Shown in pieces: positions 1 to 64,000 of a stretch of 64,000 bases of DNA (within the stretch, counting starts at the first letter, position 1; each line of letters opens with the position of its first letter). The stretch covers positions 62,001-126,000 of the forward strand of contig JAFRRD010000041.1 in NCBI GenBank assembly GCA_017428265.1, read 5' to 3'. The stretch comes from Lachnospiraceae bacterium. Its GTDB lineage: Bacteria > Bacillota > Clostridia > Lachnospirales > Lachnospiraceae. Position numbers and translations under genes: made by a program. The notes under the pieces are model-generated. The model was not told where the DNA came from and searched no databases. It worked only from the letters and a program-made list of their open reading frames with translations.

Positions 1-1
1 A

Positions 2-1033
2 ATACAGGCGGAACTGGCGAGCCCGGACGTGGCGCTCGACCAGAACCGTTTCCGCAAACTGATGAAGGAGCAAAGCAGCCTCGAAGAACTCGTCACGGCC
101 TACCGGGCTTACCGGAAGGCCCTGGCGGACCAGGAGGAAGCCGTTGCGATGCTTGAAGAAGAGAAGGACGAGGATATGCGGAGCCTTCTCAAGGAGGAAC
201 TGCAGGACGCTCAGGCGCGCGAGGAAAAACTCACGCACGAACTGAAGATCCTGCTTCTTCCGAAGGACCCGAACGACGAGCGGAACATCATGCTCGAGAT
301 CCGGGCCGGCGCGGGCGGCGACGAAGCGGCCTTCTTCGCACAGGAACTCTACCGCATGTACGTCCACTACGCCGAGGCGAACCGCTGGAAGGTGGAAATG
401 ATCTCCCTCAGTGAGACGGGGCTCGGCGGCTTCAAGGAAGTCGTCGCGATGATCACGGGCAGGGGCGCCTACTCGAAGATGAAGTACGAGAGCGGCGTGC
501 ACCGCGTGCAGCGCGTGCCGGAGACCGAATCCGGCGGCCGCATCCACACCTCGACGGCGACCGTGGCGGTCATGCCCGAAGCCGAGGAAGTGGACGTGGT
601 CATCGACCCGAACGACATCCGCATCGACGTGATGCGGGCTTCCGGAAACGGCGGCCAGTGCGTCAACACCACGGACTCCGCAGTCCGGCTCACGCATTAT
701 CCGACCGGGATCGTCATTTACAGCCAGACGGAGAAATCCCAGCTGCAGAACAAGGAAAAAGCCTTCCGTCTGCTGCGTTCCAAACTCTACGAGCTGGAAC
801 TCGAGAAGCAGCACAGCGCGGAGGCCGAAGCGCGCCGCAGCCAGATCGGCACCGGCGACCGCAGCGAGAAGATACGCACCTACAACTTCCCGCAGAGCCG
901 CGTCACCGACCACCGCATCCATTTGACCTTGTATAAGATCGGTGATATTATGAACGGTGACCTCACGGAACTGATCGACAGCCTCACCGCCGCCGACCAG
1001 GCAGCGAAACTGGCAAAACTGGGGGAGGCCTAA
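2..1033 (+). CDS. prfA: Peptide chain release factor 1 (5' end outside window)
   Basis: Class I release factor that reads UAA and UAG and triggers peptidyl-tRNA hydrolysis on the ribosome. The GGQ catalytic motif is present in GNGGQCVN, and the stop-recognition tripeptide position reads P-E-T in RVPETES, fitting the PxT form of RF1 rather than the SPF form of RF2. The RF1-typical stretch [15 protein letters not shown] follows it. The reading frame is open back to the first base of the window (residues [11 protein letters not shown] precede the first GTG), and family members start some 15-25 residues further upstream, so the true start lies outside. The 3' end is complete with TAA. It converges on the tRNA-Val gene downstream. 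Confidence 0.96.
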
Positions 1034-1037
1034 GCAA

Positions 1038-1062
1038 CAAAAAAGCAGGCCGTACGGCCTGC
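1038..1062 (-). terminator. Intrinsic terminator of tRNA-Val
   Basis: On the minus strand a perfect 7-bp stem GCAGGCC-GTAC-GGCCTGC (1045-1062) is followed by a T tract at 1044-1038, seven bases after the tRNA 3' end. On the plus strand the hairpin is not followed by T residues, so it is a poor terminator for prfA. Confidence 0.85.
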
Positions 1063-1068
1063 AAAGTG

Positions 1069-1142
1069 TGGAAGCAAAGGGGCTCGAACCCTTGACCTCT
1101 CGCGTGTGAGGCGAACGCTCATCCCGGCTGAGCTATGCTTCC
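1069..1142 (-). tRNA. tRNA-Val (anticodon CAC)
   Basis: A full cloverleaf folds on the minus strand. The acceptor stem is GGAAGCA paired with TGCTTCC (1142-1136 with 1076-1070), the discriminator is A at 1069, and the T arm carries GGTTCGAGCC. The seven-base anticodon loop CTCACAC places CAC at positions 34-36, which reads the valine codon GUG. No 3' CCA is encoded. Confidence 0.95.
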
Positions 1143-1163
1143 GTGCTGATGTCAGCAAAGGAC

Positions 1164-1191
1164 ATTATAACATAGTTTTTCCGGATTGCAA
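1164..1191 (-). promoter_or_regulatory. Sigma-A promoter of tRNA-Val
   Basis: On the minus strand, -35 TTGCAA (1191-1186), a 16-nt spacer and a perfect -10 TATAAT (1169-1164) lie about 22 bases before the mature tRNA 5' end. Confidence 0.8.
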
Positions 1192-1217
1192 GCGGAAAAT
1201 CATAAAAGGACAAAGAA

Positions 1218-2990
1218 ATGGAAACATTACTACAGAAAATGACAGCGGCCGCAGGCGCAGCATTTCAAAGCTGCGGCATCGATCCCGCGCTCGGGAAGGT
1301 CAACGTCTCGAACCGTCCCGACCTCTGCGAATACCAGTGCAACGGTGCGCTGGCGGCGGCCAAGCAGCTGCATAAGAACCCTCTGGAGATCGCGGAAAAC
1401 GTCGCGGCGATCCTGAAGACCGATCCGCTTTTTGAAAAGGCGGAGGCGGTGCGGCCCGGCTTCATCAACCTGACGCTGGCGCCGGAAGCCGTTGCGGACT
1501 ACCTGAACGAACGCCGCAGCGATGTGCGGCTCGGGGCGAAGGCGCTCGGCGAGGGAAAAACCATCATCCTCGACTACGGCGGCGCCAACGTGGCCAAACC
1601 GCTCCATGTCGGACATCTCCGGAGTGCCATCATCGGCGAGGCTCTGAAACGCATCTGCCGTTTTCTCGGCTTCAATGCCGTCGGCGACGTCCACCTCGGC
1701 GACTGGGGCCTGCAGATGGGCCTGATCATTGAAGAACTAAAGCTGCGGCAGCCCGAACTGCCTTATTTCGACCCGGAGCATACCGGACCGTATCCGGCTG
1801 AGGCGCCTTTTACGATCGGCGACCTCGAGGAGATCTACCCGACGGCCAGCGCGAAGTCCAAGGAGGACGCGGAGTTTGCCGCGAAGGCGCACGAGGCGAC
1901 CTTCCGCCTGCAGAACGGCGATCCCGGCTACACGGCGCTTTTCCGCCACATCGTGAACGTGTCCGTGGCCGACCTGAAGAAGAACTACGGCAACCTGAAC
2001 GTGACCTTCGACCTGTGGAAGGGCGAAAGCGACGCGCAGGCGTATATCCCCGCGATGATGGAGGGCTTCCGCGAAAAAGGCATCCTGAAGGAGAGCGAAG
2101 GTGCCCTGGTCATCGATGTGGCCGAGGAAAGCGACACGAAGGAGATCCCGCCCTGCCTGGTACAGAAGTCCGACGGCGCCTATCTCTACGCGACTACGGA
2201 TCTGGCGACCATCGTGCAGCGCGAGGCCGACTACCATCCCGATGAGTATTTCTACGTCACCGACAAGCGCCAGGCCATGCATTTCCTGCAGGTCTTCCGC
2301 GCGGCGCGGAAAGCCGGGTTGGTCCGGGATGACTGCGTCATGACGCATCTCGGTTTCGGCACCATGAACGGCAAGGACGGCAAGCCCTTCAAGACCCGCT
2401 CCGGCGGCGTGATGCGGCTGGAGTACCTGTTGGATGACGTGGCTTCGGCCGTGTATGAGCGCATGGCGGCGTCCGACATGCCGGAGGAAGAGAAACGGCG
2501 CGTAGCGAAGACCGTGGGCCTTGCGGCCCTGAAATACGGCGATCTGTCCAACCAGGCGACGAAGGACTACATCTTCGATACGGAGCGCTTTACCTCCTTC
2601 GAAGGCAACACCGGCCCCTACATCCTCTACACGATCGTCCGCATCGGCTCGATCCTGAACCGCTATACGGCGGCTGAAGGGGTCGCGGCGGATGAGCTTC
2701 CGACGGAGATCCGGCCTGCGGGTGATGCGGGCGAGAAAGAACTGCAGCGGCTTCTGTGCGGTGCCGGCGAGGTGATCGAGGCGGCCTATGCGGAGAAAGC
2801 CCCGCACAAGCTCTGTCTCTACATTTACGACGTGGCCAACGCCTTCAATTCCTTCTATCACGAGCACCGCATCCTGACGGAAGAAGACGAGGCGAAAAAA
2901 GCATCCTGGATCGCCCTGCTGGGCGAGACGAAACGCGTGCTCAGCGTGATGATCGGTCTGCTGGGCTTCGAAGCCCCCGAGAGAATGTGA
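1218..2990 (+). CDS. argS: Arginine-tRNA ligase
   Basis: Class Ia aminoacyl-tRNA synthetase that charges tRNA-Arg with arginine in the cytoplasm. The 590-residue length is normal. An N-terminal Arg-specific additional domain (about residues 1-100) is followed by the catalytic core with the HIGH-type motif HVGH in KPLHVGHLRSAIIGE. The position of the second class I signature reads GKPFKTRSGG, the non-canonical KMSK replacement common in ArgRS. The C-terminal helical anticodon-binding domain ends in LSVMIGLLGFEAPERM. The start ATG follows AAAGGAC at a proper distance. The stop codon overlaps the first bases of a dispersed repeat copy. Confidence 0.97.
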   Translation: METLLQKMTAAAGAAFQSCGIDPALGKVNVSNRPDLCEYQCNGALAAAKQLHKNPLEIAENVAAILKTDPLFEKAEAVRPGFINLTLAPEAVADYLNERRSDVRLGAKALGEGKTIILDYGGANVAKPLHVGHLRSAIIGEALKRICRFLGFNAVGDVHLGDWGLQMGLIIEELKLRQPELPYFDPEHTGPYPAEAPFTIGDLEEIYPTASAKSKEDAEFAAKAHEATFRLQNGDPGYTALFRHIVNVSVADLKKNYGNLNVTFDLWKGESDAQAYIPAMMEGFREKGILKESEGALVIDVAEESDTKEIPPCLVQKSDGAYLYATTDLATIVQREADYHPDEYFYVTDKRQAMHFLQVFRAARKAGLVRDDCVMTHLGFGTMNGKDGKPFKTRSGGVMRLEYLLDDVASAVYERMAASDMPEEEKRRVAKTVGLAALKYGDLSNQATKDYIFDTERFTSFEGNTGPYILYTIVRIGSILNRYTAAEGVAADELPTEIRPAGDAGEKELQRLLCGAGEVIEAAYAEKAPHKLCLYIYDVANAFNSFYHEHRILTEEDEAKKASWIALLGETKRVLSVMIGLLGFEAPERM

Positions 2991-3050
2991 TCCTTCTGTC
3001 ATCCTGAGGGGCGAAGTACCCGCAGGGGACAAGCGATGAAGGATCTTCTT
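2989..3050 (+). repeat. Dispersed short repeat, copy A (GTCATCCTGAG type)
   Basis: This 62-bp element directly follows argS. Its core GTCATCCTGAGGGGCGAAG (2998-3016) and its end GAAGGATCTT match a second copy at 15361-15391. Terminal inverted arms GATCCTTC (2989-2996) and GAAGGATC (3038-3045) bracket it, and the left arm overlaps the argS stop codon. Copy A carries about 20 extra bases in the middle relative to copy B. Confidence 0.65.
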
Positions 3051-3074
3051 ACCAAAACATAAAGGAGTACCGAA

Positions 3075-3332
3075 ATGGAATACACGTATCAGTGCAAAGG
3101 GACCTGCGCGATGGTGATCACGCTGGAAATTGACGAAGAGAAGAAGCTGCACAACGTGCAGTTTGTCGGCGGTTGCGACGGCAACCACAAGGGGATCATC
3201 CGCCTGGTGGAAGGCCAGGATGCGGAGAGCGTCGCGGATACGCTTGCCGGAACGACCTGCGGGCCGCGTCCGACATCCTGCCCGGACCAGCTGTCCAAGG
3301 CCATCAAGGAAGCGCTGGCACAGGCCGTCTGA
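3075..3332 (+). CDS. TSCPD domain protein (TIGR03905 type)
   Basis: An 85-residue protein carrying the TSCPD motif near its C terminus (CGPRPTSCPDQLSKAI) and cysteines at YQCKGTC and GGCDGN. Small stand-alone proteins of this type are widespread in Clostridia. They resemble the C-terminal domain of vitamin-B12-dependent ribonucleotide reductase, but no function is established for the free form. An AAAGGAG site lies 7 bases before ATG. It has its own downstream terminator. The family assignment is firm; any metal-binding role is only inferred from the cysteines. Confidence 0.85.
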   Translation: MEYTYQCKGTCAMVITLEIDEEKKLHNVQFVGGCDGNHKGIIRLVEGQDAESVADTLAGTTCGPRPTSCPDQLSKAIKEALAQAV

Positions 3333-3345
3333 GCCTTCTGCCTGC

Positions 3346-3386
3346 AAAAAAGAGTGCTGCAGAGACTGCGCTACGGCACTCTTTTT
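3346..3386. terminator. Bidirectional terminator between TSCPD gene and pxpC
   Basis: An A-rich run (3346-3351) leads into arm AGAGTGC, which pairs with GCACTCT across an 18-base loop, followed by TTTTT to 3386. It can end the TSCPD transcript on the plus strand and the convergent pxp operon on the minus strand. Confidence 0.75.
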
Positions 3387-3410
3387 GTATTGTTTTATCT
3401 GTCGGTTGGC

Positions 3411-4361
3411 TTATGTATCCCGGCTGAGGAAAGCCTCGATCATGTCAAACCGGTTCTGCTCCATCCGCATCAGCGTCTGCGCCTCTTCGACGGTGACGAG
3501 GATGAAATGCACTTTGTCGCCGGCTCTGAGCTGCCCGAGGAAGCGGAAATCTGCCGAGATCACGGTTGCGATCTTGGCATAGCCGCCGGTCGTCTGACGG
3601 TCCGCCGCCATGATGATGGGCTTTCCGGACGACGGGACCTGAACGGCCCCGAAGGCGATGCCGTCGGAGATGATGTCGGCGCCGTGTTTGTGTTCTATGG
3701 CGGGCCCCTCCAGGCGGCAGCCCATGCGGTCGGATTCCGCGCCGACGGTATAGACCTCGCTGAAAAAGGTCTTCAGGCCTTCTTCGGTGAAATGATCGTC
3801 CTGCGGCCCGGGGATCACGTGCAGCTCGTACAGCTTCTGCGGAATGAAGTCGGTCCCGATGCGGCGGCGCTCCGGGAAAGGAAGGTCCGGCTGCGGATCA
3901 CGGAACTTCAGCCCGTCGCCGGCTTCCAGCTTCCGGCCCTGATATCCGCCGATCCCGGCTTTCATATAGGTCGAGCGGCTTCCCATGACGGGCGGAATGT
4001 CCGGACCGCCGGCGAAAGCAAGATACGCGCGGCAGCCGCTCTTAAGGCCGGCAAAGCGGAGCGTCTGCCCTGCTTCGGCCCGCACAGCCCGGTACCGCGG
4101 CAGCGGCTTTCCGTCCAGCACGGCGCCGAGGTCGCCGCCGGTCAGGGCTATGTAATTGGTTTCGTCGAAGACCAGCTCCGGCCCGAGGACCGTGATCTCC
4201 AGCGCCGCTTCGCCCGGAGCGTTGCCCAGCAGGAGATTGGCCAGCTTCAGGCTGCGCGGATCCATTGCACCGGCCACGGGGACCCCGTACTGCTGATAGC
4301 CAAAGCGCCCGAGGTCCTGGACCGTGGTCAGCGCACCGGGCTGAATGACTCGAATACCCAT
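3411..4361 (-). CDS. pxpC: 5-oxoprolinase subunit PxpC (KipA-like)
   Basis: Subunit of the ATP-dependent PxpABC 5-oxoprolinase, which opens 5-oxoproline (pyroglutamate) to glutamate in the cytoplasm. The product begins MGIRVIQPGALTTVQDLGR, the conserved start of the KipA/biotin-dependent-carboxyltransferase-like fold, with FGYQQYGVPVAGAMD next, and is about 316 residues, normal for PxpC. I chose the start at 4361 because AAGGAGGG lies before it and it abuts the pxpB stop (1-nt gap); the frame stays open further upstream but lacks family similarity there. It is last in the operon pxpA-pxpB-pxpC. Confidence 0.93.
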   Translation of the reverse strand: MGIRVIQPGALTTVQDLGRFGYQQYGVPVAGAMDPRSLKLANLLLGNAPGEAALEITVLGPELVFDETNYIALTGGDLGAVLDGKPLPRYRAVRAEAGQTLRFAGLKSGCRAYLAFAGGPDIPPVMGSRSTYMKAGIGGYQGRKLEAGDGLKFRDPQPDLPFPERRRIGTDFIPQKLYELHVIPGPQDDHFTEEGLKTFFSEVYTVGAESDRMGCRLEGPAIEHKHGADIISDGIAFGAVQVPSSGKPIIMAADRQTTGGYAKIATVISADFRFLGQLRAGDKVHFILVTVEEAQTLMRMEQNRFDMIEAFLSRDT

Positions 4362-4362
4362 T

Positions 4363-5094
4363 TCAGCCCTCCTTCCGTGCGTGCGTCTGCACCGTGTATA
4401 TGCCGGCTTCGACCTCCCGCAGGATGCGGTCATATTCGTCCTGCGTGACCGGGAAGAAACGGATATACTGCCCGGCTTCCGGCAGGATCGGTTTATCGCG
4501 TGCCGGGTCGTACATCCGGACCGGGGTGCGGCCGATGAGCTGCCAGCCGCCGGGAGAATCGACGGGATAGATCCCGGTCTGCGTCCCCGCAATGCCGACG
4601 GAGCCGGCCGGGATCCTGACGCGCGGCTCGGTAAGGCGCGGCGCCGCGATCCTTTCGTCCATACCCCCGAGATAAGTGAAGCCCGGAGTGAAACCGAGCA
4701 TATAGATCAGATATTCCGCAGAAGAATGGATGCGGATGACTTCTTCTTCGCTGAGACCGGCGTGTGCGGCAACGAACGCCAGATCCGGACCGGCTTCCCC
4801 GCCATAGAGGACGGGGATCTCAAGAACAAGACCCGCGGGGATCCCGACCTGGTCAGTTTGTGCAAGCAGTGCCTCCAGTTTCTCTCGGAGCGCGCCGTAA
4901 GGGATCACGAAAGGATCGTAGTGGATCATCAGCGAGCGGTAGGTCGGGACCGTCTCCGTGATGCCGGGGACCCCGGCCTTTTCGAGCACGAGCCGGTAAG
5001 CGCGGACCCTGCGGTTCACGGCTTCACTGATCTCATTGCCGAACTCCACGGAAACGGAACTGTCCCCGGTCGGTAAAATACGTACGTTTTCCAT
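4363..5094 (-). CDS. pxpB: 5-oxoprolinase subunit PxpB (KipI-like)
   Basis: A 243-residue partner of PxpC in the 5-oxoprolinase complex; the B. subtilis homologue KipI also inhibits the sporulation kinase KinA. Family hallmarks are ILPTGDSSVSVEFGNEI at the N terminus, TYRSLMIHYDP in the first domain, and GFTPGFTYLGGMDERIAAPR followed by PAGSVGIAGTQTGIYP in the cyclophilin-like second domain. The start has a modest AAGG site, so translation may depend partly on coupling to pxpA, 57 bases upstream. Separate pxpB and pxpC genes are the usual arrangement in Firmicutes. Confidence 0.94.
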   Translation of the reverse strand: MENVRILPTGDSSVSVEFGNEISEAVNRRVRAYRLVLEKAGVPGITETVPTYRSLMIHYDPFVIPYGALREKLEALLAQTDQVGIPAGLVLEIPVLYGGEAGPDLAFVAAHAGLSEEEVIRIHSSAEYLIYMLGFTPGFTYLGGMDERIAAPRLTEPRVRIPAGSVGIAGTQTGIYPVDSPGGWQLIGRTPVRMYDPARDKPILPEAGQYIRFFPVTQDEYDRILREVEAGIYTVQTHARKEG

Positions 5095-5151
5095 CAGGAT
5101 GACCTTCTGAATGAGATTGCTGCGGCATCGGATGCCGCCGGAAAGAGCGGT

Positions 5152-5919
5152 TTATACGATCTCGGCAAGCGGTGCGAGGGCAATGCCTTCCGCTTCCAGG
5201 CAATCCCGGATGCTCTTAACGAAAGCCAGTGCCGAAGGATTGTCACCGTGGACGCAGACGGAATCGGCAGTGATGGGAACGGTCTCGCCGGTGACCGCGG
5301 TCACGACGCCTTCCTTCACCATACGGACGGTGCGGGCAATGGCTTCTTCCGTGTCGTGAATGACCGCGCCGGGGAGTTTTCGTGAAACCAGAGATCCGTC
5401 GGCCTGATAGGCCCGGTCGGCAAAGACCTCGCTCGCCGTGCGCAGTCCGGCTTCCCGGCCTGCTTCGATCATTTTGCTGTTCGCAAGGCCGAGCAGGATG
5501 ATCCGGCTGTCGACGTCCGCGATCGCTTCGGCAACGGCATCCGCCAAAGCCCGATCCGCGGCAGCCATGTTGTAGAGGGCGCCGTGCGGCTTGCAGTGCT
5601 GCAGGGTGAGCCCTTCCGCCCGCACGAAAGCATCAAGCGCGCCGAGCTGATATTTGACATAAGCCTTCACTTCCTGCGGTGTGCAGGCCATGTTCCGGCG
5701 GCCGAAGCCCGCAGGGCCCGGAAAGCCGGGATGCGCGCCGACGGCGGTGCCGGCCTCTTTTGCCGCGCGGACAGTCTCTTCCATGATGAGCGGATCGCCC
5801 GCATGGAAACCGCAGGCAATATTGGCAGAAGTCACGAAACGAAGGATCTCCGCGTCCATCCCGATGCGGTAGACGCCGAAGCTTTCGCCGAGGTCACTGT
5901 TCAGGTCGACTTTGTACAT
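5152..5919 (-). CDS. pxpA: 5-oxoprolinase subunit PxpA (LamB/YcsF family)
   Basis: The 255-residue LamB/YcsF subunit of PxpABC. The N-terminal signature [13 protein letters not shown] and the motif [13 protein letters not shown] are intact, as are [15 protein letters not shown] and CKPHGALYN, which line the polysaccharide-deacetylase-like active site. I chose the start at 5919 rather than an in-frame ATG six codons upstream because AAAGGAG lies at proper distance from it. It is first of the three pxp genes, 22 bases after the LysR stop, so regulator and enzyme may share a transcript. Confidence 0.94.
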
Positions 5920-5941
5920 GGTTCTCCTTTCCGGCACGGCT

Positions 5942-6892
5942 TCATTCGCAGCCGTCGCCTTTGGCGGCGAGGTAATCGATCAGCTCCCGGTGGATGGGAG
6001 GCAGTTTTTTCTTCGGGTAGGACAGATGGATGTTCCGGAACGCCAGCGGGTCGTCCAACTGGTAGAAGATAACGTTCTCGTTCGGGCTGACGTATTCGGG
6101 AATGGCGTCGCGCAGGAGCGTCACGCCCTGCCCCTCGCAGACCAGATAGTAGGCCGTCATCATCTGGGTGAGCACCAGGCGGACCTTCGGTGTGAAGCCG
6201 GCATTGGCGCAGATCTGCCTCGTCCGTGCGTTCAGGTCGTTCCGCTCGTTGAGGAGCAGGAAAGGCACGTTCATGAAACGGCCGAAGAGGACGGGCGGCT
6301 TCCGGCAGCCCGGTTCGTTCCGCTTGAGAAAGGCATCGAAATCGTAGCCGTATTCCGCCAGTTCGCTGTTGATCTGATAGCGCGCGGGCACGGCCAGGAC
6401 GATCTCTTCGCGCGTCCAGATCCGGGTGACGATCTCCGGATGCGCCGGCTTTTCCACGGCAAGGGCGGCATCCAGTTCGCCTCGGAGCAGCTTTTCCGTG
6501 AGCGTTCCCGGCTCGGCTTCGGTAAAGGTCAGCGTGAGGTTCGGATGCGCCTGCTGAAACTGCTGCAGGAGCTGGGGCAGAAGATGGCTGCAGAAGAACA
6601 TGGAGCCGCCGATGCAGAGCGACTCGGAAGCGGCGTGATGCAACTGCTCAAAACGCCGGCGGCTTTCTTCTTCGATCCCACGGATCTTTTCCGCCTGCTC
6701 CACGTAAAAGGCGCCCGCCTCGGTCAGTCCGGGCGGCGAGGTGGAACGGTCGAAGAGCGCGACGCCGAGCATCTGCTCCACTTCCTTTACCTTGGTGCTG
6801 AGCCATGGCTGGGAGGTGTTCAGCTTCTCCGCGGCGCGGGAAAAACTCCGCAGCTCGGCTACGGCGCAGATATAGTCCTTGTAGCGAAACAT
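5942..6892 (-). CDS. LysR family transcriptional regulator
   Basis: A 316-residue LysR-type activator/repressor. Residues 1-60 form the winged helix-turn-helix ([20 protein letters not shown] then [12 protein letters not shown]), followed by a linker helix and a periplasmic-binding-protein-like effector domain. AGGAGGGG precedes ATG. It lies directly upstream of pxpA on the same strand and is divergent from the fumarylacetoacetate-hydrolase-family gene across a 163-bp gap. LysR proteins typically control the divergent neighbour, so both the pxp genes and the FAH-SDR pair are plausible targets. The effector is unknown; 5-oxoproline is only a guess from context. Confidence 0.9.
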
Positions 6893-6904
6893 ATTCCCCT
6901 CCTG

Positions 6905-6958
6905 TTATAAGAAATAACGCATAACAGCCTACGATTTTCGTATTTTACATCTTATAAG
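6905..6958. promoter_or_regulatory. Candidate LysR operator region between divergent genes
   Basis: In the divergent intergenic region the heptamer TTATAAG occurs at 6905-6911 and again at 6952-6958, each part of a short AT-rich palindrome (CTTATAAG at the second). Between them lies ATAACGCATAAC. Short AT-rich dyads close to the start of a LysR gene are the usual place for its binding sites. This is inference from position and symmetry only. Confidence 0.35.
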
Positions 6959-7055
6959 TTTTTCGATATGATGATAGCGTAAACAAAATAGAAATGCAAG
7001 GCTTTCCGGAGAACGGACTTTCGGAAAAGCACATCCACCGAAAAGGAGAATACGC

Positions 7056-7982
7056 ATGAGACTGGCAACCATCAAATTAAACGGCGCGGAAGCTGCGGGC
7101 ATCGTCACGGAGAAGGGCATCCTGCCCATCCACGCCCTGAACGCCGCCAAAGGGACCGCCTGGAAGGAAAATCTGTACGACCTCATCGTCGAGGATCAGC
7201 TGAAAGGCCTGACCAAATGGTACAACGAAGGCGGCAAAGAGGAACTGGCGGAGCTTTCCGGCGCCGTCCCTTACGAACACGTTGAATATGCGCCGCTGTA
7301 CCGCAACCCCAGAAGGATCTTCGGCATCGGCCTGAACTATGTCGACCACGCCGGCGACATCGGCAGCGCGGCGCCGCAGGGCTTCCCCGGCAGCTTCTTC
7401 AAGATGCCCGACACCCTGATCGGCCCCGGCGACGAGATCCACATGCCCGCCATGAAGGAAGCACTGAAGACCACGGCGGAAGCCGAGCTCGGCGTCATCC
7501 TCGGCAAAGACTGCCGCGACGTTTCCGAAGAGAACTGGCTGGACGTGGTTGCCGGCTACACCACCATCCTCGACATGACCGAGGAATCCATCCTGAAGGG
7601 CAATGAGTTCGTGAACGGCAATCCCCGTTATCTCTGCATCGTGAAGAACTTCCCGACCTTCTTCTCCTTCGGCCCGCAGCTCGTGACCCCCGATGAGGTC
7701 CCGGACGTGCTGAAGCTGGAAGTCCAGAGCGTGCACAACGGCGAAGTTTACGCGAAGAACGTGGTCGCCAACATGACCCACCGCCCCGCCCGCCTGGTGT
7801 CCCTGCACTCCAGCATCCAGGGCTGGCTCGCCGGCGACGTCCTGTCCACCGGCACCCCGCGCGCCTTCGGCCTTCAGGACGGCGACATCGCGGAATGCCG
7901 CATCTACGGCCCCGACGGCTTCTCAATGGAACCGCTGGTCAACCCGGTCGTCGACCTTAAGAAACACCCGGAAAAAGCCTGA
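7056..7982 (+). CDS. Fumarylacetoacetate hydrolase (FAH) family protein
   Basis: A 308-residue enzyme of the FAH family, which cleaves or isomerises 2-oxo/enol acids (acylpyruvases, 2-hydroxyhepta-2,4-diene-1,7-dioate isomerases). The C-terminal catalytic domain starts at RRIFGIGLNYVDHA; divalent-metal ligands are expected in EAELGVILG (Glu-x-Glu) and in ILDMTEES (Asp), both present, and the family-typical LSTGTPRAFG closes the domain. AAAGGAG precedes ATG. It appears to form a two-gene transcript with the SDR gene 31 bases downstream. The substrate cannot be read from the sequence. Confidence 0.88.
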   Translation: MRLATIKLNGAEAAGIVTEKGILPIHALNAAKGTAWKENLYDLIVEDQLKGLTKWYNEGGKEELAELSGAVPYEHVEYAPLYRNPRRIFGIGLNYVDHAGDIGSAAPQGFPGSFFKMPDTLIGPGDEIHMPAMKEALKTTAEAELGVILGKDCRDVSEENWLDVVAGYTTILDMTEESILKGNEFVNGNPRYLCIVKNFPTFFSFGPQLVTPDEVPDVLKLEVQSVHNGEVYAKNVVANMTHRPARLVSLHSSIQGWLAGDVLSTGTPRAFGLQDGDIAECRIYGPDGFSMEPLVNPVVDLKKHPEKA

Positions 7983-8013
7983 TCAATAATACATTCATTT
8001 AAGGAGGATCATC

Positions 8014-8808
8014 ATGGATCTCGGATTAAAGGACAAGGTTATCGTATGTTTATCGTCTGCTGCCGGCATCGGCCGCGGCATTGCCACCGAACTGGCCCGT
8101 GAAGGCGCAAAGGTCGTCATCACCACGGCGGAACCCTTCAAAAAAGACCTGGACGAAGCGGTCGAGTTCATTGAAAAAGAGACCGGAAACAGGCCTTATG
8201 CCTACATTTCCGACATCAAGGACCCCGACAGCATCGTGAAGCTGATCGATGATGCCGCGAAGGATCTCGGCGGTGTCTACGGCCTCGTGAACCTCTGCCC
8301 GGGGCCCAAGGCCGGCAGTTTCGACGCCGTGAACGAAGCCGACTGGGCTGACGGCTACGAAAAGTGCCTGCACAGCTACATCGTGGCCATCCGCGCCGCC
8401 CTGCCCTACATGCGGGCTGCCGGTGAGGGCCGCATCCTGAACAGCACCTCGTCCTCCATCAAGCAGGCGCTGGACAACCTGATCATTTCCAACACCTTCC
8501 GCATGGGCGTGGTCGGCCTGGCCAAGTCCCTGGCCCGTGAACTCGGCAAGGACAACATCCTGATCAACACGATCGGCCCCGGCCGCATCTACACCGACCG
8601 CATCAAATACCTGAATACCATGCGTGCCGAGAAGATGGGCATCACGGAAGAAGAGTACACGAAGCGTGACTCGGCGGACTTCCCGCAGCGCCGCTATCAG
8701 ACCGTCGATGAGATCGGCCGTCTGGCCGCCTTCCTCCTCAGCGAGGCGAACGGCAGCCTGACCGGCCAGGCCTTCCTCTGCGACGGCGCCATGACCACGG
8801 CGTATTGA
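8014..8808 (+). CDS. SDR-fold protein lacking the YxxxK catalytic pair
   Basis: A 264-residue short-chain dehydrogenase/reductase-like protein. The nucleotide-binding loop is a variant (SSAAGIGRG for TGxxxGIG), NNAG is replaced by NLCPG, and aligning SNTFRMGVVGLAKSLA with the usual YSASKAAVAGLTKSLA puts Ser and Arg where catalytic Tyr and Lys should be. It resembles the known FabG-like subgroup that departs from both the cofactor motif and the tetrad, so this may be a conserved non-canonical enzyme rather than a decayed gene. AAGGAGG precedes ATG. It probably works with the FAH-family neighbour; the substrate is unknown. Confidence 0.85.
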   Translation: MDLGLKDKVIVCLSSAAGIGRGIATELAREGAKVVITTAEPFKKDLDEAVEFIEKETGNRPYAYISDIKDPDSIVKLIDDAAKDLGGVYGLVNLCPGPKAGSFDAVNEADWADGYEKCLHSYIVAIRAALPYMRAAGEGRILNSTSSSIKQALDNLIISNTFRMGVVGLAKSLARELGKDNILINTIGPGRIYTDRIKYLNTMRAEKMGITEEEYTKRDSADFPQRRYQTVDEIGRLAAFLLSEANGSLTGQAFLCDGAMTTAY

Positions 8809-8837
8809 TCAAAAAACTCCCGCGAGACAAGGCAAAA

Positions 8838-8860
8838 GCCCTGGCACGTCCGGGGTTTTC
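8838..8860 (+). terminator. Intrinsic terminator after the SDR gene
   Basis: Stem CCCTGG/CCGGGG with loop CACGT is followed by TTTTCG, about 30 bases after the SDR stop codon. Confidence 0.6.
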
Positions 8861-8863
8861 GCA

Positions 8864-8892
8864 CAAAAAAGAAGCCCCTCGGCAGGGGCTTC
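8864..8892 (-). terminator. Intrinsic terminator of the yegP-like gene
   Basis: Stem AGAAGCCCCT/AGGGGCTTCT with loop CGGC (8870-8893) is followed on the minus strand by six T residues (8870-8865). It lies 15 bases after the stop of the DUF1508 gene. Confidence 0.85.
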
Positions 8893-8907
8893 TCTTCACG
8901 TTCAGGA

Positions 8908-9276
8908 TCATTCCTTCACAATGGGGGCATCCGGCGCATTGCGGCGGATGGAATCGATGCCGTTCAGGCAGGAAGCTTTGGCCTTGTAGCCTTCGCCGGA
9001 GAGGATGATCTCGCCGTTGCGGGCTTTCAGACGGAAGCGGAATTCACCGGCTTTGTCCTTGTAGACTTCGAACTTCGGATTGGTGACCGGCGCGAAATCG
9101 GCAACGGTCTGGTCCTCAAGTTTGGCTTCGATGGCATTCTTCTTGACGCTGGCAATGCCGTTCAGGCAGGTATCTTCAGTCGTATAGACCTGGCTGAGGC
9201 CGATGATCTCACCGTTGCCGGCCTTAAGATTAAAACGAAGACCGCCCTTGGCCTCTTTAACTACGAATTTTCCCAT
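8908..9276 (-). CDS. YegP-like protein with two DUF1508 repeats
   Basis: A 122-residue protein made of two tandem copies of the DUF1508/YegP unit. The repeat signature appears as LRFNLKAGNGEIIGLSQVY...CLNGIASVKKNA in copy 1 and FRFRLKARNGEIILSGEGY...CLNGIDSIRRNA in copy 2. The molecular role of this family is unknown. AAGGAGCG precedes ATG. The gene is monocistronic, with its own terminator, and a long perfect inverted repeat lies in its upstream region. Confidence 0.9.
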   Translation of the reverse strand: MGKFVVKEAKGGLRFNLKAGNGEIIGLSQVYTTEDTCLNGIASVKKNAIEAKLEDQTVADFAPVTNPKFEVYKDKAGEFRFRLKARNGEIILSGEGYKAKASCLNGIDSIRRNAPDAPIVKE

Positions 9277-9316
9277 AACAGAACGCTCCTTTCATATGGT
9301 GTCTTCATCATAGTAT

Positions 9317-9365
9317 AAATGAACACAAATGACAAGACTTTTTTATGAAAAATTTGTGTTCATTT
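9317..9365. promoter_or_regulatory. 14-bp perfect inverted repeat upstream of the yegP-like gene
   Basis: AAATGAACACAAAT (9317-9330) and ATTTGTGTTCATTT (9352-9365) are exact inverted copies separated by 21 bases. The element lies 41 bases before the yegP-like start and about 37 bases before the -35 of the divergent E2-like gene. TATACT/TACTAT-like -10 sequences for the minus-strand gene overlap its left edge, which suggests an operator. A regulator cannot be named. Confidence 0.55.
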
Positions 9366-9402
9366 TTGCGGACGGCAGGCGTGGGCGGCGCCGGAAAGCG
9401 GC

Positions 9403-9440
9403 TTTACTTTTTATAAAAATTTCGGTATAATTTAACCGAA
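9403..9440 (+). promoter_or_regulatory. Sigma-A promoter of the E2-like gene with dyad over the -10
   Basis: -35 TTTACT (9403-9408), a 17-nt spacer and a perfect -10 TATAAT (9426-9431). The -10 is bracketed by an inverted repeat TTCGGT (9421-9426) and ACCGAA (9435-9440), so a bound repressor would cover the promoter. Confidence 0.7.
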
Positions 9441-9457
9441 TTTTCAGGAGGTGCACT

Positions 9458-10312
9458 ATGGCCTGGGGAGACAGAAAAGACGGAAGACTGATGCGCGAGC
9501 TTGATTCGCTGCACTACATCACCGGGATCATTTATCCGAACCGCTGCGACAACGAGGCGTTTCTTCCGCTGAAGATCGACTACACGAAGACAAATGAATA
9601 CATCCGGAAAAAGAACGCGGAGAAGCCGGAACTGAAGTACAATCATTTCCAGATCATCACAACGGCGCTTCTCAAAACGATCACGCTGAAGCCGAAGATG
9701 AACCGCTTCATCGTCAACAGCAATTTCTATCAGCGCAACGAGGTCTCGACCTCTTTCGTGGTCAAGAAAAGTTTCGACGAGGACGGCGCGGAGGCCCTGG
9801 CGTTCATCCATTCGGTGCCGGAGGATACGCTGGAAACGGTCCGCCTCAAGATGAAAGCGCAGATCGATTCCTGCAAGTCCGAAGCCATCGACGAATCCAC
9901 GCAGGCGATGGATTTTCTGACGAAACTGCCGCGTTTTCTGTCCAAGTTCCTGATCCATATCCTGATGTGGCTGGACAAGCACGGCTGGGTGCCGCAGGAC
10001 ATCATTGCGACCGACCCGTACTATTCCAGCGCGGTCATGTCGAACCTCGGCTCGATCCGCATGAAGAGCGGCTACCACCACCTGACGAACTGGGGCACCT
10101 GCTCCATGATCATGCTGATCGGCGAGCGGAAGAAGCGGCCTTTCTTCGACCGGCTCGGCAATTATGAGATGCGCGACTCCGTGGAGATCGGCATCACCGT
10201 TGACGAGCGGCTCGCGGACGGCTTCTACTATGCAAAGACAGTGGAACTGCTGCAGAAACTGATCGAGAATCCCGAACTGCTGGAAGGAAGATTGGACGAG
10301 CCGCTGGAATAA
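9458..10312 (+). CDS. Stand-alone 2-oxo acid dehydrogenase E2-like acyltransferase, catalytic His replaced
   Basis: A 284-residue protein with the chloramphenicol-acetyltransferase/E2 catalytic fold but no lipoyl or E3-binding domain. The family motif HxxxDG near the C terminus, which normally supplies the general-base histidine, reads ERLADG in ITVDERLADGFYY, so Glu sits where His is expected. The motif S-N-L-G in SAVMSNLGSIRMKSG, typical of the E2 active-site channel, is retained. AGGAGG precedes ATG at 6 bases. It is monocistronic. It may use acyl-CoA for an unknown acceptor or be non-catalytic; it cannot belong to a normal dehydrogenase complex by itself. Confidence 0.82.
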   Translation: MAWGDRKDGRLMRELDSLHYITGIIYPNRCDNEAFLPLKIDYTKTNEYIRKKNAEKPELKYNHFQIITTALLKTITLKPKMNRFIVNSNFYQRNEVSTSFVVKKSFDEDGAEALAFIHSVPEDTLETVRLKMKAQIDSCKSEAIDESTQAMDFLTKLPRFLSKFLIHILMWLDKHGWVPQDIIATDPYYSSAVMSNLGSIRMKSGYHHLTNWGTCSMIMLIGERKKRPFFDRLGNYEMRDSVEIGITVDERLADGFYYAKTVELLQKLIENPELLEGRLDEPLE

Positions 10313-10329
10313 GCAGCGGAGCAGATAAG

Positions 10330-10361
10330 AAAAAGCGGTGACGTGCGTCACCGCTTTTTTC
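10330..10361 (+). terminator. Intrinsic terminator after the E2-like gene
   Basis: Stem AAGCGGTGAC/GTCACCGCTT with a short loop is followed by six T residues. A-rich sequence on the left makes it usable for the convergent lipoprotein gene as well. Confidence 0.88.
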
Positions 10362-10373
10362 GTGCCGTCATGG

Positions 10374-11213
10374 TCACTGAATGCGTTCGATCGTTTTGTT
10401 GACAGTCTCCAGGCATTCTTCGGCTGCGATCCCCGCCTCGAGTCCGTATTCGAAGCGGATGACGAGAATGTTTTCTTTGTCAAGGCTGTAGGCGCTGAGG
10501 ATCGAAGAGTCTTTGACGGTGCTGCCCTTGTCCGGTATGATCAGGATGAAGCGGTAATCCAGGCCGCTTTCCGTACGGGCGGTCTGATCCGCGGCGTCCG
10601 AATCATAGATCGTATAAGTGACTTCGCTGTCCCCGTTTTCATTGAACCAGGCGACAAGCTGTTTGCCGAAATCCTTGTCTTTGATCTTGATGCCTTCCGA
10701 GAAAGGTTCGCTGCTTAAAGGAACGGTACAGAAGGAGATCCTCACGCTGCCGCCGCCGGCCGCAAGCGAGCCGTCATCCTGCCTCTCCCAACCGGCCGGA
10801 AGCATGAAGAGGAAAGTATCCGCAATGATGTATTCAGCCGTGGGTTCCTCGGTGGTTTCCTCAGTGGTTTCCGGCACTTCGGTGGATTCGGCAGTTGAAT
10901 CCTCAGCGCTTGTTTCCGCGTCAGTTGATATTTCGGCAGACGGTTCAGCAGCAGAAGAGTCCGCACTTTCTTCTGCAGTTGAATTGTCTGCACTCTCTTC
11001 GGAGACTGAAGATTCCGTTTCGGACTCATCGGTCGGCCCGGCTTCTGCCGTCAGGATCTCGGAAGAGGACTCTTCCGCAGATGAAGAAGGAATGGCCGTT
11101 TCCGTCTGCACTTCGCTGCTTTCGGACGCACCTGTCTCAGCGGGCTGCGCTGCGCAGCCCGCCGGGCCGAGAAGCAATATGACGCATAAACAAATTGCAG
11201 TCAGTTTCCTCAT
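10374..11213 (-). CDS. Putative lipoprotein with Ser/Thr/Glu-rich stalk
   Basis: A 279-residue protein of unknown function. Residues 1-20 are a lipoprotein signal peptide with lipobox-like GPAGC, so Cys20 is the likely lipidated residue. Residues about 24-130 are low-complexity Ser/Thr/Glu sequence (repeats of ESADSSAAE and TEETTEE type), which probably forms an extended stalk. A folded domain of about 150 residues follows, with FMLPAGWERQDDGSL and no motif I recognise. AGGAGAAA precedes ATG. It is likely anchored on the outer face of the cytoplasmic membrane. Confidence 0.8.
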   Translation of the reverse strand: MRKLTAICLCVILLLGPAGCAAQPAETGASESSEVQTETAIPSSSAEESSSEILTAEAGPTDESETESSVSEESADNSTAEESADSSAAEPSAEISTDAETSAEDSTAESTEVPETTEETTEEPTAEYIIADTFLFMLPAGWERQDDGSLAAGGGSVRISFCTVPLSSEPFSEGIKIKDKDFGKQLVAWFNENGDSEVTYTIYDSDAADQTARTESGLDYRFILIIPDKGSTVKDSSILSAYSLDKENILVIRFEYGLEAGIAAEECLETVNKTIERIQ

Positions 11214-11242
11214 CGATCGTTTTCTCCTGCAGGACGACAGCA

Positions 11243-11278
11243 GAAGACTCCTTGCGGACAGGTCCGCAGGAGTCTTCC
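11243..11278 (-). terminator. Hairpin after the rubrerythrin gene
   Basis: The long stem GAAGACTCC...GGAGTCTTC with an inner GCGGAC/GTCCGC pairing lies 20 bases past the rubrerythrin stop. The following sequence TTCTGCTGTC is only mildly T-rich, so termination may be incomplete and the lipoprotein gene may receive read-through. Confidence 0.6.
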
Positions 11279-11298
11279 GTTAAGTTTATGAAAGTGTT

Positions 11299-11862
11299 TT
11301 ACTTAAAGTATCTCTCCAGCAGGCCTTTGAAGGCTTTGCCGTGTCTGGCTTCATCGCGGGCCATTTCATGGATGGCGTCGTGAAGCGCATCGAGGTTGTA
11401 TTTCTTGCAGAGCTTGGCCAGGTCGGTCTTCCCGGCGGTCGCGCCGTTTTCGGCATCCACGCGGACCTTGAGGTTCTGCTTCGTGGATTCGGAGACCAGA
11501 TCGCCGAGCATCTCGCAGAAGAGGGCGGCATGGCCGGCTTCTTCATAAGCGGCCTTCTCCCAGTACAGGCCGATTTCCGGATAACCTTCGCGGTGGGCGG
11601 CACGGGCCATGGCCAGATACATGCCGACTTCGCTGCATTCGCCTTCGAAATTGGATTTCAGGCCGGCCAGGATCGCCTTGCGGTCTTCTTCGGGGATGGA
11701 TTCGGGCAGCTGCTTGCCGATGCCGATGACGTGCTCGGCAGCCCAGCTCACTTCTTCGGCAACGACAGTGAATTTGCTGCCGGGAACCTTGCAGATGGGG
11801 CAGAATTCAGGCGGGTTGTCACCTTCGTGAACATAACCGCAGACAGGACAGACATACTTCAT
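11299..11862 (-). CDS. Reverse rubrerythrin (NADH peroxidase-type)
   Basis: A 187-residue oxygen-defence protein. An N-terminal rubredoxin domain carries CPVCGY and CPICK (Cys5, Cys8, Cys21, Cys24) for one iron. A ferritin-like four-helix domain follows, with di-iron ligands in GECSEVGMY, KAAYEEAGHA and EMARDEARHG. Rubredoxin before the di-iron domain is the 'reverse' order seen in clostridial Rbr, which reduces hydrogen peroxide and oxygen with electrons from NADH via redox partners. GGAGG precedes ATG. The promoter region contains a dyad that may be a peroxide-responsive operator. Confidence 0.95.
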   Translation of the reverse strand: MKYVCPVCGYVHEGDNPPEFCPICKVPGSKFTVVAEEVSWAAEHVIGIGKQLPESIPEEDRKAILAGLKSNFEGECSEVGMYLAMARAAHREGYPEIGLYWEKAAYEEAGHAALFCEMLGDLVSESTKQNLKVRVDAENGATAGKTDLAKLCKKYNLDALHDAIHEMARDEARHGKAFKGLLERYFK

Positions 11863-11882
11863 ATCAGGTACCTCCGTGTATT

Positions 11883-11920
11883 ATTTTACTGTATTGTCAG
11901 TGGTCTTGAATACTCTTCAA
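11883..11920 (-). promoter_or_regulatory. Rubrerythrin promoter with TTGAA-N5-TTCAA dyad
   Basis: On the minus strand, -35 TTCAAG (11910-11905), 16-nt spacer and -10 TAAAAT (11888-11883). The -35 lies inside the inverted repeat TTGAA-N5-TTCAA (11906-11920), so a bound repressor would block RNA polymerase. Rubrerythrin genes are PerR targets in clostridia, but this dyad is not a good match to the PerR box, so the regulator is uncertain. Confidence 0.45.
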
Positions 11921-11944
11921 ATATATCAGTTTTCCGGGTTTCTG

Positions 11945-12796
11945 TCAACGGCAAAGGGCAGATTGCTGACCGTGCAGAAGCTGCTCCAGCCAGTTTTCCA
12001 CCCCGTCCTCTGAAGGCGGCGGAACGATCACGCTTGCCGCGGCCCGCGCAGCCGGATGGCCGTCCGAGGGCACGACCGCTGCGCCGGCGATCTTCAGCAT
12101 GGAGACGTCGTTGTCATTGTCGCCGCAGGCGAGGATGTCGGCGCGGGAAAAGCCGAGATGCCCGGCAAGCCATTCGGCCGCTTCGCCCTTGGTGGCGCCG
12201 CCTGCCGAGATCTCGAGCGCATTCACGCCGGATTCCGCGTAGTTCAAGTCCGCGCAGCCGGGGAGAGTCTGCAGCATTTTCCGGCATTCGTTCCGGCGCC
12301 CGGCATCCGGATCGAAGAGCAGGAGCTTATCCATCGGCCCGTGCCGGTTGATCAGTGAAATAAGGTCATGGCTGCGGGCGTTTCTCAGCCAGTTGTTCAT
12401 GGCAACATTGTCGCCGTAGGGTGGCATGGGGCAGGCTGTGTCAACATAGGAATGACCGTGCTGGTAGCCGGAGCAGGCGATGCCGAAAGCGCGGCCCGCA
12501 CGGATGATGGTCTTGGCGGTCTTCGGTGCGATCCGCCGCTCGCGCAGAACGACGTTCTTCTGCAGGTCCCAGACCATGGCACCGTTGCCGGTCACGGCAT
12601 AGCGCAGCCCCCTGATCTTCCAGAACGGCTTGGGGATCGTACCGGTCCCCCGCCCGGTGCAGAGCACGAAATCGATCCCGGCGGCGATCAGCTCGCCCGC
12701 CAGGTCCACGGTACGGGTCAGGTCCTTGCCCTGAAAGGGCAGGAGCGTCCCGTCGATGTCACTGAGGATGATGCGGATGGTGTCCGTTATTTCCAT
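11945..12796 (-). CDS. Cof-type HAD-IIB phosphatase
   Basis: A 283-residue HAD-superfamily phosphatase with a type IIB cap, the group that dephosphorylates sugar phosphates and other small metabolites. Motif I is LSDIDGTLL (nucleophile first Asp), motif II the Thr in LCTGRG, and motif IV GDNDND. I chose the start at 12796 (MEITDTIRI) because AAAGGAG lies 7 bases before it and motif I is then near residue 12, as in the family; the frame is open upstream but without similarity. It is divergent from mgtE. Confidence 0.88.
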   Translation of the reverse strand: MEITDTIRIILSDIDGTLLPFQGKDLTRTVDLAGELIAAGIDFVLCTGRGTGTIPKPFWKIRGLRYAVTGNGAMVWDLQKNVVLRERRIAPKTAKTIIRAGRAFGIACSGYQHGHSYVDTACPMPPYGDNVAMNNWLRNARSHDLISLINRHGPMDKLLLFDPDAGRRNECRKMLQTLPGCADLNYAESGVNALEISAGGATKGEAAEWLAGHLGFSRADILACGDNDNDVSMLKIAGAAVVPSDGHPAARAAASVIVPPPSEDGVENWLEQLLHGQQSALCR

Positions 12797-12871
12797 GAAT
12801 TGCTCCTTTGTCCGGCTTTCACAGCCGCTCATAATATAGCACATTTTTTCGCGTCTTTCTATGTTTTTCGT

Positions 12872-12900
12872 TTGACAAATGCAGGGCAGGAGGTTATGCT
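12872..12900 (+). promoter_or_regulatory. mgtE: Sigma-A promoter of mgtE
   Basis: Perfect -35 TTGACA (12872-12877), a 17-nt spacer and -10 TATGCT (12895-12900). Transcription would start near 12907, leaving a leader of about 200 bases before the mgtE ATG. Confidence 0.75.
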
Positions 12901-12906
12901 TATAGG

Positions 12907-13110
12907 GCTGAAACAGCATTGTTCTGAAACAATTCATTGCAGGCAGCTGCAAAATCTTTATACGAGGAGGAAATGTCATGGATGCCGGAAGCAGCAGTGG
13001 CAGTACTGCGGGCCGATCTACGCGGAAATGTTCCTGCGTCCGCATGAGCATTTCCGTCTGATCCCGTCCGCCGGCTCGCTTCTCCAAAACCGTGAAAAGG
13101 GAGGATCGAT
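12907..13110 (+). promoter_or_regulatory. Long structured 5' leader of mgtE
   Basis: This roughly 204-base leader contains four local hairpins: ATTGTT-CTGA-AACAAT (12918-12933), TTGCAG-GCAG-CTGCAA (12937-12952), a GCAGTACTGC dyad near 12999, and CGGAAATG/CATTTCCG (13023-13030 with 13049-13056) enclosing a TGCG-TC-CGCA mini-stem. It also has an AGGAGG site with short reading frames. I see none of the conserved M-box (ykoK) sequence blocks. A magnesium-responsive role is inferred only from the downstream transporter. Confidence 0.5.
12978..13061 (+). other. Candidate 27-codon leader peptide in the mgtE 5' region
   Basis: AGGAGG at 12965-12970 lies exactly 7 bases before the ATG at 12978, which opens a 27-codon frame rich in Ser and containing RKCSC. 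An alternative 24-codon frame starts at 12973 (MSWMPEAAV...), only 2 bases after the AGGAGG. Both end inside the hairpin region before mgtE, so translation of either would melt the CGGAAATG/CATTTCCG stem. No homologue is known to me. Confidence 0.4.
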
Positions 13111-14487
13111 ATGGCAGAGCTCAAACATTCCCTGGCAGAGATGTTCAAATCCCTGCTGAATGACAAAAAGTATACTTCGATCCGTGACGTGCTGGTGACC
13201 ATGGAGCCCCAGGACGTGGCGGCGGTATTGGAAGAAATGGAGGAGTCGAAGCTCCCCCTGCTTTTCCGTCTGCTTCCGAAGGAGGAAGCGGCCGAGACCT
13301 TCGTGGAAATGGATCCCGAACTCCAGGAACTGCTGATCAAGGGCTTCTCCGATTCCGAACTGAAGGAAGTGCTGGACGAACTCTACGTCGACGACGCCGT
13401 CGACATCGTGGAGGAGATGCCGGCGAACGTGGTCAAGCGCATCCTGAAGAACGCCGACCCGACCATGCGCCGCGAGATCAACGAGATCCTGCAGTACCCG
13501 GAGAACTCCGCGGGCTCCATCATGACGACGGAGTACGTCTCCCTGCGGCCGGAAATGACGGTCGAGGAAGCGATCCTCCGCATCAGGCGGACCGGCGTCG
13601 ACAAGGAGACCATTTACACCTGCTACGTGACGAAGGACAGGCTCCTGCAGGGCCTGGTCACGGTCAAGGATCTGCTGCTCTCGCCTGACGACGAGATGAA
13701 GATCAAGGACATCATGAACACCAACGTGATCACGGTGAACACCTACACCGACCAGGAAGAAGTGGCGCACATGCTGTCCAAATACAACCTGCTGGCGCTG
13801 CCTGTCGTGGACAAGGGCGGACGGATGGTCGGTATCGTCACATTCGACGATGCCATGGACGTTCTGGAAGACGAGGCCACGGAAGACATCGAGATCATGG
13901 GTGGTATGACGCCCTCGGAAAAGACCTACCTGCGCTCCACGCCGCTCGATCTTTTCAAGCACAGGATCCCCTGGCTGCTGCTCCTGATGGTCTCCGCGAC
14001 CTTTACCGGCCTGATCATCACTCACTTTGAAAATGCCCTGGCGGCGCAGGTGGTGCTGACCGCCTTCATCCCGATGCTGATGGACACCGGCGGCAACTCG
14101 GGCTCCCAGAGCTCAGTCACGATCATCCGTGCGCTGTCGCTGGGCGAACTGGACTTCGGCGATATCGTCAAAGTCATCGGCAAGGAAGTCAGTACGGCGG
14201 CGCTCTGCGGGAGCATCCTGGCTGTCGCCTGCTTCGGCAAGATCATGCTGGTCGACCGTATGCTGATGAACAATCCGGACGTCACGCCGGCGGTCGCCTT
14301 CGTCGTCTGCCTGGCGCTGCTGATCACGGTGGTCCTGGCGAAGCTTGTCGGCTGCACCCTGCCGATGCTCGCGAAAAAGCTCGGCTTCGACCCCGCGGTC
14401 ATGGCAAGTCCTTTTATCACGACCACTGTCGACGCTTTGTCGCTGCTCATTTATTTCTTCTTCGCGACCAGGATCCTGTCGCTGTAG
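13111..14487 (+). CDS. mgtE: Magnesium transporter MgtE
   Basis: A 458-residue Mg2+ channel/transporter of the cytoplasmic membrane. The N-terminal superhelical MgtE_N domain (about 1-130, with VLEEMEESKLPLLFRLLP) is followed by two CBS domains (about 135-255; TTEYVSLRPEMTVEEAI and NTNVITVNTYTDQEEVA) that sense intracellular Mg2+. Five transmembrane helices follow, and the pore motif appears as MDTGGNSGSQSS. GGGAGG precedes ATG. The length and all parts are normal. It is monocistronic with a strong terminator. The long leader suggests post-initiation control. Confidence 0.96.
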   Translation: MAELKHSLAEMFKSLLNDKKYTSIRDVLVTMEPQDVAAVLEEMEESKLPLLFRLLPKEEAAETFVEMDPELQELLIKGFSDSELKEVLDELYVDDAVDIVEEMPANVVKRILKNADPTMRREINEILQYPENSAGSIMTTEYVSLRPEMTVEEAILRIRRTGVDKETIYTCYVTKDRLLQGLVTVKDLLLSPDDEMKIKDIMNTNVITVNTYTDQEEVAHMLSKYNLLALPVVDKGGRMVGIVTFDDAMDVLEDEATEDIEIMGGMTPSEKTYLRSTPLDLFKHRIPWLLLLMVSATFTGLIITHFENALAAQVVLTAFIPMLMDTGGNSGSQSSVTIIRALSLGELDFGDIVKVIGKEVSTAALCGSILAVACFGKIMLVDRMLMNNPDVTPAVAFVVCLALLITVVLAKLVGCTLPMLAKKLGFDPAVMASPFITTTVDALSLLIYFFFATRILSL

Positions 14488-14517
14488 GAACGATTAGCGA
14501 TCCATGTCTGTCAAAGA

Positions 14518-14558
14518 AACGGCCCTGCCGACCCAGCTGTCGGCGGGGCTGTTCCTTT
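14518..14558 (+). terminator. Intrinsic terminator after mgtE
   Basis: A roughly 15-bp GC-rich stem (14518-14532 with 14539-14553) is followed by CCTTTTT. It ends mgtE transcription before the convergent comF gene. Confidence 0.85.
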
Positions 14559-14600
14559 TTGTGCTCAAGGCATGCTGGCGGAACCGTCTCCGTGACAGCT

Positions 14601-15341
14601 TTATTCCTCCCCCATGCCGACGCAGAGGGTGACGCCGTAAACGGTTTTGATCCCGGCGGCTTTGAGGACGCGGGTGCAGGCTTCCATCGTGCTGCCGGTC
14701 GTGAAAATGTCGTCGACTAGGATCACGGTGTTCAGCCCCTTGACGGAACTTTTCACCGCAAAGGCGCCGGAAAGATTGCGGATGCGCGCCTCCGGGCCGA
14801 GTGCTTTCTGTGCCGCGGTCTTTTTCGGGCGGAAGAGGACATCCCGCCGGAGCGGGATGCCGGAAAATTTGGACAGTTCCTCCGCCAGGAGTTCCGCCTG
14901 ATTGTAGCCGCGCTTTAAGAGCCGGGCCCGGTGGACCGGCACGGGGATGAGGGCGTCTGCTTTGAAGGAGAGGATCTCTTCGCTGCGCAGGCGCCAGATC
15001 TCCCCGGCATAGGCGACCGCATACTGCTGCCGCCCGTGGTATTTGAAGCGCACGACGCTGTCCCGCGCGGCCTCGTTGTAGTGCAGGGCGGCGACATTGC
15101 GGACATAGCTGCGGCGCCGCCGGCGGCAGTCCGGACAGTATTCGGCCGTCTCATCGGCCAGCGTTTTCCCACAGCCGAAACAGCGCGGTTCGACCGCAAA
15201 AGACAGCTTTTTCCGGCATTCCGGATGGATCCATTCCTTTTCGGATAAAAATAAAACCCCATCGCAAACAGGACAGCGATGGGGGTAGATGCACTGCATG
15301 AGAAAGGACCCGAGGGTCCTCTTATTTAATTGGTATGACAA
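14601..15341 (-). CDS. comF: ComF family amidophosphoribosyltransferase-like protein
   Basis: A 246-residue ComF/GntX-type protein with a PRTase fold, linked to DNA uptake in naturally competent Firmicutes. An N-terminal zinc finger is visible (CPVC, CFGCGKTL, CPDC) and the PRPP loop reads VILVDDIFTTGSTM near the C terminus, followed by GVTLCVG. I chose TTG at 15341 because AAAGGAG (15353-15347) lies 5 bases upstream; an ATG eight codons earlier lies inside the repeat copy and has no ribosome binding site. It follows recD2 on the same strand. Confidence 0.86.
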   Translation of the reverse strand: MSYQLNKRTLGSFLMQCIYPHRCPVCDGVLFLSEKEWIHPECRKKLSFAVEPRCFGCGKTLADETAEYCPDCRRRRRSYVRNVAALHYNEAARDSVVRFKYHGRQQYAVAYAGEIWRLRSEEILSFKADALIPVPVHRARLLKRGYNQAELLAEELSKFSGIPLRRDVLFRPKKTAAQKALGPEARIRNLSGAFAVKSSVKGLNTVILVDDIFTTGSTMEACTRVLKAAGIKTVYGVTLCVGMGEE

Positions 15342-15360
15342 AACGGCTCCTTTATGATCG

Positions 15361-15391
15361 GTCATCCTGAGGGCGAAGCCCGAAGGATCTT
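15361..15391 (+). repeat. Dispersed short repeat, copy B
   Basis: GTCATCCTGAGGGCGAAG followed by CCCGAAGGATCTT. The same ends are seen in copy A at 2998-3050, but without its middle segment. It sits exactly between the recD2 stop codon (15392-15394) and the comF ribosome binding site, in the opposite orientation to its upstream gene compared with copy A. Confidence 0.65.
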
Positions 15392-17632
15392 TTACATCCG
15401 GAAGCGCTCCGTGCGCTCCCTGATCTCCCGCAGCTGTTCGGCGAGGGAAGAGTAGCGCTTCTGCTCCGTGTCATTTGAGGCCATCCTGAGGAAGGTCTCC
15501 CAGAGCCCGACGACCACGACGCAGCTTTTCGCACGAGTGACCGCGGTGTAAATAAGGTTCCTCGTCATCAGCGGCAGCGGGACGGAGAGCAGCGGCAGAA
15601 TAACGGCCGGATACTCGCTGCCCTGCGATTTGTGCACCGTGACGGCGTAGGCAAGCTCCAGTTCGTCGGCCTCGGAGAAGAGGTAGACCGCTTCCCGGTC
15701 GTCGTCGAAGAGCACGACCAGTTCCTCGGAGAAGAAACGGATGTCTTTGACGATCCCGAGATCGCCGTTGAACACGCCGGTGCCTTCTTTCAGGGAAAAG
15801 CCGGTCCCGCCGGTCTTGCTCCATTCCTTCTGGTAATTGTTTTTGATCTGCATGACTTTATCGCCGACGCGGAAAAGCGAGTGCGCGAACTGCCGTTCCT
15901 TCTTGTATTCGGCCGGCGGGTTCAGCGCGTCCTGCAGGATGCGGTTAAGGTTTTCGACGCCCAGCACGCCCTTCCGGACCGGGGTGATCACCTGGATCTC
16001 GAAGGGGTCGGCATGCACGTAGGGCGGCAGTTTGTCACGGATCAGGCGGATCACGGCCTGCTGGATCTCGGCGGCGTTATTTCGCCGGAGCACCATGAAA
16101 TCGCGGCTCGTTTTGTCCGGAACGATCTCTTCGCCGCGGTTGATGCGGTGGGCATTCAGCACGATGTCGCTCGTTTCGGCCTGCCGGAAGATCCTGGTCA
16201 GTTCGATGGTGTCGACGACGCCTGACGCGATGACGTCGCGGAGCACATTGCCGGGGCCGACCGAAGGCAGCTGGTTGGCGTCGCCGACCAGGACAAGGCG
16301 CGTGCCGGGGATGATCGCCTTCAGCAGGGCGTACATCAGCGGCAGGTCCACCATCGAGACTTCGTCGATGATCACGACGTCCGCCTCGATCGGATTCGAT
16401 TCGTTCCGCTGGAAATGCGGCGTATCGTTTTCGTTGTCTTCGGGCGAACCCATGAATTCGAGCAGGCGGTGGATGGTCCTTGCATCGCGTCCGGTCGCTT
16501 CGGTGATGCGCTTGGCGGCGCGGCCGGTCGGGGCGGCCAGTTCGATGGAGAGGCCCTTGGCGTCAAAATAGCGGATCAGGGCGGAGATCGTGGTGGTCTT
16601 GCCGGTGCCGGGACCGCCGGTGATGACCGTCAGGCCGTTTTTCACTGCGCGGAGCACGGCGTCCTGCTGCATGTCTTCGAGCGTGATCTCGCCTTCGCCG
16701 AGGATGTGCCAGAGCTCCTCCTCGACGGTATTTCCTTCAATGTGCAGCGGCCGGTCGAGTGCCGTCAGCATCGCGGCGACCGCCGCCTCCATGTAATAAT
16801 ATTTCGCCAGATAGACGGCGTGCACGCCGCCGGCCATCCGCTGAACGAGGCGCTTGTCCACGGTCAGGTCCGTGACCGCATTCTCGATCAGGTCCTCATC
16901 CAGCTCCAGGAGCCGCGCGGCATAGGAGATGAGCGTCTCGCGGGGCAGATAGATGTGCCCGGCCTGCAGCGCCTGCTGCATCGCGTAGTTGACACCGCTC
17001 CTTATACGGAACTCGGAGTCGGCCGGAAGGCCCGCCCGCACCGCGATCTCGTCGGCGATCCGGAACCCCACGTGCGTGATGTCGTCCATCAGCTTGTAGG
17101 GATTGGTCTTAATGACGGAATAGAGCGTCTGCCCGTACTTTTCGTAGATCTTCACGGCCAGGGGGATGGAGATGCCGAACTGCTCGAGGAACATCATGGC
17201 CTCACGCATTTCGCGTTTCGCCGCGACCTGCTCCTGGATGAGCCGTGCGCCGTTTTTCGAGATCCCTTTGACTTTCGCAAGTTCCTCCGGCTGCTCCTCC
17301 ATGACGCGCAGGGCGTCGGCGCCGAAGCGCTTTACGATGCGTCCGGCCAGTGCGGGGCCGATCCCCTTGATGATCCCGGAGGCGAGATATTTCTCGACCG
17401 CGATCGCATCCGACGGCATGAGGAGCGTGAAATGCTCCACCGCCAGCTGCTCGCCGTAGACCGGATGCGCAACAAAAGAGCCCTCCGCCTCGATCGGTTC
17501 CCCGGGCTGCAGCTCCGGAAGGATCCCGACAAGAGTCAGAAGGCCCTTTTCTTCGGCAATCTCCACGACGCTGTAGCCGTTTTCCGCATTCCGGTGGATC
17601 ACGTGTTCAACGGTACCTGTTACCCGCGCCAT
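15392..17632 (-). CDS. recD2: RecD2-type ATP-dependent DNA helicase
   Basis: A 746-residue superfamily 1B 5'-3' helicase of the RecD-like (RecD2) type found in bacteria without RecBC; it acts in DNA repair and replication-fork maintenance. An N-terminal OB-type region (about 1-90) and helix-hairpin-helix repeats (GIIKGIGPALAGRIV, VKGISKNGARLI) precede the helicase core. Walker A is GGPGTGKTTTI near residue 340, Walker B/DEAD-type VVIIDEVSMVD, and motif VI lies in ELAYAVTVHKSQGSEYP. AAAGGAA precedes ATG. It begins 24 bases after mreB, so the two are probably cotranscribed. Confidence 0.95.
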   Translation of the reverse strand: MARVTGTVEHVIHRNAENGYSVVEIAEEKGLLTLVGILPELQPGEPIEAEGSFVAHPVYGEQLAVEHFTLLMPSDAIAVEKYLASGIIKGIGPALAGRIVKRFGADALRVMEEQPEELAKVKGISKNGARLIQEQVAAKREMREAMMFLEQFGISIPLAVKIYEKYGQTLYSVIKTNPYKLMDDITHVGFRIADEIAVRAGLPADSEFRIRSGVNYAMQQALQAGHIYLPRETLISYAARLLELDEDLIENAVTDLTVDKRLVQRMAGGVHAVYLAKYYYMEAAVAAMLTALDRPLHIEGNTVEEELWHILGEGEITLEDMQQDAVLRAVKNGLTVITGGPGTGKTTTISALIRYFDAKGLSIELAAPTGRAAKRITEATGRDARTIHRLLEFMGSPEDNENDTPHFQRNESNPIEADVVIIDEVSMVDLPLMYALLKAIIPGTRLVLVGDANQLPSVGPGNVLRDVIASGVVDTIELTRIFRQAETSDIVLNAHRINRGEEIVPDKTSRDFMVLRRNNAAEIQQAVIRLIRDKLPPYVHADPFEIQVITPVRKGVLGVENLNRILQDALNPPAEYKKERQFAHSLFRVGDKVMQIKNNYQKEWSKTGGTGFSLKEGTGVFNGDLGIVKDIRFFSEELVVLFDDDREAVYLFSEADELELAYAVTVHKSQGSEYPAVILPLLSVPLPLMTRNLIYTAVTRAKSCVVVVGLWETFLRMASNDTEQKRYSSLAEQLREIRERTERFRM

Positions 17633-17656
17633 GAAGATTCCTTTCTGTGCATTTGC

Positions 17657-18652
17657 TTACAGATTCGCCGCGTTTTCCTGCATGAATTCGATGAATTTGC
17701 CGGTGCCGACGGCCACGGCCGTCATCGGCGACTCTGCGAGCATGGTGTTGATGCCTGTTTTTTCCTCGATCAGCTCGTCGAGGCCGGAGAGGAGAGACCC
17801 GCCGCCGGTCATGACGATGCCGCGTTCGTAAATATCCGAAGCGAGTTCGGGCGGCGTGCGTTCCAGAACGCCGTGGATCGCTTCCACGATCTCCATGGCC
17901 GCATCGTGCAGGGCTTCGAGCATCTCGTCGCTCGTCACGGTCATGGTCTTCGGGAGGCCTGTCAGGAGGTTCCGGCCCTTCACGTCCATGGTTGCCTGTT
18001 CGGGGCGCGGATAGGCGCAGCCGATGGTCATCTTGACTTCCTCCGCCGTGCGTTCGCCGATCAGGAGGTTGTGTTTCTTGCGCATGTAGCGGACGATCGC
18101 TTCGTCGAAATCGTCGCCGGCGACCTTGAGGGAGGTGCTGACGACCGTGCCGCCGAGGGAGATCACTGCGATATCCGTGGTGCCGCCGCCGATGTCCACG
18201 ATCATGTTGCCGGCCGGCTTGGAAATGTCGATCCCGGCGCCGATGGCAGCCGCCACGGGCTCCTCGATGATCGTCACTTCACGGGCGCCGGCCTTGTAGG
18301 TCGCGTCTTCCACGGCCCGCTTTTCGACCTCGGTCGCACCGGTCGGGATGCAGATGGACACGCGCGGCTTGCGGAGCGTGCGGCGTTCCATCGCCTTGGT
18401 GATGAAGTACTTCAGCATCTTTTCGGTCACGATGTAATCGGAAATGACGCCCTGGCGCATGGGCCGCACGGCGGTGATGTTGCCGGGGGTCCGTCCGATC
18501 ATTTTCCGGGCTTCCTCGCCGATGGCAACGATCTCCTGGGAATCGCGGTCGTAGGCCACGACCGTCGGTTCCTTCAGAACGATGCCTTTTCCTTTTATGT
18601 AGACCAGAATACTGGCTGTGCCCAGATCGATGCCGATGTCCATAGAGAGCAT
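17657..18652 (-). CDS. mreB: Rod-shape determining protein MreB/Mbl
   Basis: A 331-residue bacterial actin that forms membrane-bound filaments steering the cell-wall elongation machinery. The phosphate-1 loop is DIGIDLGTASILVY, phosphate-2 VDIGGGTTDIAV, and the adenosine motif MTGGGSLLSGLDEL, all intact. I start at 18652, with GGGAGG upstream. It is not in a classical mreBCD cluster: recD2 follows directly, as for isolated mreB/mbl paralogues. Upstream sequence carries a promoter and then a terminator-like hairpin before the gene. Confidence 0.93.
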   Translation of the reverse strand: MLSMDIGIDLGTASILVYIKGKGIVLKEPTVVAYDRDSQEIVAIGEEARKMIGRTPGNITAVRPMRQGVISDYIVTEKMLKYFITKAMERRTLRKPRVSICIPTGATEVEKRAVEDATYKAGAREVTIIEEPVAAAIGAGIDISKPAGNMIVDIGGGTTDIAVISLGGTVVSTSLKVAGDDFDEAIVRYMRKKHNLLIGERTAEEVKMTIGCAYPRPEQATMDVKGRNLLTGLPKTMTVTSDEMLEALHDAAMEIVEAIHGVLERTPPELASDIYERGIVMTGGGSLLSGLDELIEEKTGINTMLAESPMTAVAVGTGKFIEFMQENAANL

Positions 18653-18687
18653 GATGCTGCGTCCTCCCTGATATCCCCAAACGTTAA

Positions 18688-18719
18688 GAAAAAACGTTCC
18701 GCCGCGCGGGGCGGAACGT
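18688..18719 (-). terminator. Terminator-like hairpin in the mreB leader
   Basis: A perfect 10-bp stem ACGTTCCGCC/GGCGGAACGT (18694-18703 with 18710-18719), loop of 6, followed on the minus strand by six T residues. It lies 36 bases before mreB and after a good candidate promoter, so it is either the second terminator for htpG or an attenuator in the mreB transcript. Confidence 0.75.
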
Positions 18720-18741
18720 AATATGCACTGAAAGCACTACT

Positions 18742-18770
18742 ATTCTAAAGGCTGAGTGCCCAAAAGTAAA
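18742..18770 (-). promoter_or_regulatory. Candidate promoter of mreB-recD2
   Basis: On the minus strand, -35 TTTACT (18770-18765), 17-nt spacer and -10 TAGAAT (18747-18742). The start point would be near 18735, before the hairpin at 18719-18694. I see no convincing promoter between that hairpin and mreB. Confidence 0.5.
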
Positions 18771-18774
18771 GAGT

Positions 18775-18794
18775 GAAAAGCGGAAAACCGCTTT
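18775..18794 (-). terminator. Short terminator hairpin at the htpG stop
   Basis: Stem AAAGCGG-TTTT-CCGCTTT on the minus strand (18794-18777) overlaps the htpG stop codon and is followed by TCACTCTTTAC, a weak T tract. Confidence 0.5.
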
Positions 18795-20784
18795 ATTTTA
18801 TGAGTTCCTGCATGAGAGCCTGGGCGTTTGCGGCGAAGCGGGTCATCTCTTCGGGTGTCAGTGCCCTGTGGCCGAGGAGGGCCAGCGCATAAAGCTGCTC
18901 GGCGATGAGGGAGGCATTTTTGCTCTCCGGATGTGCCGTCAGATACTGCACCAGAGGGTTGCCGCTGTTCAGGACCAGGGTCTCGTCGGTCGGCAGTTCG
19001 TTCTCGGCCAGGCCGTACATCTTCATCATCTCGTTCATGCGGCGGGACTCTTCGGAAAGCGTCATCACGGAAGCGACGGACGCGTCCTTGAAGCGCTGCA
19101 CGCCGACCTTCAGCTTGTCGTCATTCAGGGTCTTGCGGAAAAATCCGGTCAGCTGCTCGGTCTGGGCTTTCGTCTCTTCCTCGCTCATTTCTTCGGTGAA
19201 GGCCTTGTCCACGGCCGAGTCGATGCGGCAGAAATGATAGTCGGGGTACTGCATTTCCAGATGCGTGACGAAGGGCTCGTCGATCGCATGGTCGAAGAGG
19301 AACGCATTCAGGCCTTCCTTTTTGAACATCTGCACGTAGGCAGCCTGGCGGGAGGCGTCGGTCACATAGTAAATGACGGTGCGCCTGTCTTTGTAATCTT
19401 CCTCGGGCGCTTCGGCCTCTGCGGTTTCAGGAGAGGTCTCAGCGGCCTCGTCGGTCTTTGCCTCGCCTTCGGCCCCTTCTTCGTCCTTCTTTGCGGCCTT
19501 GCCGTGCGCTTCGAGATACTCATCCAGCGAGGTATATTTGCCGTCCAGATCCTTATAGATCACGGCCTTCTTCATCTTGTCCGAGAACTTGTTGTCCTTC
19601 ATGCAGCCGTACTTGATGAAGGGATGGATGTCGCCCCAGTATTTCTCGTAATTCTCGCGTTCGACGTTGAACATGCCGGTCAGCTTGTCGGCGACCTTCT
19701 TCGTGATGTAGTCGGAGATCTTCTTCACGAAGCCGTCGTTCTGCAGAGCGCTGCGGGAAACATTGAGCGGCAGGTCGGGGCAGTCGATCGTGCCCTTGAG
19801 GAGCAGAAGATACTCGGGGATGACTTCCTTGATGTTGTCCGCGATGAAGACCTGGTTGCTGAAGAGCTTTACCGTGCCTTCGGCCGGCTCGGTCTCAAGA
19901 TTCAGCTTCGGGAAATAAAGGATTCCCTTCAGGTTGAACGGATAATCCATGTTCAGATGGATCCAGAAGAGCGGCTCCTTATAGTCGCGGAAGACCTTCC
20001 GGTAGAACGCCTTGTACTCGTCGTCGGTGCAGGCGGAAGGGGTCTTCAGCCAGAGCGGTTCGGTGTCGTTGATGGGCTTCGGGGCTTCCGGTTCCTTCAC
20101 AGTCTCGGTGCCGTCCGCGTTCTTGACGGTCTTCGGTTCTTCCGGCTTCTTGTTGGGATCGGTCAGGTAAATGGGATAGGGCATGAATGCGCAGTACTTC
20201 TCCAGTACTTCGCGGGCACGCCATTCGTTCGCAAACTGCAGCGAATCCTCGGACAGGTACAGGGTGACGGCGGTGCCGCGCTTCGTACGGTCGCCGGCTT
20301 CGAGGCTGAAACTTATGCCGCCTTCGGATTCCCAGTGGACGGGTTCGGCACCTTCCTGCCAGGAGAGGGTATCGATGGTGACCCTATCGGCCACCATGAA
20401 GGCGGAATAGAAGCCCAGGCCGAAGTGGCCGATGATCTGGTCTTCGGTGGCCTTGTCTTTGTAGGTGTTCAGGAAGTCCGCGGCGCCGGAAAAGGCGATG
20501 TCGTTGATGTATTTCTTCACTTCCTCAGCGGTCATGCCGAGGCCGTTGTCCTCGAAGCGGAGAAGCTTGTTTTCCGCGTCGGCGGTCACGTCGATGCGCA
20601 GTTCTTCCTCGGGATCGAGCTGCGTTTCGCCCATCAGCTCGAGCTTTTTCAGCTTGGTGATGGCATCGCAGCCGTTCGAGATCATCTCGCGGAAGAAGAT
20701 GTCATGGTCGGAATACAGCCATTTTTTGATGATCGGAAACATGTTTTCCGAGTTCATGGTCAGGTTGCCGTGTTCGGTATTCAT
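18793..20784 (-). CDS. htpG: Molecular chaperone HtpG (Hsp90)
   Basis: A 663-residue cytosolic ATP-dependent Hsp90 chaperone. The GHKL ATPase domain carries FFREMISNGCDA (variant of the ELISNxxDA motif), LRFEDNGLGMT and IGHFGLGFYSAFMVAD. Middle and dimerisation domains follow. It is about 35 residues longer than typical HtpG owing to two charged, low-complexity inserts: one near residue 215 (KPEEPKTVKNADGTE) and an acidic one near residue 435 (KKDEEGAEGEAKTDEAAE). Its promoter has a CIRCE element upstream, pointing to HrcA control. Confidence 0.96.
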   Translation of the reverse strand: MNTEHGNLTMNSENMFPIIKKWLYSDHDIFFREMISNGCDAITKLKKLELMGETQLDPEEELRIDVTADAENKLLRFEDNGLGMTAEEVKKYINDIAFSGAADFLNTYKDKATEDQIIGHFGLGFYSAFMVADRVTIDTLSWQEGAEPVHWESEGGISFSLEAGDRTKRGTAVTLYLSEDSLQFANEWRAREVLEKYCAFMPYPIYLTDPNKKPEEPKTVKNADGTETVKEPEAPKPINDTEPLWLKTPSACTDDEYKAFYRKVFRDYKEPLFWIHLNMDYPFNLKGILYFPKLNLETEPAEGTVKLFSNQVFIADNIKEVIPEYLLLLKGTIDCPDLPLNVSRSALQNDGFVKKISDYITKKVADKLTGMFNVERENYEKYWGDIHPFIKYGCMKDNKFSDKMKKAVIYKDLDGKYTSLDEYLEAHGKAAKKDEEGAEGEAKTDEAAETSPETAEAEAPEEDYKDRRTVIYYVTDASRQAAYVQMFKKEGLNAFLFDHAIDEPFVTHLEMQYPDYHFCRIDSAVDKAFTEEMSEEETKAQTEQLTGFFRKTLNDDKLKVGVQRFKDASVASVMTLSEESRRMNEMMKMYGLAENELPTDETLVLNSGNPLVQYLTAHPESKNASLIAEQLYALALLGHRALTPEEMTRFAANAQALMQELIK

Positions 20785-20817
20785 AAAGAGGCCTTCTTTC
20801 TCTTAAATTCTTCCCCG

Positions 20818-20846
20818 ATTATAGTGCCGTCCGGGCAAAATGTCAA
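20818..20846 (-). promoter_or_regulatory. Consensus sigma-A promoter of htpG
   Basis: On the minus strand, perfect -35 TTGACA (20846-20841), 17-nt spacer and perfect -10 TATAAT (20823-20818), about 34 bases before the htpG ATG. Confidence 0.9.
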
Positions 20847-20852
20847 GAGAGA

Positions 20853-20879
20853 ATGGCACTCAACAGGAGAGAGTGCTGA
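20853..20879. promoter_or_regulatory. CIRCE element (HrcA operator)
   Basis: ATGGCACTC-N9-GAGTGCTGA matches the CIRCE consensus TTAGCACTC-N9-GAGTGCTAA with exact N9 spacing and all GCACTC/GAGTGC core bases. It lies 6 bases upstream of the htpG -35 box and about 60 bases from the promoter of the divergent phosphoesterase gene. Confidence 0.85.
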
Positions 20880-20940
20880 TAAAATGTTCATAAAGAATCC
20901 TGTCTACTTGCGCTAAGGCGCGTATCGGTGAAGCTGCTTC

Positions 20941-20969
20941 TTGCTTTTTTTGCGGTCAGGGGGTAAAAT
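20941..20969 (+). promoter_or_regulatory. Promoter of the metallophosphoesterase-scpAB-trmK operon
   Basis: -35 TTGCTT (20941-20946), 17-nt spacer and -10 TAAAAT (20964-20969), about 28 bases before the ATG at 20997. Confidence 0.6.
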
Positions 20970-20996
20970 AATACGGAGTTTTTCACCGGAGGATTT

Positions 20997-21809
20997 ATGA
21001 ACCGCACCTACGAAGAGAAACGATATGAGATCAGCGTGCCCGGCTTTCCCCGCGGCGCGCATTTCCGGCTGGCCTTTCTGTCCGACCTGCATAACTGCGC
21101 CTTTGACGGGGTGACGGAACGGCTGGAGAAGGCAAAGCCCGACGCAGTCATCTGCGGCGGGGATATCGCCAACTGCCCGAAGTTCCCGCTGCTCCCGTCC
21201 TGGGACGTGGCGCTGGCCTTCTATGCGGCACTGGCGGAACGATACCCGGTCTATGCGGTGCCCGGCAACCACGAAGCCCGCTGGCGGGACGCGGAAGATG
21301 CCGGACTGCGCGCATCCTATGAGGCTTACCATGAGCAGCTCCGGGAGATCGGCGTCGTGCTTCTCGAGAACAATATCATGCAGCAGGATGCGCAGGGCGT
21401 CTGCCTCAACATCGCCGGCCTTGATCCGGACAGAAGAGTCTACAAGGTCAGGACCAGAGGCGAGAGAGCCTTCCCGGACGGCGAGATCGAGCGGCTGCTC
21501 GGCAAAAAGCCGAAAGGCTTTACGATCCTGGTCTCCCACACGCCGAACGCGGCTGCGGATTACGCGGACTGGGGCGCGGATCTGGTCCTTTCCGGCCATA
21601 TCCACGGCGGCATCGTGCGCCTGCCGAAGGTCGGCGGGATCGTCGGCCCGGGCATCCAGCCCCTGCCTCCCTACACGAAGGGAAAGTATAAGATCGGCCC
21701 GACTACGCTGATCGTGGGCGCCGGCCTCGGGGAACACTCGATCGCGCTCCGGATCGGCAACCCGCGGCACATCGTCTACGTGGATCTCGTTTCCTCAGAC
21801 AAGGACTGA
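20997..21809 (+). CDS. Calcineurin-like metallophosphoesterase
   Basis: A 270-residue metallophosphoesterase of the YkuE/YaeI-like group. The five metal-binding blocks are visible: FLSDLHN, VICGGDI, PGNHEA, VSHTP and LSGHIHGG. The substrate is unknown; relatives hydrolyse lipid pyrophosphates or nucleotides. GGAGG precedes ATG. The scpA gene follows after 4 bases, making this the first gene of an apparent scpA-scpB-trmK operon. I see no signal peptide, so it is probably cytoplasmic or peripheral to the membrane. Confidence 0.9.
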   Translation: MNRTYEEKRYEISVPGFPRGAHFRLAFLSDLHNCAFDGVTERLEKAKPDAVICGGDIANCPKFPLLPSWDVALAFYAALAERYPVYAVPGNHEARWRDAEDAGLRASYEAYHEQLREIGVVLLENNIMQQDAQGVCLNIAGLDPDRRVYKVRTRGERAFPDGEIERLLGKKPKGFTILVSHTPNAAADYADWGADLVLSGHIHGGIVRLPKVGGIVGPGIQPLPPYTKGKYKIGPTTLIVGAGLGEHSIALRIGNPRHIVYVDLVSSDKD

Positions 21810-21813
21810 CACC

Positions 21814-22557
21814 ATGGAACATCAATTCAGGCTGGAGAGCTTCGAAGGTCCGCTGGACCTTCTGCTGCATCTCATTGAAAAGAATAAAGTCGACATTTAC
21901 GACATCCCGATCTCGCTGATCACGGAGCAGTACCTGGCGGCGATCGCCGAAATGCCGGAGAAGGACCTTGAGGAAATGAGTGAGTTCCTGCTCATGGCTT
22001 CGACCCTGCTGGACATCAAGGCGAAAATGCTGCTGCCGAAGGAAGAGGAAGCGGCCGAAGAGGGCGATCCCCGGGCCGAACTCGTGGCGCGCCTGCTGGA
22101 ATATAAGAAATACAAGCTGCTCTCGGCGGAGATGCGGCAAATGGAAGAGGGAAGCGAGCGGCTGTTCTACCGTGCGCAGGACCTGCCGAAGGAGGTCGCA
22201 AAATACAAACCGCCGGTGGATCTGGACGGACTCCTTGCCGATGAGACCGCGGAAAAGCTGAAGCGCATTTTTGACGAGATCATGAAGCGCCAGCAGGACC
22301 GCACCGACGAGGTGCATTCGCATTTCGGCGAGATCGAGCGGGAAGCGGTGCAGATCGGCGACCGCCTGGACTACGTGAAGGAACGGGTGAGAAAGCCCGG
22401 ACGGCATTCCTTCCGGAGCCTGCTCGGTTCGGCGGCGACGAAGCTGGAGATCGTGATCACTTTCCTCGCGATCCTGGAACTCATCAAGACCGGGGACATC
22501 CGTCTGACCGAGGATTCGACACGCGACGATTTTACACTGGAGGACAACGCGGCATGA
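21814..22557 (+). CDS. scpA: Segregation and condensation protein A
   Basis: The 247-residue kleisin subunit of the Smc-ScpAB condensin that organises and segregates the chromosome. The N-terminal helical part HQFRLESFEGPLDLLLHLI and VDIYDIPISLITEQYL contacts Smc, and the C-terminal winged helix around VITFLAILELIKTGDIRL closes the ring. Normal length. The stop overlaps the scpB start (4 bases), which indicates translational coupling. Confidence 0.96.
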   Translation: MEHQFRLESFEGPLDLLLHLIEKNKVDIYDIPISLITEQYLAAIAEMPEKDLEEMSEFLLMASTLLDIKAKMLLPKEEEAAEEGDPRAELVARLLEYKKYKLLSAEMRQMEEGSERLFYRAQDLPKEVAKYKPPVDLDGLLADETAEKLKRIFDEIMKRQQDRTDEVHSHFGEIEREAVQIGDRLDYVKERVRKPGRHSFRSLLGSAATKLEIVITFLAILELIKTGDIRLTEDSTRDDFTLEDNAA

Positions 22558-23150
22558 CGCGCGAAGCGATTTTGGAAGGAATACTCTTTGCCATGGGCGG
22601 CTCCGTGGAGCGGGAACAGCTTGCGGAAGCCATGGAGATCACGCCGGAGGAGGTCGAAGAGGCCGCGGCGGCGCTGAAGGCAAAGTATGAGGAAGAAGAG
22701 CGCGGCATCCGCCTGATCCGGCTGGACAGTGCCTATCAGCTCTGCAGCGCGGAAGGCTGCTACGATACCCTGATCAAGCTGGCGTCGAAGCCCAAGCAGC
22801 CGGTGCTGACCGACGTGGTGCGCGAGACGCTCGCGATCATCGCCTACAAGCAGCCCGTGACGAAGGGCGACATCGAAAGGATCCGCGGCGTGAGCAGCGA
22901 CCATGCGGTGAACCGTCTCGTGGAATTCGGCCTGGTCGAAGAAAAAGGCCGCCTGAATGCGCCCGGCCGGCCGCTCCTGTTCGGCACGACCGAGGAATTC
23001 CTGCGTCGTTTCCGGATCGAAGGCTGCGAGGTCCTGCCGGAACTCGATCCCGACCAGATGGCGGAGATCGAGGCCCAGGTGGAGAATGAGACCGCGAAGG
23101 CGGAAGCCACTGAGCGGGAAGAACAGGAAAAGATCAAGGTGGAGATCTGA
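22554..23150 (+). CDS. scpB: Segregation and condensation protein B
   Basis: The 198-residue partner of ScpA, made of two winged-helix domains. Recognisable blocks are LEGILFAMGGSVEREQLAEAM, LSP-position LTDVVRETLAIIAYKQPVT, and IERIRGVSSDHAVNRLVE, the ScpB signature. The C-terminal tail after about residue 170 is highly charged (EAEATEREEQEK type). It overlaps scpA by 4 bases; trmK starts 4 bases after its stop. Confidence 0.96.
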   Translation: MTREAILEGILFAMGGSVEREQLAEAMEITPEEVEEAAAALKAKYEEEERGIRLIRLDSAYQLCSAEGCYDTLIKLASKPKQPVLTDVVRETLAIIAYKQPVTKGDIERIRGVSSDHAVNRLVEFGLVEEKGRLNAPGRPLLFGTTEEFLRRFRIEGCEVLPELDPDQMAEIEAQVENETAKAEATEREEQEKIKVEI

Positions 23151-23154
23151 GCCG

Positions 23155-23859
23155 ATGCAGTTGTCACAGCGGCTGGAAAAACTGATCGGACTGGCCGGAA
23201 ACGGCCTGTGCGCGGCGGATATCGGGACCGACCACGGGATGGTGCCGATAGAACTCGTGCGCCGCGGAGCGTTTGACCGGGCGATCGCGTCGGATGTGAG
23301 GAAGGGACCGCTGGCTGCGGCTTCGGCCCACGTGCGGGTGGCGGGCCTGTCTGACCGCATCGATCTGCGCCTTGGCGACGGGCTGCAGGTGCTTACATCC
23401 GGTGAGGCGGACGTGATCCTGATCAGCGGGATGGGCGGCGCCCTGATGCAGCGGATCCTGACGGAGGGCGAAGCCGCGGCAAAGACGGCGAAGCGCCTTG
23501 TACTGTCGCCGCAGTCGGAGATCCCGGCATTTCGAAGCTTCCTGCAGGAAAGCGGCTATGCGGTCACCGGCGAAGCCATCGTCTGTGAGGACAGGAAGTT
23601 CTATTTTCTGATGACGGCGGAGCCGGGCGGGCAGGAGGTCTGGGAAGGCGCGGACCGGCTTTACGGCAGGTACCTTCTGGAGGAAGGCGGAGAGACGGTC
23701 ACGGCTTATGTGAAGAAGCGGAAGGCTGTTCTCCGGCGGATCCTCAGGAGCCTTGAAAAGGCCGGGGACCCGAAGGCGGAAGACCGCCGCCGGGAAGCGG
23801 AAGAAGAACTGTGCCTGACGGAAGAAGCCTTGTTAAGACTCGCATCAACGCAGCGTTGA
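23155..23859 (+). CDS. trmK: tRNA (adenine(22)-N(1))-methyltransferase
   Basis: A 234-residue Rossmann-fold methyltransferase that makes m1A22 in the D-loop of tRNAs using SAM. Family motifs are LCAADIGTDHGMVPIELV (SAM loop), AIASDVRKGPL and VILISGMGG (the catalytic-site motif of the TrmK group), followed by LVLSPQSE. I chose the ATG at 23155 because the frame upstream belongs to scpB in another phase and MQLSQRLEKLI is the normal start of the family. TrmK next to scpAB is not universal, but all are housekeeping genes. Confidence 0.92.
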   Translation: MQLSQRLEKLIGLAGNGLCAADIGTDHGMVPIELVRRGAFDRAIASDVRKGPLAAASAHVRVAGLSDRIDLRLGDGLQVLTSGEADVILISGMGGALMQRILTEGEAAAKTAKRLVLSPQSEIPAFRSFLQESGYAVTGEAIVCEDRKFYFLMTAEPGGQEVWEGADRLYGRYLLEEGGETVTAYVKKRKAVLRRILRSLEKAGDPKAEDRRREAEEELCLTEEALLRLASTQR

Positions 23860-23888
23860 TTGAAAAGCCGGCGAAAGCCGGCTATACT
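23860..23888 (+). promoter_or_regulatory. Promoter with inverted-repeat spacer before the XRE gene
   Basis: -35 TTGAAA (23860-23865), a 17-nt spacer and -10 TATACT (23883-23888). The spacer is almost entirely an inverted repeat AGCCGGC-GAAA-GCCGGCT (23866-23883). It may be an autoregulatory operator of the XRE protein, or serve as a terminator-like stem with a GNRA loop at the end of trmK. Confidence 0.6.
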
Positions 23889-23913
23889 TATGGCAAAAGG
23901 AGCGCCCTGAACC

Positions 23914-24645
23914 ATGAATGAGGAGAAGACCGCAAAACTGATTCGTGATGCCAGGAAGCAGAGGGAAATGACCCAGAAGGACCTCGCTTCCCGTATCGGC
24001 GTGTCCGTGCAGGCCGTGTCCAAATGGGAGAATGCCAGGGGCTTTCCGGAGATTTCGCTGCTGGAACCGCTGTCAAAGGAACTGGGGCTTTCCGTAGCCG
24101 AACTGGTCACCGGAGACTGCGAAGAAGCGCAGCCGGAAGCGGCACTGAAGGATGTGATCGATGAATCCGTCAGGCAGACAAAGAAAAAGACCGCTGCGCT
24201 GAAATTGGCGTTCGCGATCCTTATCCTGGGAGTGATTCTCGGCATCGTCTGGTGGAGCACACCAAAACGCTTCCTGAAGAATGTCGACCCGGAGGATGTC
24301 CATCTCATTTATATTTTTGACGGAAACACGGGAAAAGAGTTCAACCTCTCTGACACGGCTGAGATCCGGTTCTTCATCACTTCCGTGTCCGGAATGGAAT
24401 TGTATAAAACGAGATTCGGCGTATCTTACGGCTCAGCATTTCGTGTTACTGTTTTTGTCAGGCGGAAAGAGCCGTGGAAATCGATCCTTATCAGTGAGAA
24501 GCAGCTGCCCACCTTTGTGATCAGCGGCAGCAATGCGCTGAAACAGGGACTCGTTCTGTGGTCGGGGATCGACGGGGGCCTTCCGTATGACTGGCTGACG
24601 GAAATGGAAGAACTGTACGGTGCGCCGATGGCGCCGAAATACTGA
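23914..24645 (+). CDS. Membrane-anchored XRE family transcriptional regulator
   Basis: A 243-residue protein. Residues 5-65 form a Cro/C1-type helix-turn-helix (MTQKDLASRIGVSVQAVSKWENARGFPEISLLEPL, seen here as separate helices). Residues about 90-112 are a transmembrane helix (LAFAILILGVILGIVWW), and an extracytoplasmic domain of about 125 residues without known motifs follows. Such one-component membrane regulators often sense envelope stress or cell-surface ligands. AAAGGAG lies 11 bases before ATG. The promoter spacer is a palindrome. Confidence 0.85.
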   Translation: MNEEKTAKLIRDARKQREMTQKDLASRIGVSVQAVSKWENARGFPEISLLEPLSKELGLSVAELVTGDCEEAQPEAALKDVIDESVRQTKKKTAALKLAFAILILGVILGIVWWSTPKRFLKNVDPEDVHLIYIFDGNTGKEFNLSDTAEIRFFITSVSGMELYKTRFGVSYGSAFRVTVFVRRKEPWKSILISEKQLPTFVISGSNALKQGLVLWSGIDGGLPYDWLTEMEELYGAPMAPKY

Positions 24646-24660
24646 GTTTTTGTTTTGCGG

Positions 24661-24684
24661 ACCGGGGCAGATGCCCCGGTTTTC
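24661..24684. terminator. Bidirectional terminator between XRE and MocR genes
   Basis: Stem ACCGGGGCA-GA-TGCCCCGGT with TTTTCTATTT on the plus strand. On the minus strand it begins directly after the MocR stop codon but has no T tract, so it mainly serves the XRE gene. Confidence 0.75.
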
Positions 24685-25802
24685 TATTTCTTCCTTCTCT
24701 GCCGGCGGACGCGGTTGATGTGGCGTTCGAAATCGCCGCTGCCGATGAGCTCGGCGAGCAGATACTGCTCAAATACGGGCACGGTGCAGGACACGAAGCC
24801 CGAGCGTTCCTCATAGACCGGAACGAGCTGCTCCGGCAGGAGGAGGTAGCCTGCACGCAGCGAAGGCGCCACCGTGCGGGAGAAGGTGTTGAGGTAGAGG
24901 CAGCGGGTCGGATCAAGGGAGAAGAGCGTGTCCTCGGGCTTCGAAAGAAGCGTGAATTCCGAGTCATAGTCGTCCTCGACCACATAGGCGCCGCGGGCGG
25001 CGGCCCAGCGGATATATTCCGCACGCTTGGAGGCGGGGGCAGTCACGCCGCTCGGCCAGCTGTTGTAGGGGGTTACGTGCAGGACGCCGGCGCGGCTCTG
25101 TTCGAGGGCAGCAGAGAGGATGCCGTCGCTGCCCATGGCGAGAAGCTCGGTCTGCGTCCCGTTCATCTCATAGACGCGGCGGATCTTGTCGTAGGAAGGA
25201 TCCTCGAGCGCATAGAGCCGCTCCCGGCCCAGCAGCTGCACGACGACCCCGTAGAGGTATTCCGCGCCCGAACCGATGACGATCTGGCGCTCGCTGACGC
25301 GGATGCCGCGCGAGCGCATGAGATAGGCGGCGAGGGCTTCTTTCAGCGCCGGCAGGCCGCTGTTCGGGGACTTGACGAGGAGATTTTCGCCCTGCTCGGC
25401 CAGGACCTTGCGCATGGCGCGGGCCAGTACCGAGGCGGGAAAGTGCGGGACATCTTCTGAAGGGACGCCTTCCTGCGCTTCGGCATCTGTCCCTGCGGCG
25501 CCGTTTTCTGCGGCAGGCCGCTGGAGAGAGGGCTGCGCCGCGCTGCGATTGCCCGCCGACGGCAGGGCATAAAGATCCCCGGCACGGTAGATCACGAAAA
25601 CCCCGCTCCGCTCGCGGCTCTCGGCGTAGCCTTCGTCGCAGAGCAGGCTGCAGGCGTGCTGCACCGTCACGACGCTGATGCCGTTTTCCGCGGCAAGCGT
25701 CCGTTTGGAAGGAAGGCGGCTGCCGTACGGCCAGGCCCCCTCGATGATCCCTTCGCGCAGTTTTCGGTAAAGCTGCATGTATTTTTCTTCGCTTAGTGCC
25801 AT
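24684..25802 (-). CDS. MocR-type (GntR-aminotransferase) regulator, C-terminally shortened, PLP Lys replaced
   Basis: A 372-residue regulator with a GntR winged helix (about 1-75; LPSKRTLAAENGISVVTVQ) and a fold-type-I aminotransferase domain. The PLP-binding block normally reads SFSK; here it is NTFSRTVAPSLRAGY, with a CGC Arg codon at the Schiff-base Lys position. Usual MocR proteins are about 450-490 residues; this one stops at FERHINRVRRQRRKK, about 90 residues early, with a terminator hairpin directly behind. It is divergent from an ECF S component, an arrangement seen with PdxR-type vitamin B6 regulators. The ribosome binding site is weak. Confidence 0.85.
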   Translation of the reverse strand: MALSEEKYMQLYRKLREGIIEGAWPYGSRLPSKRTLAAENGISVVTVQHACSLLCDEGYAESRERSGVFVIYRAGDLYALPSAGNRSAAQPSLQRPAAENGAAGTDAEAQEGVPSEDVPHFPASVLARAMRKVLAEQGENLLVKSPNSGLPALKEALAAYLMRSRGIRVSERQIVIGSGAEYLYGVVVQLLGRERLYALEDPSYDKIRRVYEMNGTQTELLAMGSDGILSAALEQSRAGVLHVTPYNSWPSGVTAPASKRAEYIRWAAARGAYVVEDDYDSEFTLLSKPEDTLFSLDPTRCLYLNTFSRTVAPSLRAGYLLLPEQLVPVYEERSGFVSCTVPVFEQYLLAELIGSGDFERHINRVRRQRRKK

Positions 25803-25908
25803 CTGGTCTTATCAAAAATCTCCGTTCTGAGTATTTTCATCATATCAATTCCGCGCTATGATGTCAACAGAAATGAGATCCGGCCAAAGCCGGATCGCGG
25901 AGGCTGAA

Positions 25909-26436
25909 ATGGTCAACAAGGCGGGAGAGAAGAATCACAGCACGGTGCTGCGCATCTGCGTGGCCGGGCTTTTCATGGGGCTGAACATCCTGATGAGCAG
26001 CTTCAGCGTTCCCGTGCCCGGCGGGCATCTGTACTTAAACGACGTGATCATCGACACGGCGGCCCTGCTGCTCGACCCGCTGTCGGCCTTCCTTGTGGGC
26101 GGCGTAGGCGCCTTCCTCGGCGACCTCTTCTTTTACCCGACGCCGATGCTCGTCTCGCTGGTGACGCATGGCCTGCAGGCGCTTGCGATCGCGCTCCTCA
26201 GGGGCGGAAACGGCACGAAGCATCCGCGCATCAGCTGCATCCCCGCCCTTATCCTCGGCGTGATCATCATGGTCGCCGGCTATACCTTCGGCCGCGCGTT
26301 CATCTACGGAACGCCCGCCGCCGCCGTCACCAAGCTGCCTTACCAGTTCCTGCAGGCGATCGTCGGTGCCGTCGGCGCCTGGCTCCTGGTCTGGAAGGCC
26401 GGTCTGAAGAAGCTGTACCATCGCTTCATCCGATAG
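25909..26436 (+). CDS. ECF transporter S component (possibly vitamin B6 related)
   Basis: A roughly 175-residue integral membrane protein with six predicted helices, the substrate-binding subunit of an energy-coupling-factor importer. FMGLNILMSSFSVPVPGGHLYLNDV and the following helix with FLVGGVGAFLGDLFFYP, shown as separate segments, are typical of the S-component fold. I chose ATG 25909 (GGAGG 7 bases upstream); an earlier in-frame ATG at 25858 overlaps the likely -10 TATGAT. The divergent MocR gene suggests pyridoxine/pyridoxal as substrate, but this is inference. No EcfA/EcfT genes are nearby, so it would share a common energising module. Confidence 0.82.
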   Translation: MVNKAGEKNHSTVLRICVAGLFMGLNILMSSFSVPVPGGHLYLNDVIIDTAALLLDPLSAFLVGGVGAFLGDLFFYPTPMLVSLVTHGLQALAIALLRGGNGTKHPRISCIPALILGVIIMVAGYTFGRAFIYGTPAAAVTKLPYQFLQAIVGAVGAWLLVWKAGLKKLYHRFIR

Positions 26437-26479
26437 AGCGTCCGCTGCCGGAACCTGACAACTGATGATTTTTCTCCTC

Positions 26480-26518
26480 AGCCGCAGGCTTGTCCTGCGG
26501 CTTTTTCTATGCTACAAT
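26480..26518 (+). promoter_or_regulatory. Terminator of the ECF gene overlapping the next promoter
   Basis: Stem AGCCGCAGG/CCTGCGGCT followed by TTTTTCT (26480-26506) terminates the ECF gene. The promoter of the next gene is built into it: -35 TTGTCC (26490-26495) lies in the hairpin loop and right arm, with a 17-nt spacer and -10 TACAAT (26513-26518). Confidence 0.7.
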
Positions 26519-26558
26519 CAAATACTGGCCGATTATGGTCAGCGAAAGGACGACAATC

Positions 26559-27725
26559 ATGGCAAAGCCTGATATGACATTGGAGAACGGGACCTGTACG
26601 ATACGCCTTGCGGGGCGGATCGACTCGGGCAACGCGGCTGCGGTCGAGGCGGACATCCTCGCCGCCGGCGCGCAGGATCCGCTGGTCCTCGATCTGGAAA
26701 AGCTGGAATATCTCTCAAGCGCGGGCCTTCGTGTGATTCTTCGCATCCGCCGGGCACACCCCGGCCTCAGGATCGTCGGCGCGCAGCCTGAGATATGGAA
26801 TATTCTCGAAATGACGGGCTTTACGGCGCTGATGAAAGTCGAAAAAGCTTTCCGGAATCTTTCGCGCGAGGGCTGCGAGGTGATCGGGCGCGGCGCGAAC
26901 GGCGACATCCTGCGCTGCGATGCCGACACCGTGGTCAAGATCTACAAGGACGCGGAGTCCCTGGACGATATCCTGCACGAGCGGGAAATGGCGAAGAAGG
27001 CCTTCATCGCGGGCATTCCGACGGCGATCTCCTACGACGTCGTGAAGGTGGACGGCGACTATGCGTCCATGTTCGAGATGATCGACGCGCAGTCCCTGTC
27101 GCAACTGCTGCTCCTGGATCCGGAAAAGGCGGAAGCGTACGCGGCGGATTATGCCGCCCTGCTGAAGCTGGTGCATGAAACGCCGGCACCGGAGGACCTT
27201 CCGTCCATGAAAGAACGCGTGCTCGGCTGGGCCGCGCAGGTCGCCGCCGCCGGTGTACTGGATGAAGCTGCGTCCCGGAAACTGACGGCGCTCCTCGAAG
27301 CGGTTCCCGAAGACCGTCACATGCTGCACGGCGACTGCCACGCGAAGAACATCATGCTCCAGAAGGGCGAGATGTTCCTCATCGACATGGATACCCTTTC
27401 CTTCGGCCATCCGGTCTTTGAATTCGGTACGATGTACTTTTCCTATTTTGCCTCTTCGGCGCATGACCATGCCGCCTTCGAACGCTTCCTCGGCTTTCCC
27501 CGCGAGACGGGAGAAAAACTCTGGAAAGCCGTGCTGAGGCATTATTACGGGCAGGACGAAGCCCGGCTGAAAGACAGGGAGGAAGCGGCTTCCGCCATCG
27601 GCTGGACGCGCTTCCTGCATCATGAGATCCGCCATACGGACGGCTCCGAAAAAAGCCGGCAGGCGATCGCGGACGCCGCGCAGACACTGACGGCCCTCCT
27701 TGCCGTCCGGGAAAGCCTGGTGTAA
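26559..27725 (+). CDS. STAS domain fused to an aminoglycoside-phosphotransferase-like kinase
   Basis: A 388-residue fusion. Residues 1-95 form a STAS (anti-sigma-factor antagonist) domain with LEKLEYLSSAGLRVI at the position of the regulatory serine. Residues about 105-385 form a kinase of the APH/choline-kinase fold: GRGANGDILR (nucleotide loop), VVKIYK (Lys), HGDCHAKNIM (catalytic Asp) and LIDMDTLSFGHP (metal Asp). The TIGR02172 family has this kinase part. Substrate unknown; it might phosphorylate its own or another STAS serine. ATG 26559 is preceded by AAAGGAC. It is followed at 1 base by a PHP gene. Confidence 0.84.
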   Translation: MAKPDMTLENGTCTIRLAGRIDSGNAAAVEADILAAGAQDPLVLDLEKLEYLSSAGLRVILRIRRAHPGLRIVGAQPEIWNILEMTGFTALMKVEKAFRNLSREGCEVIGRGANGDILRCDADTVVKIYKDAESLDDILHEREMAKKAFIAGIPTAISYDVVKVDGDYASMFEMIDAQSLSQLLLLDPEKAEAYAADYAALLKLVHETPAPEDLPSMKERVLGWAAQVAAAGVLDEAASRKLTALLEAVPEDRHMLHGDCHAKNIMLQKGEMFLIDMDTLSFGHPVFEFGTMYFSYFASSAHDHAAFERFLGFPRETGEKLWKAVLRHYYGQDEARLKDREEAASAIGWTRFLHHEIRHTDGSEKSRQAIADAAQTLTALLAVRESLV

Positions 27726-27726
27726 G

Positions 27727-28650
27727 ATGCAACACACTTTCCGCGCCGATCTGCACATGCATTCGACCTGGTCCGACGGGACGGATTCTCCGAAAGAGAT
27801 CCTGAACAAGGTCAAGGCCGCCGGGATCAGCTTCTTTGCGATCACCGATCACGACGAATACCGCGGCAGCCGGGAACTTCTGCTGCAGCTGAAAAAGACG
27901 CAGGACGAGGCGAGGCCGGTCTTCATCACGGGGGCGGAGTTCTCCTGCCGGGACGGAGACGACAAGTTCCATATCCTCGGCTACGCCTACGATCCGCATT
28001 CCCCGGCAGTCCGTGAACTGAGGAAAGTCTTTCGCGAGATCAGGATGCAGAAGACGGTAAACCGCATGACTTTCCTGAAAGATCGGTACGGCTTTTCGTT
28101 TTCCGAGCGGGAAATGGCTGCCCTGATGCGCCACCACAACCCCGGGAAGCCGCACATCGCAAAGCTGATGATCCGCCACGGCTATGCGACAACGATATCG
28201 GAAGCCATTTTGAATTATCTCGACAATTATCACGGCCCCGAGCGGCGCATCCGCCCGGAGGAAGCGATCGAAGCGATCCTGGCAGCCGGCGGGATCCCGG
28301 TCCTTGCCCACGGTCCCTTCGGCGACGGCGAGCAGGATCTGGGACCGGAAGAGATGGAGGGCCGCATCCTCCGCCTGAAGGCGGCCGGTCTCATGGGCGT
28401 CGAAGCCTTTTATTCCGGCTATTCGGCGGCACATCGGGACATGATGCTGGACCTGGCGGCGCGGCACGGCCTGCTGGCCACCTCCGGCAGCGATTACCAC
28501 GGCAAAAACAAGAGCGTCATTCTCGGCGACACCGGACCGGGCAGCCCCGAAGAAAAGGCGGCGGCCGTCTCGGAATTCTGTGCGGAAGCGCTCATGCGCA
28601 GCACGGCGGTATCGATTCCGTACAGCACGGCATTCCGGGGAGAGGAGTAA
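27727..28650 (+). CDS. PHP domain phosphoesterase (RNase AM/YciV type)
   Basis: A 307-residue metal-dependent phosphoesterase. PHP motifs are DLHMHSTWSDG, ITDHDE, GAEFSC, PVLAHGP and SGSDYHG, giving a complete trinuclear metal site. Relatives degrade 3',5'-nucleotide bisphosphates (pAp) or trim RNA 5' ends. It starts 1 base after the STAS-kinase stop with no clear ribosome binding site, so translation is probably coupled. Confidence 0.9.
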   Translation: MQHTFRADLHMHSTWSDGTDSPKEILNKVKAAGISFFAITDHDEYRGSRELLLQLKKTQDEARPVFITGAEFSCRDGDDKFHILGYAYDPHSPAVRELRKVFREIRMQKTVNRMTFLKDRYGFSFSEREMAALMRHHNPGKPHIAKLMIRHGYATTISEAILNYLDNYHGPERRIRPEEAIEAILAAGGIPVLAHGPFGDGEQDLGPEEMEGRILRLKAAGLMGVEAFYSGYSAAHRDMMLDLAARHGLLATSGSDYHGKNKSVILGDTGPGSPEEKAAAVSEFCAEALMRSTAVSIPYSTAFRGEE

Positions 28651-28653
28651 AGC

Positions 28654-29472
28654 ATGCATATCGTTACCCTGATGGAAAATACACCCGGCGCGCCCGGCTG
28701 CGCCTATGAACACGGCCTCAGCTTCTACGCGGAGACCGCGCACCATAAGATCCTGCTGGATACCGGTGCGTCCGACGCTTTCATGAAAAATGCGGAACGG
28801 CTCGGCATCGACCTTTCGCAGGTCGATACGGTGATCCTGAGCCACGGCCACTATGACCACTGCGGCGGAGTCATGGCTTTCACGAAGATCAACCCGCAGG
28901 CCCGCATTTATCTGCGGGAAGGCGCCGGCGGCGATTTCTACCATGTCGCCGAGGACGGCATCCGCTATATCGGGATCGACAGGGATATCCCGGACCTCCC
29001 GCAGCTTTCATGGGTCACGCAGTCGCTGGCCCTGGATGACGAAATCGACATTTTTACCAATATCACCGGAAGGCGCTGCTATTCCGCGAGCAATGATGCG
29101 CTGCGGATCCGCCTGGGCGACCGCTACAAAGCGGATCCTTTCCGCCACGAAATGTGCACGGTGCTGCACGACGGCGGGAAGAATTATCTCTTTTCGGGCT
29201 GCGCGCACAACGGCATCCTGAATATCCTGGACAGCTACCGCGACCTGTACGGCGGCTGCCCGGACGTGGTGCTGACCGGCTTCCATTTCATGAAGAAGAC
29301 GGAATACACGGATGCGGAGAAGCGGAACATCGAAACGGTGGCGCGCGAACTGGCCGGCATGCCGACGGTCTTTTACTCGGGACACTGCACCGGCGAGGCT
29401 GCGTTCGCGATGATGAAGGAGATCATGGGCGGGCAGCTGCACGAACTGCACAGCGGCACGGCGGTCCTGTAA
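28654..29472 (+). CDS. MBL-fold metallo-hydrolase (DHPS-like)
   Basis: A 272-residue metallo-beta-lactamase-fold protein of the 7,8-dihydropterin-6-methyl-4-(beta-D-ribofuranosyl)aminobenzene 5'-phosphate-synthase-like group. The zinc motif is SHGHYDHCGG, with further ligands at SGCAHNG and SGHCTG, and the family-typical LLDTGASDAFMKNAERLGID precedes it in separate blocks. GAGGAG precedes ATG, 3 bases after the PHP stop, so it belongs to the same transcript. The physiological substrate is unknown. Confidence 0.9.
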   Translation: MHIVTLMENTPGAPGCAYEHGLSFYAETAHHKILLDTGASDAFMKNAERLGIDLSQVDTVILSHGHYDHCGGVMAFTKINPQARIYLREGAGGDFYHVAEDGIRYIGIDRDIPDLPQLSWVTQSLALDDEIDIFTNITGRRCYSASNDALRIRLGDRYKADPFRHEMCTVLHDGGKNYLFSGCAHNGILNILDSYRDLYGGCPDVVLTGFHFMKKTEYTDAEKRNIETVARELAGMPTVFYSGHCTGEAAFAMMKEIMGGQLHELHSGTAVL

Positions 29473-29520
29473 ATAAGAACAGAAAACAGCAGCCCGAAAG
29501 GCAGAAAGGAGGAGCCTGCA

Positions 29521-30996
29521 GTGGCAAAAAAGATCGACAGAAAACTGATCATTACGGTGCTGATCGTCCTGCTGGTGCTGGGACTGATCGCAGGCTGGCT
29601 CCTGATGCGGCGCCGGCGGAACCTGCTCGGCAGCTCCGTCGTCGGCGACTTCGGCGAGCGCGTGAATTTCACGCTTGCCGCCGGCGGGAAAAAGACGACG
29701 GTCAAGGGCTATTTTGTCCTGTCGGAATACAATACCTACCTGTCCGTCCGTGACGTTGCCGGCGCCCTTTCCGGCACGGAAAAGCATTTCAACGTGCAGC
29801 GCGGCAAGGACGTCCAGTGGGTGATCAACACTTCCCGCAATTATGTCTCGACCACCAAGAAGGAAAATACGCCCTTTGCCGTCGAATTTCCGGGCGAGTA
29901 TTCCGGGACGAACGATGCGCAGGGCCGCGACGGCCTGGTGCAGTATGCACCGTCCGTGAGCGTGGACGGCGAGATCCAGGAGTACCGTTTCTACTACAAG
30001 GCGGATACGGACGGCAGCCCGATCACCTCGGACGCCTTCGTCAGCCTGATGGACCTCGGCCTCATGCTGGACCTTTCGCTGGAATACACGGGGGAAAAGG
30101 AACTGACCGTTGATCCGGACAGGGGCTTTTCACCTGATCTGGAGCGGCTTGAAGCGGCGGAATACTTCCACGACCTGGACGGGGCGGTCCTGGCGAACGC
30201 GACGACCGGCGAGGTCCTTTATGCCTGGGATGCGATGCATCAGACCGAGATCGCATCGGCTTCGAAACTGATGACCTGGCTTCTGGTGCAGGAGGCGATG
30301 AACGACGGCCGCCTGACCCTTGAATCGACGGTGAAGATCTCCGAAAACGTGATGCGGCTTGCCTGCTCGGCCTACGGGCTCGACATCTGCCGGCAGAACT
30401 GGAGCGCGGGAAAGGACGTTGCGGTACGCGACCTGATCGCGGCCATGCTCCTTCCGTCCTCGAACGAGGCAGCCCTTGCCCTGGCCGAGGCGACGATGAT
30501 GTCCTACGGCTTTACCGGGGATCTGGAAAAGCATTTCGTGCAGAAGATGAATGACCGGGCTTATGAGTTGAAACTGACCTCGGCCTTGTTCTATAATGCA
30601 AGCGGCCTCCCGCAGTACGAGGCGGACCAGATCATGGCCAAGCGCGGCAACAAGATGTCCGCGAACGACCTGTACATTCTCGCCGCCTATATCATGAACT
30701 GGTATCATGACGAATTCACTGCCTTCAGTGCGAAGGACAGCATCCGACTCGACAGTTTCGGCGAAAACGTGTGGGCGGTCAGCTCCTATTACGGCCACCT
30801 GTGCCGTTTCCCGATCACCGGGATGAAGTCCGGAACGACCGACCGCGCCGGCCGCTGCCTGGTCGCGAGCATGGAGGTAAAAGTCAACGGTGAGATCCAG
30901 ACCGTGATCGCGGTCGTGCTCGGTGCCGAGAACCAGAAACTGCGCTACGAACAGACCATGACGCTCCTGGCCTACGCCAGGCAGTATTACCGCTGA
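29521..30996 (+). CDS. D-alanyl-D-alanine carboxypeptidase-like protein (peptidase S11)
   Basis: A 491-residue membrane-anchored serine peptidase of the low-molecular-weight penicillin-binding protein type, which trims the peptidoglycan stem peptide. A transmembrane anchor (residues 8-30) is followed by a roughly 170-residue extracellular domain resembling copper-amine-oxidase N-terminal-like stalk repeats, then the S11 domain: SxxK as SASK, SxN as SSN in PSSNEAA, and the third box as KSG in GMKSGTTDRAG. Start is GTG with AAGGAGG 9 bases upstream. It continues the STAS-kinase/PHP/MBL run. Confidence 0.88.
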   Translation: MAKKIDRKLIITVLIVLLVLGLIAGWLLMRRRRNLLGSSVVGDFGERVNFTLAAGGKKTTVKGYFVLSEYNTYLSVRDVAGALSGTEKHFNVQRGKDVQWVINTSRNYVSTTKKENTPFAVEFPGEYSGTNDAQGRDGLVQYAPSVSVDGEIQEYRFYYKADTDGSPITSDAFVSLMDLGLMLDLSLEYTGEKELTVDPDRGFSPDLERLEAAEYFHDLDGAVLANATTGEVLYAWDAMHQTEIASASKLMTWLLVQEAMNDGRLTLESTVKISENVMRLACSAYGLDICRQNWSAGKDVAVRDLIAAMLLPSSNEAALALAEATMMSYGFTGDLEKHFVQKMNDRAYELKLTSALFYNASGLPQYEADQIMAKRGNKMSANDLYILAAYIMNWYHDEFTAFSAKDSIRLDSFGENVWAVSSYYGHLCRFPITGMKSGTTDRAGRCLVASMEVKVNGEIQTVIAVVLGAENQKLRYEQTMTLLAYARQYYR

Positions 30997-31005
30997 GGAG
31001 AAGGC

Positions 31006-31695
31006 ATGGCAGAAGAAAATAAATGCGCCGGGCCGCCTGAGATCACGGTCGATCCTGCGCTGAAGAAACTGTATCCCTGGACCCGTCTGGGCTGCCTGCA
31101 TTTTGAAGCCGAGGTCCTGCCGCCGGATGAGATCTTCGGACGATATCTGGAAGAGGAAGTCATTCCGCGCGTGCTGTCCGAGACGGAAGGAAGGGCCTGG
31201 GGAGAGATCCGCGGGATCAGGGGAAGCCGCAGGGCCTACCGCACTTTCGGCTGGGAGCCGAGCCGCCACAGGGTCAGTTCCGAGGCGCTCATCCGCCGGA
31301 TCCGCCGCGGCGACGCCCTGTACCGCATCAATACCGTCGTGGACGTCAACAACATGCTGTCGGCAAGCTGCGGGCTCTCGCTCGGCTGCTACGACCTGGC
31401 TGCCGTAAACGGTGCCGTCACATACCGCAGAGCAAAAGAGGACGAGGGCTACGAGGGCATCGGCCGAGGGTATGTGAAACTCGGCGGACTTCCGGTCCTC
31501 AGCGACGAAGAGGGGCCTTTCGGCTCTTCGCTGTCAGACAGCGTGAGGACGGCGGTCACGCTGAAGGCGCGGGAGATCCTGGTCGTCCTGCACTGCTTTG
31601 ACGGGGAGACCGACCTGAATGACTGGCTGGATATTTCGGCAAAAAGCTTCGAGGCTTTTGCCGGGGCAAAGAACATTACGACATGGATCGCATAA
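31006..31695 (+). CDS. B3/B4 tRNA-binding domain protein (COG3382 type)
   Basis: A 229-residue protein homologous to the B3/B4 editing-like domain of phenylalanyl-tRNA synthetase beta but free-standing. VDVNNMLSASCGLSLGCYDL and DGETDLNDW-type stretches match the family. Stand-alone members may bind tRNA or deacylate mischarged tRNA; no function is proven. GAGGAG precedes ATG, 9 bases after the peptidase stop. Confidence 0.82.
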   Translation: MAEENKCAGPPEITVDPALKKLYPWTRLGCLHFEAEVLPPDEIFGRYLEEEVIPRVLSETEGRAWGEIRGIRGSRRAYRTFGWEPSRHRVSSEALIRRIRRGDALYRINTVVDVNNMLSASCGLSLGCYDLAAVNGAVTYRRAKEDEGYEGIGRGYVKLGGLPVLSDEEGPFGSSLSDSVRTAVTLKAREILVVLHCFDGETDLNDWLDISAKSFEAFAGAKNITTWIA

Positions 31696-31723
31696 AAAAT
31701 ACACTGAAGAAGAGGGTAATGAG

Positions 31724-33385
31724 ATGAAGAAAAGACAAAATCTGCTTTATCGGATCCTGGCCGCTCTCATGGCCATGCTGCTGCTTGCGTCCTGCGGACA
31801 GTCGGGCAAGACCACAACAACACAAGAGGAAGAGACCGAGGATCCCAACGTCGGCAAGTACTATCTGGGCGCTGCGGATGCCGGAGGGTACGGTCTCGAA
31901 CTGGATGAGGACGATGTTGAGAACAACTATCTCCGCCTGAAGGATGACGGAAGTCTGGTGTTTCAGTTTGACGACAGGAAATATGAAGGCAGCTGGAAGG
32001 TCAGGAAGGACGTCCTGACGCTGAAGATCGACGCCGACAGTGCAACAAAGGACGAGTACCAGGGGAGCATTGACGACGGTGTCATTGATATTGAGATCGA
32101 TGCGTATCATCTGATTTTTGTCAAGGGCAAGAGCGCAGCGAAGAAATATGCGGAAGCGCATCCGGCAACAGATGCGGAAACTACCGAGGCCCCGACGGAG
32201 GAGCCGACTGAAGAGCCGACCACCGAAGCGCCGACCGAACCTTCCTCCGAAGAACCCGAATCGACGGCAGAATTCTATTACATGGATTATTTCGTCATTT
32301 ACTGGAACGATTCGCATCCGGAATTCGGGGAGATCAAGTCAAATGTTTTCAGATTCCCTTCCGATCATACGGCTGCGCATCTGTATCTTGGGTCCACTGA
32401 GTACGAAGCCGAATGGAAGGTCGATGGCACTACGCTGCATCTGGACTTTGAGACCGGAGAATCTTTTGATGCGGAGCTCAGCCCCACGGGAGAAAGCTTC
32501 ACGATCAAAACGGACGACCTGGACGCATACTTTGTATGGACACTGGATTATGCGGAACAGGAATGGAAAAAGCTGTACGGAGACAGCTCCGAGACCCCGG
32601 CCGAAACAGGCGAAGCATCGGGTGACTGCACCATCGAAAAGCAGACTGTCCTTGACCGGGACGGCATCAAGGTCACGGCCGAAAGGATCGAAGAGCATGA
32701 ATACTATGGCCCGGGCATCGTCTTCACGGTGGAAAACAACAGCGATAAAGTCGTTTCCGTGAATTCAAAGGCATATTCCGTGAACGGTGCCATGCAGTAT
32801 GATTCCTTCTACTGCAAGGTCGAGCCGGGAAAGAGCTCAGAAGAGTTCCTGGAACTTGATGAAGAGGTCCTGCAGCTGTATTCGATCGAAAAAGTCGGTT
32901 ATATCGACCTTCAGTTCTATGCCGTGGACACGGAAACGTACGATACCGTATTCATGGAAGACAAACCGGTCCGGATCAAAACAAGTTTGTTCGGACAGGA
33001 AGACAAGCCGCAGATCCCCGAGGGCTCGGGCAAAAAATATGACAAAGACGGGATCCAGGTCTATTTTGTCCATACCGGAGTGAATGAGTACGGAGATATG
33101 TTCAGCCGGCTTTTCGTCGTGAATTCGACCGACAGATCCCTGGAATTCTTCGAAGACGACGTCACACTGAATGATACGGATGTTGACGGGTATATCATCG
33201 ACGATGAAGTTGCTCCCGGCTGCGTGCTGATCTGCGATCTCGAATACGAAGAGGATTCGCTGAAAGAGGCAGGCATCACCAGCCTGGACGATGTGACGAA
33301 AATGAGTTTTTCCCTGGAATTCAGCGATATGGACACCTACGATGATGTCGCTGAGACGGGCCGGATCGACATAGAACTGGAATAA
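31724..33385 (+). CDS. Putative multi-domain lipoprotein
   Basis: A 553-residue protein of unknown function. The signal peptide ends in lipobox LLASC (Cys about 23), so it is probably lipid-anchored on the outer membrane face. Two similar roughly 90-residue beta-rich units (near residues 40-140 and 185-280; LRLKDDGSLVFQFDDRKYEGSWKV against TEYEAEWKVDGTTLHLDFETG) are joined by a Thr/Glu/Pro-rich linker (TEAPTEEPTEEP). Two further beta domains follow. I chose ATG 31724 because it starts the signal peptide. Confidence 0.8.
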   Translation: MKKRQNLLYRILAALMAMLLLASCGQSGKTTTTQEEETEDPNVGKYYLGAADAGGYGLELDEDDVENNYLRLKDDGSLVFQFDDRKYEGSWKVRKDVLTLKIDADSATKDEYQGSIDDGVIDIEIDAYHLIFVKGKSAAKKYAEAHPATDAETTEAPTEEPTEEPTTEAPTEPSSEEPESTAEFYYMDYFVIYWNDSHPEFGEIKSNVFRFPSDHTAAHLYLGSTEYEAEWKVDGTTLHLDFETGESFDAELSPTGESFTIKTDDLDAYFVWTLDYAEQEWKKLYGDSSETPAETGEASGDCTIEKQTVLDRDGIKVTAERIEEHEYYGPGIVFTVENNSDKVVSVNSKAYSVNGAMQYDSFYCKVEPGKSSEEFLELDEEVLQLYSIEKVGYIDLQFYAVDTETYDTVFMEDKPVRIKTSLFGQEDKPQIPEGSGKKYDKDGIQVYFVHTGVNEYGDMFSRLFVVNSTDRSLEFFEDDVTLNDTDVDGYIIDDEVAPGCVLICDLEYEEDSLKEAGITSLDDVTKMSFSLEFSDMDTYDDVAETGRIDIELE

Positions 33386-33403
33386 ACACTGCGGAGGTTA
33401 AGC

Positions 33404-33904
33404 ATGATCATCATTTACACGTCCAACACCGGGCACACCGAAGAGTATGCCATGATGCTGCGCGATGCGCTGGACCTGCCGGCTTATAAGCTGGGCGACG
33501 CACCGGCGCAGGTCGCTGGCGCCGAAGCCATCTATCTCGGCTGGCTTATGGCCGGCGGCCTTGTCGGCTATCAGGCGGCAGCGAAGAAATACCGCATCGT
33601 CTGCGCGGTCGGTGTGGGCATGAGTCCCGAGAGTGAAGAGCAGACGAAGACACTGAAGGAACGGATCAAGGCACCGGAAAGCCTGCCGGTGTTCTATCTG
33701 CAGGGCGGCTATGACAAGAAGAAACTGAAAGGCTTCAACAAGGCCGTCATGAACGTGGTCGAAAAGACGATCATGAAGCGCCTGCAGAACATCCCGGAAG
33801 AAAAACGCAAAGAGGAACCGGTCTATAAGATGATCACCGAGGGATACAGCGTAGTCTCTGCCGAACGTCTGCAGCCGGTCATCGACTGGTACGGAAACCG
33901 CTGA
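33404..33904 (+). CDS. Flavodoxin-domain protein
   Basis: A 166-residue protein with a flavodoxin-type FMN phosphate loop at the N terminus (IYTSNTGHTEEYA). The middle lacks the second flavin-stacking loop of classical flavodoxin, and the C-terminal part is helical and basic (KKKLKGFNKAVMNVVEKTIMKR in pieces), similar to menaquinone-dependent protoporphyrinogen-oxidase-like or FlaRed-type proteins. GGAGG precedes ATG. The next gene, an EFR1-type ferredoxin, follows after 12 bases, so the pair may exchange electrons. Confidence 0.82.
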   Translation: MIIIYTSNTGHTEEYAMMLRDALDLPAYKLGDAPAQVAGAEAIYLGWLMAGGLVGYQAAAKKYRIVCAVGVGMSPESEEQTKTLKERIKAPESLPVFYLQGGYDKKKLKGFNKAVMNVVEKTIMKRLQNIPEEKRKEEPVYKMITEGYSVVSAERLQPVIDWYGNR

Positions 33905-33916
33905 CAAGGAGCCTTT

Positions 33917-34657
33917 ATGATCTTTTACTTTTCGGGCACCGGCAACAGTGCATGGGCAGCCCGGCAGATCGCGGGACCGACCGGGGAAGAACTCTGCGAC
34001 ATTGGAGCCCTTCTCCGGGAAGGCTCGGTCTGGGAAGGCGAAGAGGAGAAAGCTGTCTTCGTGACGCCGACCTACGCCTGGTGCATCCCGCGCATCGTGG
34101 AGGATTGGATCCGGCGTTCTTCCTTCGGGAAGCCGGCTGCCTGGTTCGTGATGACCTGCGGGGATTCTGTCGGCAGTGCAGGCCGCTTCAACCGCGCGCT
34201 CTGCGGCGAAAAGGACATGACATACATGGGGACCGGGAAACTGGTCATGCCGGAGAATTATACGGCCATGTTCACGACGCCCGATCCGGAGACGGCCAAG
34301 GAAATCATCCGGAAGGCGGAGCCAAGCGTAAAGGCCTATGCGGACCTCATCCGCCGCGGACAGTCATTTCCGGAGGACAAAGCAGGCCTCATCGGGACGC
34401 TGCAGACAAAATGGGGCAATCCTGCTTTTTACCGCCTTTTCGTGAAGGACAAGGCTTTCAAAGCGACGGACGCCTGCATTGCCTGCGGAAAATGCGTCCT
34501 CGGCTGTCCGGCGAAAAACATCCGTCTTGAGGACGAAAGACCCGTCTGGGGCGGCCGATGTACCCACTGCATGGCCTGCATCAATTACTGTCCGATGAAT
34601 GCGGTCGAATACGGCGCCGCAAGCCGGAAACGGCATCATTATACCTGCCCGTTCTGA
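33917..34657 (+). CDS. EFR1-type flavodoxin-ferredoxin protein
   Basis: A 246-residue electron-transfer protein. An N-terminal flavodoxin-like half (FYFSGTGNSAWAA; VTPTYAWCIPRIV) is joined to a C-terminal bacterial ferredoxin with two [4Fe-4S] motifs, CIACGKCVLGCP and CTHCMACINYCP. Such EFrodoxin proteins are typical of anaerobic Firmicutes. AAGGAG precedes ATG. Its role in the cell is unknown beyond low-potential electron transfer. Confidence 0.93.
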   Translation: MIFYFSGTGNSAWAARQIAGPTGEELCDIGALLREGSVWEGEEEKAVFVTPTYAWCIPRIVEDWIRRSSFGKPAAWFVMTCGDSVGSAGRFNRALCGEKDMTYMGTGKLVMPENYTAMFTTPDPETAKEIIRKAEPSVKAYADLIRRGQSFPEDKAGLIGTLQTKWGNPAFYRLFVKDKAFKATDACIACGKCVLGCPAKNIRLEDERPVWGGRCTHCMACINYCPMNAVEYGAASRKRHHYTCPF

Positions 34658-34680
34658 TCGGGCAGAAGCAAGGAGAAAGA

Positions 34681-35619
34681 ATGGCAAAAGTATTGATCTC
34701 AGAGAACATGAACCCGATCGCGGAAGAGGTCCTGCTGGAGGCGGGGCACGAAGTGGTCAAAATGCCGGCGATGGATCCGGAGATGCTGCGCGAATATATC
34801 AAGGACTGCGACGCGGTGGTGAACCGCATCCTGCCGATCGACCGCGCGATGATGGAAAGCAATCCTAAACTGAAACTGATCAGCAAGCACGGCGTCGGTC
34901 TGGACAATTACGATCTCGCTGCGGCGAAGGAACTCGGCATCGCGGTTACCTGCACGCCTGGCTGCAACGCGCAGTCGGTGGCGGAACACAGCCTGGCGCT
35001 GATGATGGCTTCGGCCAGAAACCTGAAGGCGGTTGCCGGCGGCTATGAAACGGTCGGCTGGGAGGCGAAAAAGCGCGGCGACGGCGTGGAACTGTGGGGC
35101 AAGACCCTCGGTATCGTCGGCTGCGGCGATATCGGCGGGCGTGTGGCCCGCATGGCGCACGGTGGCTTTGCCATGCGCGTGCTGATCCATGATCCTTATA
35201 TCGACAAAGCCCCGGAAGGCTGTGAACTTGCCGGCAGTCTGGAGGAAGTCCTTACGGAATCGGATTTCATCACGATCCATTGCTTCTTGAGCGAGGAGAC
35301 GAAGCATCTGATCGGCGCGAAGGAGTTTGCCGCCATGAAGAAAGGCGCGATCTTCGTCAACTGCGCAAGAGGACCCATCGTGGATGAGAATGCCCTGGTC
35401 GAAGCGGTCAGGTCCGGACATCTGGGCGCGGCTGCCGTGGACGTGACGGAGACCGAACCGCTGCCTCACGACCATCCGCTGTTCAGCTTCCCGAACGTGA
35501 TCGTGACGCCGCACTTTGCCGCGCAGAGCCGCGAAGCTTCCTACAACGTGGCGCGGACAGCCGCAGAAAACGTTGTTCATTTCTTCACGGACGGCAAGGT
35601 CGTCGGACGAGTCATCTAA
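34681..35619 (+). CDS. D-isomer-specific 2-hydroxyacid dehydrogenase (phosphoglycerate dehydrogenase-like)
   Basis: A 312-residue NAD-dependent dehydrogenase. The Rossmann loop is GIVGCGDIGGRV, the catalytic Arg is in NCARGPIVDE, Glu in DVTETEPLP and His in TPHFAA. It lacks the C-terminal ACT/ASB domains of long SerA forms, so it could be a short phosphoglycerate dehydrogenase or a reductase for another 2-oxo acid. AAGGAG precedes ATG 34681; the frame extends upstream through the previous gene's region in another phase. A strong terminator follows. Confidence 0.9.
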   Translation: MAKVLISENMNPIAEEVLLEAGHEVVKMPAMDPEMLREYIKDCDAVVNRILPIDRAMMESNPKLKLISKHGVGLDNYDLAAAKELGIAVTCTPGCNAQSVAEHSLALMMASARNLKAVAGGYETVGWEAKKRGDGVELWGKTLGIVGCGDIGGRVARMAHGGFAMRVLIHDPYIDKAPEGCELAGSLEEVLTESDFITIHCFLSEETKHLIGAKEFAAMKKGAIFVNCARGPIVDENALVEAVRSGHLGAAAVDVTETEPLPHDHPLFSFPNVIVTPHFAAQSREASYNVARTAAENVVHFFTDGKVVGRVI

Positions 35620-35643
35620 GCAAAAGACAGAGAAAAAGCACAG

Positions 35644-35677
35644 AAAAACTCCCGGCTGCAAAACCGGGAGTTTTTTT
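35644..35677. terminator. Bidirectional terminator between the dehydrogenase and yfhO-like genes
   Basis: Stem AAAACTCCCGG/CCGGGAGTTTT (loop CTGCAAAA) is followed by more T residues on the plus strand and has an A-rich left flank, serving both convergent genes. Confidence 0.88.
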
Positions 35678-35712
35678 GCGGTAAAGCGCGGATCGGAGAA
35701 GGTCCGGCCGGA

Positions 35713-38598
35713 TCAGTTTTCTTTGGGACCGAAGAAATCAAGACGCCGGAACAGGCGGTCGTTATCCGTTTCGGCAGGCGTGGGTGAGGGCCCTGCGGGG
35801 GGCGCTGCAGGCGTTTCCTGCACGGCCGGTACGTCTTCAGCGGTTTTCTCAACGGAATCGTCCAGCCTCAGAAGTTCTTCATCTGCGGCTTTATCCGTGT
35901 CAGGACGGGGATCTTCGAAGGAATCTTCGTCATCGACCTCAAGGACTTCCGGCAGTTCGGCCTCGTCATCCAGCCGCTCCGCCTGATCCAGTTCATGAAG
36001 TACGGCAAGGCGTTCCTTCACGGTGCTGCTCTCGCCGTTTTCCGGAAGGGCAGCTTCTTCTTTCCTGCGCTTCGAGGAACGGATGATGAAATCCATGAGC
36101 ATCAGGAAGAGAAGGAGAAGAAGGGCGGCTACGGACACAAGGATGCCGAGCTTATGGCCTTCGGCCTCGTAATGCAGCACGATCTCATGCGTTCCGGCCG
36201 GGATATGCACGGCCAGGAGGGCATCGCCGAGTGTACTGACTTCCGTTTCCTTGCCGTCTACGGTGATTGACCAGCCGTTTTCGATCGGGATGGAGAAGGC
36301 CAGGAGAGAATCGACAGGGGCATCCGCAATTCCTTTGATCTCAGTCTTGCTGCGGTCGTTGACGAAAGATGTCACAGTGAAATCCCGTGAGTTGAGCTGG
36401 CCGACGGCATCGATGAAGGCGTCAGTGTCAAAACGGTAGCAGGTCGCCGTGATCGTGGTCGCCGAGGTATCGTAGGCAGAGACCTTGATCTCGTCGCCGG
36501 GAGAGAGATAACCCGTGCGGACCAGATAGTTGCGGCCGAGGTTGTCCCAGGTGACGGAACCCTTCCCGTTGACCGTTGCGGTGACTTTGGTGACCGAGCC
36601 GGTCACATAAACGTAATAATAGCCTTCTTTGGCAACGTTGGCGGTCATCGTGGCGCCGTTCGTATGGCTGTCAACGGTCTCCAGGATGTTTCCGACGCCC
36701 GCGGCAACATTGACGAAGCTGTTCTGTACCTTGGCCGGTGCACCGGCGGCGTAGGACCAGAGCGTGTCCGTGTCATCCGGCAGCAGGAAGCCGAGGTCCA
36801 GAGTGTACTCGACGCGGTACAGACGGCTGGTCGTTCCGGCCTTGTTGGTCGCCTTGCCCACATAGGACAGCAGCGGATTTTCCGGAAGTTCGGATTCGGA
36901 AATGATGTATTTTACATCCAGCAGGGCTGCGGTAAACGGCGTCGCGCCGGTAAAGGCATAGGCGTTGGTGTTGCCTTCCATGCCGAGTTTTTTGTAGAAC
37001 TGCGAGATCTTCGCATTCGTGGTGGAGGAGAAGATCGAGGCGCTGTCATAGCCGAAATAAGGGCCGTCGTTCTTGGTGCGCAGCTTGTAGCGCTCGATGC
37101 GGAAGAAGCCGTTGTCGCCGTTGTCCTCCTTCGCCATCGCAACCAGTTCGTCATAACTGTCGTCATAGGCCATGAAGTTCGTCCGGTTGACATAGGAAAC
37201 GCTGGTCACGGCGGTATTCAGGCCCATTTCCACGATAAGGAGGCACAGCGACAGGCAGACTGCCGTAATGCCCGTGACGCGGCGCGTCTTGTGGAGGTAG
37301 GCGAAGAGACCGTATAGGCAGATGAACGCGATGCTGGCGTAGCAAGCGTAATAGGGGATCTCCTCCGGATCCGCGACGGTCTCAATGACGAGGATCAGCG
37401 CGCACGCCCCGGCGATCGTTCCGAGGAGCTTTCCTTTCGTGATCTTGGGCAGCGCCCGTATCCCCTCGAAGACCATCACCAGGATGATGAAGTTGTAGAG
37501 GTAGGACTGCCGGCAGGGCAGGGAGTTCGGATAGTGGAAGCCGTGCCAGATGTAGTTCAGGACGTTGGTGTTGAAGGATAAAAGCAGGAAGGCCAGCAGT
37601 ACGGTGTTGACGACCTTTTCCTTGAAATCCACGTCCCGGTTCATGTAGTACAGCGGGACGAAAATGAACACAGCCACGCCGCAGTACAGGTTCGGCCAGT
37701 GATCAAGCCCGGTCTCGACCTCGACCACCGTCAGGTGACGGGCGATCATTTCCAGGATCGAGAAGTAATTCGTCACGGTGCGCGGGAAGGTGGTGTTTGC
37801 GCTGGCGGTACCCATGAGGGCATAGGCTGCCGGGATGACGAGGACGCAGGCGAGAGCCCCGGCCAGGATCGAATAAAAGCCGAAATTGAAGATCTTCAGC
37901 AGGATCTTCTTTCCGCTCGTCGGCGGCAGGCAGACCATGCGGCAGAGGAAGTAGAAGACCAGGAAGATGCACAGCATGATGCTGATGTAGTAGTTGCACA
38001 GGATCGCCAGGCCCAGCGTGATGCAGTACAGGAAGGGGCGGTCGTTCTCGACCAGCTGTTCCATGCCGTAGAGCACGATCGGGGCGAGCCACAGCACGTC
38101 CAGCCACATGATGTTCCAGCTGTAGGCGGCAAGGTAGCCGCTCAGGGCATAGCAGATGCCGCAGAAGGCGATGGCGAAATGCCGGGTGTCGAAGCGCTTC
38201 GACAGGTACCAGGCCATCGTCAGGCCGCAGGCGCCGATCTTCAGCACGATGAGGACGGTGATGAATTCGATCATCCAGCCCTGCGGGATCAGGAAGGCGA
38301 AGATATGCAGCGGGCCGCTCAGGTAGTAGGCAAGAAGGGCCAGATAGTTGCTGCCCAGGCCGATATCGAAGGCATAGGTCAGGCTGCCGCCGTCCCGCAG
38401 CCGTTCGCCGTAGTTTTCAAAGAAGGCAACGTACTGATGGTACAGGTCGGTGCGCAGGAAGCAGTTCTCGCCGAAGGGCCAGATCTCCTTGCCCGCGAAG
38501 ATGCCCAGCATGATCAGGATCGGCAGCACGAAGGCCAGGATCAGCGGGAGCTTTTCCTCGAAGCTGCGTTTTTCTTTAGGCTTTATCATCTTGTCCAT
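35713..38598 (-). CDS. YfhO-like GT-C membrane glycosyltransferase
   Basis: A 961-residue multi-pass protein of the YfhO family. The first 450 residues contain about 12-13 transmembrane helices with the family blocks GENCFLRTDLYHQYV, SYNW-type YSWNIMWLD and SLPCRQSYLYNF. A large extracellular beta-rich domain follows (about 500-830), then one more transmembrane helix and a cytoplasmic acidic tail (EDSFEDPRPDTDK). In B. subtilis and Listeria, YfhO-type proteins use lipid-linked sugars made by CsbB-like enzymes to decorate lipoteichoic acid. I chose the second ATG (38598), 7 bases after AGGAG. The gene overlaps the glycosyltransferase gene by 23 bases. Confidence 0.9.
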   Translation of the reverse strand: MDKMIKPKEKRSFEEKLPLILAFVLPILIMLGIFAGKEIWPFGENCFLRTDLYHQYVAFFENYGERLRDGGSLTYAFDIGLGSNYLALLAYYLSGPLHIFAFLIPQGWMIEFITVLIVLKIGACGLTMAWYLSKRFDTRHFAIAFCGICYALSGYLAAYSWNIMWLDVLWLAPIVLYGMEQLVENDRPFLYCITLGLAILCNYYISIMLCIFLVFYFLCRMVCLPPTSGKKILLKIFNFGFYSILAGALACVLVIPAAYALMGTASANTTFPRTVTNYFSILEMIARHLTVVEVETGLDHWPNLYCGVAVFIFVPLYYMNRDVDFKEKVVNTVLLAFLLLSFNTNVLNYIWHGFHYPNSLPCRQSYLYNFIILVMVFEGIRALPKITKGKLLGTIAGACALILVIETVADPEEIPYYACYASIAFICLYGLFAYLHKTRRVTGITAVCLSLCLLIVEMGLNTAVTSVSYVNRTNFMAYDDSYDELVAMAKEDNGDNGFFRIERYKLRTKNDGPYFGYDSASIFSSTTNAKISQFYKKLGMEGNTNAYAFTGATPFTAALLDVKYIISESELPENPLLSYVGKATNKAGTTSRLYRVEYTLDLGFLLPDDTDTLWSYAAGAPAKVQNSFVNVAAGVGNILETVDSHTNGATMTANVAKEGYYYVYVTGSVTKVTATVNGKGSVTWDNLGRNYLVRTGYLSPGDEIKVSAYDTSATTITATCYRFDTDAFIDAVGQLNSRDFTVTSFVNDRSKTEIKGIADAPVDSLLAFSIPIENGWSITVDGKETEVSTLGDALLAVHIPAGTHEIVLHYEAEGHKLGILVSVAALLLLLFLMLMDFIIRSSKRRKEEAALPENGESSTVKERLAVLHELDQAERLDDEAELPEVLEVDDEDSFEDPRPDTDKAADEELLRLDDSVEKTAEDVPAVQETPAAPPAGPSPTPAETDNDRLFRRLDFFGPKEN

Positions 38599-39562
38599 CA
38601 GCATTCTCCTTGTTGCTCAGGCGGGAACGGCCTTCGGTGAGGTCGGTCTCCTGAATGATATAAACGGGCCTGTCCTTGGCCTCCAGATAAATGTGCGAGA
38701 TATATTCCCCGACGATTCCGACGGAAAACTCGATCACGCCGCCGAGGAAGAGGAGCAGGCAGATGGTCGAGGCATAGCCGGGAACGTCCACGCCGCTCAC
38801 CAGAGTCTTGATGAAGACCACGAGGATGTATATCAGAGAAATGATGAAGAGCAGAAGGCCCAGGTCGCGGATCATCCGCAGCGGTTTCACGGTAAAAGCC
38901 GTGATGCCGTCGATGGCATATTTGACGAGGCCCTTGAAGCTCCATTTGCTCGTGCCGACCGCGCGCTCGACGTTCTCATAGGGGATCCAGGCGGTATCGA
39001 AGCCGACCCAGGCGAAGATGCCCTTCGAGAAGCGCTCTACTTCGGACATAGAACAGATGGCGTCGACCATCCGGCGGCTCATCATGCGGTAGTCCACGGC
39101 GTTCTGCGGCAGCTTTACTTCAGTCATGGCGTTGCTGAACTTGTAGAAAAGGCCGGACATGAAGCTCCGGAGGCCTTTCTCGCCGGTGCGCGTGCTCCGG
39201 CAGGCGGCCGCGCAGTCATAGCCTTTTTCGATCGCTTCCGTAAACTGCGGGATCAGCGCCGGCGGGTGCTGCAGGTCGGCATCCATGATGATGACGTAGT
39301 CCCCCGTGCTGTGCGTGAGCCCGGCATACATGCCGGCTTCCTTGCCGAAATTGCGGGAGAAGGAGATGTAATGGACGCGCGGATGCTCCGCCGAAAGTTT
39401 CCGCATCACGGCGAGAGAGCCGTCGCGGCTGCCGTCGTTGATGAAGAGATAGGAAAATTCGTAGCCCGCGATCTGACTGACGACCTTCTCCGTTTCTTCG
39501 TAGAAAAGGTTCAGGCCGTCGGCTTCGTTGTAGCAGGGCACGATGATATCGACTGTCTTCAT
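38576..39562 (-). CDS. GT2 glycosyltransferase, CsbB/GtrB-like
   Basis: A 328-residue polyprenyl-phosphate glycosyltransferase. The GT-A domain starts VDIIVPCYNEADGL, with FINDGSRDGS and the metal motif DADLQHPP; two C-terminal transmembrane helices (about 235-255 and 268-290) anchor it. It should transfer a sugar from a nucleotide donor to undecaprenyl phosphate on the inner face of the membrane. The sequential, overlapping yfhO-like gene would use the flipped product. No separate GtcA-type flippase is seen in this window. Confidence 0.93.
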   Translation of the reverse strand: MKTVDIIVPCYNEADGLNLFYEETEKVVSQIAGYEFSYLFINDGSRDGSLAVMRKLSAEHPRVHYISFSRNFGKEAGMYAGLTHSTGDYVIIMDADLQHPPALIPQFTEAIEKGYDCAAACRSTRTGEKGLRSFMSGLFYKFSNAMTEVKLPQNAVDYRMMSRRMVDAICSMSEVERFSKGIFAWVGFDTAWIPYENVERAVGTSKWSFKGLVKYAIDGITAFTVKPLRMIRDLGLLLFIISLIYILVVFIKTLVSGVDVPGYASTICLLLFLGGVIEFSVGIVGEYISHIYLEAKDRPVYIIQETDLTEGRSRLSNKENADGQDDKA

Positions 39563-39652
39563 AGGGTACCTGATTTCATTCGTTTACAGGAATACAGTTC
39601 GGGACGCGGAAACGTCCCGCCGATTCGGAACAATGTTTGTAAAATCCGTAAT

Positions 39653-39681
39653 ATTATAGCCGATTTCCGGGGAAAAGGCAA
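39653..39681 (-). promoter_or_regulatory. Promoter of the GT2-yfhO operon
   Basis: On the minus strand, -35 TTGCCT (39681-39676), 17-nt spacer and perfect -10 TATAAT (39658-39653), about 90 bases before the GT2 start. A GGGACG/CGTCCC hairpin lies in the leader near 39602-39619. Confidence 0.65.
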
Positions 39682-39686
39682 ATCTT

Positions 39687-39989
39687 TTATCGCTTTTCGG
39701 CGGGATCGTCAGCCCTGCCGTCCTCCGGAAGTTCCGGGGCTTCTTCGGGAGCGCCTTCTTCATCCTCTTCGCTGCCGTCATCCTCATTTTTGACGAACAT
39801 CGGGAAGACCTTGAGCAGCATCATGAAGGCGTAGAGCACGATGGGGACGGCGACCGTTGCGCCGAGAGCGGCCTTGAACATGGTCGTCGCCTCATGCTTT
39901 CCGGTCAGGGCCAGAACAAAACAGACGATGTACATGGAAAGGAGCAGGACGATGCCGATGACAGCCAGGATCTGACGAGTCTTTTTCAT
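39687..39989 (-). CDS. Small membrane protein with acidic tail
   Basis: A 100-residue protein with two predicted transmembrane helices (ILAVIGIVLLLSMYIVCFVLAL and AALGATVAVPIVLYAFMML in part) and a strongly acidic, Glu/Asp/Pro-rich C terminus. No function is known. I chose the ATG at 39989, with GAAGGAG at proper distance. It is divergent from gmk, and the two promoters overlap. Confidence 0.75.
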   Translation of the reverse strand: MKKTRQILAVIGIVLLLSMYIVCFVLALTGKHEATTMFKAALGATVAVPIVLYAFMMLLKVFPMFVKNEDDGSEEDEEGAPEEAPELPEDGRADDPAEKR

Positions 39990-40019
39990 GATTTCTCCTT
40001 CGGACTTTCTCCATATCAA

Positions 40020-40069
40020 TTGACGAAAAGCCACGCCTGCATTATAATAAATCCCAATAATCATGTCAA
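40020..40069. promoter_or_regulatory. Overlapping divergent promoters (gmk and small membrane protein)
   Basis: Plus strand: -35 TTGACG (40020-40025), 17-nt spacer, -10 TATAAT (40043-40048). Minus strand: -35 TTGACA (40069-40064), 17-nt spacer, -10 TATAAT (40046-40041). The two -10 boxes share the 8-bp sequence ATTATAAT (40041-40048), so the two promoters cannot be occupied together. Confidence 0.82.
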
Positions 40070-40095
40070 TGAACAAGGCAGGAGAGCTTACGATC

Positions 40096-41172
40096 ATGAC
40101 AGAGAAAAAGAAGGCAAAAGGCAGGCTCCTCGTCGTGTCCGGCTACTCGGGCGTCGGCAAGGGGACTGTGATCGCGACACTGATGAAACAGCACCCCGAA
40201 TACGTCTTTTCGGTCTCCGCAACGACGCGGGCGGCCCGCCCCGGCGAGGTGGACGGCAGGGAATACTTTTTCCTGACGCACGAGACCTTCAGGGAGTGGC
40301 TGGCCGAAGGACGTTTTCTGGAACATACCACCTATCTGGACCGCAGCTACGGCACGCCTCGGGACTATGTGGAAAGCAAGCGGGAGGAGGGTTGCCACGT
40401 CATCCTCGACATCGAGGTCGAGGGAGCGCTGAACGTCAAGAAGGCCTGCCCCGACGCGATGCTCGTCTATATCATCCCGCCGAGTGCGAAGCTCCTCGTG
40501 GAACGCCTGACCGGCCGCGGGACGGAGACGGAGGAACAGATCCGCGGGCGCCTTTCCCGGGCGATCGAGGAGACCGCGGTGATCCCGCAGTACGACCACG
40601 TCATCGTGAACCGCGAAGTCCAGGATACCGCCGACGAGATCAACGCCGTCGTCACAGGCGCCGCAATGCCCTATCTGACGAAGGAAGAGGGCGTGGCGCT
40701 GGCCCGTTCGATCCGCGAAGATCTGACGGCCTACTTGAAAAAAACCGAAAAACATGATATAGTAAACAGAAGTGTTTTTACTGATAAGGAGCCGACGATG
40801 ATCCATCCTTCCTATTCTGAACTGATGACCAAAATCAATGCCAACGGCACCGCGGAAGACCCCGTGGTGAAGAGCCGCTATTCCATCGTGATGGGGACCG
40901 CGAAGCGCGCCCGCCAGATGGTGGACAACGGATATATGGAGCAGGAAGACCATTCCCGCAAGCCGCTTTCGATCGCGGTGGAAGAACTCGACGAGGGCCG
41001 CATCCGCATCCTGACCGATGAGGAATATGCCCGCATCAAGGCCGAAAAGGAAGCGGAGAGGGCCGCGAGGTACGCCCGCCCCGCCGAGGACGAAGCCGAA
41101 GAAGAGGCTCCCGCGGATGCGGAAGCTGCGCCTGAGGAAGGCGAAGAAGAAAAGACCGAACAGGAAGACTGA
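40096..41172 (+). CDS. gmk-rpoZ: Guanylate kinase fused in frame to RNA polymerase omega
   Basis: A single open frame of 358 residues. Residues 1-222 are a complete guanylate kinase (GMP + ATP to GDP + ADP): P-loop SGYSGVGKGT, GMP-binding SATTRAARPGE and REYFF, lid RGTETEEQIRGRL. From residue 235 on is a complete omega subunit (MIHPSYSELM, KSRYSIVMGTAKRARQM) with an acidic tail. No stop codon separates them; about 12 residues link the domains (EKHDIVNRSVFT). Both other frames close at the junction. An A7 run at 40738-40744 makes indel or slippage a real alternative. Start chosen at 40096 after GGAGAG. Confidence 0.8.
   Translation: MTEKKKAKGRLLVVSGYSGVGKGTVIATLMKQHPEYVFSVSATTRAARPGEVDGREYFFLTHETFREWLAEGRFLEHTTYLDRSYGTPRDYVESKREEGCHVILDIEVEGALNVKKACPDAMLVYIIPPSAKLLVERLTGRGTETEEQIRGRLSRAIEETAVIPQYDHVIVNREVQDTADEINAVVTGAAMPYLTKEEGVALARSIREDLTAYLKKTEKHDIVNRSVFTDKEPTMIHPSYSELMTKINANGTAEDPVVKSRYSIVMGTAKRARQMVDNGYMEQEDHSRKPLSIAVEELDEGRIRILTDEEYARIKAEKEAERAARYARPAEDEAEEEAPADAEAAPEEGEEEKTEQED
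40735..40763 (+). promoter_or_regulatory. Internal promoter for rpoZ
   Basis: -35 TTGAAA (40735-40740), a 17-nt spacer and -10 TATAGT (40758-40763), located at the end of the gmk domain and 35 bases before the omega ATG. Transcription would start near 40770. Confidence 0.65.
40798..41172 (+). CDS. rpoZ: RNA polymerase omega subunit (internal start)
   Basis: The internal ATG at 40798 has AAGGAG 6 bases upstream and opens a 124-residue omega subunit, which helps assemble RNA polymerase by holding the beta-prime C terminus. Conserved residues are in MIHPSYSELM, SRYSIVMGTAKRAR and KPLSIAVEEL. The last 45 residues are a charged tail (EDEAEEEAPADAEAAPEEGEEE) beyond the usual length. It lies in the same frame as gmk, so free omega and a Gmk-omega fusion could both be produced. 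rimO starts 1 base after its stop. Confidence 0.85.
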   Translation: MIHPSYSELMTKINANGTAEDPVVKSRYSIVMGTAKRARQMVDNGYMEQEDHSRKPLSIAVEELDEGRIRILTDEEYARIKAEKEAERAARYARPAEDEAEEEAPADAEAAPEEGEEEKTEQED

Positions 41173-41173
41173 C

Positions 41174-42535
41174 ATGCTTCAGATCTTCTTTGAATCGCTG
41201 GGCTGTGACAAGAATCTGGTTGACTCCGAGAAAATGCTCGGACTTCTTTCGCGCGCCGGTTATTCCTTTACCGACGACGAGCGGGAAGCCGACGTGATCG
41301 TGGTCAATACCTGTGCCTTCATCGGCGATGCCAAGGAAGAAAGCATTTCGGAAGTCCTGCGCCTGGCGAAATACAAGGAAGAAGGCAGGTGCCGGAGCCT
41401 GATCGCGGCCGGCTGCCTTGCCGAACGCTATAAAGACGAGATCCTGCAGGAACTGCCCGAACTGGACGGCGTCATCGGGACGTCCTCCTGGGACGGCATC
41501 GTGAAACTCGTGGAAGAGACGTTGGAGCGCGCCGAAAAAGCGCCGGAGAAGCGTCTGTCGCGCTTTGAAGAACTGAGCCGCCTGCCGGATGCAGGAGGGG
41601 CCAGGGTCGTCACGACCGGCGGCCACTATGCGTATCTCAAGATCGCCGAGGGCTGCAATAAATTCTGCACCTACTGCGCGATCCCCTTCTGCCGCGGCCC
41701 CTACCGGAGCGTTCCGACGGAGGATTTGGTCAGGGAAGCGGAAAAACTTGCCGCGGACGGCGTGCGCGAGCTGATCCTGGTCGCCCAGGAGACGACGCTT
41801 TACGGGACCGACCTGTACGGGAAGAAGGCCCTTCCGGAACTCATCCGGAAACTCGCTGCGATCCCGGAGATCCGCTGGATCCGCCTGCTCTACGGCTATC
41901 CCGAAGAACTGACGGATGAGATGATCGCGCTCTTTGCCGAAGAACCGAAACTCTGCCGCTATCTGGACCTGCCGGTCCAGCACGCCTCGGACCGTATCCT
42001 GAAGGCGATGGGGCGTAAGACGACCCGCGCCGAGGTGACGCAGCTGATCCGGAAACTCAGGGAACGCGTCCCGGGCATCGCCCTGCGCACCACGCTGATG
42101 AGCGGCTTTCCCGGCGAGACCGAAGAGGACCACGCCGAGAACCTTTCTTTCGTGAAAGAACTGCGTTTCGAGCGGCTCGGCGTCTTTGCCTACTCGAAAG
42201 AGGAAGGCACGGCGGCTGCGAAGTTCAAGAACCAGGTGCCGAAGCGCCTGCGCGAGAAGCGCCGCAATGAGATCATGCGCCTCCAGCAGGGGATCGCCTT
42301 TGAAAAGGCAAACGAAATGCCCGGCCGGCGGCTCGAAGTCATGGTCGAAGGTCAGGTCTCCGGCGAGGAGAGCGTTTACATCGGCCGCACCTACATGGAC
42401 GCACCGGACGTGGATGGCTACCTTTTCTTCACGTCGCAGGAAGAGCGCCTGAGCGGCGACTTCGTGAACGTGAAGGTGACGGGCGCGAAGGGCTACGATC
42501 TGATCGGGGAGGTGGAAGATGAATCTGCCGAATAA
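41174..42535 (+). CDS. rimO: Ribosomal protein S12 methylthiotransferase
   Basis: A 453-residue radical-SAM enzyme that methylthiolates Asp88 (E. coli numbering) of ribosomal protein S12. The N-terminal UPF0004 domain supplies three cysteines (LGCDKN, NTCAFI, GCLAER), the radical-SAM motif is CNKFCTYC, and a TRAM domain closes the protein (LEVMVEGQVSGEE on). GCDKNLVDSE is the RimO-type signature, distinguishing it from MiaB. It starts 1 base after the rpoZ stop and overlaps pgsA by 17 bases. Confidence 0.95.
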   Translation: MLQIFFESLGCDKNLVDSEKMLGLLSRAGYSFTDDEREADVIVVNTCAFIGDAKEESISEVLRLAKYKEEGRCRSLIAAGCLAERYKDEILQELPELDGVIGTSSWDGIVKLVEETLERAEKAPEKRLSRFEELSRLPDAGGARVVTTGGHYAYLKIAEGCNKFCTYCAIPFCRGPYRSVPTEDLVREAEKLAADGVRELILVAQETTLYGTDLYGKKALPELIRKLAAIPEIRWIRLLYGYPEELTDEMIALFAEEPKLCRYLDLPVQHASDRILKAMGRKTTRAEVTQLIRKLRERVPGIALRTTLMSGFPGETEEDHAENLSFVKELRFERLGVFAYSKEEGTAAAKFKNQVPKRLREKRRNEIMRLQQGIAFEKANEMPGRRLEVMVEGQVSGEESVYIGRTYMDAPDVDGYLFFTSQEERLSGDFVNVKVTGAKGYDLIGEVEDESAE

Positions 42536-43052
42536 ACTGACGCTCATGCGGATCCTGATGGTCCCGGCCGTCGTCGTTTTGCTTCTCGTCTTTGACGGCA
42601 AATGGGCCGTCATTGCCGCGGCTGCCTGCTACCTCATCGCCGCCGTTACGGATTTCTTTGACGGGAAGATCGCCCGGAAATACAATCTGGTTACCAATTT
42701 CGGCAAATTCATGGATCCGCTGGCCGATAAGCTGCTCGTGTGCAGCACGCTCGTGGCTGCTGTGGCGCTCGGCCGGGCGCCGGCCTGGGCCGTCATCATC
42801 GTCATTGCCCGCGAATTTGCCATCAGCGGATTCCGCCTGATCGCCGTCGAACGCGGCGTCGTCATTGCCGCCGGCTGGAGCGGCAAGATCAAGACCACCC
42901 TCCAGAACATCTGGTGCATTGGGATGCTGATCCCCGTCGAAGCGGCCTGGTGGAAGACACTGACAACGATCGTCATGATACTCGCGGTGATCCTCACCGT
43001 TTATTCCTTCCTGGAATATTTATTCAAGAATCAGCAGGTGCTGAAGGGCTGA
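42519..43052 (+). CDS. pgsA: CDP-diacylglycerol-glycerol-3-phosphate 3-phosphatidyltransferase
   Basis: A 177-residue membrane enzyme that makes phosphatidylglycerol phosphate from CDP-diacylglycerol and glycerol 3-phosphate. The CDP-alcohol phosphatidyltransferase motif is complete: DFFDGKIARK then GKFMDPLADK. Four or more transmembrane helices. The start overlaps the rimO end, with GGGAGG upstream. RimO-pgsA adjacency is a standard Firmicute arrangement. Confidence 0.95.
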   Translation: MNLPNKLTLMRILMVPAVVVLLLVFDGKWAVIAAAACYLIAAVTDFFDGKIARKYNLVTNFGKFMDPLADKLLVCSTLVAAVALGRAPAWAVIIVIAREFAISGFRLIAVERGVVIAAGWSGKIKTTLQNIWCIGMLIPVEAAWWKTLTTIVMILAVILTVYSFLEYLFKNQQVLKG

Positions 43053-43085
43053 GGCGAAGGCTTCGGACCGAAAAGGAGATGCCGC

Positions 43086-43445
43086 ATGAAGTGGCTGAGG
43101 TCCCTGTACGTGGGGGAGAAGATCAAAGAGGATAAGGCAGCCGTGATCCGGCTGATCGAGCATCCGGAGATCAAGAGCCGGTTTGCTTTCTGCTGCCTGA
43201 TCTCGCCCGCCCCGCAGGAACATGAGAACCTTGAGGTGCTGCCCCTCATCATGCTGAACGAGAAGCATTTCAACCGAAGCGACCGCGTCATCCTCGGCAT
43301 TGCCGGCGGGATGGAGGAGGCAAACGGCCTGCTCCTCTGCATGACGCAGGATTGCCTCGATGCGGGCGGCGGCGTGAAGGTGAAGGAATATTTCCTCGGC
43401 CTTCCCGACAGCGCCTTCACCGACAGAGGGGAGGTGGTATCATAG
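43086..43445 (+). CDS. Conserved hypothetical protein
   Basis: A 119-residue protein I do not recognise. It has no signal peptide or membrane segment. It contains FAFCCLISPAPQEHENLEVL and a hydrophobic core VILGIAGGMEEANGLLLCM. AAAGGAG precedes ATG. It lies between pgsA and the DUF2953 gene, overlapping the latter by 4 bases (ATAG), so its product may work with the DUF2953 protein. Confidence 0.75.
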   Translation: MKWLRSLYVGEKIKEDKAAVIRLIEHPEIKSRFAFCCLISPAPQEHENLEVLPLIMLNEKHFNRSDRVILGIAGGMEEANGLLLCMTQDCLDAGGGVKVKEYFLGLPDSAFTDRGEVVS

Positions 43446-44479
43446 CTACGGTACTGTCGATACTGCTGACGATCCTCAAGATCCTCGGCATTGTTATCCT
43501 CGCGGTGCTTGGGCTCGTGATCCTCATCCTGCTGATCGTCCTGCTGGTGCCGCTGCGCATGAACGTGAAGGCGCGCTATGATGAGGAAGTGAGGGCGCGG
43601 GTGCACGTTTCGTGGCTTCTCCGCGCGGTCCATGTGAAGTTCGAATGGCTGAAGGACCACGGGCTGCTCAGGGCCAAGCTCCTGGGACTGAAAACGCTGA
43701 TGAAGAAGCACATCGGCGACTGGGGACCGGAACCGCCCAAGGCGGAAGAGGAATCGGTCCCGACCGAGCCGGGAGAAGAACCAACCTCCTCGGATGTACC
43801 GGAGTCCTCGGAAGCGAAGCCTGAGTCCTCGGCGGAAAAGCCCGACGCCTCAGAAGAAAAACCCGCTGCGGCTGAAGAAAAACCTTCCTCCGCCCCGAAG
43901 GCTGAAGAAGAGAAAAAAGAAGAGAAGGCCGAAGAAGCGCCTGCAGCGGCCGAAACTGCCGCAGAGCAGACTGAAGAATCGAAGGCAGAAGAGGAAGACC
44001 TCCCGCGGCTGGCGGCGATCAATGAAAAGCTGGACAGCCTCGCCGGAAAACTGGATGAATTCCAGGGTTACTGGTACGACGAGAAGAACCGCAGGACCAT
44101 GCGCCTTATCGGAAAGCAGCTGAAGAAGATGGGCCGGCATCTGAAGCCCACGCATTTCCTCGTGGAAGGCGAACTCGGCCTCGGCGATCCGGCGAAGACC
44201 GGAAAGATCATTGGCACGCTCTACAGCTTCTACCCGATCTTCCGGGACAATGTCCGCATTCAGGGCAATTACGAAGAGAAGGTCATGAAGTTCCGTCTGG
44301 AACTGAAAGGGCGGCTGCGGCTCGGGATCTTCGTCGAAGTGGCTCTGCGGCTGCTTCTGGATAAGAACCTGCGTCACTGGATCAAGAAGCTGACGCACAA
44401 GGACAAAGACCAAAAAGACACTGAAGAAAGCTCAAAAGTTACCGCCGAAGCGGCGGATCAGGAACAAAAGGCTGCATGA
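43442..44479 (+). CDS. DUF2953 domain membrane protein with apparent AUA start
   Basis: A roughly 345-residue protein: an N-terminal transmembrane helix (ILKILGIVILAVLGLVILILLIV in part), a short DUF2953-like beta part (MNVKARYDEEVRARVHVSWLL), a long Glu/Lys/Ala/Ser-rich insert (about 110-190), and the C-terminal DUF2953 region. No ATG, GTG or TTG exists in this frame before the membrane helix. GGAGGTG (43430-43436) lies 5 bases before ATA at 43442, which overlaps the previous stop as ATAG; ATC at 43439 is another option. DUF2953 proteins sit beside ytfJ in many Clostridia and Bacilli. Confidence 0.72.
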   Translation: MATVLSILLTILKILGIVILAVLGLVILILLIVLLVPLRMNVKARYDEEVRARVHVSWLLRAVHVKFEWLKDHGLLRAKLLGLKTLMKKHIGDWGPEPPKAEEESVPTEPGEEPTSSDVPESSEAKPESSAEKPDASEEKPAAAEEKPSSAPKAEEEKKEEKAEEAPAAAETAAEQTEESKAEEEDLPRLAAINEKLDSLAGKLDEFQGYWYDEKNRRTMRLIGKQLKKMGRHLKPTHFLVEGELGLGDPAKTGKIIGTLYSFYPIFRDNVRIQGNYEEKVMKFRLELKGRLRLGIFVEVALRLLLDKNLRHWIKKLTHKDKDQKDTEESSKVTAEAADQEQKAA

Positions 44480-44504
44480 GCGGCCCGGACTTAAGGAGAT
44501 CATT

Positions 44505-44909
44505 ATGGCAGACAATACGAAATTCGGAAGCTCGATGCAGCAGATGTTCGAAGGCATGGACAAGGCGCTCGGTACCAAGAGCGTGATGGGCGAAGCGATG
44601 GACCTGGGAGGCGGTAAGTATGTCATTCCGCTGGCCGATGTGACGTTCGGCATGGGCGCAGGCGCCAGCATCAACGAGAAATACAACAGCAACGGCGGGG
44701 GCGGCGGCGTCAACGCGAAGATGAGCCCTCATGCGGTCCTCCTCATCGAGAACGGCACGGCCCGCATCATCAACGTGCAGGAAGAGAACAAGGCCATCCA
44801 TTTCCTGGAATCCGTCCCGGATCTGGTGAACCGTTTTGCCTCCTTCCTGAACAAGGATAAGAAGACCGCGACCGAAACCGAAGCCGCTTTCGACGAGATG
44901 GACGTGTAA
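44505..44909 (+). CDS. gerW: GerW/YtfJ family protein
   Basis: A 134-residue YtfJ/GerW family protein. Typical blocks are GDPIELGDGTYVIP-like LGGGKYVIPLADVTFGMGAG, the glycine-rich NSNGGGGGVNAKMSP and FLVI-type AVLLIENGTARIINV. In Bacillus the family is needed for spore germination, but members also occur in non-sporulating Clostridia, so it is not proof of sporulation. TAAGGAG precedes ATG. It ends the operon that starts at gmk. Confidence 0.9.
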   Translation: MADNTKFGSSMQQMFEGMDKALGTKSVMGEAMDLGGGKYVIPLADVTFGMGAGASINEKYNSNGGGGGVNAKMSPHAVLLIENGTARIINVQEENKAIHFLESVPDLVNRFASFLNKDKKTATETEAAFDEMDV

Positions 44910-44978
44910 GAAAGAGCGTTTTCGGCAAAAAACCGAAAAAACAGGCGATTTTTTCTCAAAAAACCATGAAAAAAGGGC

Positions 44979-45007
44979 TTGCTTTTTGTGCGGCTCTTTG
45001 CTATAGT
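44979..45007 (+). promoter_or_regulatory. Promoter of rpmB
   Basis: -35 TTGCTT (44979-44984), 17-nt spacer and -10 TATAGT (45002-45007), about 50 bases before the rpmB start. Confidence 0.7.
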
Positions 45008-45057
45008 TTCCCTGTTGCGGCATCAGGCTGCAAGCTTAAGACGAAGGAGGTGCGGTT

Positions 45058-45243
45058 ATGGCGAAATGCGCGATCTGCGGAAAAGGCGTTCACTTTGGCA
45101 ACAATGTCAGCCATTCGCATAGACGTTCCAATCACATTTGGAAATCCAACATCAAGTCCGTTCGGGTCAAAGTTGGAGAAGGCACACAGAAGATGTATGT
45201 TTGCACTTCCTGCCTGAAGTCCGGCAAAGTGGAAAGAGCATAA
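45058..45243 (+). CDS. rpmB: 50S ribosomal protein L28 (zinc-binding form)
   Basis: The 61-residue L28 of the large ribosomal subunit. The four cysteines CAIC and CTSC form the zinc-ribbon (C+) type. HRRSNHIWKSNIKSVRV is the rRNA-binding core. AGGAGG precedes ATG. The following asp23-fakA-recG order is the usual Firmicute neighbourhood, here interrupted by mscS. Confidence 0.97.
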   Translation: MAKCAICGKGVHFGNNVSHSHRRSNHIWKSNIKSVRVKVGEGTQKMYVCTSCLKSGKVERA

Positions 45244-45260
45244 CTGATTCTTGCACACAG

Positions 45261-45296
45261 ACAGCCCAGGGGTGTTAACTCTTGGGCTGTTCGTCT
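45261..45296 (+). terminator. Terminator after rpmB
   Basis: Stem ACAGCCCAGG/CTTGGGCTGT (45261-45270 with 45281-45290) with an AT-rich loop containing GTTAAC, followed by TCGTCT. The T tract is weak. Confidence 0.6.
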
Positions 45297-45339
45297 ATCA
45301 CACCGCAAGGCGGAAAACCAGAAAGGATAGGGTAACAAA

Positions 45340-46143
45340 ATGAACTGGGAATCCATCAAAACCGCGATCCTGCAGACAGGGATCAAAGTCGTCCTCGCGC
45401 TGATCATCCTGATCGTAGCGTTCAAGATCATCAACCTCGTCTTCAGGAAACTGAAGGCAACACTCGACAAAGCCGGCAAGCTTGATTCCATGCTGATCAA
45501 GGCACTGATCGATGCGGGCAGATGGCTGGTCAAGATCCTTGTCGTCATCGCTCTTGTGGGTTACCTGGGTATCGACACCACCGGCTTCGCCGCTCTGATC
45601 GCCTCCCTGGGCGTTGCCCTCGGCCTGGCCGTCAACGGAACGCTGAGCAACCTGGCCGGCGGCGTGCTGCTGCTTGCGACCCATCCTTTCAAGATCGGCG
45701 ATTACATTTCCGTCGCCGGCTTTGAAGGCACCGTGGATGACCTGAAGGTCGTCAGCACCAAGCTGATCACCCTGGACAACAAGGTGGTCTATGTCCCTAA
45801 CGGCACTGTTTCCACGAACGCGATCACGAACTATACCGCTCTGGATATCCGCCGTGTCGACCTCAACTTCAACGTGGCTGCCGGTACCGATTTCAACGTC
45901 GCTCGCGATGCCCTGGTGAAGATGTGCCTGGACAATCCGAAGGTCGTTGCGGAGCCCGCTCCGGTGGCCCTGCTGAACGGCCCGAGCAAGAGAGGCATCG
46001 AGATCATCTGCCGTTCCTACTGCAAGCCTGCGGATTACTGGGATGTGTACTTCGGCCTGATCGAAGCGGTCGGCCCCGTCTTTGCGGCCCACGGCATCAC
46101 CACGCCGAACGAGCAGCTTGACGTCAACATGAAAAACAGCTGA
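45340..46143 (+). CDS. MscS-type mechanosensitive ion channel
   Basis: A 267-residue small-conductance mechanosensitive channel that releases solutes on hypo-osmotic shock. Three transmembrane helices are followed by the pore helix GVALGLAVNGTLSNLAGGVLLL and the beta domain motif PFKIGDYISVAGFEGTV; YVPNGTV is the conserved middle-domain loop. Normal length for the minimal MscS family. GAAAGGAT precedes ATG. Confidence 0.94.
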   Translation: MNWESIKTAILQTGIKVVLALIILIVAFKIINLVFRKLKATLDKAGKLDSMLIKALIDAGRWLVKILVVIALVGYLGIDTTGFAALIASLGVALGLAVNGTLSNLAGGVLLLATHPFKIGDYISVAGFEGTVDDLKVVSTKLITLDNKVVYVPNGTVSTNAITNYTALDIRRVDLNFNVAAGTDFNVARDALVKMCLDNPKVVAEPAPVALLNGPSKRGIEIICRSYCKPADYWDVYFGLIEAVGPVFAAHGITTPNEQLDVNMKNS

Positions 46144-46170
46144 TTCCGGCAGGAAGACAACTGATACCGC

Positions 46171-46216
46171 TTGATTTTTTCGGTGAGAATCGGTATAATA
46201 TGTTACCGATTCTCAC
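46171..46216 (+). promoter_or_regulatory. asp23 promoter embedded in a 12-bp inverted repeat
   Basis: -35 TTGATT (46171-46176), 17-nt spacer, perfect -10 TATAAT (46194-46199). GTGAGAATCGGT (46183-46194) and ACCGATTCTCAC (46205-46216) form a perfect 12-bp inverted repeat with a 10-base gap that holds the -10. The RNA hairpin, followed by TTTATT, could also end the mscS transcript. Confidence 0.75.
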
Positions 46217-46240
46217 TTTATTAGGAAAGGAGAGCCATAG

Positions 46241-46597
46241 ATGAAAGCCAATATTCAAACCGACCACGGCGAAGTCGTCATCGATACCGATGTGATCGCC
46301 AAATATGCGGGTGCTGTGGCTGTCGAGTGCTTCGGCGTCGTCGGCATGGCCACCACCAACATGATGGAAGGCATCAGCTCGCTGCTGAAAAAGGAGAACC
46401 TCTCTCAGGGGATCACCGTGAACGTCGCGGACGGGAAGCTGTCTCTGGATTTCCATATCATCGTAGCCTACGGGGTCAGCATTTCCGCGGTATCGGAAAA
46501 CCTGATCGAAAACGTCCGATACAAAGTCGAAACATTTACCGGCATTCCGGTCGAGAAAGTCAATATCTATGTTGAGGGCGTGCGCCTGATCGATTAA
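46241..46597 (+). CDS. Asp23/Gls24 family envelope stress protein
   Basis: A 118-residue Asp23/Gls24 (DUF322, YloU-type) protein, a cytoplasmic or membrane-associated protein linked to cell-envelope homeostasis. Family blocks are ECFGVVGMATTNMMEG, SLDFHIIVAYGVSISAV and FTGIPVEKVNIYVEGVR. AAAGGAG precedes ATG. It is first in the asp23-fakA pair. Confidence 0.94.
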   Translation: MKANIQTDHGEVVIDTDVIAKYAGAVAVECFGVVGMATTNMMEGISSLLKKENLSQGITVNVADGKLSLDFHIIVAYGVSISAVSENLIENVRYKVETFTGIPVEKVNIYVEGVRLID

Positions 46598-46615
46598 GCT
46601 CTGGGGGAAGAACAA

Positions 46616-48295
46616 GTGGCAACACAAACCATCGATGTCAAGATGTTTACCAGGATGTTCATCTCCGGAGCCAACAATCTGGAGGCGAATAAGGCCTGGA
46701 TCAATGATCTGAACGTCTTTCCGGTACCGGACGGCGACACGGGCACCAACATGTCCCTGACGCTGACGAGCGCCGTGAAGGAGGTTTCCGGTCCGAAGGT
46801 CACGGACATGGCGTCCGCGGCCAAGGCCGTTTCTTTCGGTTCCCTGCGCGGGGCCCGCGGCAACAGCGGCGTCATCACGTCGCAGCTGCTTCGCGGCTTC
46901 TGCAAGGTCCTGCAGACTAAGGAGACCGTGGATGCGGCAGCGATCGCCGAGGCGAATACCAAAGCGGTCGAGACCGCCTACAAGGCCGTCATGAAGCCGA
47001 AAGAGGGCACGATCCTGACCGTGGCCCGCGGCATTTCCGAAAAATGGAACGAGCTTTCCGCCGAGGAAACGGATCTCGAGAAGATCTTCGAGCAGGTGCT
47101 CGATCACGGCGACAAGGTCCTCGCTGAAACGCCCGAACTGCTGCCCGTGCTGAAGGAAGCCGGCGTGGTCGACTCCGGCGGACAGGGCCTGATGGTCTTC
47201 CTGAAAGGCGCCTACGCCTGCATGATGGGCCGCGAGGTCAAAGCCGGTGAGAGCGCCGAAGCCGCAGGGGCCAAGGCGGCGCCGGAAGACAAATACACCT
47301 ACCGCGTGTCCTATTCCGTGAAGCCGAAGCTTCCGGTCACGCAGGAACAGGAAGCGGGCCTGAAGTCCTGGCTCGAGGCGATCGGCGACCATGCCGAGGT
47401 CGGCAGCGACAGCGAGAAACTGCACGTGGCGGTCGAGACCGACGATCCCGGCCTGGTGCTGCAGAAGGGCATGAAGTTCGGAAGCCTCGTCGGCGTCGCC
47501 GTGCTGAACAAGCGCGAGGAAAAGGAAGCGGTGAAGGCCGTGCCGGCGGAGAAAGCTGAGGCGGCTGCGGATCCCGCGCCCGAGGCGAAGGCCTCCGGCT
47601 TTGTCAAGACGAAGGTGCCGAAGGAGGACTGGAAAGAGATCGGCTTCATCGCGACGGCGGTCGGCGACGGCCTGTCGGAGGTCTTTAAGAGCCTCGGTGT
47701 CGACGCCATCGTCCAGGGCGGCCAGACCATGAACCCCAGCACGGAAGACATGCTGGAAGCCATCGAGTCCGTGCCCGCGAAGGCCATCGTCATCCTGCCC
47801 AACAACAAGAACATCATCCTGGCAGCGCAGCAGGCGCAGAACCTCTGCAAATCAAGACGGATCGAGGTCCTGCCGACCCGGAACATCCCCGAAGGCATCA
47901 CGGCGATGAGCTGCTTCATGCCGGAGGATCCGCTGGAGGACAACCTCGCGATGATGCGCGATTCCTTCGCCAACGTGAAGAGCGGCGAAGTGACCTACGC
48001 GGTGCGGAACACCCAGATCGCCGGCATGGAGATCCACGAAGGCGACTTCATGGGGCTCGGCGGGCCGAAGGGCATATACGCGGTCGGAAAGGATAAAACT
48101 GAGGTCCTGCTGGACATGCTGGCGGCCATGGTCGACGAGGAATCCGGGATGATCACGCTGTACTGCGGCGAGGACATCAAAGAGGAAGAGGGCGAAGCCC
48201 TGCGGGAGAAGCTCTCGGAAACGTATCCGGACTGCGATATCGATGTGATAGGCGGCGGACAGCCGGTCTATTCCTTTATCGTTTCGGTAGAGTAA
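46616..48295 (+). CDS. fakA: Fatty acid kinase FakA-like (DAK2 domain, YloV)
   Basis: A 559-residue ATP-binding kinase subunit that phosphorylates FakB-bound fatty acids. The N-terminal DhaL-like domain carries LNVFPVPDGDTGTNMS (Mg-ATP aspartates) and GARGNSGVI. The C-terminal FakA domain (from about 330; GDGLSEVFKSLGVDAIVQGGQTMNPS, read as separate blocks) has a DegV-like fold. Start is GTG with GGGGGAAG upstream. A FakB partner is not in this window. Confidence 0.93.
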   Translation: MATQTIDVKMFTRMFISGANNLEANKAWINDLNVFPVPDGDTGTNMSLTLTSAVKEVSGPKVTDMASAAKAVSFGSLRGARGNSGVITSQLLRGFCKVLQTKETVDAAAIAEANTKAVETAYKAVMKPKEGTILTVARGISEKWNELSAEETDLEKIFEQVLDHGDKVLAETPELLPVLKEAGVVDSGGQGLMVFLKGAYACMMGREVKAGESAEAAGAKAAPEDKYTYRVSYSVKPKLPVTQEQEAGLKSWLEAIGDHAEVGSDSEKLHVAVETDDPGLVLQKGMKFGSLVGVAVLNKREEKEAVKAVPAEKAEAAADPAPEAKASGFVKTKVPKEDWKEIGFIATAVGDGLSEVFKSLGVDAIVQGGQTMNPSTEDMLEAIESVPAKAIVILPNNKNIILAAQQAQNLCKSRRIEVLPTRNIPEGITAMSCFMPEDPLEDNLAMMRDSFANVKSGEVTYAVRNTQIAGMEIHEGDFMGLGGPKGIYAVGKDKTEVLLDMLAAMVDEESGMITLYCGEDIKEEEGEALREKLSETYPDCDIDVIGGGQPVYSFIVSVE

Positions 48296-48297
48296 AA

Positions 48298-48328
48298 CAA
48301 AAGGGGGGCGGGCTCGTCCCCCTTTTTT
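48298..48328 (+). terminator. Intrinsic terminator between fakA and recG
   Basis: A-rich flank, stem GGGGG/CCCCC with loop CGGGCTCGT, then six T residues. The recG ribosome binding site starts 5 bases later, so recG needs read-through or a separate start. Confidence 0.8.
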
Positions 48329-48342
48329 CAGAAGGAGACGGC

Positions 48343-50388
48343 ATGGTCGCTAAAGGCGCGCCGGTCACGGCATTAAAAGGAATCGGTCCGCGTTCCGCGG
48401 AGGAGCTGAGGTCGCTCGGCATCCTCACTGCGGAGGACCTTCTGCGCTTTTTCCCCGGCGGCTACGACCGGCCCGAGGCGGTCACCGAGATCGCCGATAC
48501 GCCCACGGACGTGCCTGCGGCGGTCCGGGGCATCCTGACGACGGCACCGGTCAACCGCGGCTTCGGCAACAAGACGGTAACCAGCTTTTCCGTTGCGGAC
48601 GGGAGCGGCCGGCTCGGCGTTTCCTTCTTCCATATGCCGTACCTGAAGAACTCCCTGCACAAGGGCGACGAGCGGGTCTTCCGGGGCGTCATTTCCGAGA
48701 CGAAATACGGCCTCAGGATGGACCACCCGAAGGTCTTCAAGCCGGAAGAATACGATAAGCTCACGCATGCCATCTGGCCGGTCTATCCGACCATGGGCGT
48801 CCTCAGCCAGAAGAAGCTCCGTGACGTGATCGCGCAGGCTCTCGAGGTCTGCGAGGTGCAGGAGGAAATGCTCCCTCCGGCCCTGATCGACAAGGGCTGG
48901 ATGAGCGAGCGCGAGGCGCTCCGGCAGATCCATTTCCCGGAAAGCGAAGAGGCGCTGGTCCGCGCAAGAGAGCGGCTGGTCTTCGAGGAATTCCTGGTCT
49001 TCCTGCTCCGGATCCGCCTGATGAAGGCCGGCGAGAGCCGGGAAAATCCCTGCCCGATGCCGGAAGGCGCGCTCGCGGAGAAGTTCCGGGCGAGCCTTCC
49101 CTACAGCCTCACGGCCGCGCAGGCAAAGGCCTGGGAGCAGATCCGGAGCGATATCGCCGGGGATAAACGCATGAACCGCCTGATCCAGGGCGACGTCGGC
49201 TCCGGCAAGACGGTGCTGGCCGTGCTGGCGCTTCTGGCCGCCGTGGAAAATGGCTATCAGGGCGCGCTGATGGCGCCGACGGAAGTCCTCGCGGAGCAGC
49301 ATTTCGAGAAGATCACGAAGCTTTTTGCGGCGGCCGGGATCCCGGCACGCTGCGTGCTGCTGACCGGCTCCGTCAATGAGGCATCCAAGCGCGTGATCCG
49401 GCAGGAACTGGCCGACGGCCGCGCCGACATCGCGGTCGGCACCCACGCCCTCATCCAGGAGAGCGTCGCCTTCAAGAATCTCGGCCTGGTCGTCACGGAC
49501 GAGCAGCACCGCTTCGGCGTGCGGCAGCGCGAGACCCTCGGCGCGAAAGGAAAAGAGCCGCATCTTCTGGTCATGAGCGCGACGCCGATCCCGCGGACGC
49601 TCGCCATCATTTTGTACGGCGACCTGGACATTTCCGTGATCGATGAACTCCCGCAGGGACGCCTCCCGATCAAGAATGCCGTGATCACGCCGAAGGCGCG
49701 CGGCAGCGCCTACCGCCTGATCCTGAAGGAGATCGAAGCCGGTCACCAGGCCTACGTCATCTGCCCTCTGGTGGAGGAAAGCGAAGCCATGGCAGGTGAA
49801 AACGTCGGTGACTATGCGGAGCGCCTGCGGAGTGTCATGCCGGAAAATGTCCGCATCGGCGTCCTGCACGGGCGGATGACCGCCGCTGAAAAGAACGCGG
49901 TCATGCAGAAGTTCCAGAAGGGTGAGACGGACATCCTCGTCTCGACCACCGTGGTCGAGGTCGGCGTGGACGTGCCGAATGCCACGGTCATGATGGTGGA
50001 AAATGCCGAGCGCTTCGGCCTGGCCCAGCTGCACCAGCTGCGTGGCCGGGTGGGGCGCGGCGATGCACAGTCCTATGCTGTCTTCATGGACGGCTCGGGC
50101 AAGCCCCGCAAAAAAGAACGGCTGGAGATATTGAATCGCACCAACGACGGGTTTACAATAGCGGAAGAGGATCTGAAACTCCGCGGTCCGGGAGACCTCT
50201 TCGGCATCCGCCAGAGCGGCGAGATGCATTTCGCCCTGGGCGATATCTATCAGGACCACGAAACGCTGCTGAAGGCGGCGGAAGCAGCCACGGAGCTCCT
50301 GAAGGATGACCCGCGGCTGGAAAAGGAAGAGAACCGCAGACTGAAGGAGCAGACCGCAAGGCTGCTCGGAAAGGCGGAGGCAATATGA
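48343..50388 (+). CDS. recG: ATP-dependent DNA helicase RecG
   Basis: A 681-residue monomeric superfamily 2 helicase that remodels stalled replication forks and Holliday junctions. The N-terminal wedge/OB domain is followed by the helicase core: Walker A GDVGSGKTVLA, motif II DEQH (DEQHRFGVRQRE), motif III SATPIPRTLA, motif V/VI region QLHQLRGRVGRG. TRG-type end EEDLKLRGPGDLFGIRQSG. Its stop overlaps the galK start (ATGA). Confidence 0.97.
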   Translation: MVAKGAPVTALKGIGPRSAEELRSLGILTAEDLLRFFPGGYDRPEAVTEIADTPTDVPAAVRGILTTAPVNRGFGNKTVTSFSVADGSGRLGVSFFHMPYLKNSLHKGDERVFRGVISETKYGLRMDHPKVFKPEEYDKLTHAIWPVYPTMGVLSQKKLRDVIAQALEVCEVQEEMLPPALIDKGWMSEREALRQIHFPESEEALVRARERLVFEEFLVFLLRIRLMKAGESRENPCPMPEGALAEKFRASLPYSLTAAQAKAWEQIRSDIAGDKRMNRLIQGDVGSGKTVLAVLALLAAVENGYQGALMAPTEVLAEQHFEKITKLFAAAGIPARCVLLTGSVNEASKRVIRQELADGRADIAVGTHALIQESVAFKNLGLVVTDEQHRFGVRQRETLGAKGKEPHLLVMSATPIPRTLAIILYGDLDISVIDELPQGRLPIKNAVITPKARGSAYRLILKEIEAGHQAYVICPLVEESEAMAGENVGDYAERLRSVMPENVRIGVLHGRMTAAEKNAVMQKFQKGETDILVSTTVVEVGVDVPNATVMMVENAERFGLAQLHQLRGRVGRGDAQSYAVFMDGSGKPRKKERLEILNRTNDGFTIAEEDLKLRGPGDLFGIRQSGEMHFALGDIYQDHETLLKAAEAATELLKDDPRLEKEENRRLKEQTARLLGKAEAI

Positions 50389-51638
50389 ATCTGAGTGATG
50401 CAAGGCTGAGGCGCCTTTACGGCGCGGAGGCCGATAAGGAAAGGGCCAGGCTGGAATCTCTCGCGGCCTTCTTTGCAGCGCGCTTCGGCCGCGAGCCCGA
50501 GCGGCTCTACCGGGCGCCGGGCCGGGTCGAGATCGGCGGCAACCATACCGACCATCAGCACGGCTGCGTGCTGGCCGCTTCGGTGACGCTGGATGCTGCG
50601 GCGGCGGTAAGAAGGCGCGCCGACAGCGTGATCCGCCTGGAATCCGAGGGCTACAGCTTCTGCGAGGTGGACCTTGCGGACACGGCGCTGCGCGAAGAGG
50701 AAAAAGGGACGACCGTCGGTCTCGTCCGCGGCATGGCAGCGCGATTTGCCGGGCTCGGCGCGGATTATGCGCAGGGCGGCCTGGATATCTACGTGACAAG
50801 CCGCGTGCCCTCGGGAAGCGGCCTCTCGTCCTCGGCAGCCTTCGAAGTGCTGCTCGGCCAGATCCTGAATACCGAATACAAATGCGGCGCGGACGCGGAG
50901 ACGGTCGCGAAGGCCGGCCAGTTTGCCGAGAACGTTTATTTCGGCAAGCCGAGCGGCCTGCTTGACCAGATCGCTTCGGCGGAGGGCGGCCTCGTGGCGG
51001 TGGATTTCAACGATCCTGCCAATCCCCTGATCCGCCGCCTCGACATCGACTTTGAACGCTTCGGCCACGAGCTGTATATCATCGATTCCGGCGCCGGACA
51101 TGAGAATCTGACTGCGGAATATGCCGCGATCCCCCTGGACTGCCGGAAGATCAGCCGCTTCTTCGGCGCCGAGTACCTTCGCGACGTTGACGAGGACGAA
51201 TTCGTGGCGGCCGTTCCGCAGCTGCGGGAACTGGCCGGCGACCGCGCGGTGCTGCGGGCCATGCATATCTTTGCCGAGAACCGGCGCGCGCAGGCCGAGG
51301 CCAGAGCGCTCGAACGCGGCAGTTTTGACGACTTCCTGGAACTCGTGAAGGAGAGCGGCCGTTCGTCGGCGCTGTACCTCCAGAACGTGATCCCCGCCGG
51401 GGCAACGGCGCATCAGGAAATGATGCTGACCCTTGCGGTCTGCGAGAAGGCACTCGGCGGCGCCGGTGCGGTGCGCGTGCACGGCGGCGGCTTCGGCGGC
51501 ACGGCACTGGCCGTTGTCCCCGCCGAAGAGAGTGAAGCCTTTGCGGCGAAGGTGGAACGGTCACTCGGCAGCGGCCGGGTGCGCCGGATCCGCATCTGCC
51601 CCGAGGGCGGCGCGCTGATTGCCGGGAAGGAGAACTGA
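50385..51638 (+). CDS. galK: Galactokinase (GHMP family)
   Basis: A 417-residue kinase that makes galactose 1-phosphate in the Leloir pathway. The galactose signature reads GRVEIGGNHTDHQHG, the ATP loop VPSGSGLSSSAAFE, and the C-terminal GHMP motif VHGGGFGGTALAV. It starts on the recG stop (4-base overlap), so translation is coupled. galM follows after 1 base; no galT or galE is present in the window. Confidence 0.93.
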   Translation: MNLSDARLRRLYGAEADKERARLESLAAFFAARFGREPERLYRAPGRVEIGGNHTDHQHGCVLAASVTLDAAAAVRRRADSVIRLESEGYSFCEVDLADTALREEEKGTTVGLVRGMAARFAGLGADYAQGGLDIYVTSRVPSGSGLSSSAAFEVLLGQILNTEYKCGADAETVAKAGQFAENVYFGKPSGLLDQIASAEGGLVAVDFNDPANPLIRRLDIDFERFGHELYIIDSGAGHENLTAEYAAIPLDCRKISRFFGAEYLRDVDEDEFVAAVPQLRELAGDRAVLRAMHIFAENRRAQAEARALERGSFDDFLELVKESGRSSALYLQNVIPAGATAHQEMMLTLAVCEKALGGAGAVRVHGGGFGGTALAVVPAEESEAFAAKVERSLGSGRVRRIRICPEGGALIAGKEN

Positions 51639-51639
51639 G

Positions 51640-52677
51640 ATGCCGCTCTTTTATGACCTTCGTGCGGAAGACAAAAACCGCGACCGCGTGACGATCTCGG
51701 ACGGCCGCGGGATGAGCGCCTGCATCCTGACCTACGGCGCGACCGTGCAGAGCCTGAACGTGCCCGACGGCCGCGGCGACGTGACCGACGTGGTCTTGGG
51801 CTACGACTCCCCCGCTGCCTATGACATGCAGGACGGCTATCTGGGGGCGATCGTGGGCCGTGTGGCCGGCCGCATCCGGGATGCCTGCTATTTTGTGAAC
51901 GGGCGCCGCATCGATCTGGCCTTCAACCAGCCCTACGGCGTGCTTCACGGCGGCCCCGTCGGCTTTTCCTATAAGACCTGGGAGATCGCGGACCGTGATT
52001 CGCACAGCGTGCGGATGAGGCTTTACTCCCCGGACGGCGACCAGGGCTTTCCCGGCAATGTCATGACGGAAGTCCTCTACACGATGGAGGTTCCCGGCGA
52101 GTTGACCGTCCGCTACCATGCGGAAGCGGACCGCGACACGCCGCTCAACTTAACGAGCCATATGTATTTCAACCTGGACGGCCAGGACAGCGGTCCGGTC
52201 GACGCGCAGCAGCTGATGCTGAACGCGCGGAAATACCTGCCGACCGACCGTAACCTCGTGCCGACCGGAAAGGTCGAAGCCGTGACCGGCCCTCTCGATC
52301 TGGGCAGCCTGACCACGCTCGGACCTGTCCTGCATGCGCCGGAGCTGGAACCGACGGGAGGCCTGGACCACTGCTTCGTCCTGACCCGCTCCGCTGAGAA
52401 CGGCGCCGAGCCGGCTGCCGTGCTGAAAAGCGCAAAAAGCGGCATTACCATGCGGGTCTACACCAACCGGCCCGCGGTCCAGGTCTACACTGCGGGCGGC
52501 CTTTCGCCGCGCGCCGGCAAGGACGGCGCCATGTACGGCCCGCAGCACGCGGTCTGCCTGGAAACACAGGGCTACCCGGATGCGGTGCACCATATCAATT
52601 TCCCCTCCGTCATGCTCAGGGCGGGCGAAAGTTTTGACAGCTTTACAACTTTCCGCTTTGCGCAGAACGAAGCCTGA
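51640..52677 (+). CDS. galM: Aldose 1-epimerase (galactose mutarotase)
   Basis: A 345-residue mutarotase interconverting alpha and beta anomers of galactose and glucose. Catalytic His residues lie in GVLHGGPVGF and TSHMYFNLDG, and the base Glu in CLETQGYPDA, with NFPS close behind. ATG 51640 has AAGGAG upstream and is 1 base after galK. Normal length. Confidence 0.93.
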   Translation: MPLFYDLRAEDKNRDRVTISDGRGMSACILTYGATVQSLNVPDGRGDVTDVVLGYDSPAAYDMQDGYLGAIVGRVAGRIRDACYFVNGRRIDLAFNQPYGVLHGGPVGFSYKTWEIADRDSHSVRMRLYSPDGDQGFPGNVMTEVLYTMEVPGELTVRYHAEADRDTPLNLTSHMYFNLDGQDSGPVDAQQLMLNARKYLPTDRNLVPTGKVEAVTGPLDLGSLTTLGPVLHAPELEPTGGLDHCFVLTRSAENGAEPAAVLKSAKSGITMRVYTNRPAVQVYTAGGLSPRAGKDGAMYGPQHAVCLETQGYPDAVHHINFPSVMLRAGESFDSFTTFRFAQNEA

Positions 52678-52695
52678 TCAGAAAGGAGAAGCAAA

Positions 52696-53478
52696 ATGTA
52701 CCAGTCTGCTGCTTCGATCATTATTGAACTTGTTGTCATCGGCCTGCTGGTGATCGGGATCATCAGCGGCGTCAAAAAGGGCTTTTTCAAGAGCCTGATG
52801 GATGTGGTCATCCTGGGGGCGGCGATTTTTGCCGCCGTCATGGTCTGCCGCTGGACCACCGGCTTTCTGGTGGACCGTTTCTATCCGAAGGCAGAGGAGA
52901 AGGTGCTGAAAGCGATCGAGAGCGCCGAGGTCGACCTTTCCGATGTGGACCTTGCCGAAATGAAGATCGACGAGAATCATCCGGATACCCTGACCGACGT
53001 GGAATATGCCATGCTGAAGCAAAATGAAGGCATCGGCAAACTGGCCAATACGCTGGAGAAGGCCGGCATTCCGAATGCCCGCATCCGCGTGATCCTGGCA
53101 AAAGTCCTGAAAAAAGCAAACAGTAGCGGGGAAAGCCTCAACCAGGTCCTGACGGATTCCGCCAAGGCGGCGACCAGAAGCGGGCTTACCATCGTCGTGC
53201 AGGTCATCGTGTTCATCCTAGTCCTGATCATCGTGTCCATCCTGCTGCAGCTGCTGACCAACGGAATCCGGAATCTGCTCTGGAAGATCGACGTGATCAA
53301 GACGCTCGACCGTTTCCTGGGATTCCTGATGGGCGCGCTGGTTATGCTCGCAATCATCTTCGTCGTGCTGTACATCTTCCGCCGCCTGGGCGTGGAATCG
53401 GTCGAAGAGAAGATCGGCGAGACGCTCTTTGCCCAGTTCCTGAACGTCAACAACCCGATCAGCCTGTTCTTCAACTGA
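52696..53478 (+). CDS. CvpA family membrane protein
   Basis: A 260-residue membrane protein resembling CvpA/colicin V production proteins. Two N-terminal transmembrane helices (IIIELVVIGLLVIGIISGVKKGFFKSL, read in pieces; the GxxKGFFKSL block is typical), a soluble helical loop of about 90 residues, and two C-terminal helices with LDRFLGFLMGALVML. GAAAGGAG precedes ATG. Its function is unknown; family members affect envelope integrity and biofilm. Confidence 0.84.
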   Translation: MYQSAASIIIELVVIGLLVIGIISGVKKGFFKSLMDVVILGAAIFAAVMVCRWTTGFLVDRFYPKAEEKVLKAIESAEVDLSDVDLAEMKIDENHPDTLTDVEYAMLKQNEGIGKLANTLEKAGIPNARIRVILAKVLKKANSSGESLNQVLTDSAKAATRSGLTIVVQVIVFILVLIIVSILLQLLTNGIRNLLWKIDVIKTLDRFLGFLMGALVMLAIIFVVLYIFRRLGVESVEEKIGETLFAQFLNVNNPISLFFN

Positions 53479-53496
53479 GGATCCGGCTGAAAAGCG

Positions 53497-53527
53497 AAAG
53501 CACCGGTCTGCGGACCGGTGCTTTTTT
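53497..53527 (+). terminator. Intrinsic terminator after the cvpA-like gene
   Basis: Stem AAAGCACCGGTC/GACCGGTGCTTT with loop TGCG, followed by six T residues. Confidence 0.9.
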
Positions 53528-53591
53528 CGCGGGCGGCGAGCCCCGGCTGCGGGCGGAGAACGCTACGCGGCATATCGGTTTTTCAGGCAAT

Positions 53592-53617
53592 AAAAAATCC
53601 CTTGCCGGACAAGGGAT
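53592..53617 (-). terminator. Intrinsic terminator of the tRNA-Gly/tRNA-Leu unit
   Basis: On the minus strand, stem ATCCCTTG-TCCGG-CAAGGGAT followed by TTTTTATT, a few bases after the tRNA-Leu 3' end. Confidence 0.85.
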
Positions 53618-53623
53618 GAAGTG

Positions 53624-53707
53624 TGCAGATGGGGGGACTTGAACCCCCACCCAAGTACATGGACATGAACCTGAATCATGCGCGTATGCCAATTCCGCCA
53701 CATCTGC
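53624..53707 (-). tRNA. tRNA-Leu (anticodon CAG)
   Basis: An 84-base class II tRNA on the minus strand. Acceptor GCAGATG/CATCTGC, discriminator A (53624), anticodon stem CATGA/TCATG with loop TTCAGGT giving CAG (reads CUG), a long variable arm, and T arm GGTTCAAGTCC. CCA is not encoded. Confidence 0.94.
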
Positions 53708-53716
53708 AAAAGGAAA

Positions 53717-53788
53717 AGCGCGAGACGGGGATCGAACCCGCGACCCCCACCTTGGCAAGGTGGTGCTCCACCGCTGAGCCACTCGCGC
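53717..53788 (-). tRNA. tRNA-Gly (anticodon GCC)
   Basis: A 72-base tRNA on the minus strand. Acceptor GCGCGAG/CTCGCGC, discriminator T, D arm GCTC..GAGC, anticodon stem CCACC/GGTGG with loop TTGCCAA giving GCC, and T arm GGGTTCGATCCC. It is 9 bases upstream of tRNA-Leu in the same transcript. Confidence 0.95.
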
Positions 53789-53814
53789 TTACGCTTTTTT
53801 TCGGCGCATTTGGT

Positions 53815-53843
53815 AATATACAACAAGGCCGGATAAATGTCAA
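53815..53843 (-). promoter_or_regulatory. Sigma-A promoter of the tRNA pair
   Basis: On the minus strand, perfect -35 TTGACA (53843-53838), 17-nt spacer and -10 TATATT (53820-53815), 26 bases before tRNA-Gly. Confidence 0.88.
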
Positions 53844-53870
53844 CACCTTTTTTGAAAAAAGTTTGCGGCT

Positions 53871-54521
53871 TCAGAAGCCCAGCTCGTCGTCGACGAGGAT
53901 GACCTTGATGCGGTCGGGAACGAACTGCATGGCCTGCACCGAGTACCTGGAGCAGATGCGCCCGCGCGACCCGCAGCCGGCGGTCATGTTTTCCGCACAG
54001 CCCTGGTCGACGGAGAGGCAGTGCCCCTTCTCCGCGCAGTAGGTGCCGCAGTTCAGTCGCCTGGCGTTCAGGGGCGCCGCGACGGTCTTCACGCGCAGGA
54101 CGGCATCCTTCAGCGTCGGGACGATCTTGTTACGGCCGGCGATGACGACCACCGACTTCGGCCCGTAGTCCAGCGCGGCGACGCTGTTCCCGCGGCCGTC
54201 GACATTGTACAGAATGCCGTCTTCGGTCACGGCATTGCTGCTCATGACGAACACGTCTGCGGTCAGGCCCAGGCGGAACTTCTCCTCCCGCTCCTCCTGC
54301 GAGGCGAAATCGTAGCGGTCGATGAAGCGGTATTTCCCGTTCCGGAATTCCGAAAGGAGGCCGAGCTGGTCTATCGTGGCGGAGCCGCCGACGGCGATGC
54401 TCGCGCCTTCGGGGATGAGGCTGAGGGCGATCTCCCGGGCTTCTTCTTTATTTTCGGCAAAATAGACGTCAAAACGGTTCTTTTTCAGGGCAACGAGGGC
54501 ATTGGTCAGGGCTTCGTTCAT
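53871..54521 (-). CDS. LUD domain protein (YkgG/LutC-like)
   Basis: A 216-residue lactate-utilisation (LUD) domain protein. Family blocks are GASIAVGGSATIDQLGLL, DVFVMSSNAVTEDGILYNVDGRGN in part, and VVVIAGRNKIV. The C-terminal third is cysteine-rich (RLNCGTYCAEKGHC, CGSRGRICSRY), which is common in clostridial single-domain LUD proteins and may bind an Fe-S cluster. AAGGAG precedes ATG. No LutA/LutB partners are adjacent. Confidence 0.88.
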   Translation of the reverse strand: MNEALTNALVALKKNRFDVYFAENKEEAREIALSLIPEGASIAVGGSATIDQLGLLSEFRNGKYRFIDRYDFASQEEREEKFRLGLTADVFVMSSNAVTEDGILYNVDGRGNSVAALDYGPKSVVVIAGRNKIVPTLKDAVLRVKTVAAPLNARRLNCGTYCAEKGHCLSVDQGCAENMTAGCGSRGRICSRYSVQAMQFVPDRIKVILVDDELGF

Positions 54522-54643
54522 ATGGCTGCTCTCCTTGAAAATACTGATGCTTCCATAGTACCTGCCGCCGCCCGTTTATTCAAGCCCTGCTTGCCATTTT
54601 TTTCAGTCTGTGATACCTTGATAAAAAAGAAAGGAGACGCATT

Positions 54644-54949
54644 ATGGTCAAACACGTCATTCTTTGGAAATTGAAAGAGAACCTTTCGGACGAAGAGAGA
54701 GAACTTCGGGCAAAGGGAGTAAAGGAGGGGCTGGAAGGCCTTGTCGGGGTCGTTCCCGGATTGATCGAACTGCACATCAGAACGGAACATCTGCCGAGTT
54801 CGACGGCGGATCTGCTGCTGACTTCGACCTTTGAGAGCGCAGAGGCACTGAAGGGCTATTCCGTACATCCGGCGCATGTTGCCGTTGCGAACGAAAAGGT
54901 GCGTCCTTTTGCGGAAGTCCGCCTGTGCCTGGATTTTGAAGAGGACTGA
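54644..54949 (+). CDS. Dabb (stress-responsive A/B barrel) family protein
   Basis: A 101-residue dimeric alpha/beta-barrel protein starting MVKHVILWKLKENLS, the standard Dabb opening, with LLTSTFESAEALKGYSVHPAHV in separate blocks later. The family is of unknown or varied function (some are cyclases or heat-stable proteins). AAAGGAG precedes ATG. The next gene begins 5 bases after its stop, so they are likely cotranscribed. Confidence 0.92.
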   Translation: MVKHVILWKLKENLSDEERELRAKGVKEGLEGLVGVVPGLIELHIRTEHLPSSTADLLLTSTFESAEALKGYSVHPAHVAVANEKVRPFAEVRLCLDFEED

Positions 54950-54954
54950 AGAAA

Positions 54955-56052
54955 ATGGAGTTCTTCTGCCCGAAATGCGGCCGGCGCGAGCCGCTTTCAA
55001 CACGCCTTTCGCACTGCCCCTGCGGCGCTTTGTGGGAACTGGACTATACGCCGCCGAAATTCGACCTGTCCATGATCGACCGGAGCGAATGGAGCCAGTT
55101 CCGTTACCGCGCTTTCATGGCGCTCGATGACGGTGAAAGCTGGCGCAGCGTCAGCCTCGGCGAAGGCATGACGCCGGTCGTCCGGCTGAACGACGGTGTG
55201 CTGGCGAAGGCCGATTACATGATGCCGACCCTCTCCTTCAAGGACCGTGGTGCGGCTGTGCTTGTTGCACACTGCAAAGCCATCGGCGTGGACCGGGTCG
55301 TGCAGGATTCCAGCGGCAACGCCGGAAACTCCGTAGCCGCCTACGCGGCGAAGGCGGGGATCGCCTGCGGCATCTTCGTTCCCGAAGGCACGAGCCCGAA
55401 GAAGATCGACATGATCCGCGCACACGGGGCACAGTGTACCGTCGTGCCCGGCTCCCGCGACCACTGCGCCGATGTCTGCCGCGCAAAGGTGGAAGAGGAG
55501 GGCTGCTATTACGCGAACCACGTCTACAATCCCCTGTTCTACGAGGGGACGAAGACGTATGTTTACGAGGTATTTGAGCAACTCGGCCGCATTCCGGAAA
55601 ACATGGTGATCCCGGTCGGAAACGGTACACTCTATCTCGGCGCGGTGAAGGCGCTGGAGCATCTGCTGGAATCCGGCTGCATCGATCATTTCCCGCAGAT
55701 CTGGGCGCTTCAGTCCGAACGCTGCGACCCGCTGTATCAGGCGGCCGTGCGCGGCGAAGACCTTCCTGCTGCTGTCAGCCCGGTGCCGACGCTGGCCGAA
55801 GGCATCTCGATCGGAAAACCCATGCGCGGGGAGAAGATACTGGCGTTGGCGAAAAAGCACGGTATCCGCTTTGTGGATGTGCCGGAGGACGGCATCCTCG
55901 CGGCCCGCGCGGAACTGGCCCGGCAAGGTTTTTACGTCGAGCACACGACGGCAGCCAATTATGCGGCCCTGGATGAGATCCGCCGGCAGTACGGCCCGAT
56001 CGATGACATTCTGATCACTCTTTGCGGTGCAGGCCTGAAATCGGACCACTGA
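54955..56052 (+). CDS. Threonine synthase-like PLP enzyme
   Basis: A 365-residue fold-type II PLP enzyme. It begins with a zinc ribbon (FFCPKCG and HCPCG) typical of many threonine synthases, and the PLP lysine is in TLSFKDRGAA; SSGNAGNSVAAYA binds the phosphate/carboxylate, and GNGTLYLG is the PLP-phosphate loop. It could be a true ThrC (O-phosphohomoserine to threonine) or a related lyase; it is shorter than the two-domain ThrC forms. It lies between a Dabb gene and an aminopeptidase. Confidence 0.88.
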   Translation: MEFFCPKCGRREPLSTRLSHCPCGALWELDYTPPKFDLSMIDRSEWSQFRYRAFMALDDGESWRSVSLGEGMTPVVRLNDGVLAKADYMMPTLSFKDRGAAVLVAHCKAIGVDRVVQDSSGNAGNSVAAYAAKAGIACGIFVPEGTSPKKIDMIRAHGAQCTVVPGSRDHCADVCRAKVEEEGCYYANHVYNPLFYEGTKTYVYEVFEQLGRIPENMVIPVGNGTLYLGAVKALEHLLESGCIDHFPQIWALQSERCDPLYQAAVRGEDLPAAVSPVPTLAEGISIGKPMRGEKILALAKKHGIRFVDVPEDGILAARAELARQGFYVEHTTAANYAALDEIRRQYGPIDDILITLCGAGLKSDH

Positions 56053-56070
56053 GCCCGAAAGGAAAACGAT

Positions 56071-57309
56071 ATGGAAAACAAAGAAGCAAAACTGAAAGAA
56101 TATGCCCGGCTTCTGATTGAAGTCGGTCTGAACCTGCAGAAAGGGCAGACGCTTATGCTGTCCAGCCCTGTCGAGTGCGCCGATTTTGCCCTGCTGTGCG
56201 CGGACGCTGCCTATGACGTGGGCTGCCGCGAGGTGGTACCGGACTTGTTTGATATGCGGCTCATACGCGAGAAATATCTGCGCGCCGCCGATGAGATCTT
56301 TGATGAGTTTCCGGAATGGAAAAGGCATTTCGAGACCGATTACGCTGAGGCCGGTGCCGCCAGCCTGAGTGTCGGCGGCTACGATCCGGAGATCCTGAGC
56401 GGCGTGGATCCCGACCGGCTGACCAGGGCTGACCGTGCTTCCGAGAAACCGCTGGAGCGCTCCCGCCACCTGTATATGGCAAACATCGTTCCCTGGTGCA
56501 TTGCTTCGCTCCCGGTACCGGCCTGGGCGAAGAAGGTATTCCCCGGCTGCCCGGAAGAGGAGGCGATGGAGAAACTGTGGGACGCGATATTTGCTGCAGT
56601 CCGGATCACCGGCGACGGGAAGGCGGTTGAACGCTGGAAAGAGCATCTGGCTGTGATGGAGGCACGCAAGAACCGCCTCAATGCACTGCGTTTCAAAAGC
56701 CTGCACTACACCAATTCTCTCGGCACCGATCTGACGGTCGAACTGCCAGAAGGGCATCTCTGGGCGGCAGGGACCTCCGTGACGCCGAAGGGGCAGGTGT
56801 TTGTTGCCAATATGCCGACGGAAGAGATCTTCACAGCTCCGCTGAAAACCGGTGTGAACGGCGTCGTCTATGCCGCGCTGCCTCTGAGCGACAGCGGCAA
56901 CATTATTGACGGCTTCCACTTTGTCGTCAAAGACGGCAGGATCGTTGAATATCATGCCGAAAAGGGCGAAGAATTCCTGCGTCATGCAGTTGAAGTGGAC
57001 GAAAACGCTTCGTATTTCGGCGAAGTCGCGCTCGTCCCTTACGATTCCGTGATCTCAAACATGGGGATCCTGTTCTATGGGAGTCTCTTTGACGAAAATG
57101 CCCGCTGCCACCTGGCTTTCGGGGATGCTTATCCCGAGTGCATCGAAGGCGGCCAGGATATGTCACAGGAAGAACTGCAGGCGCACGGCCTCAATCACTC
57201 GATCCAGCACTGCGATTTCATGATCGGCACCGCCGATCTGTCCATCATCGGCACGACCCACGAAGGAGAAGAAATCCCGGTGTTCGTGAACGGCAACTTT
57301 GCTCTCTGA
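56071..57309 (+). CDS. M29 family aminopeptidase
   Basis: A 412-residue metallo-aminopeptidase (AmpS/PepS/AmpT type) that removes N-terminal residues from peptides. Metal ligands are expected in VELPEGHLWAAG, NMPTEEIFTAP, EYHAEKGEE, YFGEVALVP, HLAFGDAYP and the final HCDFMIGTADLSI, all of which are present. AAAGGAA precedes ATG. It is 18 bases after the threonine-synthase-like gene. Confidence 0.93.
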   Translation: MENKEAKLKEYARLLIEVGLNLQKGQTLMLSSPVECADFALLCADAAYDVGCREVVPDLFDMRLIREKYLRAADEIFDEFPEWKRHFETDYAEAGAASLSVGGYDPEILSGVDPDRLTRADRASEKPLERSRHLYMANIVPWCIASLPVPAWAKKVFPGCPEEEAMEKLWDAIFAAVRITGDGKAVERWKEHLAVMEARKNRLNALRFKSLHYTNSLGTDLTVELPEGHLWAAGTSVTPKGQVFVANMPTEEIFTAPLKTGVNGVVYAALPLSDSGNIIDGFHFVVKDGRIVEYHAEKGEEFLRHAVEVDENASYFGEVALVPYDSVISNMGILFYGSLFDENARCHLAFGDAYPECIEGGQDMSQEELQAHGLNHSIQHCDFMIGTADLSIIGTTHEGEEIPVFVNGNFAL

Positions 57310-57319
57310 GAAGGATCAT

Positions 57320-57352
57320 AAAAAACGGCGGGGAGAGATCCCCGCTGTTTTT
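57320..57352 (+). terminator. Intrinsic terminator after the aminopeptidase gene
   Basis: A-rich flank, stem GCGGGGA/TCCCCGC with a short loop, followed by TGTTTTTA. Confidence 0.75.
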
Positions 57353-57385
57353 ATGCAAATAAATATCATTTTTGCAAATACTGTC

Positions 57386-57432
57386 TTGACATATTCCACA
57401 AGTGGAATTATTATATATTCCATTAGTGGAAT
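57386..57432 (+). promoter_or_regulatory. padR promoter with two tandem palindromic operators
   Basis: -35 TTGACA (57386-57391), 17-nt spacer, -10 TATTAT (57409-57414). Operator 1, ATTCCAC-AA-GTGGAAT (57393-57408), fills the spacer; operator 2, ATTCCAT-TA-GTGGAAT (57417-57432), lies just past the -10. The centres are 24 bp apart. This is a strong autoregulation layout. Confidence 0.85.
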
Positions 57433-57449
57433 ATAAAAGGGGGACATTC

Positions 57450-58052
57450 ATGTTAAAACACGGTATTCTCGGCCTGATCAGCTACGGCAGTCTGAGCGGT
57501 TACGAGATCATGACGGTGTTCCGGGATTCCCTGAATCATTTCTGGACGGCGCAGACGAGCCAGATCTACCGTGAACTGCAGACGATGGAAAAGGCCGGCT
57601 GGATCAGCGAGACCCATGTTGCGCAGACGGGAAAGCCGGATAAAAATGTATTTTCGATCACGCCGGCGGGGCGTGACGAACTGCTGCGCTGGCTGCGCGA
57701 AGGAGATCTTCCGGCAAATACCAGGCTCCCGTTCCTGATGAAGACTTTCTTCATGGGCGAGCTGCCGGTGGAAGAAAATATCGCATTTTTCAGGGCTATG
57801 CGTGATGAGCATGTCTTCCCGGATGAAGGGAAAAAGGCGTCTTCCGACGCAGAGATGTACCGGAAGGCCATGAAAGATCCCGAAAAAGCGGTCTACTGGA
57901 AGCTGACGATCGCATTTGGCCAAATGTATGAAAAAATGCAGCGCGAGTGGTGCGAATACTGCATCGGGGAACTGGAAGCGCTGCAGCGTATGAAGAGCGC
58001 GCAGGGGCAGGGCTCTGCCGTGACCGTTGATATAGAGGAGGAAGAGCCATGA
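57450..58052 (+). CDS. PadR family transcriptional regulator
   Basis: A 200-residue PadR regulator. Residues 1-85 form the winged helix (LKHGILGLISYGSLSGYEI; TAQTSQIYRELQTMEKAGWI), and residues 95-190 the C-terminal helical dimerisation domain (VirR/AphA-like) with FQMYEKM-type helices. I chose ATG 57450, which has AAAGGGGG upstream and starts the conserved HTH. The gene overlaps the next one by 4 bases, so it is the first gene of the redox operon it probably represses. Confidence 0.92.
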   Translation: MLKHGILGLISYGSLSGYEIMTVFRDSLNHFWTAQTSQIYRELQTMEKAGWISETHVAQTGKPDKNVFSITPAGRDELLRWLREGDLPANTRLPFLMKTFFMGELPVEENIAFFRAMRDEHVFPDEGKKASSDAEMYRKAMKDPEKAVYWKLTIAFGQMYEKMQREWCEYCIGELEALQRMKSAQGQGSAVTVDIEEEEP

Positions 58053-58539
58053 AAGTGATCCTGCATGACCTGGACCGCTGTTATGACGAGGTGATCGGGG
58101 CGAAGTGTGACCGCGCAATCGTGGCAGACGGGAAATACGCGCCCTGCCAGGGCTGTTTTGGCTGCTGGACAAAGCATCCCGCGGAGTGTTTTATGAAAGA
58201 TACGCTGCAGCAGGTCTGCCGCATCATCGGACAGGCGGATGAGATGGTGATCGTGACGAAAAATCTGTACGGCGGATACAGCGCCGCCGTCAAAAACGTA
58301 CTGGACCGCTCGATCGGGACGTCAACTCCGTTCAGCACTTACCGCGGCCGGCAGATGCACCATACGCTGCGCTACGGAAAACACGATCTCTGGAAAGTGA
58401 TCGTCTACGGCGAGATCAGCGAAGCGGAAAAAAGGCAACTTTCCGTACGATGGCGGCGCGGAATGCCGTCAACGACGGCTATGAACGGTCTGAAGTCATC
58501 TTTCTGGACGACCTGACAGAACTGGAGGCAGTGCTATGA
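58049..58539 (+). pseudogene. Iron-sulfur flavoprotein-like gene, frameshifted at an A6 run
   Basis: Flavodoxin-fold NADPH:FMN-reductase-like protein with a compact cluster motif CQGCFGCW(x6)C (C-x2-C-x2-C-x7-C), as in iron-sulfur flavoproteins. In the deposited frame it stops at 58516 after a basic, unlike tail. With one extra A in the run at 58428-58433 the frame continues as KATFRTMAARN...VIFLDDLTELEAVL and ends at 58539 with ATGA overlapping the next start, exactly like its neighbours. The restored frame is therefore the ancestral one. It is a decayed gene, a slippage-decoded gene or a sequencing error. Confidence 0.75.
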
Positions 58540-59282
58540 AAACGGTATTCATCAACTGCAGTCCGAAAAAGCGTTTCTGCGCCTCGGCATATTTCCTTTT
58601 CCTGCAGCGGCTATTTGTCGTCGGCGAAAAAGTTTGCGAAAAACTGCGCACGCCGGCGGATCACGCCCGCATCCTGGAACAGCTCCGGGACGCGCAGGCG
58701 GTCGTGTTCGGCCTTCCGCTCTACGTGGACGCTGTCCCGTCGCACGTGCTCCGCTTTATGGAGGAGATGGAGCGCTTCTGCCGTGAAAACGGCCTGAAAC
58801 TGAGTGTTTACTGTGTCGCCAACAACGGATTTATCGAGGGAAAACAGAACGAACCGCTGATGCAGAACTTCGAAAACTTCTGCAGCCGTGCGGGGCTGAC
58901 CTTCGGCGGCGGTGTCGGGATCGGCGGAGGCGTGATGCTGAACGTGACCAGGATCCTCTTTATCGTGGATATCGGCCTGCTGGTCCTGAACACGCTGCTG
59001 AGCGAGATCAATACAGGGAATCTCTTCCCGAGGGACGCCTGGATCAGCTTTGCGGAGAATGCGGCGCTTCTGCTGTATTTCAACCTGGGGGTGCTGTTTT
59101 ATCTTGCCCGCCAGGGCGGCCATATCCGTAAAGGAACGGCCGGCGGCAAGAAATACACCCGCATCCTGATCCCTTCCTTCATTTTCATCCTGTTCGCGGA
59201 CATTTTCTTCGTCATCATTTCCGTGATCGACGGAGGCATTTTCCGCGGTTGGCTGGCCAAAAAAGAACCGTCTGAGACGTAA
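58536..59282 (+). CDS. Flavodoxin-like protein with C-terminal membrane domain
   Basis: A 248-residue protein. Residues 1-125 form a flavodoxin-fold domain (KTVFINCSPKKR; VVFGLPLYVDAVPSHVLRFMEEM) with a shortened phosphate loop. Residues about 130-245 contain three predicted transmembrane helices (ILFIVDIGLLVLNTLL, NAALLLYFNLGVLFYLA, ILIPSFIFILFADIFFVI). Such a flavoprotein fixed to the membrane could pass electrons to a quinone or membrane partner. The start overlaps the restored end of the previous gene. Confidence 0.78.
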   Translation: MKTVFINCSPKKRFCASAYFLFLQRLFVVGEKVCEKLRTPADHARILEQLRDAQAVVFGLPLYVDAVPSHVLRFMEEMERFCRENGLKLSVYCVANNGFIEGKQNEPLMQNFENFCSRAGLTFGGGVGIGGGVMLNVTRILFIVDIGLLVLNTLLSEINTGNLFPRDAWISFAENAALLLYFNLGVLFYLARQGGHIRKGTAGGKKYTRILIPSFIFILFADIFFVIISVIDGGIFRGWLAKKEPSET

Positions 59283-59298
59283 GAAGAGAGGTCTGATT

Positions 59299-59979
59299 AT
59301 GAAAGTACTGATACTGAACGGCAGTCCGAAGAAAAAGAGCGATACCTTCCGAATGACGGATGCCTTCCTGAAGGGCCTGAACCGGGCAGGAGAGCATGAA
59401 GTCAATATTATCAACGTGATCGACAAAAAGGTCGCGCCCTGTCAGGGGTGCTTCGGCTGCTGGCAGAAAATGGACGGGCACTGCGTGATCGACGACGATC
59501 AGAACGCGATCCTGGACCTCTACACGGCTGCGGACATCATCATCTGGAGCTTTCCGCTGTATGTTTACGGTATGCCTTCGCATCTGAAGGCCGTGCTCGA
59601 CCGCACGATCCCGCTTGTCAAAATGAAGATGCTTGAGGAAGGCGACGGCACGGTACGCCATGAATCTCTTGTGGACTTTTCGAAGAAGCATACGCTGGTC
59701 ATCTGTGGCTGCGGCTTTCCGGACTGGGAAGGCAATTTCGACGGTCTGCGACTGCAGTGCGCGCAGGCATTCCGGGGCTCGCAGATCGTCTGCGTACCGG
59801 AGACGCCCATGCTGAACGTCCCGCAGGCGGCTGTCGTTGCCGATCCTCTTCTTGCCCGCTTTGAGAAGGCGGGAGAGGAGTACGCACAAAACCATTCTCT
59901 CTCACCGGAAACAATTGCGGCCCTCGAGATCCCGATGATCCCGAAGGAAATGTACATCAGGATCGTGAACGGAGGCTGA
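59299..59979 (+). CDS. Iron-sulfur flavoprotein-like / flavodoxin family protein
   Basis: A 226-residue protein of the NADPH-dependent FMN reductase / Isf type. The FMN phosphate loop is LNGSPKKKSDTFRM, and the cluster motif CQGCFGCW(x6)C matches that of the first gene of this operon. FPLYVYGMPSHLKAVLDRT is the family core. It has lower similarity after residue 150. GAGAGG precedes ATG, 17 bases after the previous gene. It is last in the PadR operon. Confidence 0.88.
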   Translation: MKVLILNGSPKKKSDTFRMTDAFLKGLNRAGEHEVNIINVIDKKVAPCQGCFGCWQKMDGHCVIDDDQNAILDLYTAADIIIWSFPLYVYGMPSHLKAVLDRTIPLVKMKMLEEGDGTVRHESLVDFSKKHTLVICGCGFPDWEGNFDGLRLQCAQAFRGSQIVCVPETPMLNVPQAAVVADPLLARFEKAGEEYAQNHSLSPETIAALEIPMIPKEMYIRIVNGG

Positions 59980-60034
59980 GAGGACCTCATCCGTCAGCCT
60001 GCGGCTGACAGCTTCCCCGGAAGGAGGGCATAAG

Positions 60035-60060
60035 AAAAAGGCGGCAATTGCCGCCTTTTT
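60035..60060. terminator. Bidirectional terminator between the PadR operon and the GDPD gene
   Basis: A-rich flank, stem AAAGGCGGCAA/TTGCCGCCTTT and further T residues. Works in both directions between convergent operons. Confidence 0.9.
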
Positions 60061-60082
60061 GATTGCTGAAAAACAGATGGTT

Positions 60083-61024
60083 TTACCACCCGAAGTTTTC
60101 GAAGATGACCAGGTTGCCGAGTTTTTCCGCTGCGGCTGCATCTTCCGGCGTACGGATGGTCCAGCTGACCTCCTGCACCTTGTAGAACTTCCGGCAGATC
60201 TGCAGTTCCGGGATATTCCTCTCGGTGAAGTCGTAGGCGATGAAATCCGGCTGTGCGATGACGTTGGTGAAGAGGTGTTCCACCAGCATGAGACTGAGTT
60301 TCTTCTCGCTGCCGCCGCCGTGTTCCGGCTTGGTCAGGGCGGTGGAAAGCTGCCCGCGCAGGACTTCGGGACGGTTGGCCCGCAGCCAGCAGACCGCCCG
60401 CGGATCGAAGCTTTCGATGACGTAGTGCACGTCGTAGCGGTCCAGCAGTTCCATGGTCTTTGCCGCCAGTTCATTCTGGTTGCCGTTTGCCACCTTCAGT
60501 TCCACGACCATCGGCTCGGGGCGGCCGTTGAAGAGCTTCAGCACGTCCTCAAACAGCGGGATCGTTTCTTCGGTATAGTCCAACTTCAGCTTCGGCAGAT
60601 CCTCGGCGGTCAGGTCCTCGATGACGGCGTCTGCGCCGCACATACGGCCAAGCTTCGAGTCATGCACGACCGCGATATTTCCGTCCTTCATCAGGTGCAG
60701 ATCCAGTTCGATGCCGTAGCCGTGGTCCAAAGCGTCGCGGAAGGCGGCCATGCTGTTTTCCGGCAGGCCTTTGCGGTGCAGGCCCCGGTGCGCATAGCGG
60801 TATTTCCGGAAATGCGACCAGTCGCCGCCTCTGCGGCACTGCAGCGCCAGCAGGACGAGCGCCGCCAGCGGCACGATGACGAAAAGAACGAATAAGAAGA
60901 GATATTTCAGGACTTTGAGCGCCGTCCCGACCCATTCCAGACCGAAGGCAGCCAGCAGCTGCTGACGTCTTTCCCGAGATCTGGCTTTTGCTTTTTTGAT
61001 CTCTTTTTTGCTTCGTTTACTCAT
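60083..61024 (-). CDS. Membrane-anchored glycerophosphodiester phosphodiesterase
   Basis: A 313-residue enzyme that hydrolyses glycerophosphodiesters to glycerol 3-phosphate and an alcohol. A basic N terminus (SKRSKKEIKKAKARSRERR) precedes one transmembrane helix (about 30-58, LKYLFLFVLFVIVPLAALVLL). The GDPD TIM-barrel follows: YAHRGLHRKGLPENSMAAF (catalytic His and substrate loop), IELDLHLMKDG (metal Glu/Asp), VVHD (second His). I chose ATG 61024 with GGAGGAAG upstream. It overlaps the HAD gene by 8 bases. Orientation of the domain, inside or outside, is uncertain. Confidence 0.92.
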   Translation of the reverse strand: MSKRSKKEIKKAKARSRERRQQLLAAFGLEWVGTALKVLKYLFLFVLFVIVPLAALVLLALQCRRGGDWSHFRKYRYAHRGLHRKGLPENSMAAFRDALDHGYGIELDLHLMKDGNIAVVHDSKLGRMCGADAVIEDLTAEDLPKLKLDYTEETIPLFEDVLKLFNGRPEPMVVELKVANGNQNELAAKTMELLDRYDVHYVIESFDPRAVCWLRANRPEVLRGQLSTALTKPEHGGGSEKKLSLMLVEHLFTNVIAQPDFIAYDFTERNIPELQICRKFYKVQEVSWTIRTPEDAAAAEKLGNLVIFENFGW

Positions 61025-61832
61025 GTTCTTCCTCCTCGAGTTTTTCCGCCATCTCATCGATCAGGCGGAAAACGGTCTGTTCGATCTCGCTGCCCTCGCT
61101 GTAGTCGGCGGGGACGATGAAATCCACGCGGTCGTATTGGAGCAGCCTCTCGGCCACCGAAGGGTCGTCGTGCCAGATCCCGATGGAGTGGCCGCCGTTT
61201 TCCTTGGTCAGCTTCATGCAGGGCACGTCGGTGATGCCGTCCCCGATATAGATCATCTGCGAGAACGGGACGCGCTTGTCTTCCTCAGCCATGTGTTCGT
61301 TCAGCAGCTTGTCTTCGTTGAGGTCCAGCACGCCTTTGTTGATGCGGTAGATGAACTGCGTCTTTGCCGTGTAGTTGACGGCAGTCGCCGGCCAGAAAGG
61401 TACCCCTTTTTCGTTGTAGCAGAAAGACGCAGCATAGATCTTCTTGAATTCGCCGGCGATGGACGTGCCTTCGATGATCTCCTTGATGCCCGAGGAAATG
61501 CTGTAATGCTCGGCGGTGAGGCCTTTTGACGCAGCATAGGCATTCACCCGGGAAAACCAGGTATCGACGCCGGGGAAGAGCTCGACGTGGCGGCCCACTT
61601 CGTTCAGTGTCCGGCGCGTCACCAGCTGTTTTCCCTCGGAAAGGCGCAGCATCTCCAGCATGTAGGCCAGGATGCCGTCCATTTCGTATTTCACGGCGGT
61701 GTCGTTGCAGATGCGCCAGAATTCCTTTCCGCTCATGCCGAGCCCGGGGATGAAGGCGTACTCCTCCATATCTCTGGGCGACAGGGTACGGTCGAAATCG
61801 TACATCATGGCAAGGATCGGTTTATCTTTCAT
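61017..61832 (-). CDS. HAD-superfamily phosphatase
   Basis: A 271-residue haloacid-dehalogenase-type phosphatase. Motif I is MMYDFDRTLSP (DxDxT), motif II Ser in SISSG, motif III Lys within the KKIYAAS region, motif IV YIGDGITDVP. The cap is helical and of the PSP-like type (residues about 25-110). Substrate is unknown. Neighbours are a GDPD and a polymerase of glycerol phosphate, so a phosphoglycerol compound is a reasonable guess only. AGGAG precedes ATG. Confidence 0.87.
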   Translation of the reverse strand: MKDKPILAMMYDFDRTLSPRDMEEYAFIPGLGMSGKEFWRICNDTAVKYEMDGILAYMLEMLRLSEGKQLVTRRTLNEVGRHVELFPGVDTWFSRVNAYAASKGLTAEHYSISSGIKEIIEGTSIAGEFKKIYAASFCYNEKGVPFWPATAVNYTAKTQFIYRINKGVLDLNEDKLLNEHMAEEDKRVPFSQMIYIGDGITDVPCMKLTKENGGHSIGIWHDDPSVAERLLQYDRVDFIVPADYSEGSEIEQTVFRLIDEMAEKLEEEEHE

Positions 61833-61855
61833 GATGCAGCTCCTGAGGAAAATGA

Positions 61856-62161
61856 TCAGACGTTGACCGATCCTTCGGATCCGGCCTCGGCGGCTTCGGC
61901 GTCGGCATCGAAGACTTCGGCGTCGGGAGCGGCGATCTCGGCGGCAGCTTTGGCAGCGTCATCCGCGTCATCTTCAAGCAGGACAACCTCTTCCTCGGTC
62001 TCTTTTGCTGTCTCTTCCAGGTGAAGGGTCTCCTGCACTTTCTTTTTGGCCTTGCGGAAACGGATGATCAGGAAAGCACTGACGGCAATGACAACGCCGA
62101 CGATGGCTTCGATCGTGGCGCTCATGACCGCAACATCGATATACAGCGGGATCATTCTCAT
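61856..62161 (-). CDS. Small single-pass membrane protein with acidic tail
   Basis: A 101-residue protein of unknown function. One transmembrane helix (about residues 14-33, ATIEAIVGVVIAVSAFLIIRF), a basic stretch (RKAKKKVQ), then an acidic Ala/Glu/Asp-rich tail (DDADDAAKAAAEIAAPDAEV). AAGGAG precedes ATG 62161. It lies between the YidC fusion and the HAD gene, 13 and 23 bases apart, so it belongs to the same operon. It resembles the small membrane protein at 39687-39989 only in general make-up. Confidence 0.72.
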   Translation of the reverse strand: MRMIPLYIDVAVMSATIEAIVGVVIAVSAFLIIRFRKAKKKVQETLHLEETAKETEEEVVLLEDDADDAAKAAAEIAAPDAEVFDADAEAAEAGSEGSVNV

Positions 62162-62174
62162 GTTCAAAGGCTCC

Positions 62175-64000
62175 TTATTGTTTTTTATTGGTGAGGCGTC
62201 CGATGAGATACCGGGCGCCGTACAGTCCGTGGGTGCCGGGATGGTAGAAATACTGCTCGCGCAGGGCTGCGGCCTTTTCCTCCGAACGGCCGGCGGCGAG
62301 CAGTTCGGCAGCTGCCTTGTCCGCCTGGGCGGCCTCACTTTTTTCGACCGCACGGCCAAGCACGCTACGGAGACGAATCTCCTGCGGCACGATGCCGAGC
62401 GCTTCCCAGTTCGGGTTTTCGACCTTCATCTTCGTGTTCACGAAGAGGACAGGCCTGCCGGTCGCCAGGCCGAACTCGATGCCGATGCCCGACCAGTCGG
62501 TGATGAGCAGGTCGGAGGAATAAACGGAAGAAGCCGCGGAGAAATCATACTCGAAGACCAGGCGTTCCCCTTCTTCGGCGGCATAACGTTCCTTCAGCAG
62601 CTGCAGCCTGTCGGGCCAGCGCTTTGCATACTCGGGATGCGGCCGGACGATCACTTTGTACTCCGCAGCGTACAGGCTCCGGATCAGCTCGTCGGCGCAG
62701 GAATCCAGCAGGTTGTCTTCCTGCCAGCTCGGCGCGATCAGGATCTGCGCGGGTCCTTCCTTCTTCTCCGGCAGGCTCCGGACGCCTTCGACCAGTTCGT
62801 CCATCAGCGGATAGCCGAACTCGACCAGCGTTTTTTCCTTCGTGCCGTAAAGTTTTTCGGCCGCGCGGACCTCGTCTCTGATGTGCGGCCCGGTCATGAA
62901 GACCGTGTCAAAATGGTCCAGGGCATGTTCGCGGAAGCCCATATGGGAACTCGCGGGATCATGCGGCACGTAAATGTATTCGATATCCTTCTTCATCAGC
63001 GAGCGCTTCAGATAGAAGTTTTCCAGGTCCGGCGTGGTCATGACGAAGATGTCGCACTCGAGGCGCATCATCAGGGTCACCATCTTCCTGACGGAGATGT
63101 AGTACGGCAGGATGCGCGGCTCGGTCTTCGCCAGCTCGAAGATCTGGTCTTTCGGGTCGTTTGTGACGTAGTGGATGCGCACGCTCGTCTTTTTCAGCAG
63201 GGTCCCGATGATGTCCTTATAGTAGCGGTAGAAGCCGCTGCGCTCGGAATAGAAGACCAGGTGCTTGTTGTTGATGCTGAAGAAGCGCTTGTAGTCGGCT
63301 TTCTCGCGGGCTTTGTCTTCCTTGGAAATGACCTGTCCGGAGTTCAGCCGGTCCAGCTCCCCGAGAGCTTTGCGGCTTGCTTCCAGTTCCTCATAGTCGA
63401 CGTATTTCTTCGGCGGGATCGCCAGGTTCAGCAGATACAGCTGCAGGACGGCCAGAAGGTTGCTGGCGATCCAATACAGGCCGATGCCGCCCGGAACGAA
63501 GAAGCCCAGAAAGAGCGAGAGCCCGATCGAGAAGATGGACATGCCCCACTGGTTGACTTTGCTCTGTTCGTGCTGCAGCACGTTCGAGCGGTTCTGCGCG
63601 ATGCACAGGGCGGCGGCGGACAGCGCCGCCACGAAGGGGATCACGAGCATTTTGCCCAGCGCTTCGGACGGGACGAGGGTCAGGTCGAAGCCCAGAAAAT
63701 GCATTTCCTGGCCGCCGGCGATCCGTCCGCGGATGACCGCGACGACGCCCATCAGGATGACGATCTGCAGAAAGAGCGGGACGAGGCTGGCCATCGGGTG
63801 ATAGCCCTTTTCCTTATACATCTCGGCCTGCTTTTCGGCGATGGTGTCGGCATCGCCGTAGTAGCGGGCCCTGATGCGGTTCACCGCCGGCTGGATCTCC
63901 ACCATTTTGATGGAGTTTTTCTGGACCCAGACCGAGATCGGCAGCAGGATGATCTTCGATATTAGCGTAAACAGCAGGATGGCCCAGCCGTAATTCATCA
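62175..64000 (-). CDS. YidC/Oxa1 insertase domain fused to CDP-glycerol glycerophosphotransferase (5' end outside window)
   Basis: At least 607 residues. The N-terminal 220 residues are the YidC/Oxa1 core: NYGWAILLFTLISKIILLP with Lys at the usual hydrophilic-groove Arg position, the helical hairpin ADTIAEKQAEMYKEKGYHP, and the final helices GGIGLYWIASNLLAVLQLYLLN. A linker follows, then from about residue 250 a GT-B glycerophosphotransferase of the TagB/TagF type: DLENFYLKRS, PHDPASSHMG, APSWQEDNLLD, VRPHPEYAKRW and TDWSGIGIEFGLATGRPVLFVN. The first transmembrane helix and start lie beyond the window. It is the first visible gene of the minus-strand operon. Confidence 0.9.
   Translation of the reverse strand, partial: MNYGWAILLFTLISKIILLPISVWVQKNSIKMVEIQPAVNRIRARYYGDADTIAEKQAEMYKEKGYHPMASLVPLFLQIVILMGVVAVIRGRIAGGQEMHFLGFDLTLVPSEALGKMLVIPFVAALSAAALCIAQNRSNVLQHEQSKVNQWGMSIFSIGLSLFLGFFVPGGIGLYWIASNLLAVLQLYLLNLAIPPKKYVDYEELEASRKALGELDRLNSGQVISKEDKAREKADYKRFFSINNKHLVFYSERSGFYRYYKDIIGTLLKKTSVRIHYVTNDPKDQIFELAKTEPRILPYYISVRKMVTLMMRLECDIFVMTTPDLENFYLKRSLMKKDIEYIYVPHDPASSHMGFREHALDHFDTVFMTGPHIRDEVRAAEKLYGTKEKTLVEFGYPLMDELVEGVRSLPEKKEGPAQILIAPSWQEDNLLDSCADELIRSLYAAEYKVIVRPHPEYAKRWPDRLQLLKERYAAEEGERLVFEYDFSAASSVYSSDLLITDWSGIGIEFGLATGRPVLFVNTKMKVENPNWEALGIVPQEIRLRSVLGRAVEKSEAAQADKAAAELLAAGRSEEKAAALREQYFYHPGTHGLYGARYLIGRLTNKKQ

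Follow-up and report, generated by a model that had tools for sequence, protein, structure and literature searches.

Why should a gene that begins as a YidC/Oxa1-type membrane insertase continue, in the same reading frame, into an enzyme of the TagB/TagF type? This question is raised by a frame at one end of a 64,000-nucleotide stretch of Lachnospiraceae DNA, referred to here as the window. The original prediction offered two answers, namely that the insertase fold has been reused as a membrane anchor or lipid channel for a polymerase, or that protein insertion is physically tied to polymer synthesis. Choosing between them requires knowing whether the fusion is genuine, what has become of its YidC half, which genes travel with it, and what its enzyme half is likely to transfer.

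Results

The fusion is intact and conserved as a family

The YidC-TagF-like gene runs as a single uninterrupted frame over 62175..64000 on the minus strand, with its start codon outside the window. When the contig (C38) was read onward, the true start was located 67 bases past the window end, giving a full gene at C38:124175-126067 (L004:6176-8068) that encodes 630 amino acids from an ATG codon directly preceded by a purine-rich stretch. The window genome is a draft assembly of 52 contigs.

A Pfam search with the full frame placed a YidC/Oxa1-like domain (PF02096) at residues 26-214 (63426..63992, minus strand; 114.4 bits against a cut-off of 35, E=6.6e-33) and a TagF-like domain (PF04464), predicted to be cytoplasmic, at residues 265-543 (62439..63275, minus strand; 48.7 bits against 22.1, E=7e-13). 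Both domains thus exceed their curated cut-offs in one chain, as had been predicted, and reading through 63250-63400, the part between them in which a break had been thought conceivable, revealed no stop or frameshift. The fusion protein also exceeds the curated cut-off of TIGR03592 (109.1 bits against 84.3), and the family profile matches the solved YidC structure 5mg3 (E=3.1e-18). Five hydrophobic segments were found in the full protein by a simple hydropathy scan (residues 23-41, 94-112, 131-149, 178-196 and 199-217); the five-helix core and the basic groove residue of TM1, the marks of YidC/Oxa1 membership, are both present.

A genome scan returned at least 490 relatives, the best 80 of which align with nearly the whole query at 44-91% identity. 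These 80, together with 7 from whole-genome searches, make up the 87 loci examined here, and they encode 85 distinct proteins (L036 and L064 are identical, as are L056 and L107, and L108 is nearly so). An intact fused frame is found at all 87, of 605-736 amino acids at 84 loci and 1180-1200 at the other 3, with the frames of L057, L118, L130 and L135 running off the end of the contig or locus. Orthologues of 630-632 amino acids occur in four more genomes of the genus (L036, L037, L038 and L039), and carriers, with labels taken as given, include Lachnospiraceae, Oscillospiraceae, Ruminococcus, Eubacterium, Anaerotruncus, Lacrimispora and others, as well as one record labelled Erysipelotrichaceae and one labelled Saccharibacteria. 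The distribution is nevertheless sparse: in even samples, 4 of 120 genomes from the family, all belonging to different genera, carried the fusion, as did 2 of 398 from the phylum, where a third match was an unfused TagF-like protein.

An assembly or annotation error that merged two genes would be a natural suspicion in a draft of 52 contigs. However, the frame is unbroken at 87 of 87 loci from many assemblies, including records whose titles do not mark them as metagenome bins (L105, L122, L129 and L139), and the fused YidC domains form a single clade (see below). Conservation of the fused frame rules out a one-off chimera, and the probability that we attach to an artefact is negligible. The fusion is real and widespread. 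A paper describing it was not found among the open-licence papers searched, which included PMC5898192 and PMC7618853 (the latter showed no occurrence of 'fused' or 'teichoic'); because open-licence papers alone were covered, this is weak evidence of absence.

The YidC half is a paralogue with a conserved basic groove site

A tree was built from 96 YidC domains, comprising 46 fused domains (of the 85 distinct), 18 from proteins in which YidC is joined to an LtaS-like module, and 32 of canonical type; one YidC-LtaS-like candidate, L068, was left out, and the branch of L042 is very long. All 46 fused domains lie on one side of a branch with an SH-aLRT of 100, and the 18 YidC-LtaS-like domains occupy their own branch, also at 100. 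The canonical-type domains require two changes on the tree, with the short paralogues L040 and L041 straying to a position next to the YidC-LtaS-like clade (weak support, 68). Because the fused domains group together, the YidC-TagF join fits a single origin, and the YidC-LtaS-like join looks separate from it.

The YidC half of the fusion is not the canonical orthologue, as it belongs to its own clade and the window genome encodes a canonical YidC as well (P0004). As the original prediction had suggested, we looked for such separate copies elsewhere: among 20 chosen fusion genomes searched with PF02096, a YidC of canonical size (frames of 312-517 amino acids) accompanies the fusion in 17. None was found by this search in G009, G163 and G168, an absence that is uncertain, as 8 of 61 relatives likewise came out of this search without any YidC.

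The fusion shares with the YidC/Oxa1/SpoIIIJ insertases the five-helix core, the basic residue of TM1, a conserved Pro, Q101 and the YW positions, and it passes the cut-offs of both PF02096 and TIGR03592. It differs from them in forming its own clade (SH-aLRT 100), in carrying a C-terminal enzyme that replaces the short tail, and in usually coexisting with a canonical-size copy.

The groove arginine of YidC had been predicted to be a lysine here, and this had been taken as a hint of a changed substrate. The residue was read correctly: Lys38 (codon 63954..63956, minus strand) aligns with the groove Arg of Escherichia coli and Bacillus halodurans YidC, and in an alignment of 73 fused proteins the site is always basic (K in 69, R in 4). 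This alignment left out the three triple fusions described below, L102, L108, L130, L135 and the seven extra loci. The interpretation was mistaken, as the canonical P0004 also has Lys at this site (IVTKVLLTPL), and of the 32 canonical-type domains 18 have R, 12 have K, one has N and one has Y (30 of 32 basic). The reading of Lys as a sign of a changed substrate is thus rejected. In the alignment behind the tree, all 46 fusions carry a basic residue at the site and all 18 YidC-LtaS-like proteins an Asn; the true groove change is this Asn, in the YidC-LtaS-like clade and not in the YidC-TagF clade.

Conservation is also as strong in the YidC half as in the enzyme half (56% against 53% in mean pairwise identity), and polar residues within its helices are invariant or nearly invariant.

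The enzyme half belongs to a divergent subfamily

Five residues of the TagF-like half do not vary among the 73 aligned fusions, namely His369, Arg475, His477, Asp524 and Ser526. Candidate catalytic residues are His369 (codon 62961-62963), His477 within the RPHP motif (codon 62637..62639), and Asp524 with Ser526 (codons within 62490-62498), all on the minus strand. TagF has two critical histidines. The only PDB match of the family profile for this half is TarL (8va1), a remote one (E=0.0011); His477 falls within the segment that aligns with TarL, where TarL has hP, and His369 lies outside the part that can be aligned to the structure.

Relatives of this half are found in TagF-like proteins that carry a short YIDP motif, described in the next section. 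Against 13 such entries (12 distinct), chosen by that motif, the fused-TagF profile scored 154-188 bits in every case, and a further TagF-like protein in which the motif was not found, L062, scored 152.7 bits. The canonical TagF of L052, the only canonical one tested, scored 9.5 bits. From these profile scores, the fused and YIDP-linked TagF proteins form one subfamily that is far from the canonical TagF of L052. The fusion resembles the TagF/TarL CDP-polyol phosphotransferases in its PF04464 membership and its RPHP and D-S motifs, and perhaps in its two invariant histidines, and differs from them in that its TagF half is a divergent subfamily common to the YIDP-linked proteins.

A small membrane protein accompanies the fusion

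Thirteen bases downstream of the fusion gene, at 61856..62161 on the minus strand, lies a gene for a YIDP-type single-TM protein of 101 amino acids, which starts MRMIPLYID (MRMIPLYIDVAVMSATIEAIVGVVIAVS...). A profile search recovered a same-strand homologue no more than 2.5 kb away in 81 of 87 fusion loci, and none on the opposite strand; the profile was built from the same 87 loci, and an earlier text-pattern count had given 77 of 87. The six loci missed are L042, L100, L105, L114, L130 and L134, of which L042 by eye encodes a divergent YIDP-like protein (MYLDPGFGG). Most of these proteins read YIDPSxxTYxIQAxAG...RRAKKK, often after a signal-peptide-like N-terminus, which implies that they would be oriented N-out, C-in. 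A Pfam search assigned the protein to no family.

When both sets had been cut beforehand at the motif and so anchored, the free YIDP proteins matched the YIDP stretch of the TagF-like proteins with 91% probability. The unanchored comparison gave 55%, below the 71% of one control, sulfatase N-termini (three other controls gave 0.3-1.1%). Homology between the two was accordingly dropped as a proven relationship, and the stretches are treated here as sharing a motif and a place.

Further downstream on the minus strand follow a HAD-IB phosphatase (61017..61832), a weak member of PF06888 Put_Phosphatase that scores 31.6 bits with PF12710 and 28.5 with PF06888 (each over a cut-off of 27), and a glycerophosphodiester phosphodiesterase, GDPD (60083..61057; PF03009, 75.2 bits), with an N-terminal hydrophobic stretch. 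Relatives of the former act on phosphocholine or phosphoethanolamine, and those of the latter on glycerophosphodiesters. The gene order with these two enzymes is conserved in four other genomes of the genus. A gene for an S26 signal peptidase is present in 27 of the 87 fusion loci.

An LtaS-like partner and shuffled modules

The second recurrent neighbor is an LtaS-like membrane protein, members of one BLAST cluster being encoded at 53 of 87 loci. Three further loci (L087, L109 and L118) carry an LtaS-like-YidC-TagF triple fusion, which raises the count to 56 of 87. At the other 31, including the window locus, no member of the cluster was found beside or inside the fusion, most loci being cut at 6 kb. 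The triple fusions sit at two places in the tree, and the branches that separate these are weakly supported.

A profile of 25 LtaS-like members finds LtaS (2w5q) as its best solved match (E=1.6e-9). The PF00884 cut-off is passed by the LtaS-like proteins of L086, L090 and L055 and by the L162 fusion; that of L056 falls below it (19.9 against 25), and the 563-amino-acid protein of L042 has no Pfam match. The partner has conserved Asp, Thr, His and DH positions. It thus resembles LtaS and related extracytoplasmic phosphotransferases in its nearest structure and in these positions, and differs in that YidC-like and TagF-like modules are fused with it or encoded next to it.

Other arrangements of the same parts were also found. 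On another contig of the window genome, a YidC-TMs-sulfatase protein (P0002, 865 amino acids) is followed directly by a YIDP-TagF protein with one hydrophobic segment (P0003). YidC-LtaS-like and YIDP-TagF genes likewise adjoin in L046, L048-L052, L058, L060 and L063; in L059 a TagD-like gene lies between the two, and beside the YidC-LtaS-like copies of L043-L045 no TagF-like gene was seen. In G569, a YIDP-LtaS-like fusion lies beside a YidC-TagF fusion. In all, four modules (YidC-like, TagF-like, LtaS-like and YIDP) are fused in five combinations, the YIDP-TagF one resting on the motif. Five different fusions among four modules are good gene-fusion evidence that the modules work together. The recurring set is a new finding, and it looks like a previously undescribed surface-decoration device of gut Clostridia.

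Neighboring genes point to CTP-activated donors

Which donor might the TagF-like half use? Within the fetched stretches of the 80 named loci, BLAST clusters identified a LicC/PntC-type or PEP-mutase-linked nucleotidyltransferase in 45, a phosphonate biosynthesis gene in 16, and one or the other in 48. As a rough guide to chance, a MobA-like gene would be expected in about 3% of 14-kb stretches, because the window genome has 5 MobA-like (PF12804) domains in 2.16 Mb. In L100, PEP mutase, the decarboxylase and the AEP transaminase all exceed curated cut-offs. In G547, PEP mutase, phosphonopyruvate decarboxylase, a nucleotidyltransferase and AEP transaminase precede an unfused TagF-like homolog (36% identity), which is followed by two PF00884 proteins. 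In an unrelated genome the TagF-like enzyme stands without a YidC nearby (L161).

These neighborhoods share with the PntC/LicC activation of 2-aminoethylphosphonate and phosphocholine (PMC6697681) the PEP mutase, phosphonopyruvate decarboxylase, AEP transaminase and MobA-like nucleotidyltransferase that lie near some fusion loci. In that paper, PntC enzymes are reported to prefer AEP, and the abstract terms the later steps of the pathway enigmatic; its main text mentions neither YidC nor a glycerophosphotransferase or a sulfatase.

In the window genome, whose assembly is 95% complete, no TagD or TarI was seen: its four PF01467 matches are by eye of the CoaD, NadD, NMNAT-like and RibF types, and it has a single IspD-family gene. 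Likewise, no PEP mutase exceeded the cut-off there, the best candidate (18.8 bits against 31.5) being by eye a Dus-like protein. Of its LicC-type genes, one adjoins an amino-acid-type permease, and another forms a fusion with a PhnU2-like permease that has PhnS2/PhnT2-like partners, for all of which the best NCBIfam matches lie below curated cut-offs. Among 16 genomes of the genus, the 5 that carry the fusion, and no others, have a LicC-type gene with at least 90% identity, the best copies elsewhere being no more than 68% identical; because this co-occurrence may only reflect the kinship of the five genomes, it is not used as proof.

We consider a CTP-activated amine phosphate or phosphonate the more likely donor in the window genome, rather than CDP-glycerol. 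The label of the original prediction, a CDP-glycerol glycerophosphotransferase of teichoic acid synthesis, holds as far as PF04464 membership is concerned and is probably wrong as to CDP-glycerol, given the divergent subfamily, the lack of a detected TagD or TarI, and the LicC/PntC-type neighbors. Donors may differ among loci, as the TagD-like gene of L059 (TIGR01518, 67.5 bits, under a cut-off of 165.4) suggests CDP-glycerol there. In L052, an IspD/TarI-family gene that scores 135.5 bits against a cut-off of 166 lies near the YidC-LtaS-like gene, and this locus also holds the canonical TagF. For both cytidylyltransferase genes the best match agrees with the name, although the score is below the curated cut-off. 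A dehydrogenase in L052 was considered as TarJ and rejected, galactitol-1-phosphate dehydrogenase being the best fit.

Discussion

With a reserve that leaves the matter about evenly balanced, we propose that the fusion provides the membrane and cytosolic portion of an envelope machine built from several modules, which transfers head groups to surface glycopolymers. The architecture of the modules is observed in the loci, and from it we infer the chemistry and the flipping. The cytosolic TagF-like domain would move a CTP-activated phospho- or phosphono-alcohol or amine (perhaps phosphocholine, 2-aminoethylphosphonate or, in some species, a polyol phosphate) onto a membrane-bound acceptor. In the YidC-like groove, whose basic residue is conserved, the charged head group or the lipid-linked product would then be held, or flipped to the other side of the bilayer, and the external LtaS-like enzyme, a putative Thr/metal phosphotransferase, would pass the head group to a surface glycan, with the YIDP protein perhaps bridging the modules. 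Since YidC is N-out/C-in, an external LtaS-like module in front and a cytosolic transferase behind would need no extra helices. The YidC half would, in short, be a lipid-handling element of a surface-decoration pathway and not a protein insertase.

Several observations speak against this proposal: 31 of 87 loci, with the window locus among them, show no LtaS-like cluster member; the window genome has no PEP mutase over the cut-off, and its PhnSTU-like transporter scores below the curated ones; the TagD-like gene of L059 points to CDP-glycerol there; the two kinds of YIDP stretch are not proven homologues; the TagF-like enzyme of L161 has no YidC nearby; and L043-L045 show no TagF-like neighbor. 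The roles of the transferase and the LtaS-like enzyme are placed here by homology, and passage through the groove is suggested by analogy. A lipid-handling role for this fold has a precedent, as PMC10491306 reports lipid scrambling by purified E. coli YidC in vitro and by other Oxa1-family members in simulation. The fold is the same, and the hydrophilic groove is proposed there to pass lipid head groups; the difference is that the substrates described in that paper are general phospholipids and the proteins canonical insertases, with no polymer pathway. It is tempting to go one step further and to speculate that the fusion contains an Oxa1-fold flippase dedicated to a lipid-linked head group of the phosphocholine or aminoethylphosphonate type, in one chain with the transferase that loads it and served by an external LtaS-like unloader, a specific version that is possible but clearly a long way short of probable.

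Perhaps, instead, the YidC paralogue does no more than keep a cytosolic PF04464 transferase at the membrane, near its lipid substrate. The enzyme may not need YidC at all, given the unfused TagF-like homolog of L161, and in other relatives a single YIDP helix provides the N-terminal membrane segment (P0003 has one such segment). A passive anchor is, however, a poor fit for a YidC half that is as conserved as the enzyme, with invariant polar residues inside the membrane and a groove site that is basic in 73 of 73 fusions; moreover, a separate YidC clade has joined the LtaS-like module, which elsewhere has helices of its own. We therefore consider mere tethering unlikely. Tethering aside, the fold might have kept its old occupation, with the YidC half inserting or folding its partners, the YIDP protein and the LtaS-like enzyme, beside their polymerase. 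Small single-TM proteins are typical YidC clients, 81 of 87 loci have a YIDP gene no more than 2.5 kb away, and the S26 signal peptidase genes (27 of 87) and the signal-peptide-like N-termini of many YIDP proteins would suit such a function. Yet the presence of a canonical-size YidC in 17 of the 20 genomes disfavors a physical tie between insertion and polymer synthesis, the second answer of the original prediction, which is possible but not favored. In addition, the YIDP stretch is fused to LtaS-like proteins and, by motif, to TagF, as would befit a subunit and not a client, and the basic groove residue is lost from 18 of 18 members of the other fused clade. A dedicated insertase seems to us a rather improbable explanation.

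The most conventional account would be a membrane-bound CDP-glycerol glycerophosphotransferase of teichoic acid synthesis with an odd anchor. PF04464 exceeds its cut-off and the His369, RPHP and D-S positions are invariant, as this would lead one to expect; the below-cut-off TagD-like gene within the YidC-LtaS-like locus L059, and the IspD/TarI-family gene and sugar-alcohol dehydrogenase of L052, where a canonical TagF is also encoded, point the same way. Against it, no TagD or TarI was seen in the window genome, the canonical TagF scored only 9.5 bits with the fused subfamily, and LicC/PntC-type neighbors are more frequent, so that we hold an ordinary teichoic acid enzyme to be improbable. 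A surface-decoration machine with a lipid-handling YidC half thus remains our preferred reading, and the first answer of the original prediction, reuse of the insertase fold in surface-polymer chemistry, is the one that gains support, all of it from gene context.

The fusion is a natural and widespread example of a YidC paralogue that has become tied to surface-polymer genes, and it offers a direct test of whether insertase grooves perform physiological lipid flipping, with two fused clades that split cleanly at the groove residue (Lys/Arg in one, Asn in the other). The loci also supply candidates for the steps that come after aminoethylphosphonate or phosphocholine has been activated with CTP in gut Clostridia, namely a transferase, an external phosphotransferase and a small membrane protein that belongs to no Pfam family. 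If the dedicated flippase exists as postulated, these components would form a membrane-spanning assembly line that supplies the late steps of phosphonate surface tailoring.

The genome to which the window belongs also encodes a second YidC paralogue, which is joined in one chain of 865 aa to a PF00884 LtaS-like domain and is directly followed by YIDP-TagF, a TagF-like protein with the YIDP motif (L005:8326-12181, contig C30). At the groove site, which is basic (Lys/Arg) in YidC-TagF fusions, this YidC-LtaS-like protein carries Asn, and glycosyltransferase-like genes share the cluster with the pair. Immediately upstream of the YidC-LtaS-like fusions of L046, L049, and L050 are genes for long proteins with His/Asp-rich N-terminal stretches, which possibly have a role in supplying metal to the external LtaS-like enzyme.

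Within the window, three consecutive genes were recognized by eye as resembling flavodoxin-type NADPH reductases (58049-59979), and a PadR-like regulator gene adjoins them. Beyond the window, the same contig encodes an ABC importer with PhnS2/PhnT2/PhnU2-like parts (L157:3035-7467), the permease of which carries a fused winged-helix and nucleotidyltransferase domain at its C-terminus. Perhaps this single chain combines uptake with CTP activation.

In Anaerotruncus sp. G3(2012), two near-identical copies of the YidC-TagF-like fusion gene lie on opposite strands, approximately 1.3 kb apart (L105). A small S26 signal peptidase gene was detected near the fusion in 27 of the 87 fusion loci (for example, L120:8173-8667), and perhaps its substrate is the signal peptide of the small, single-transmembrane YIDP protein.
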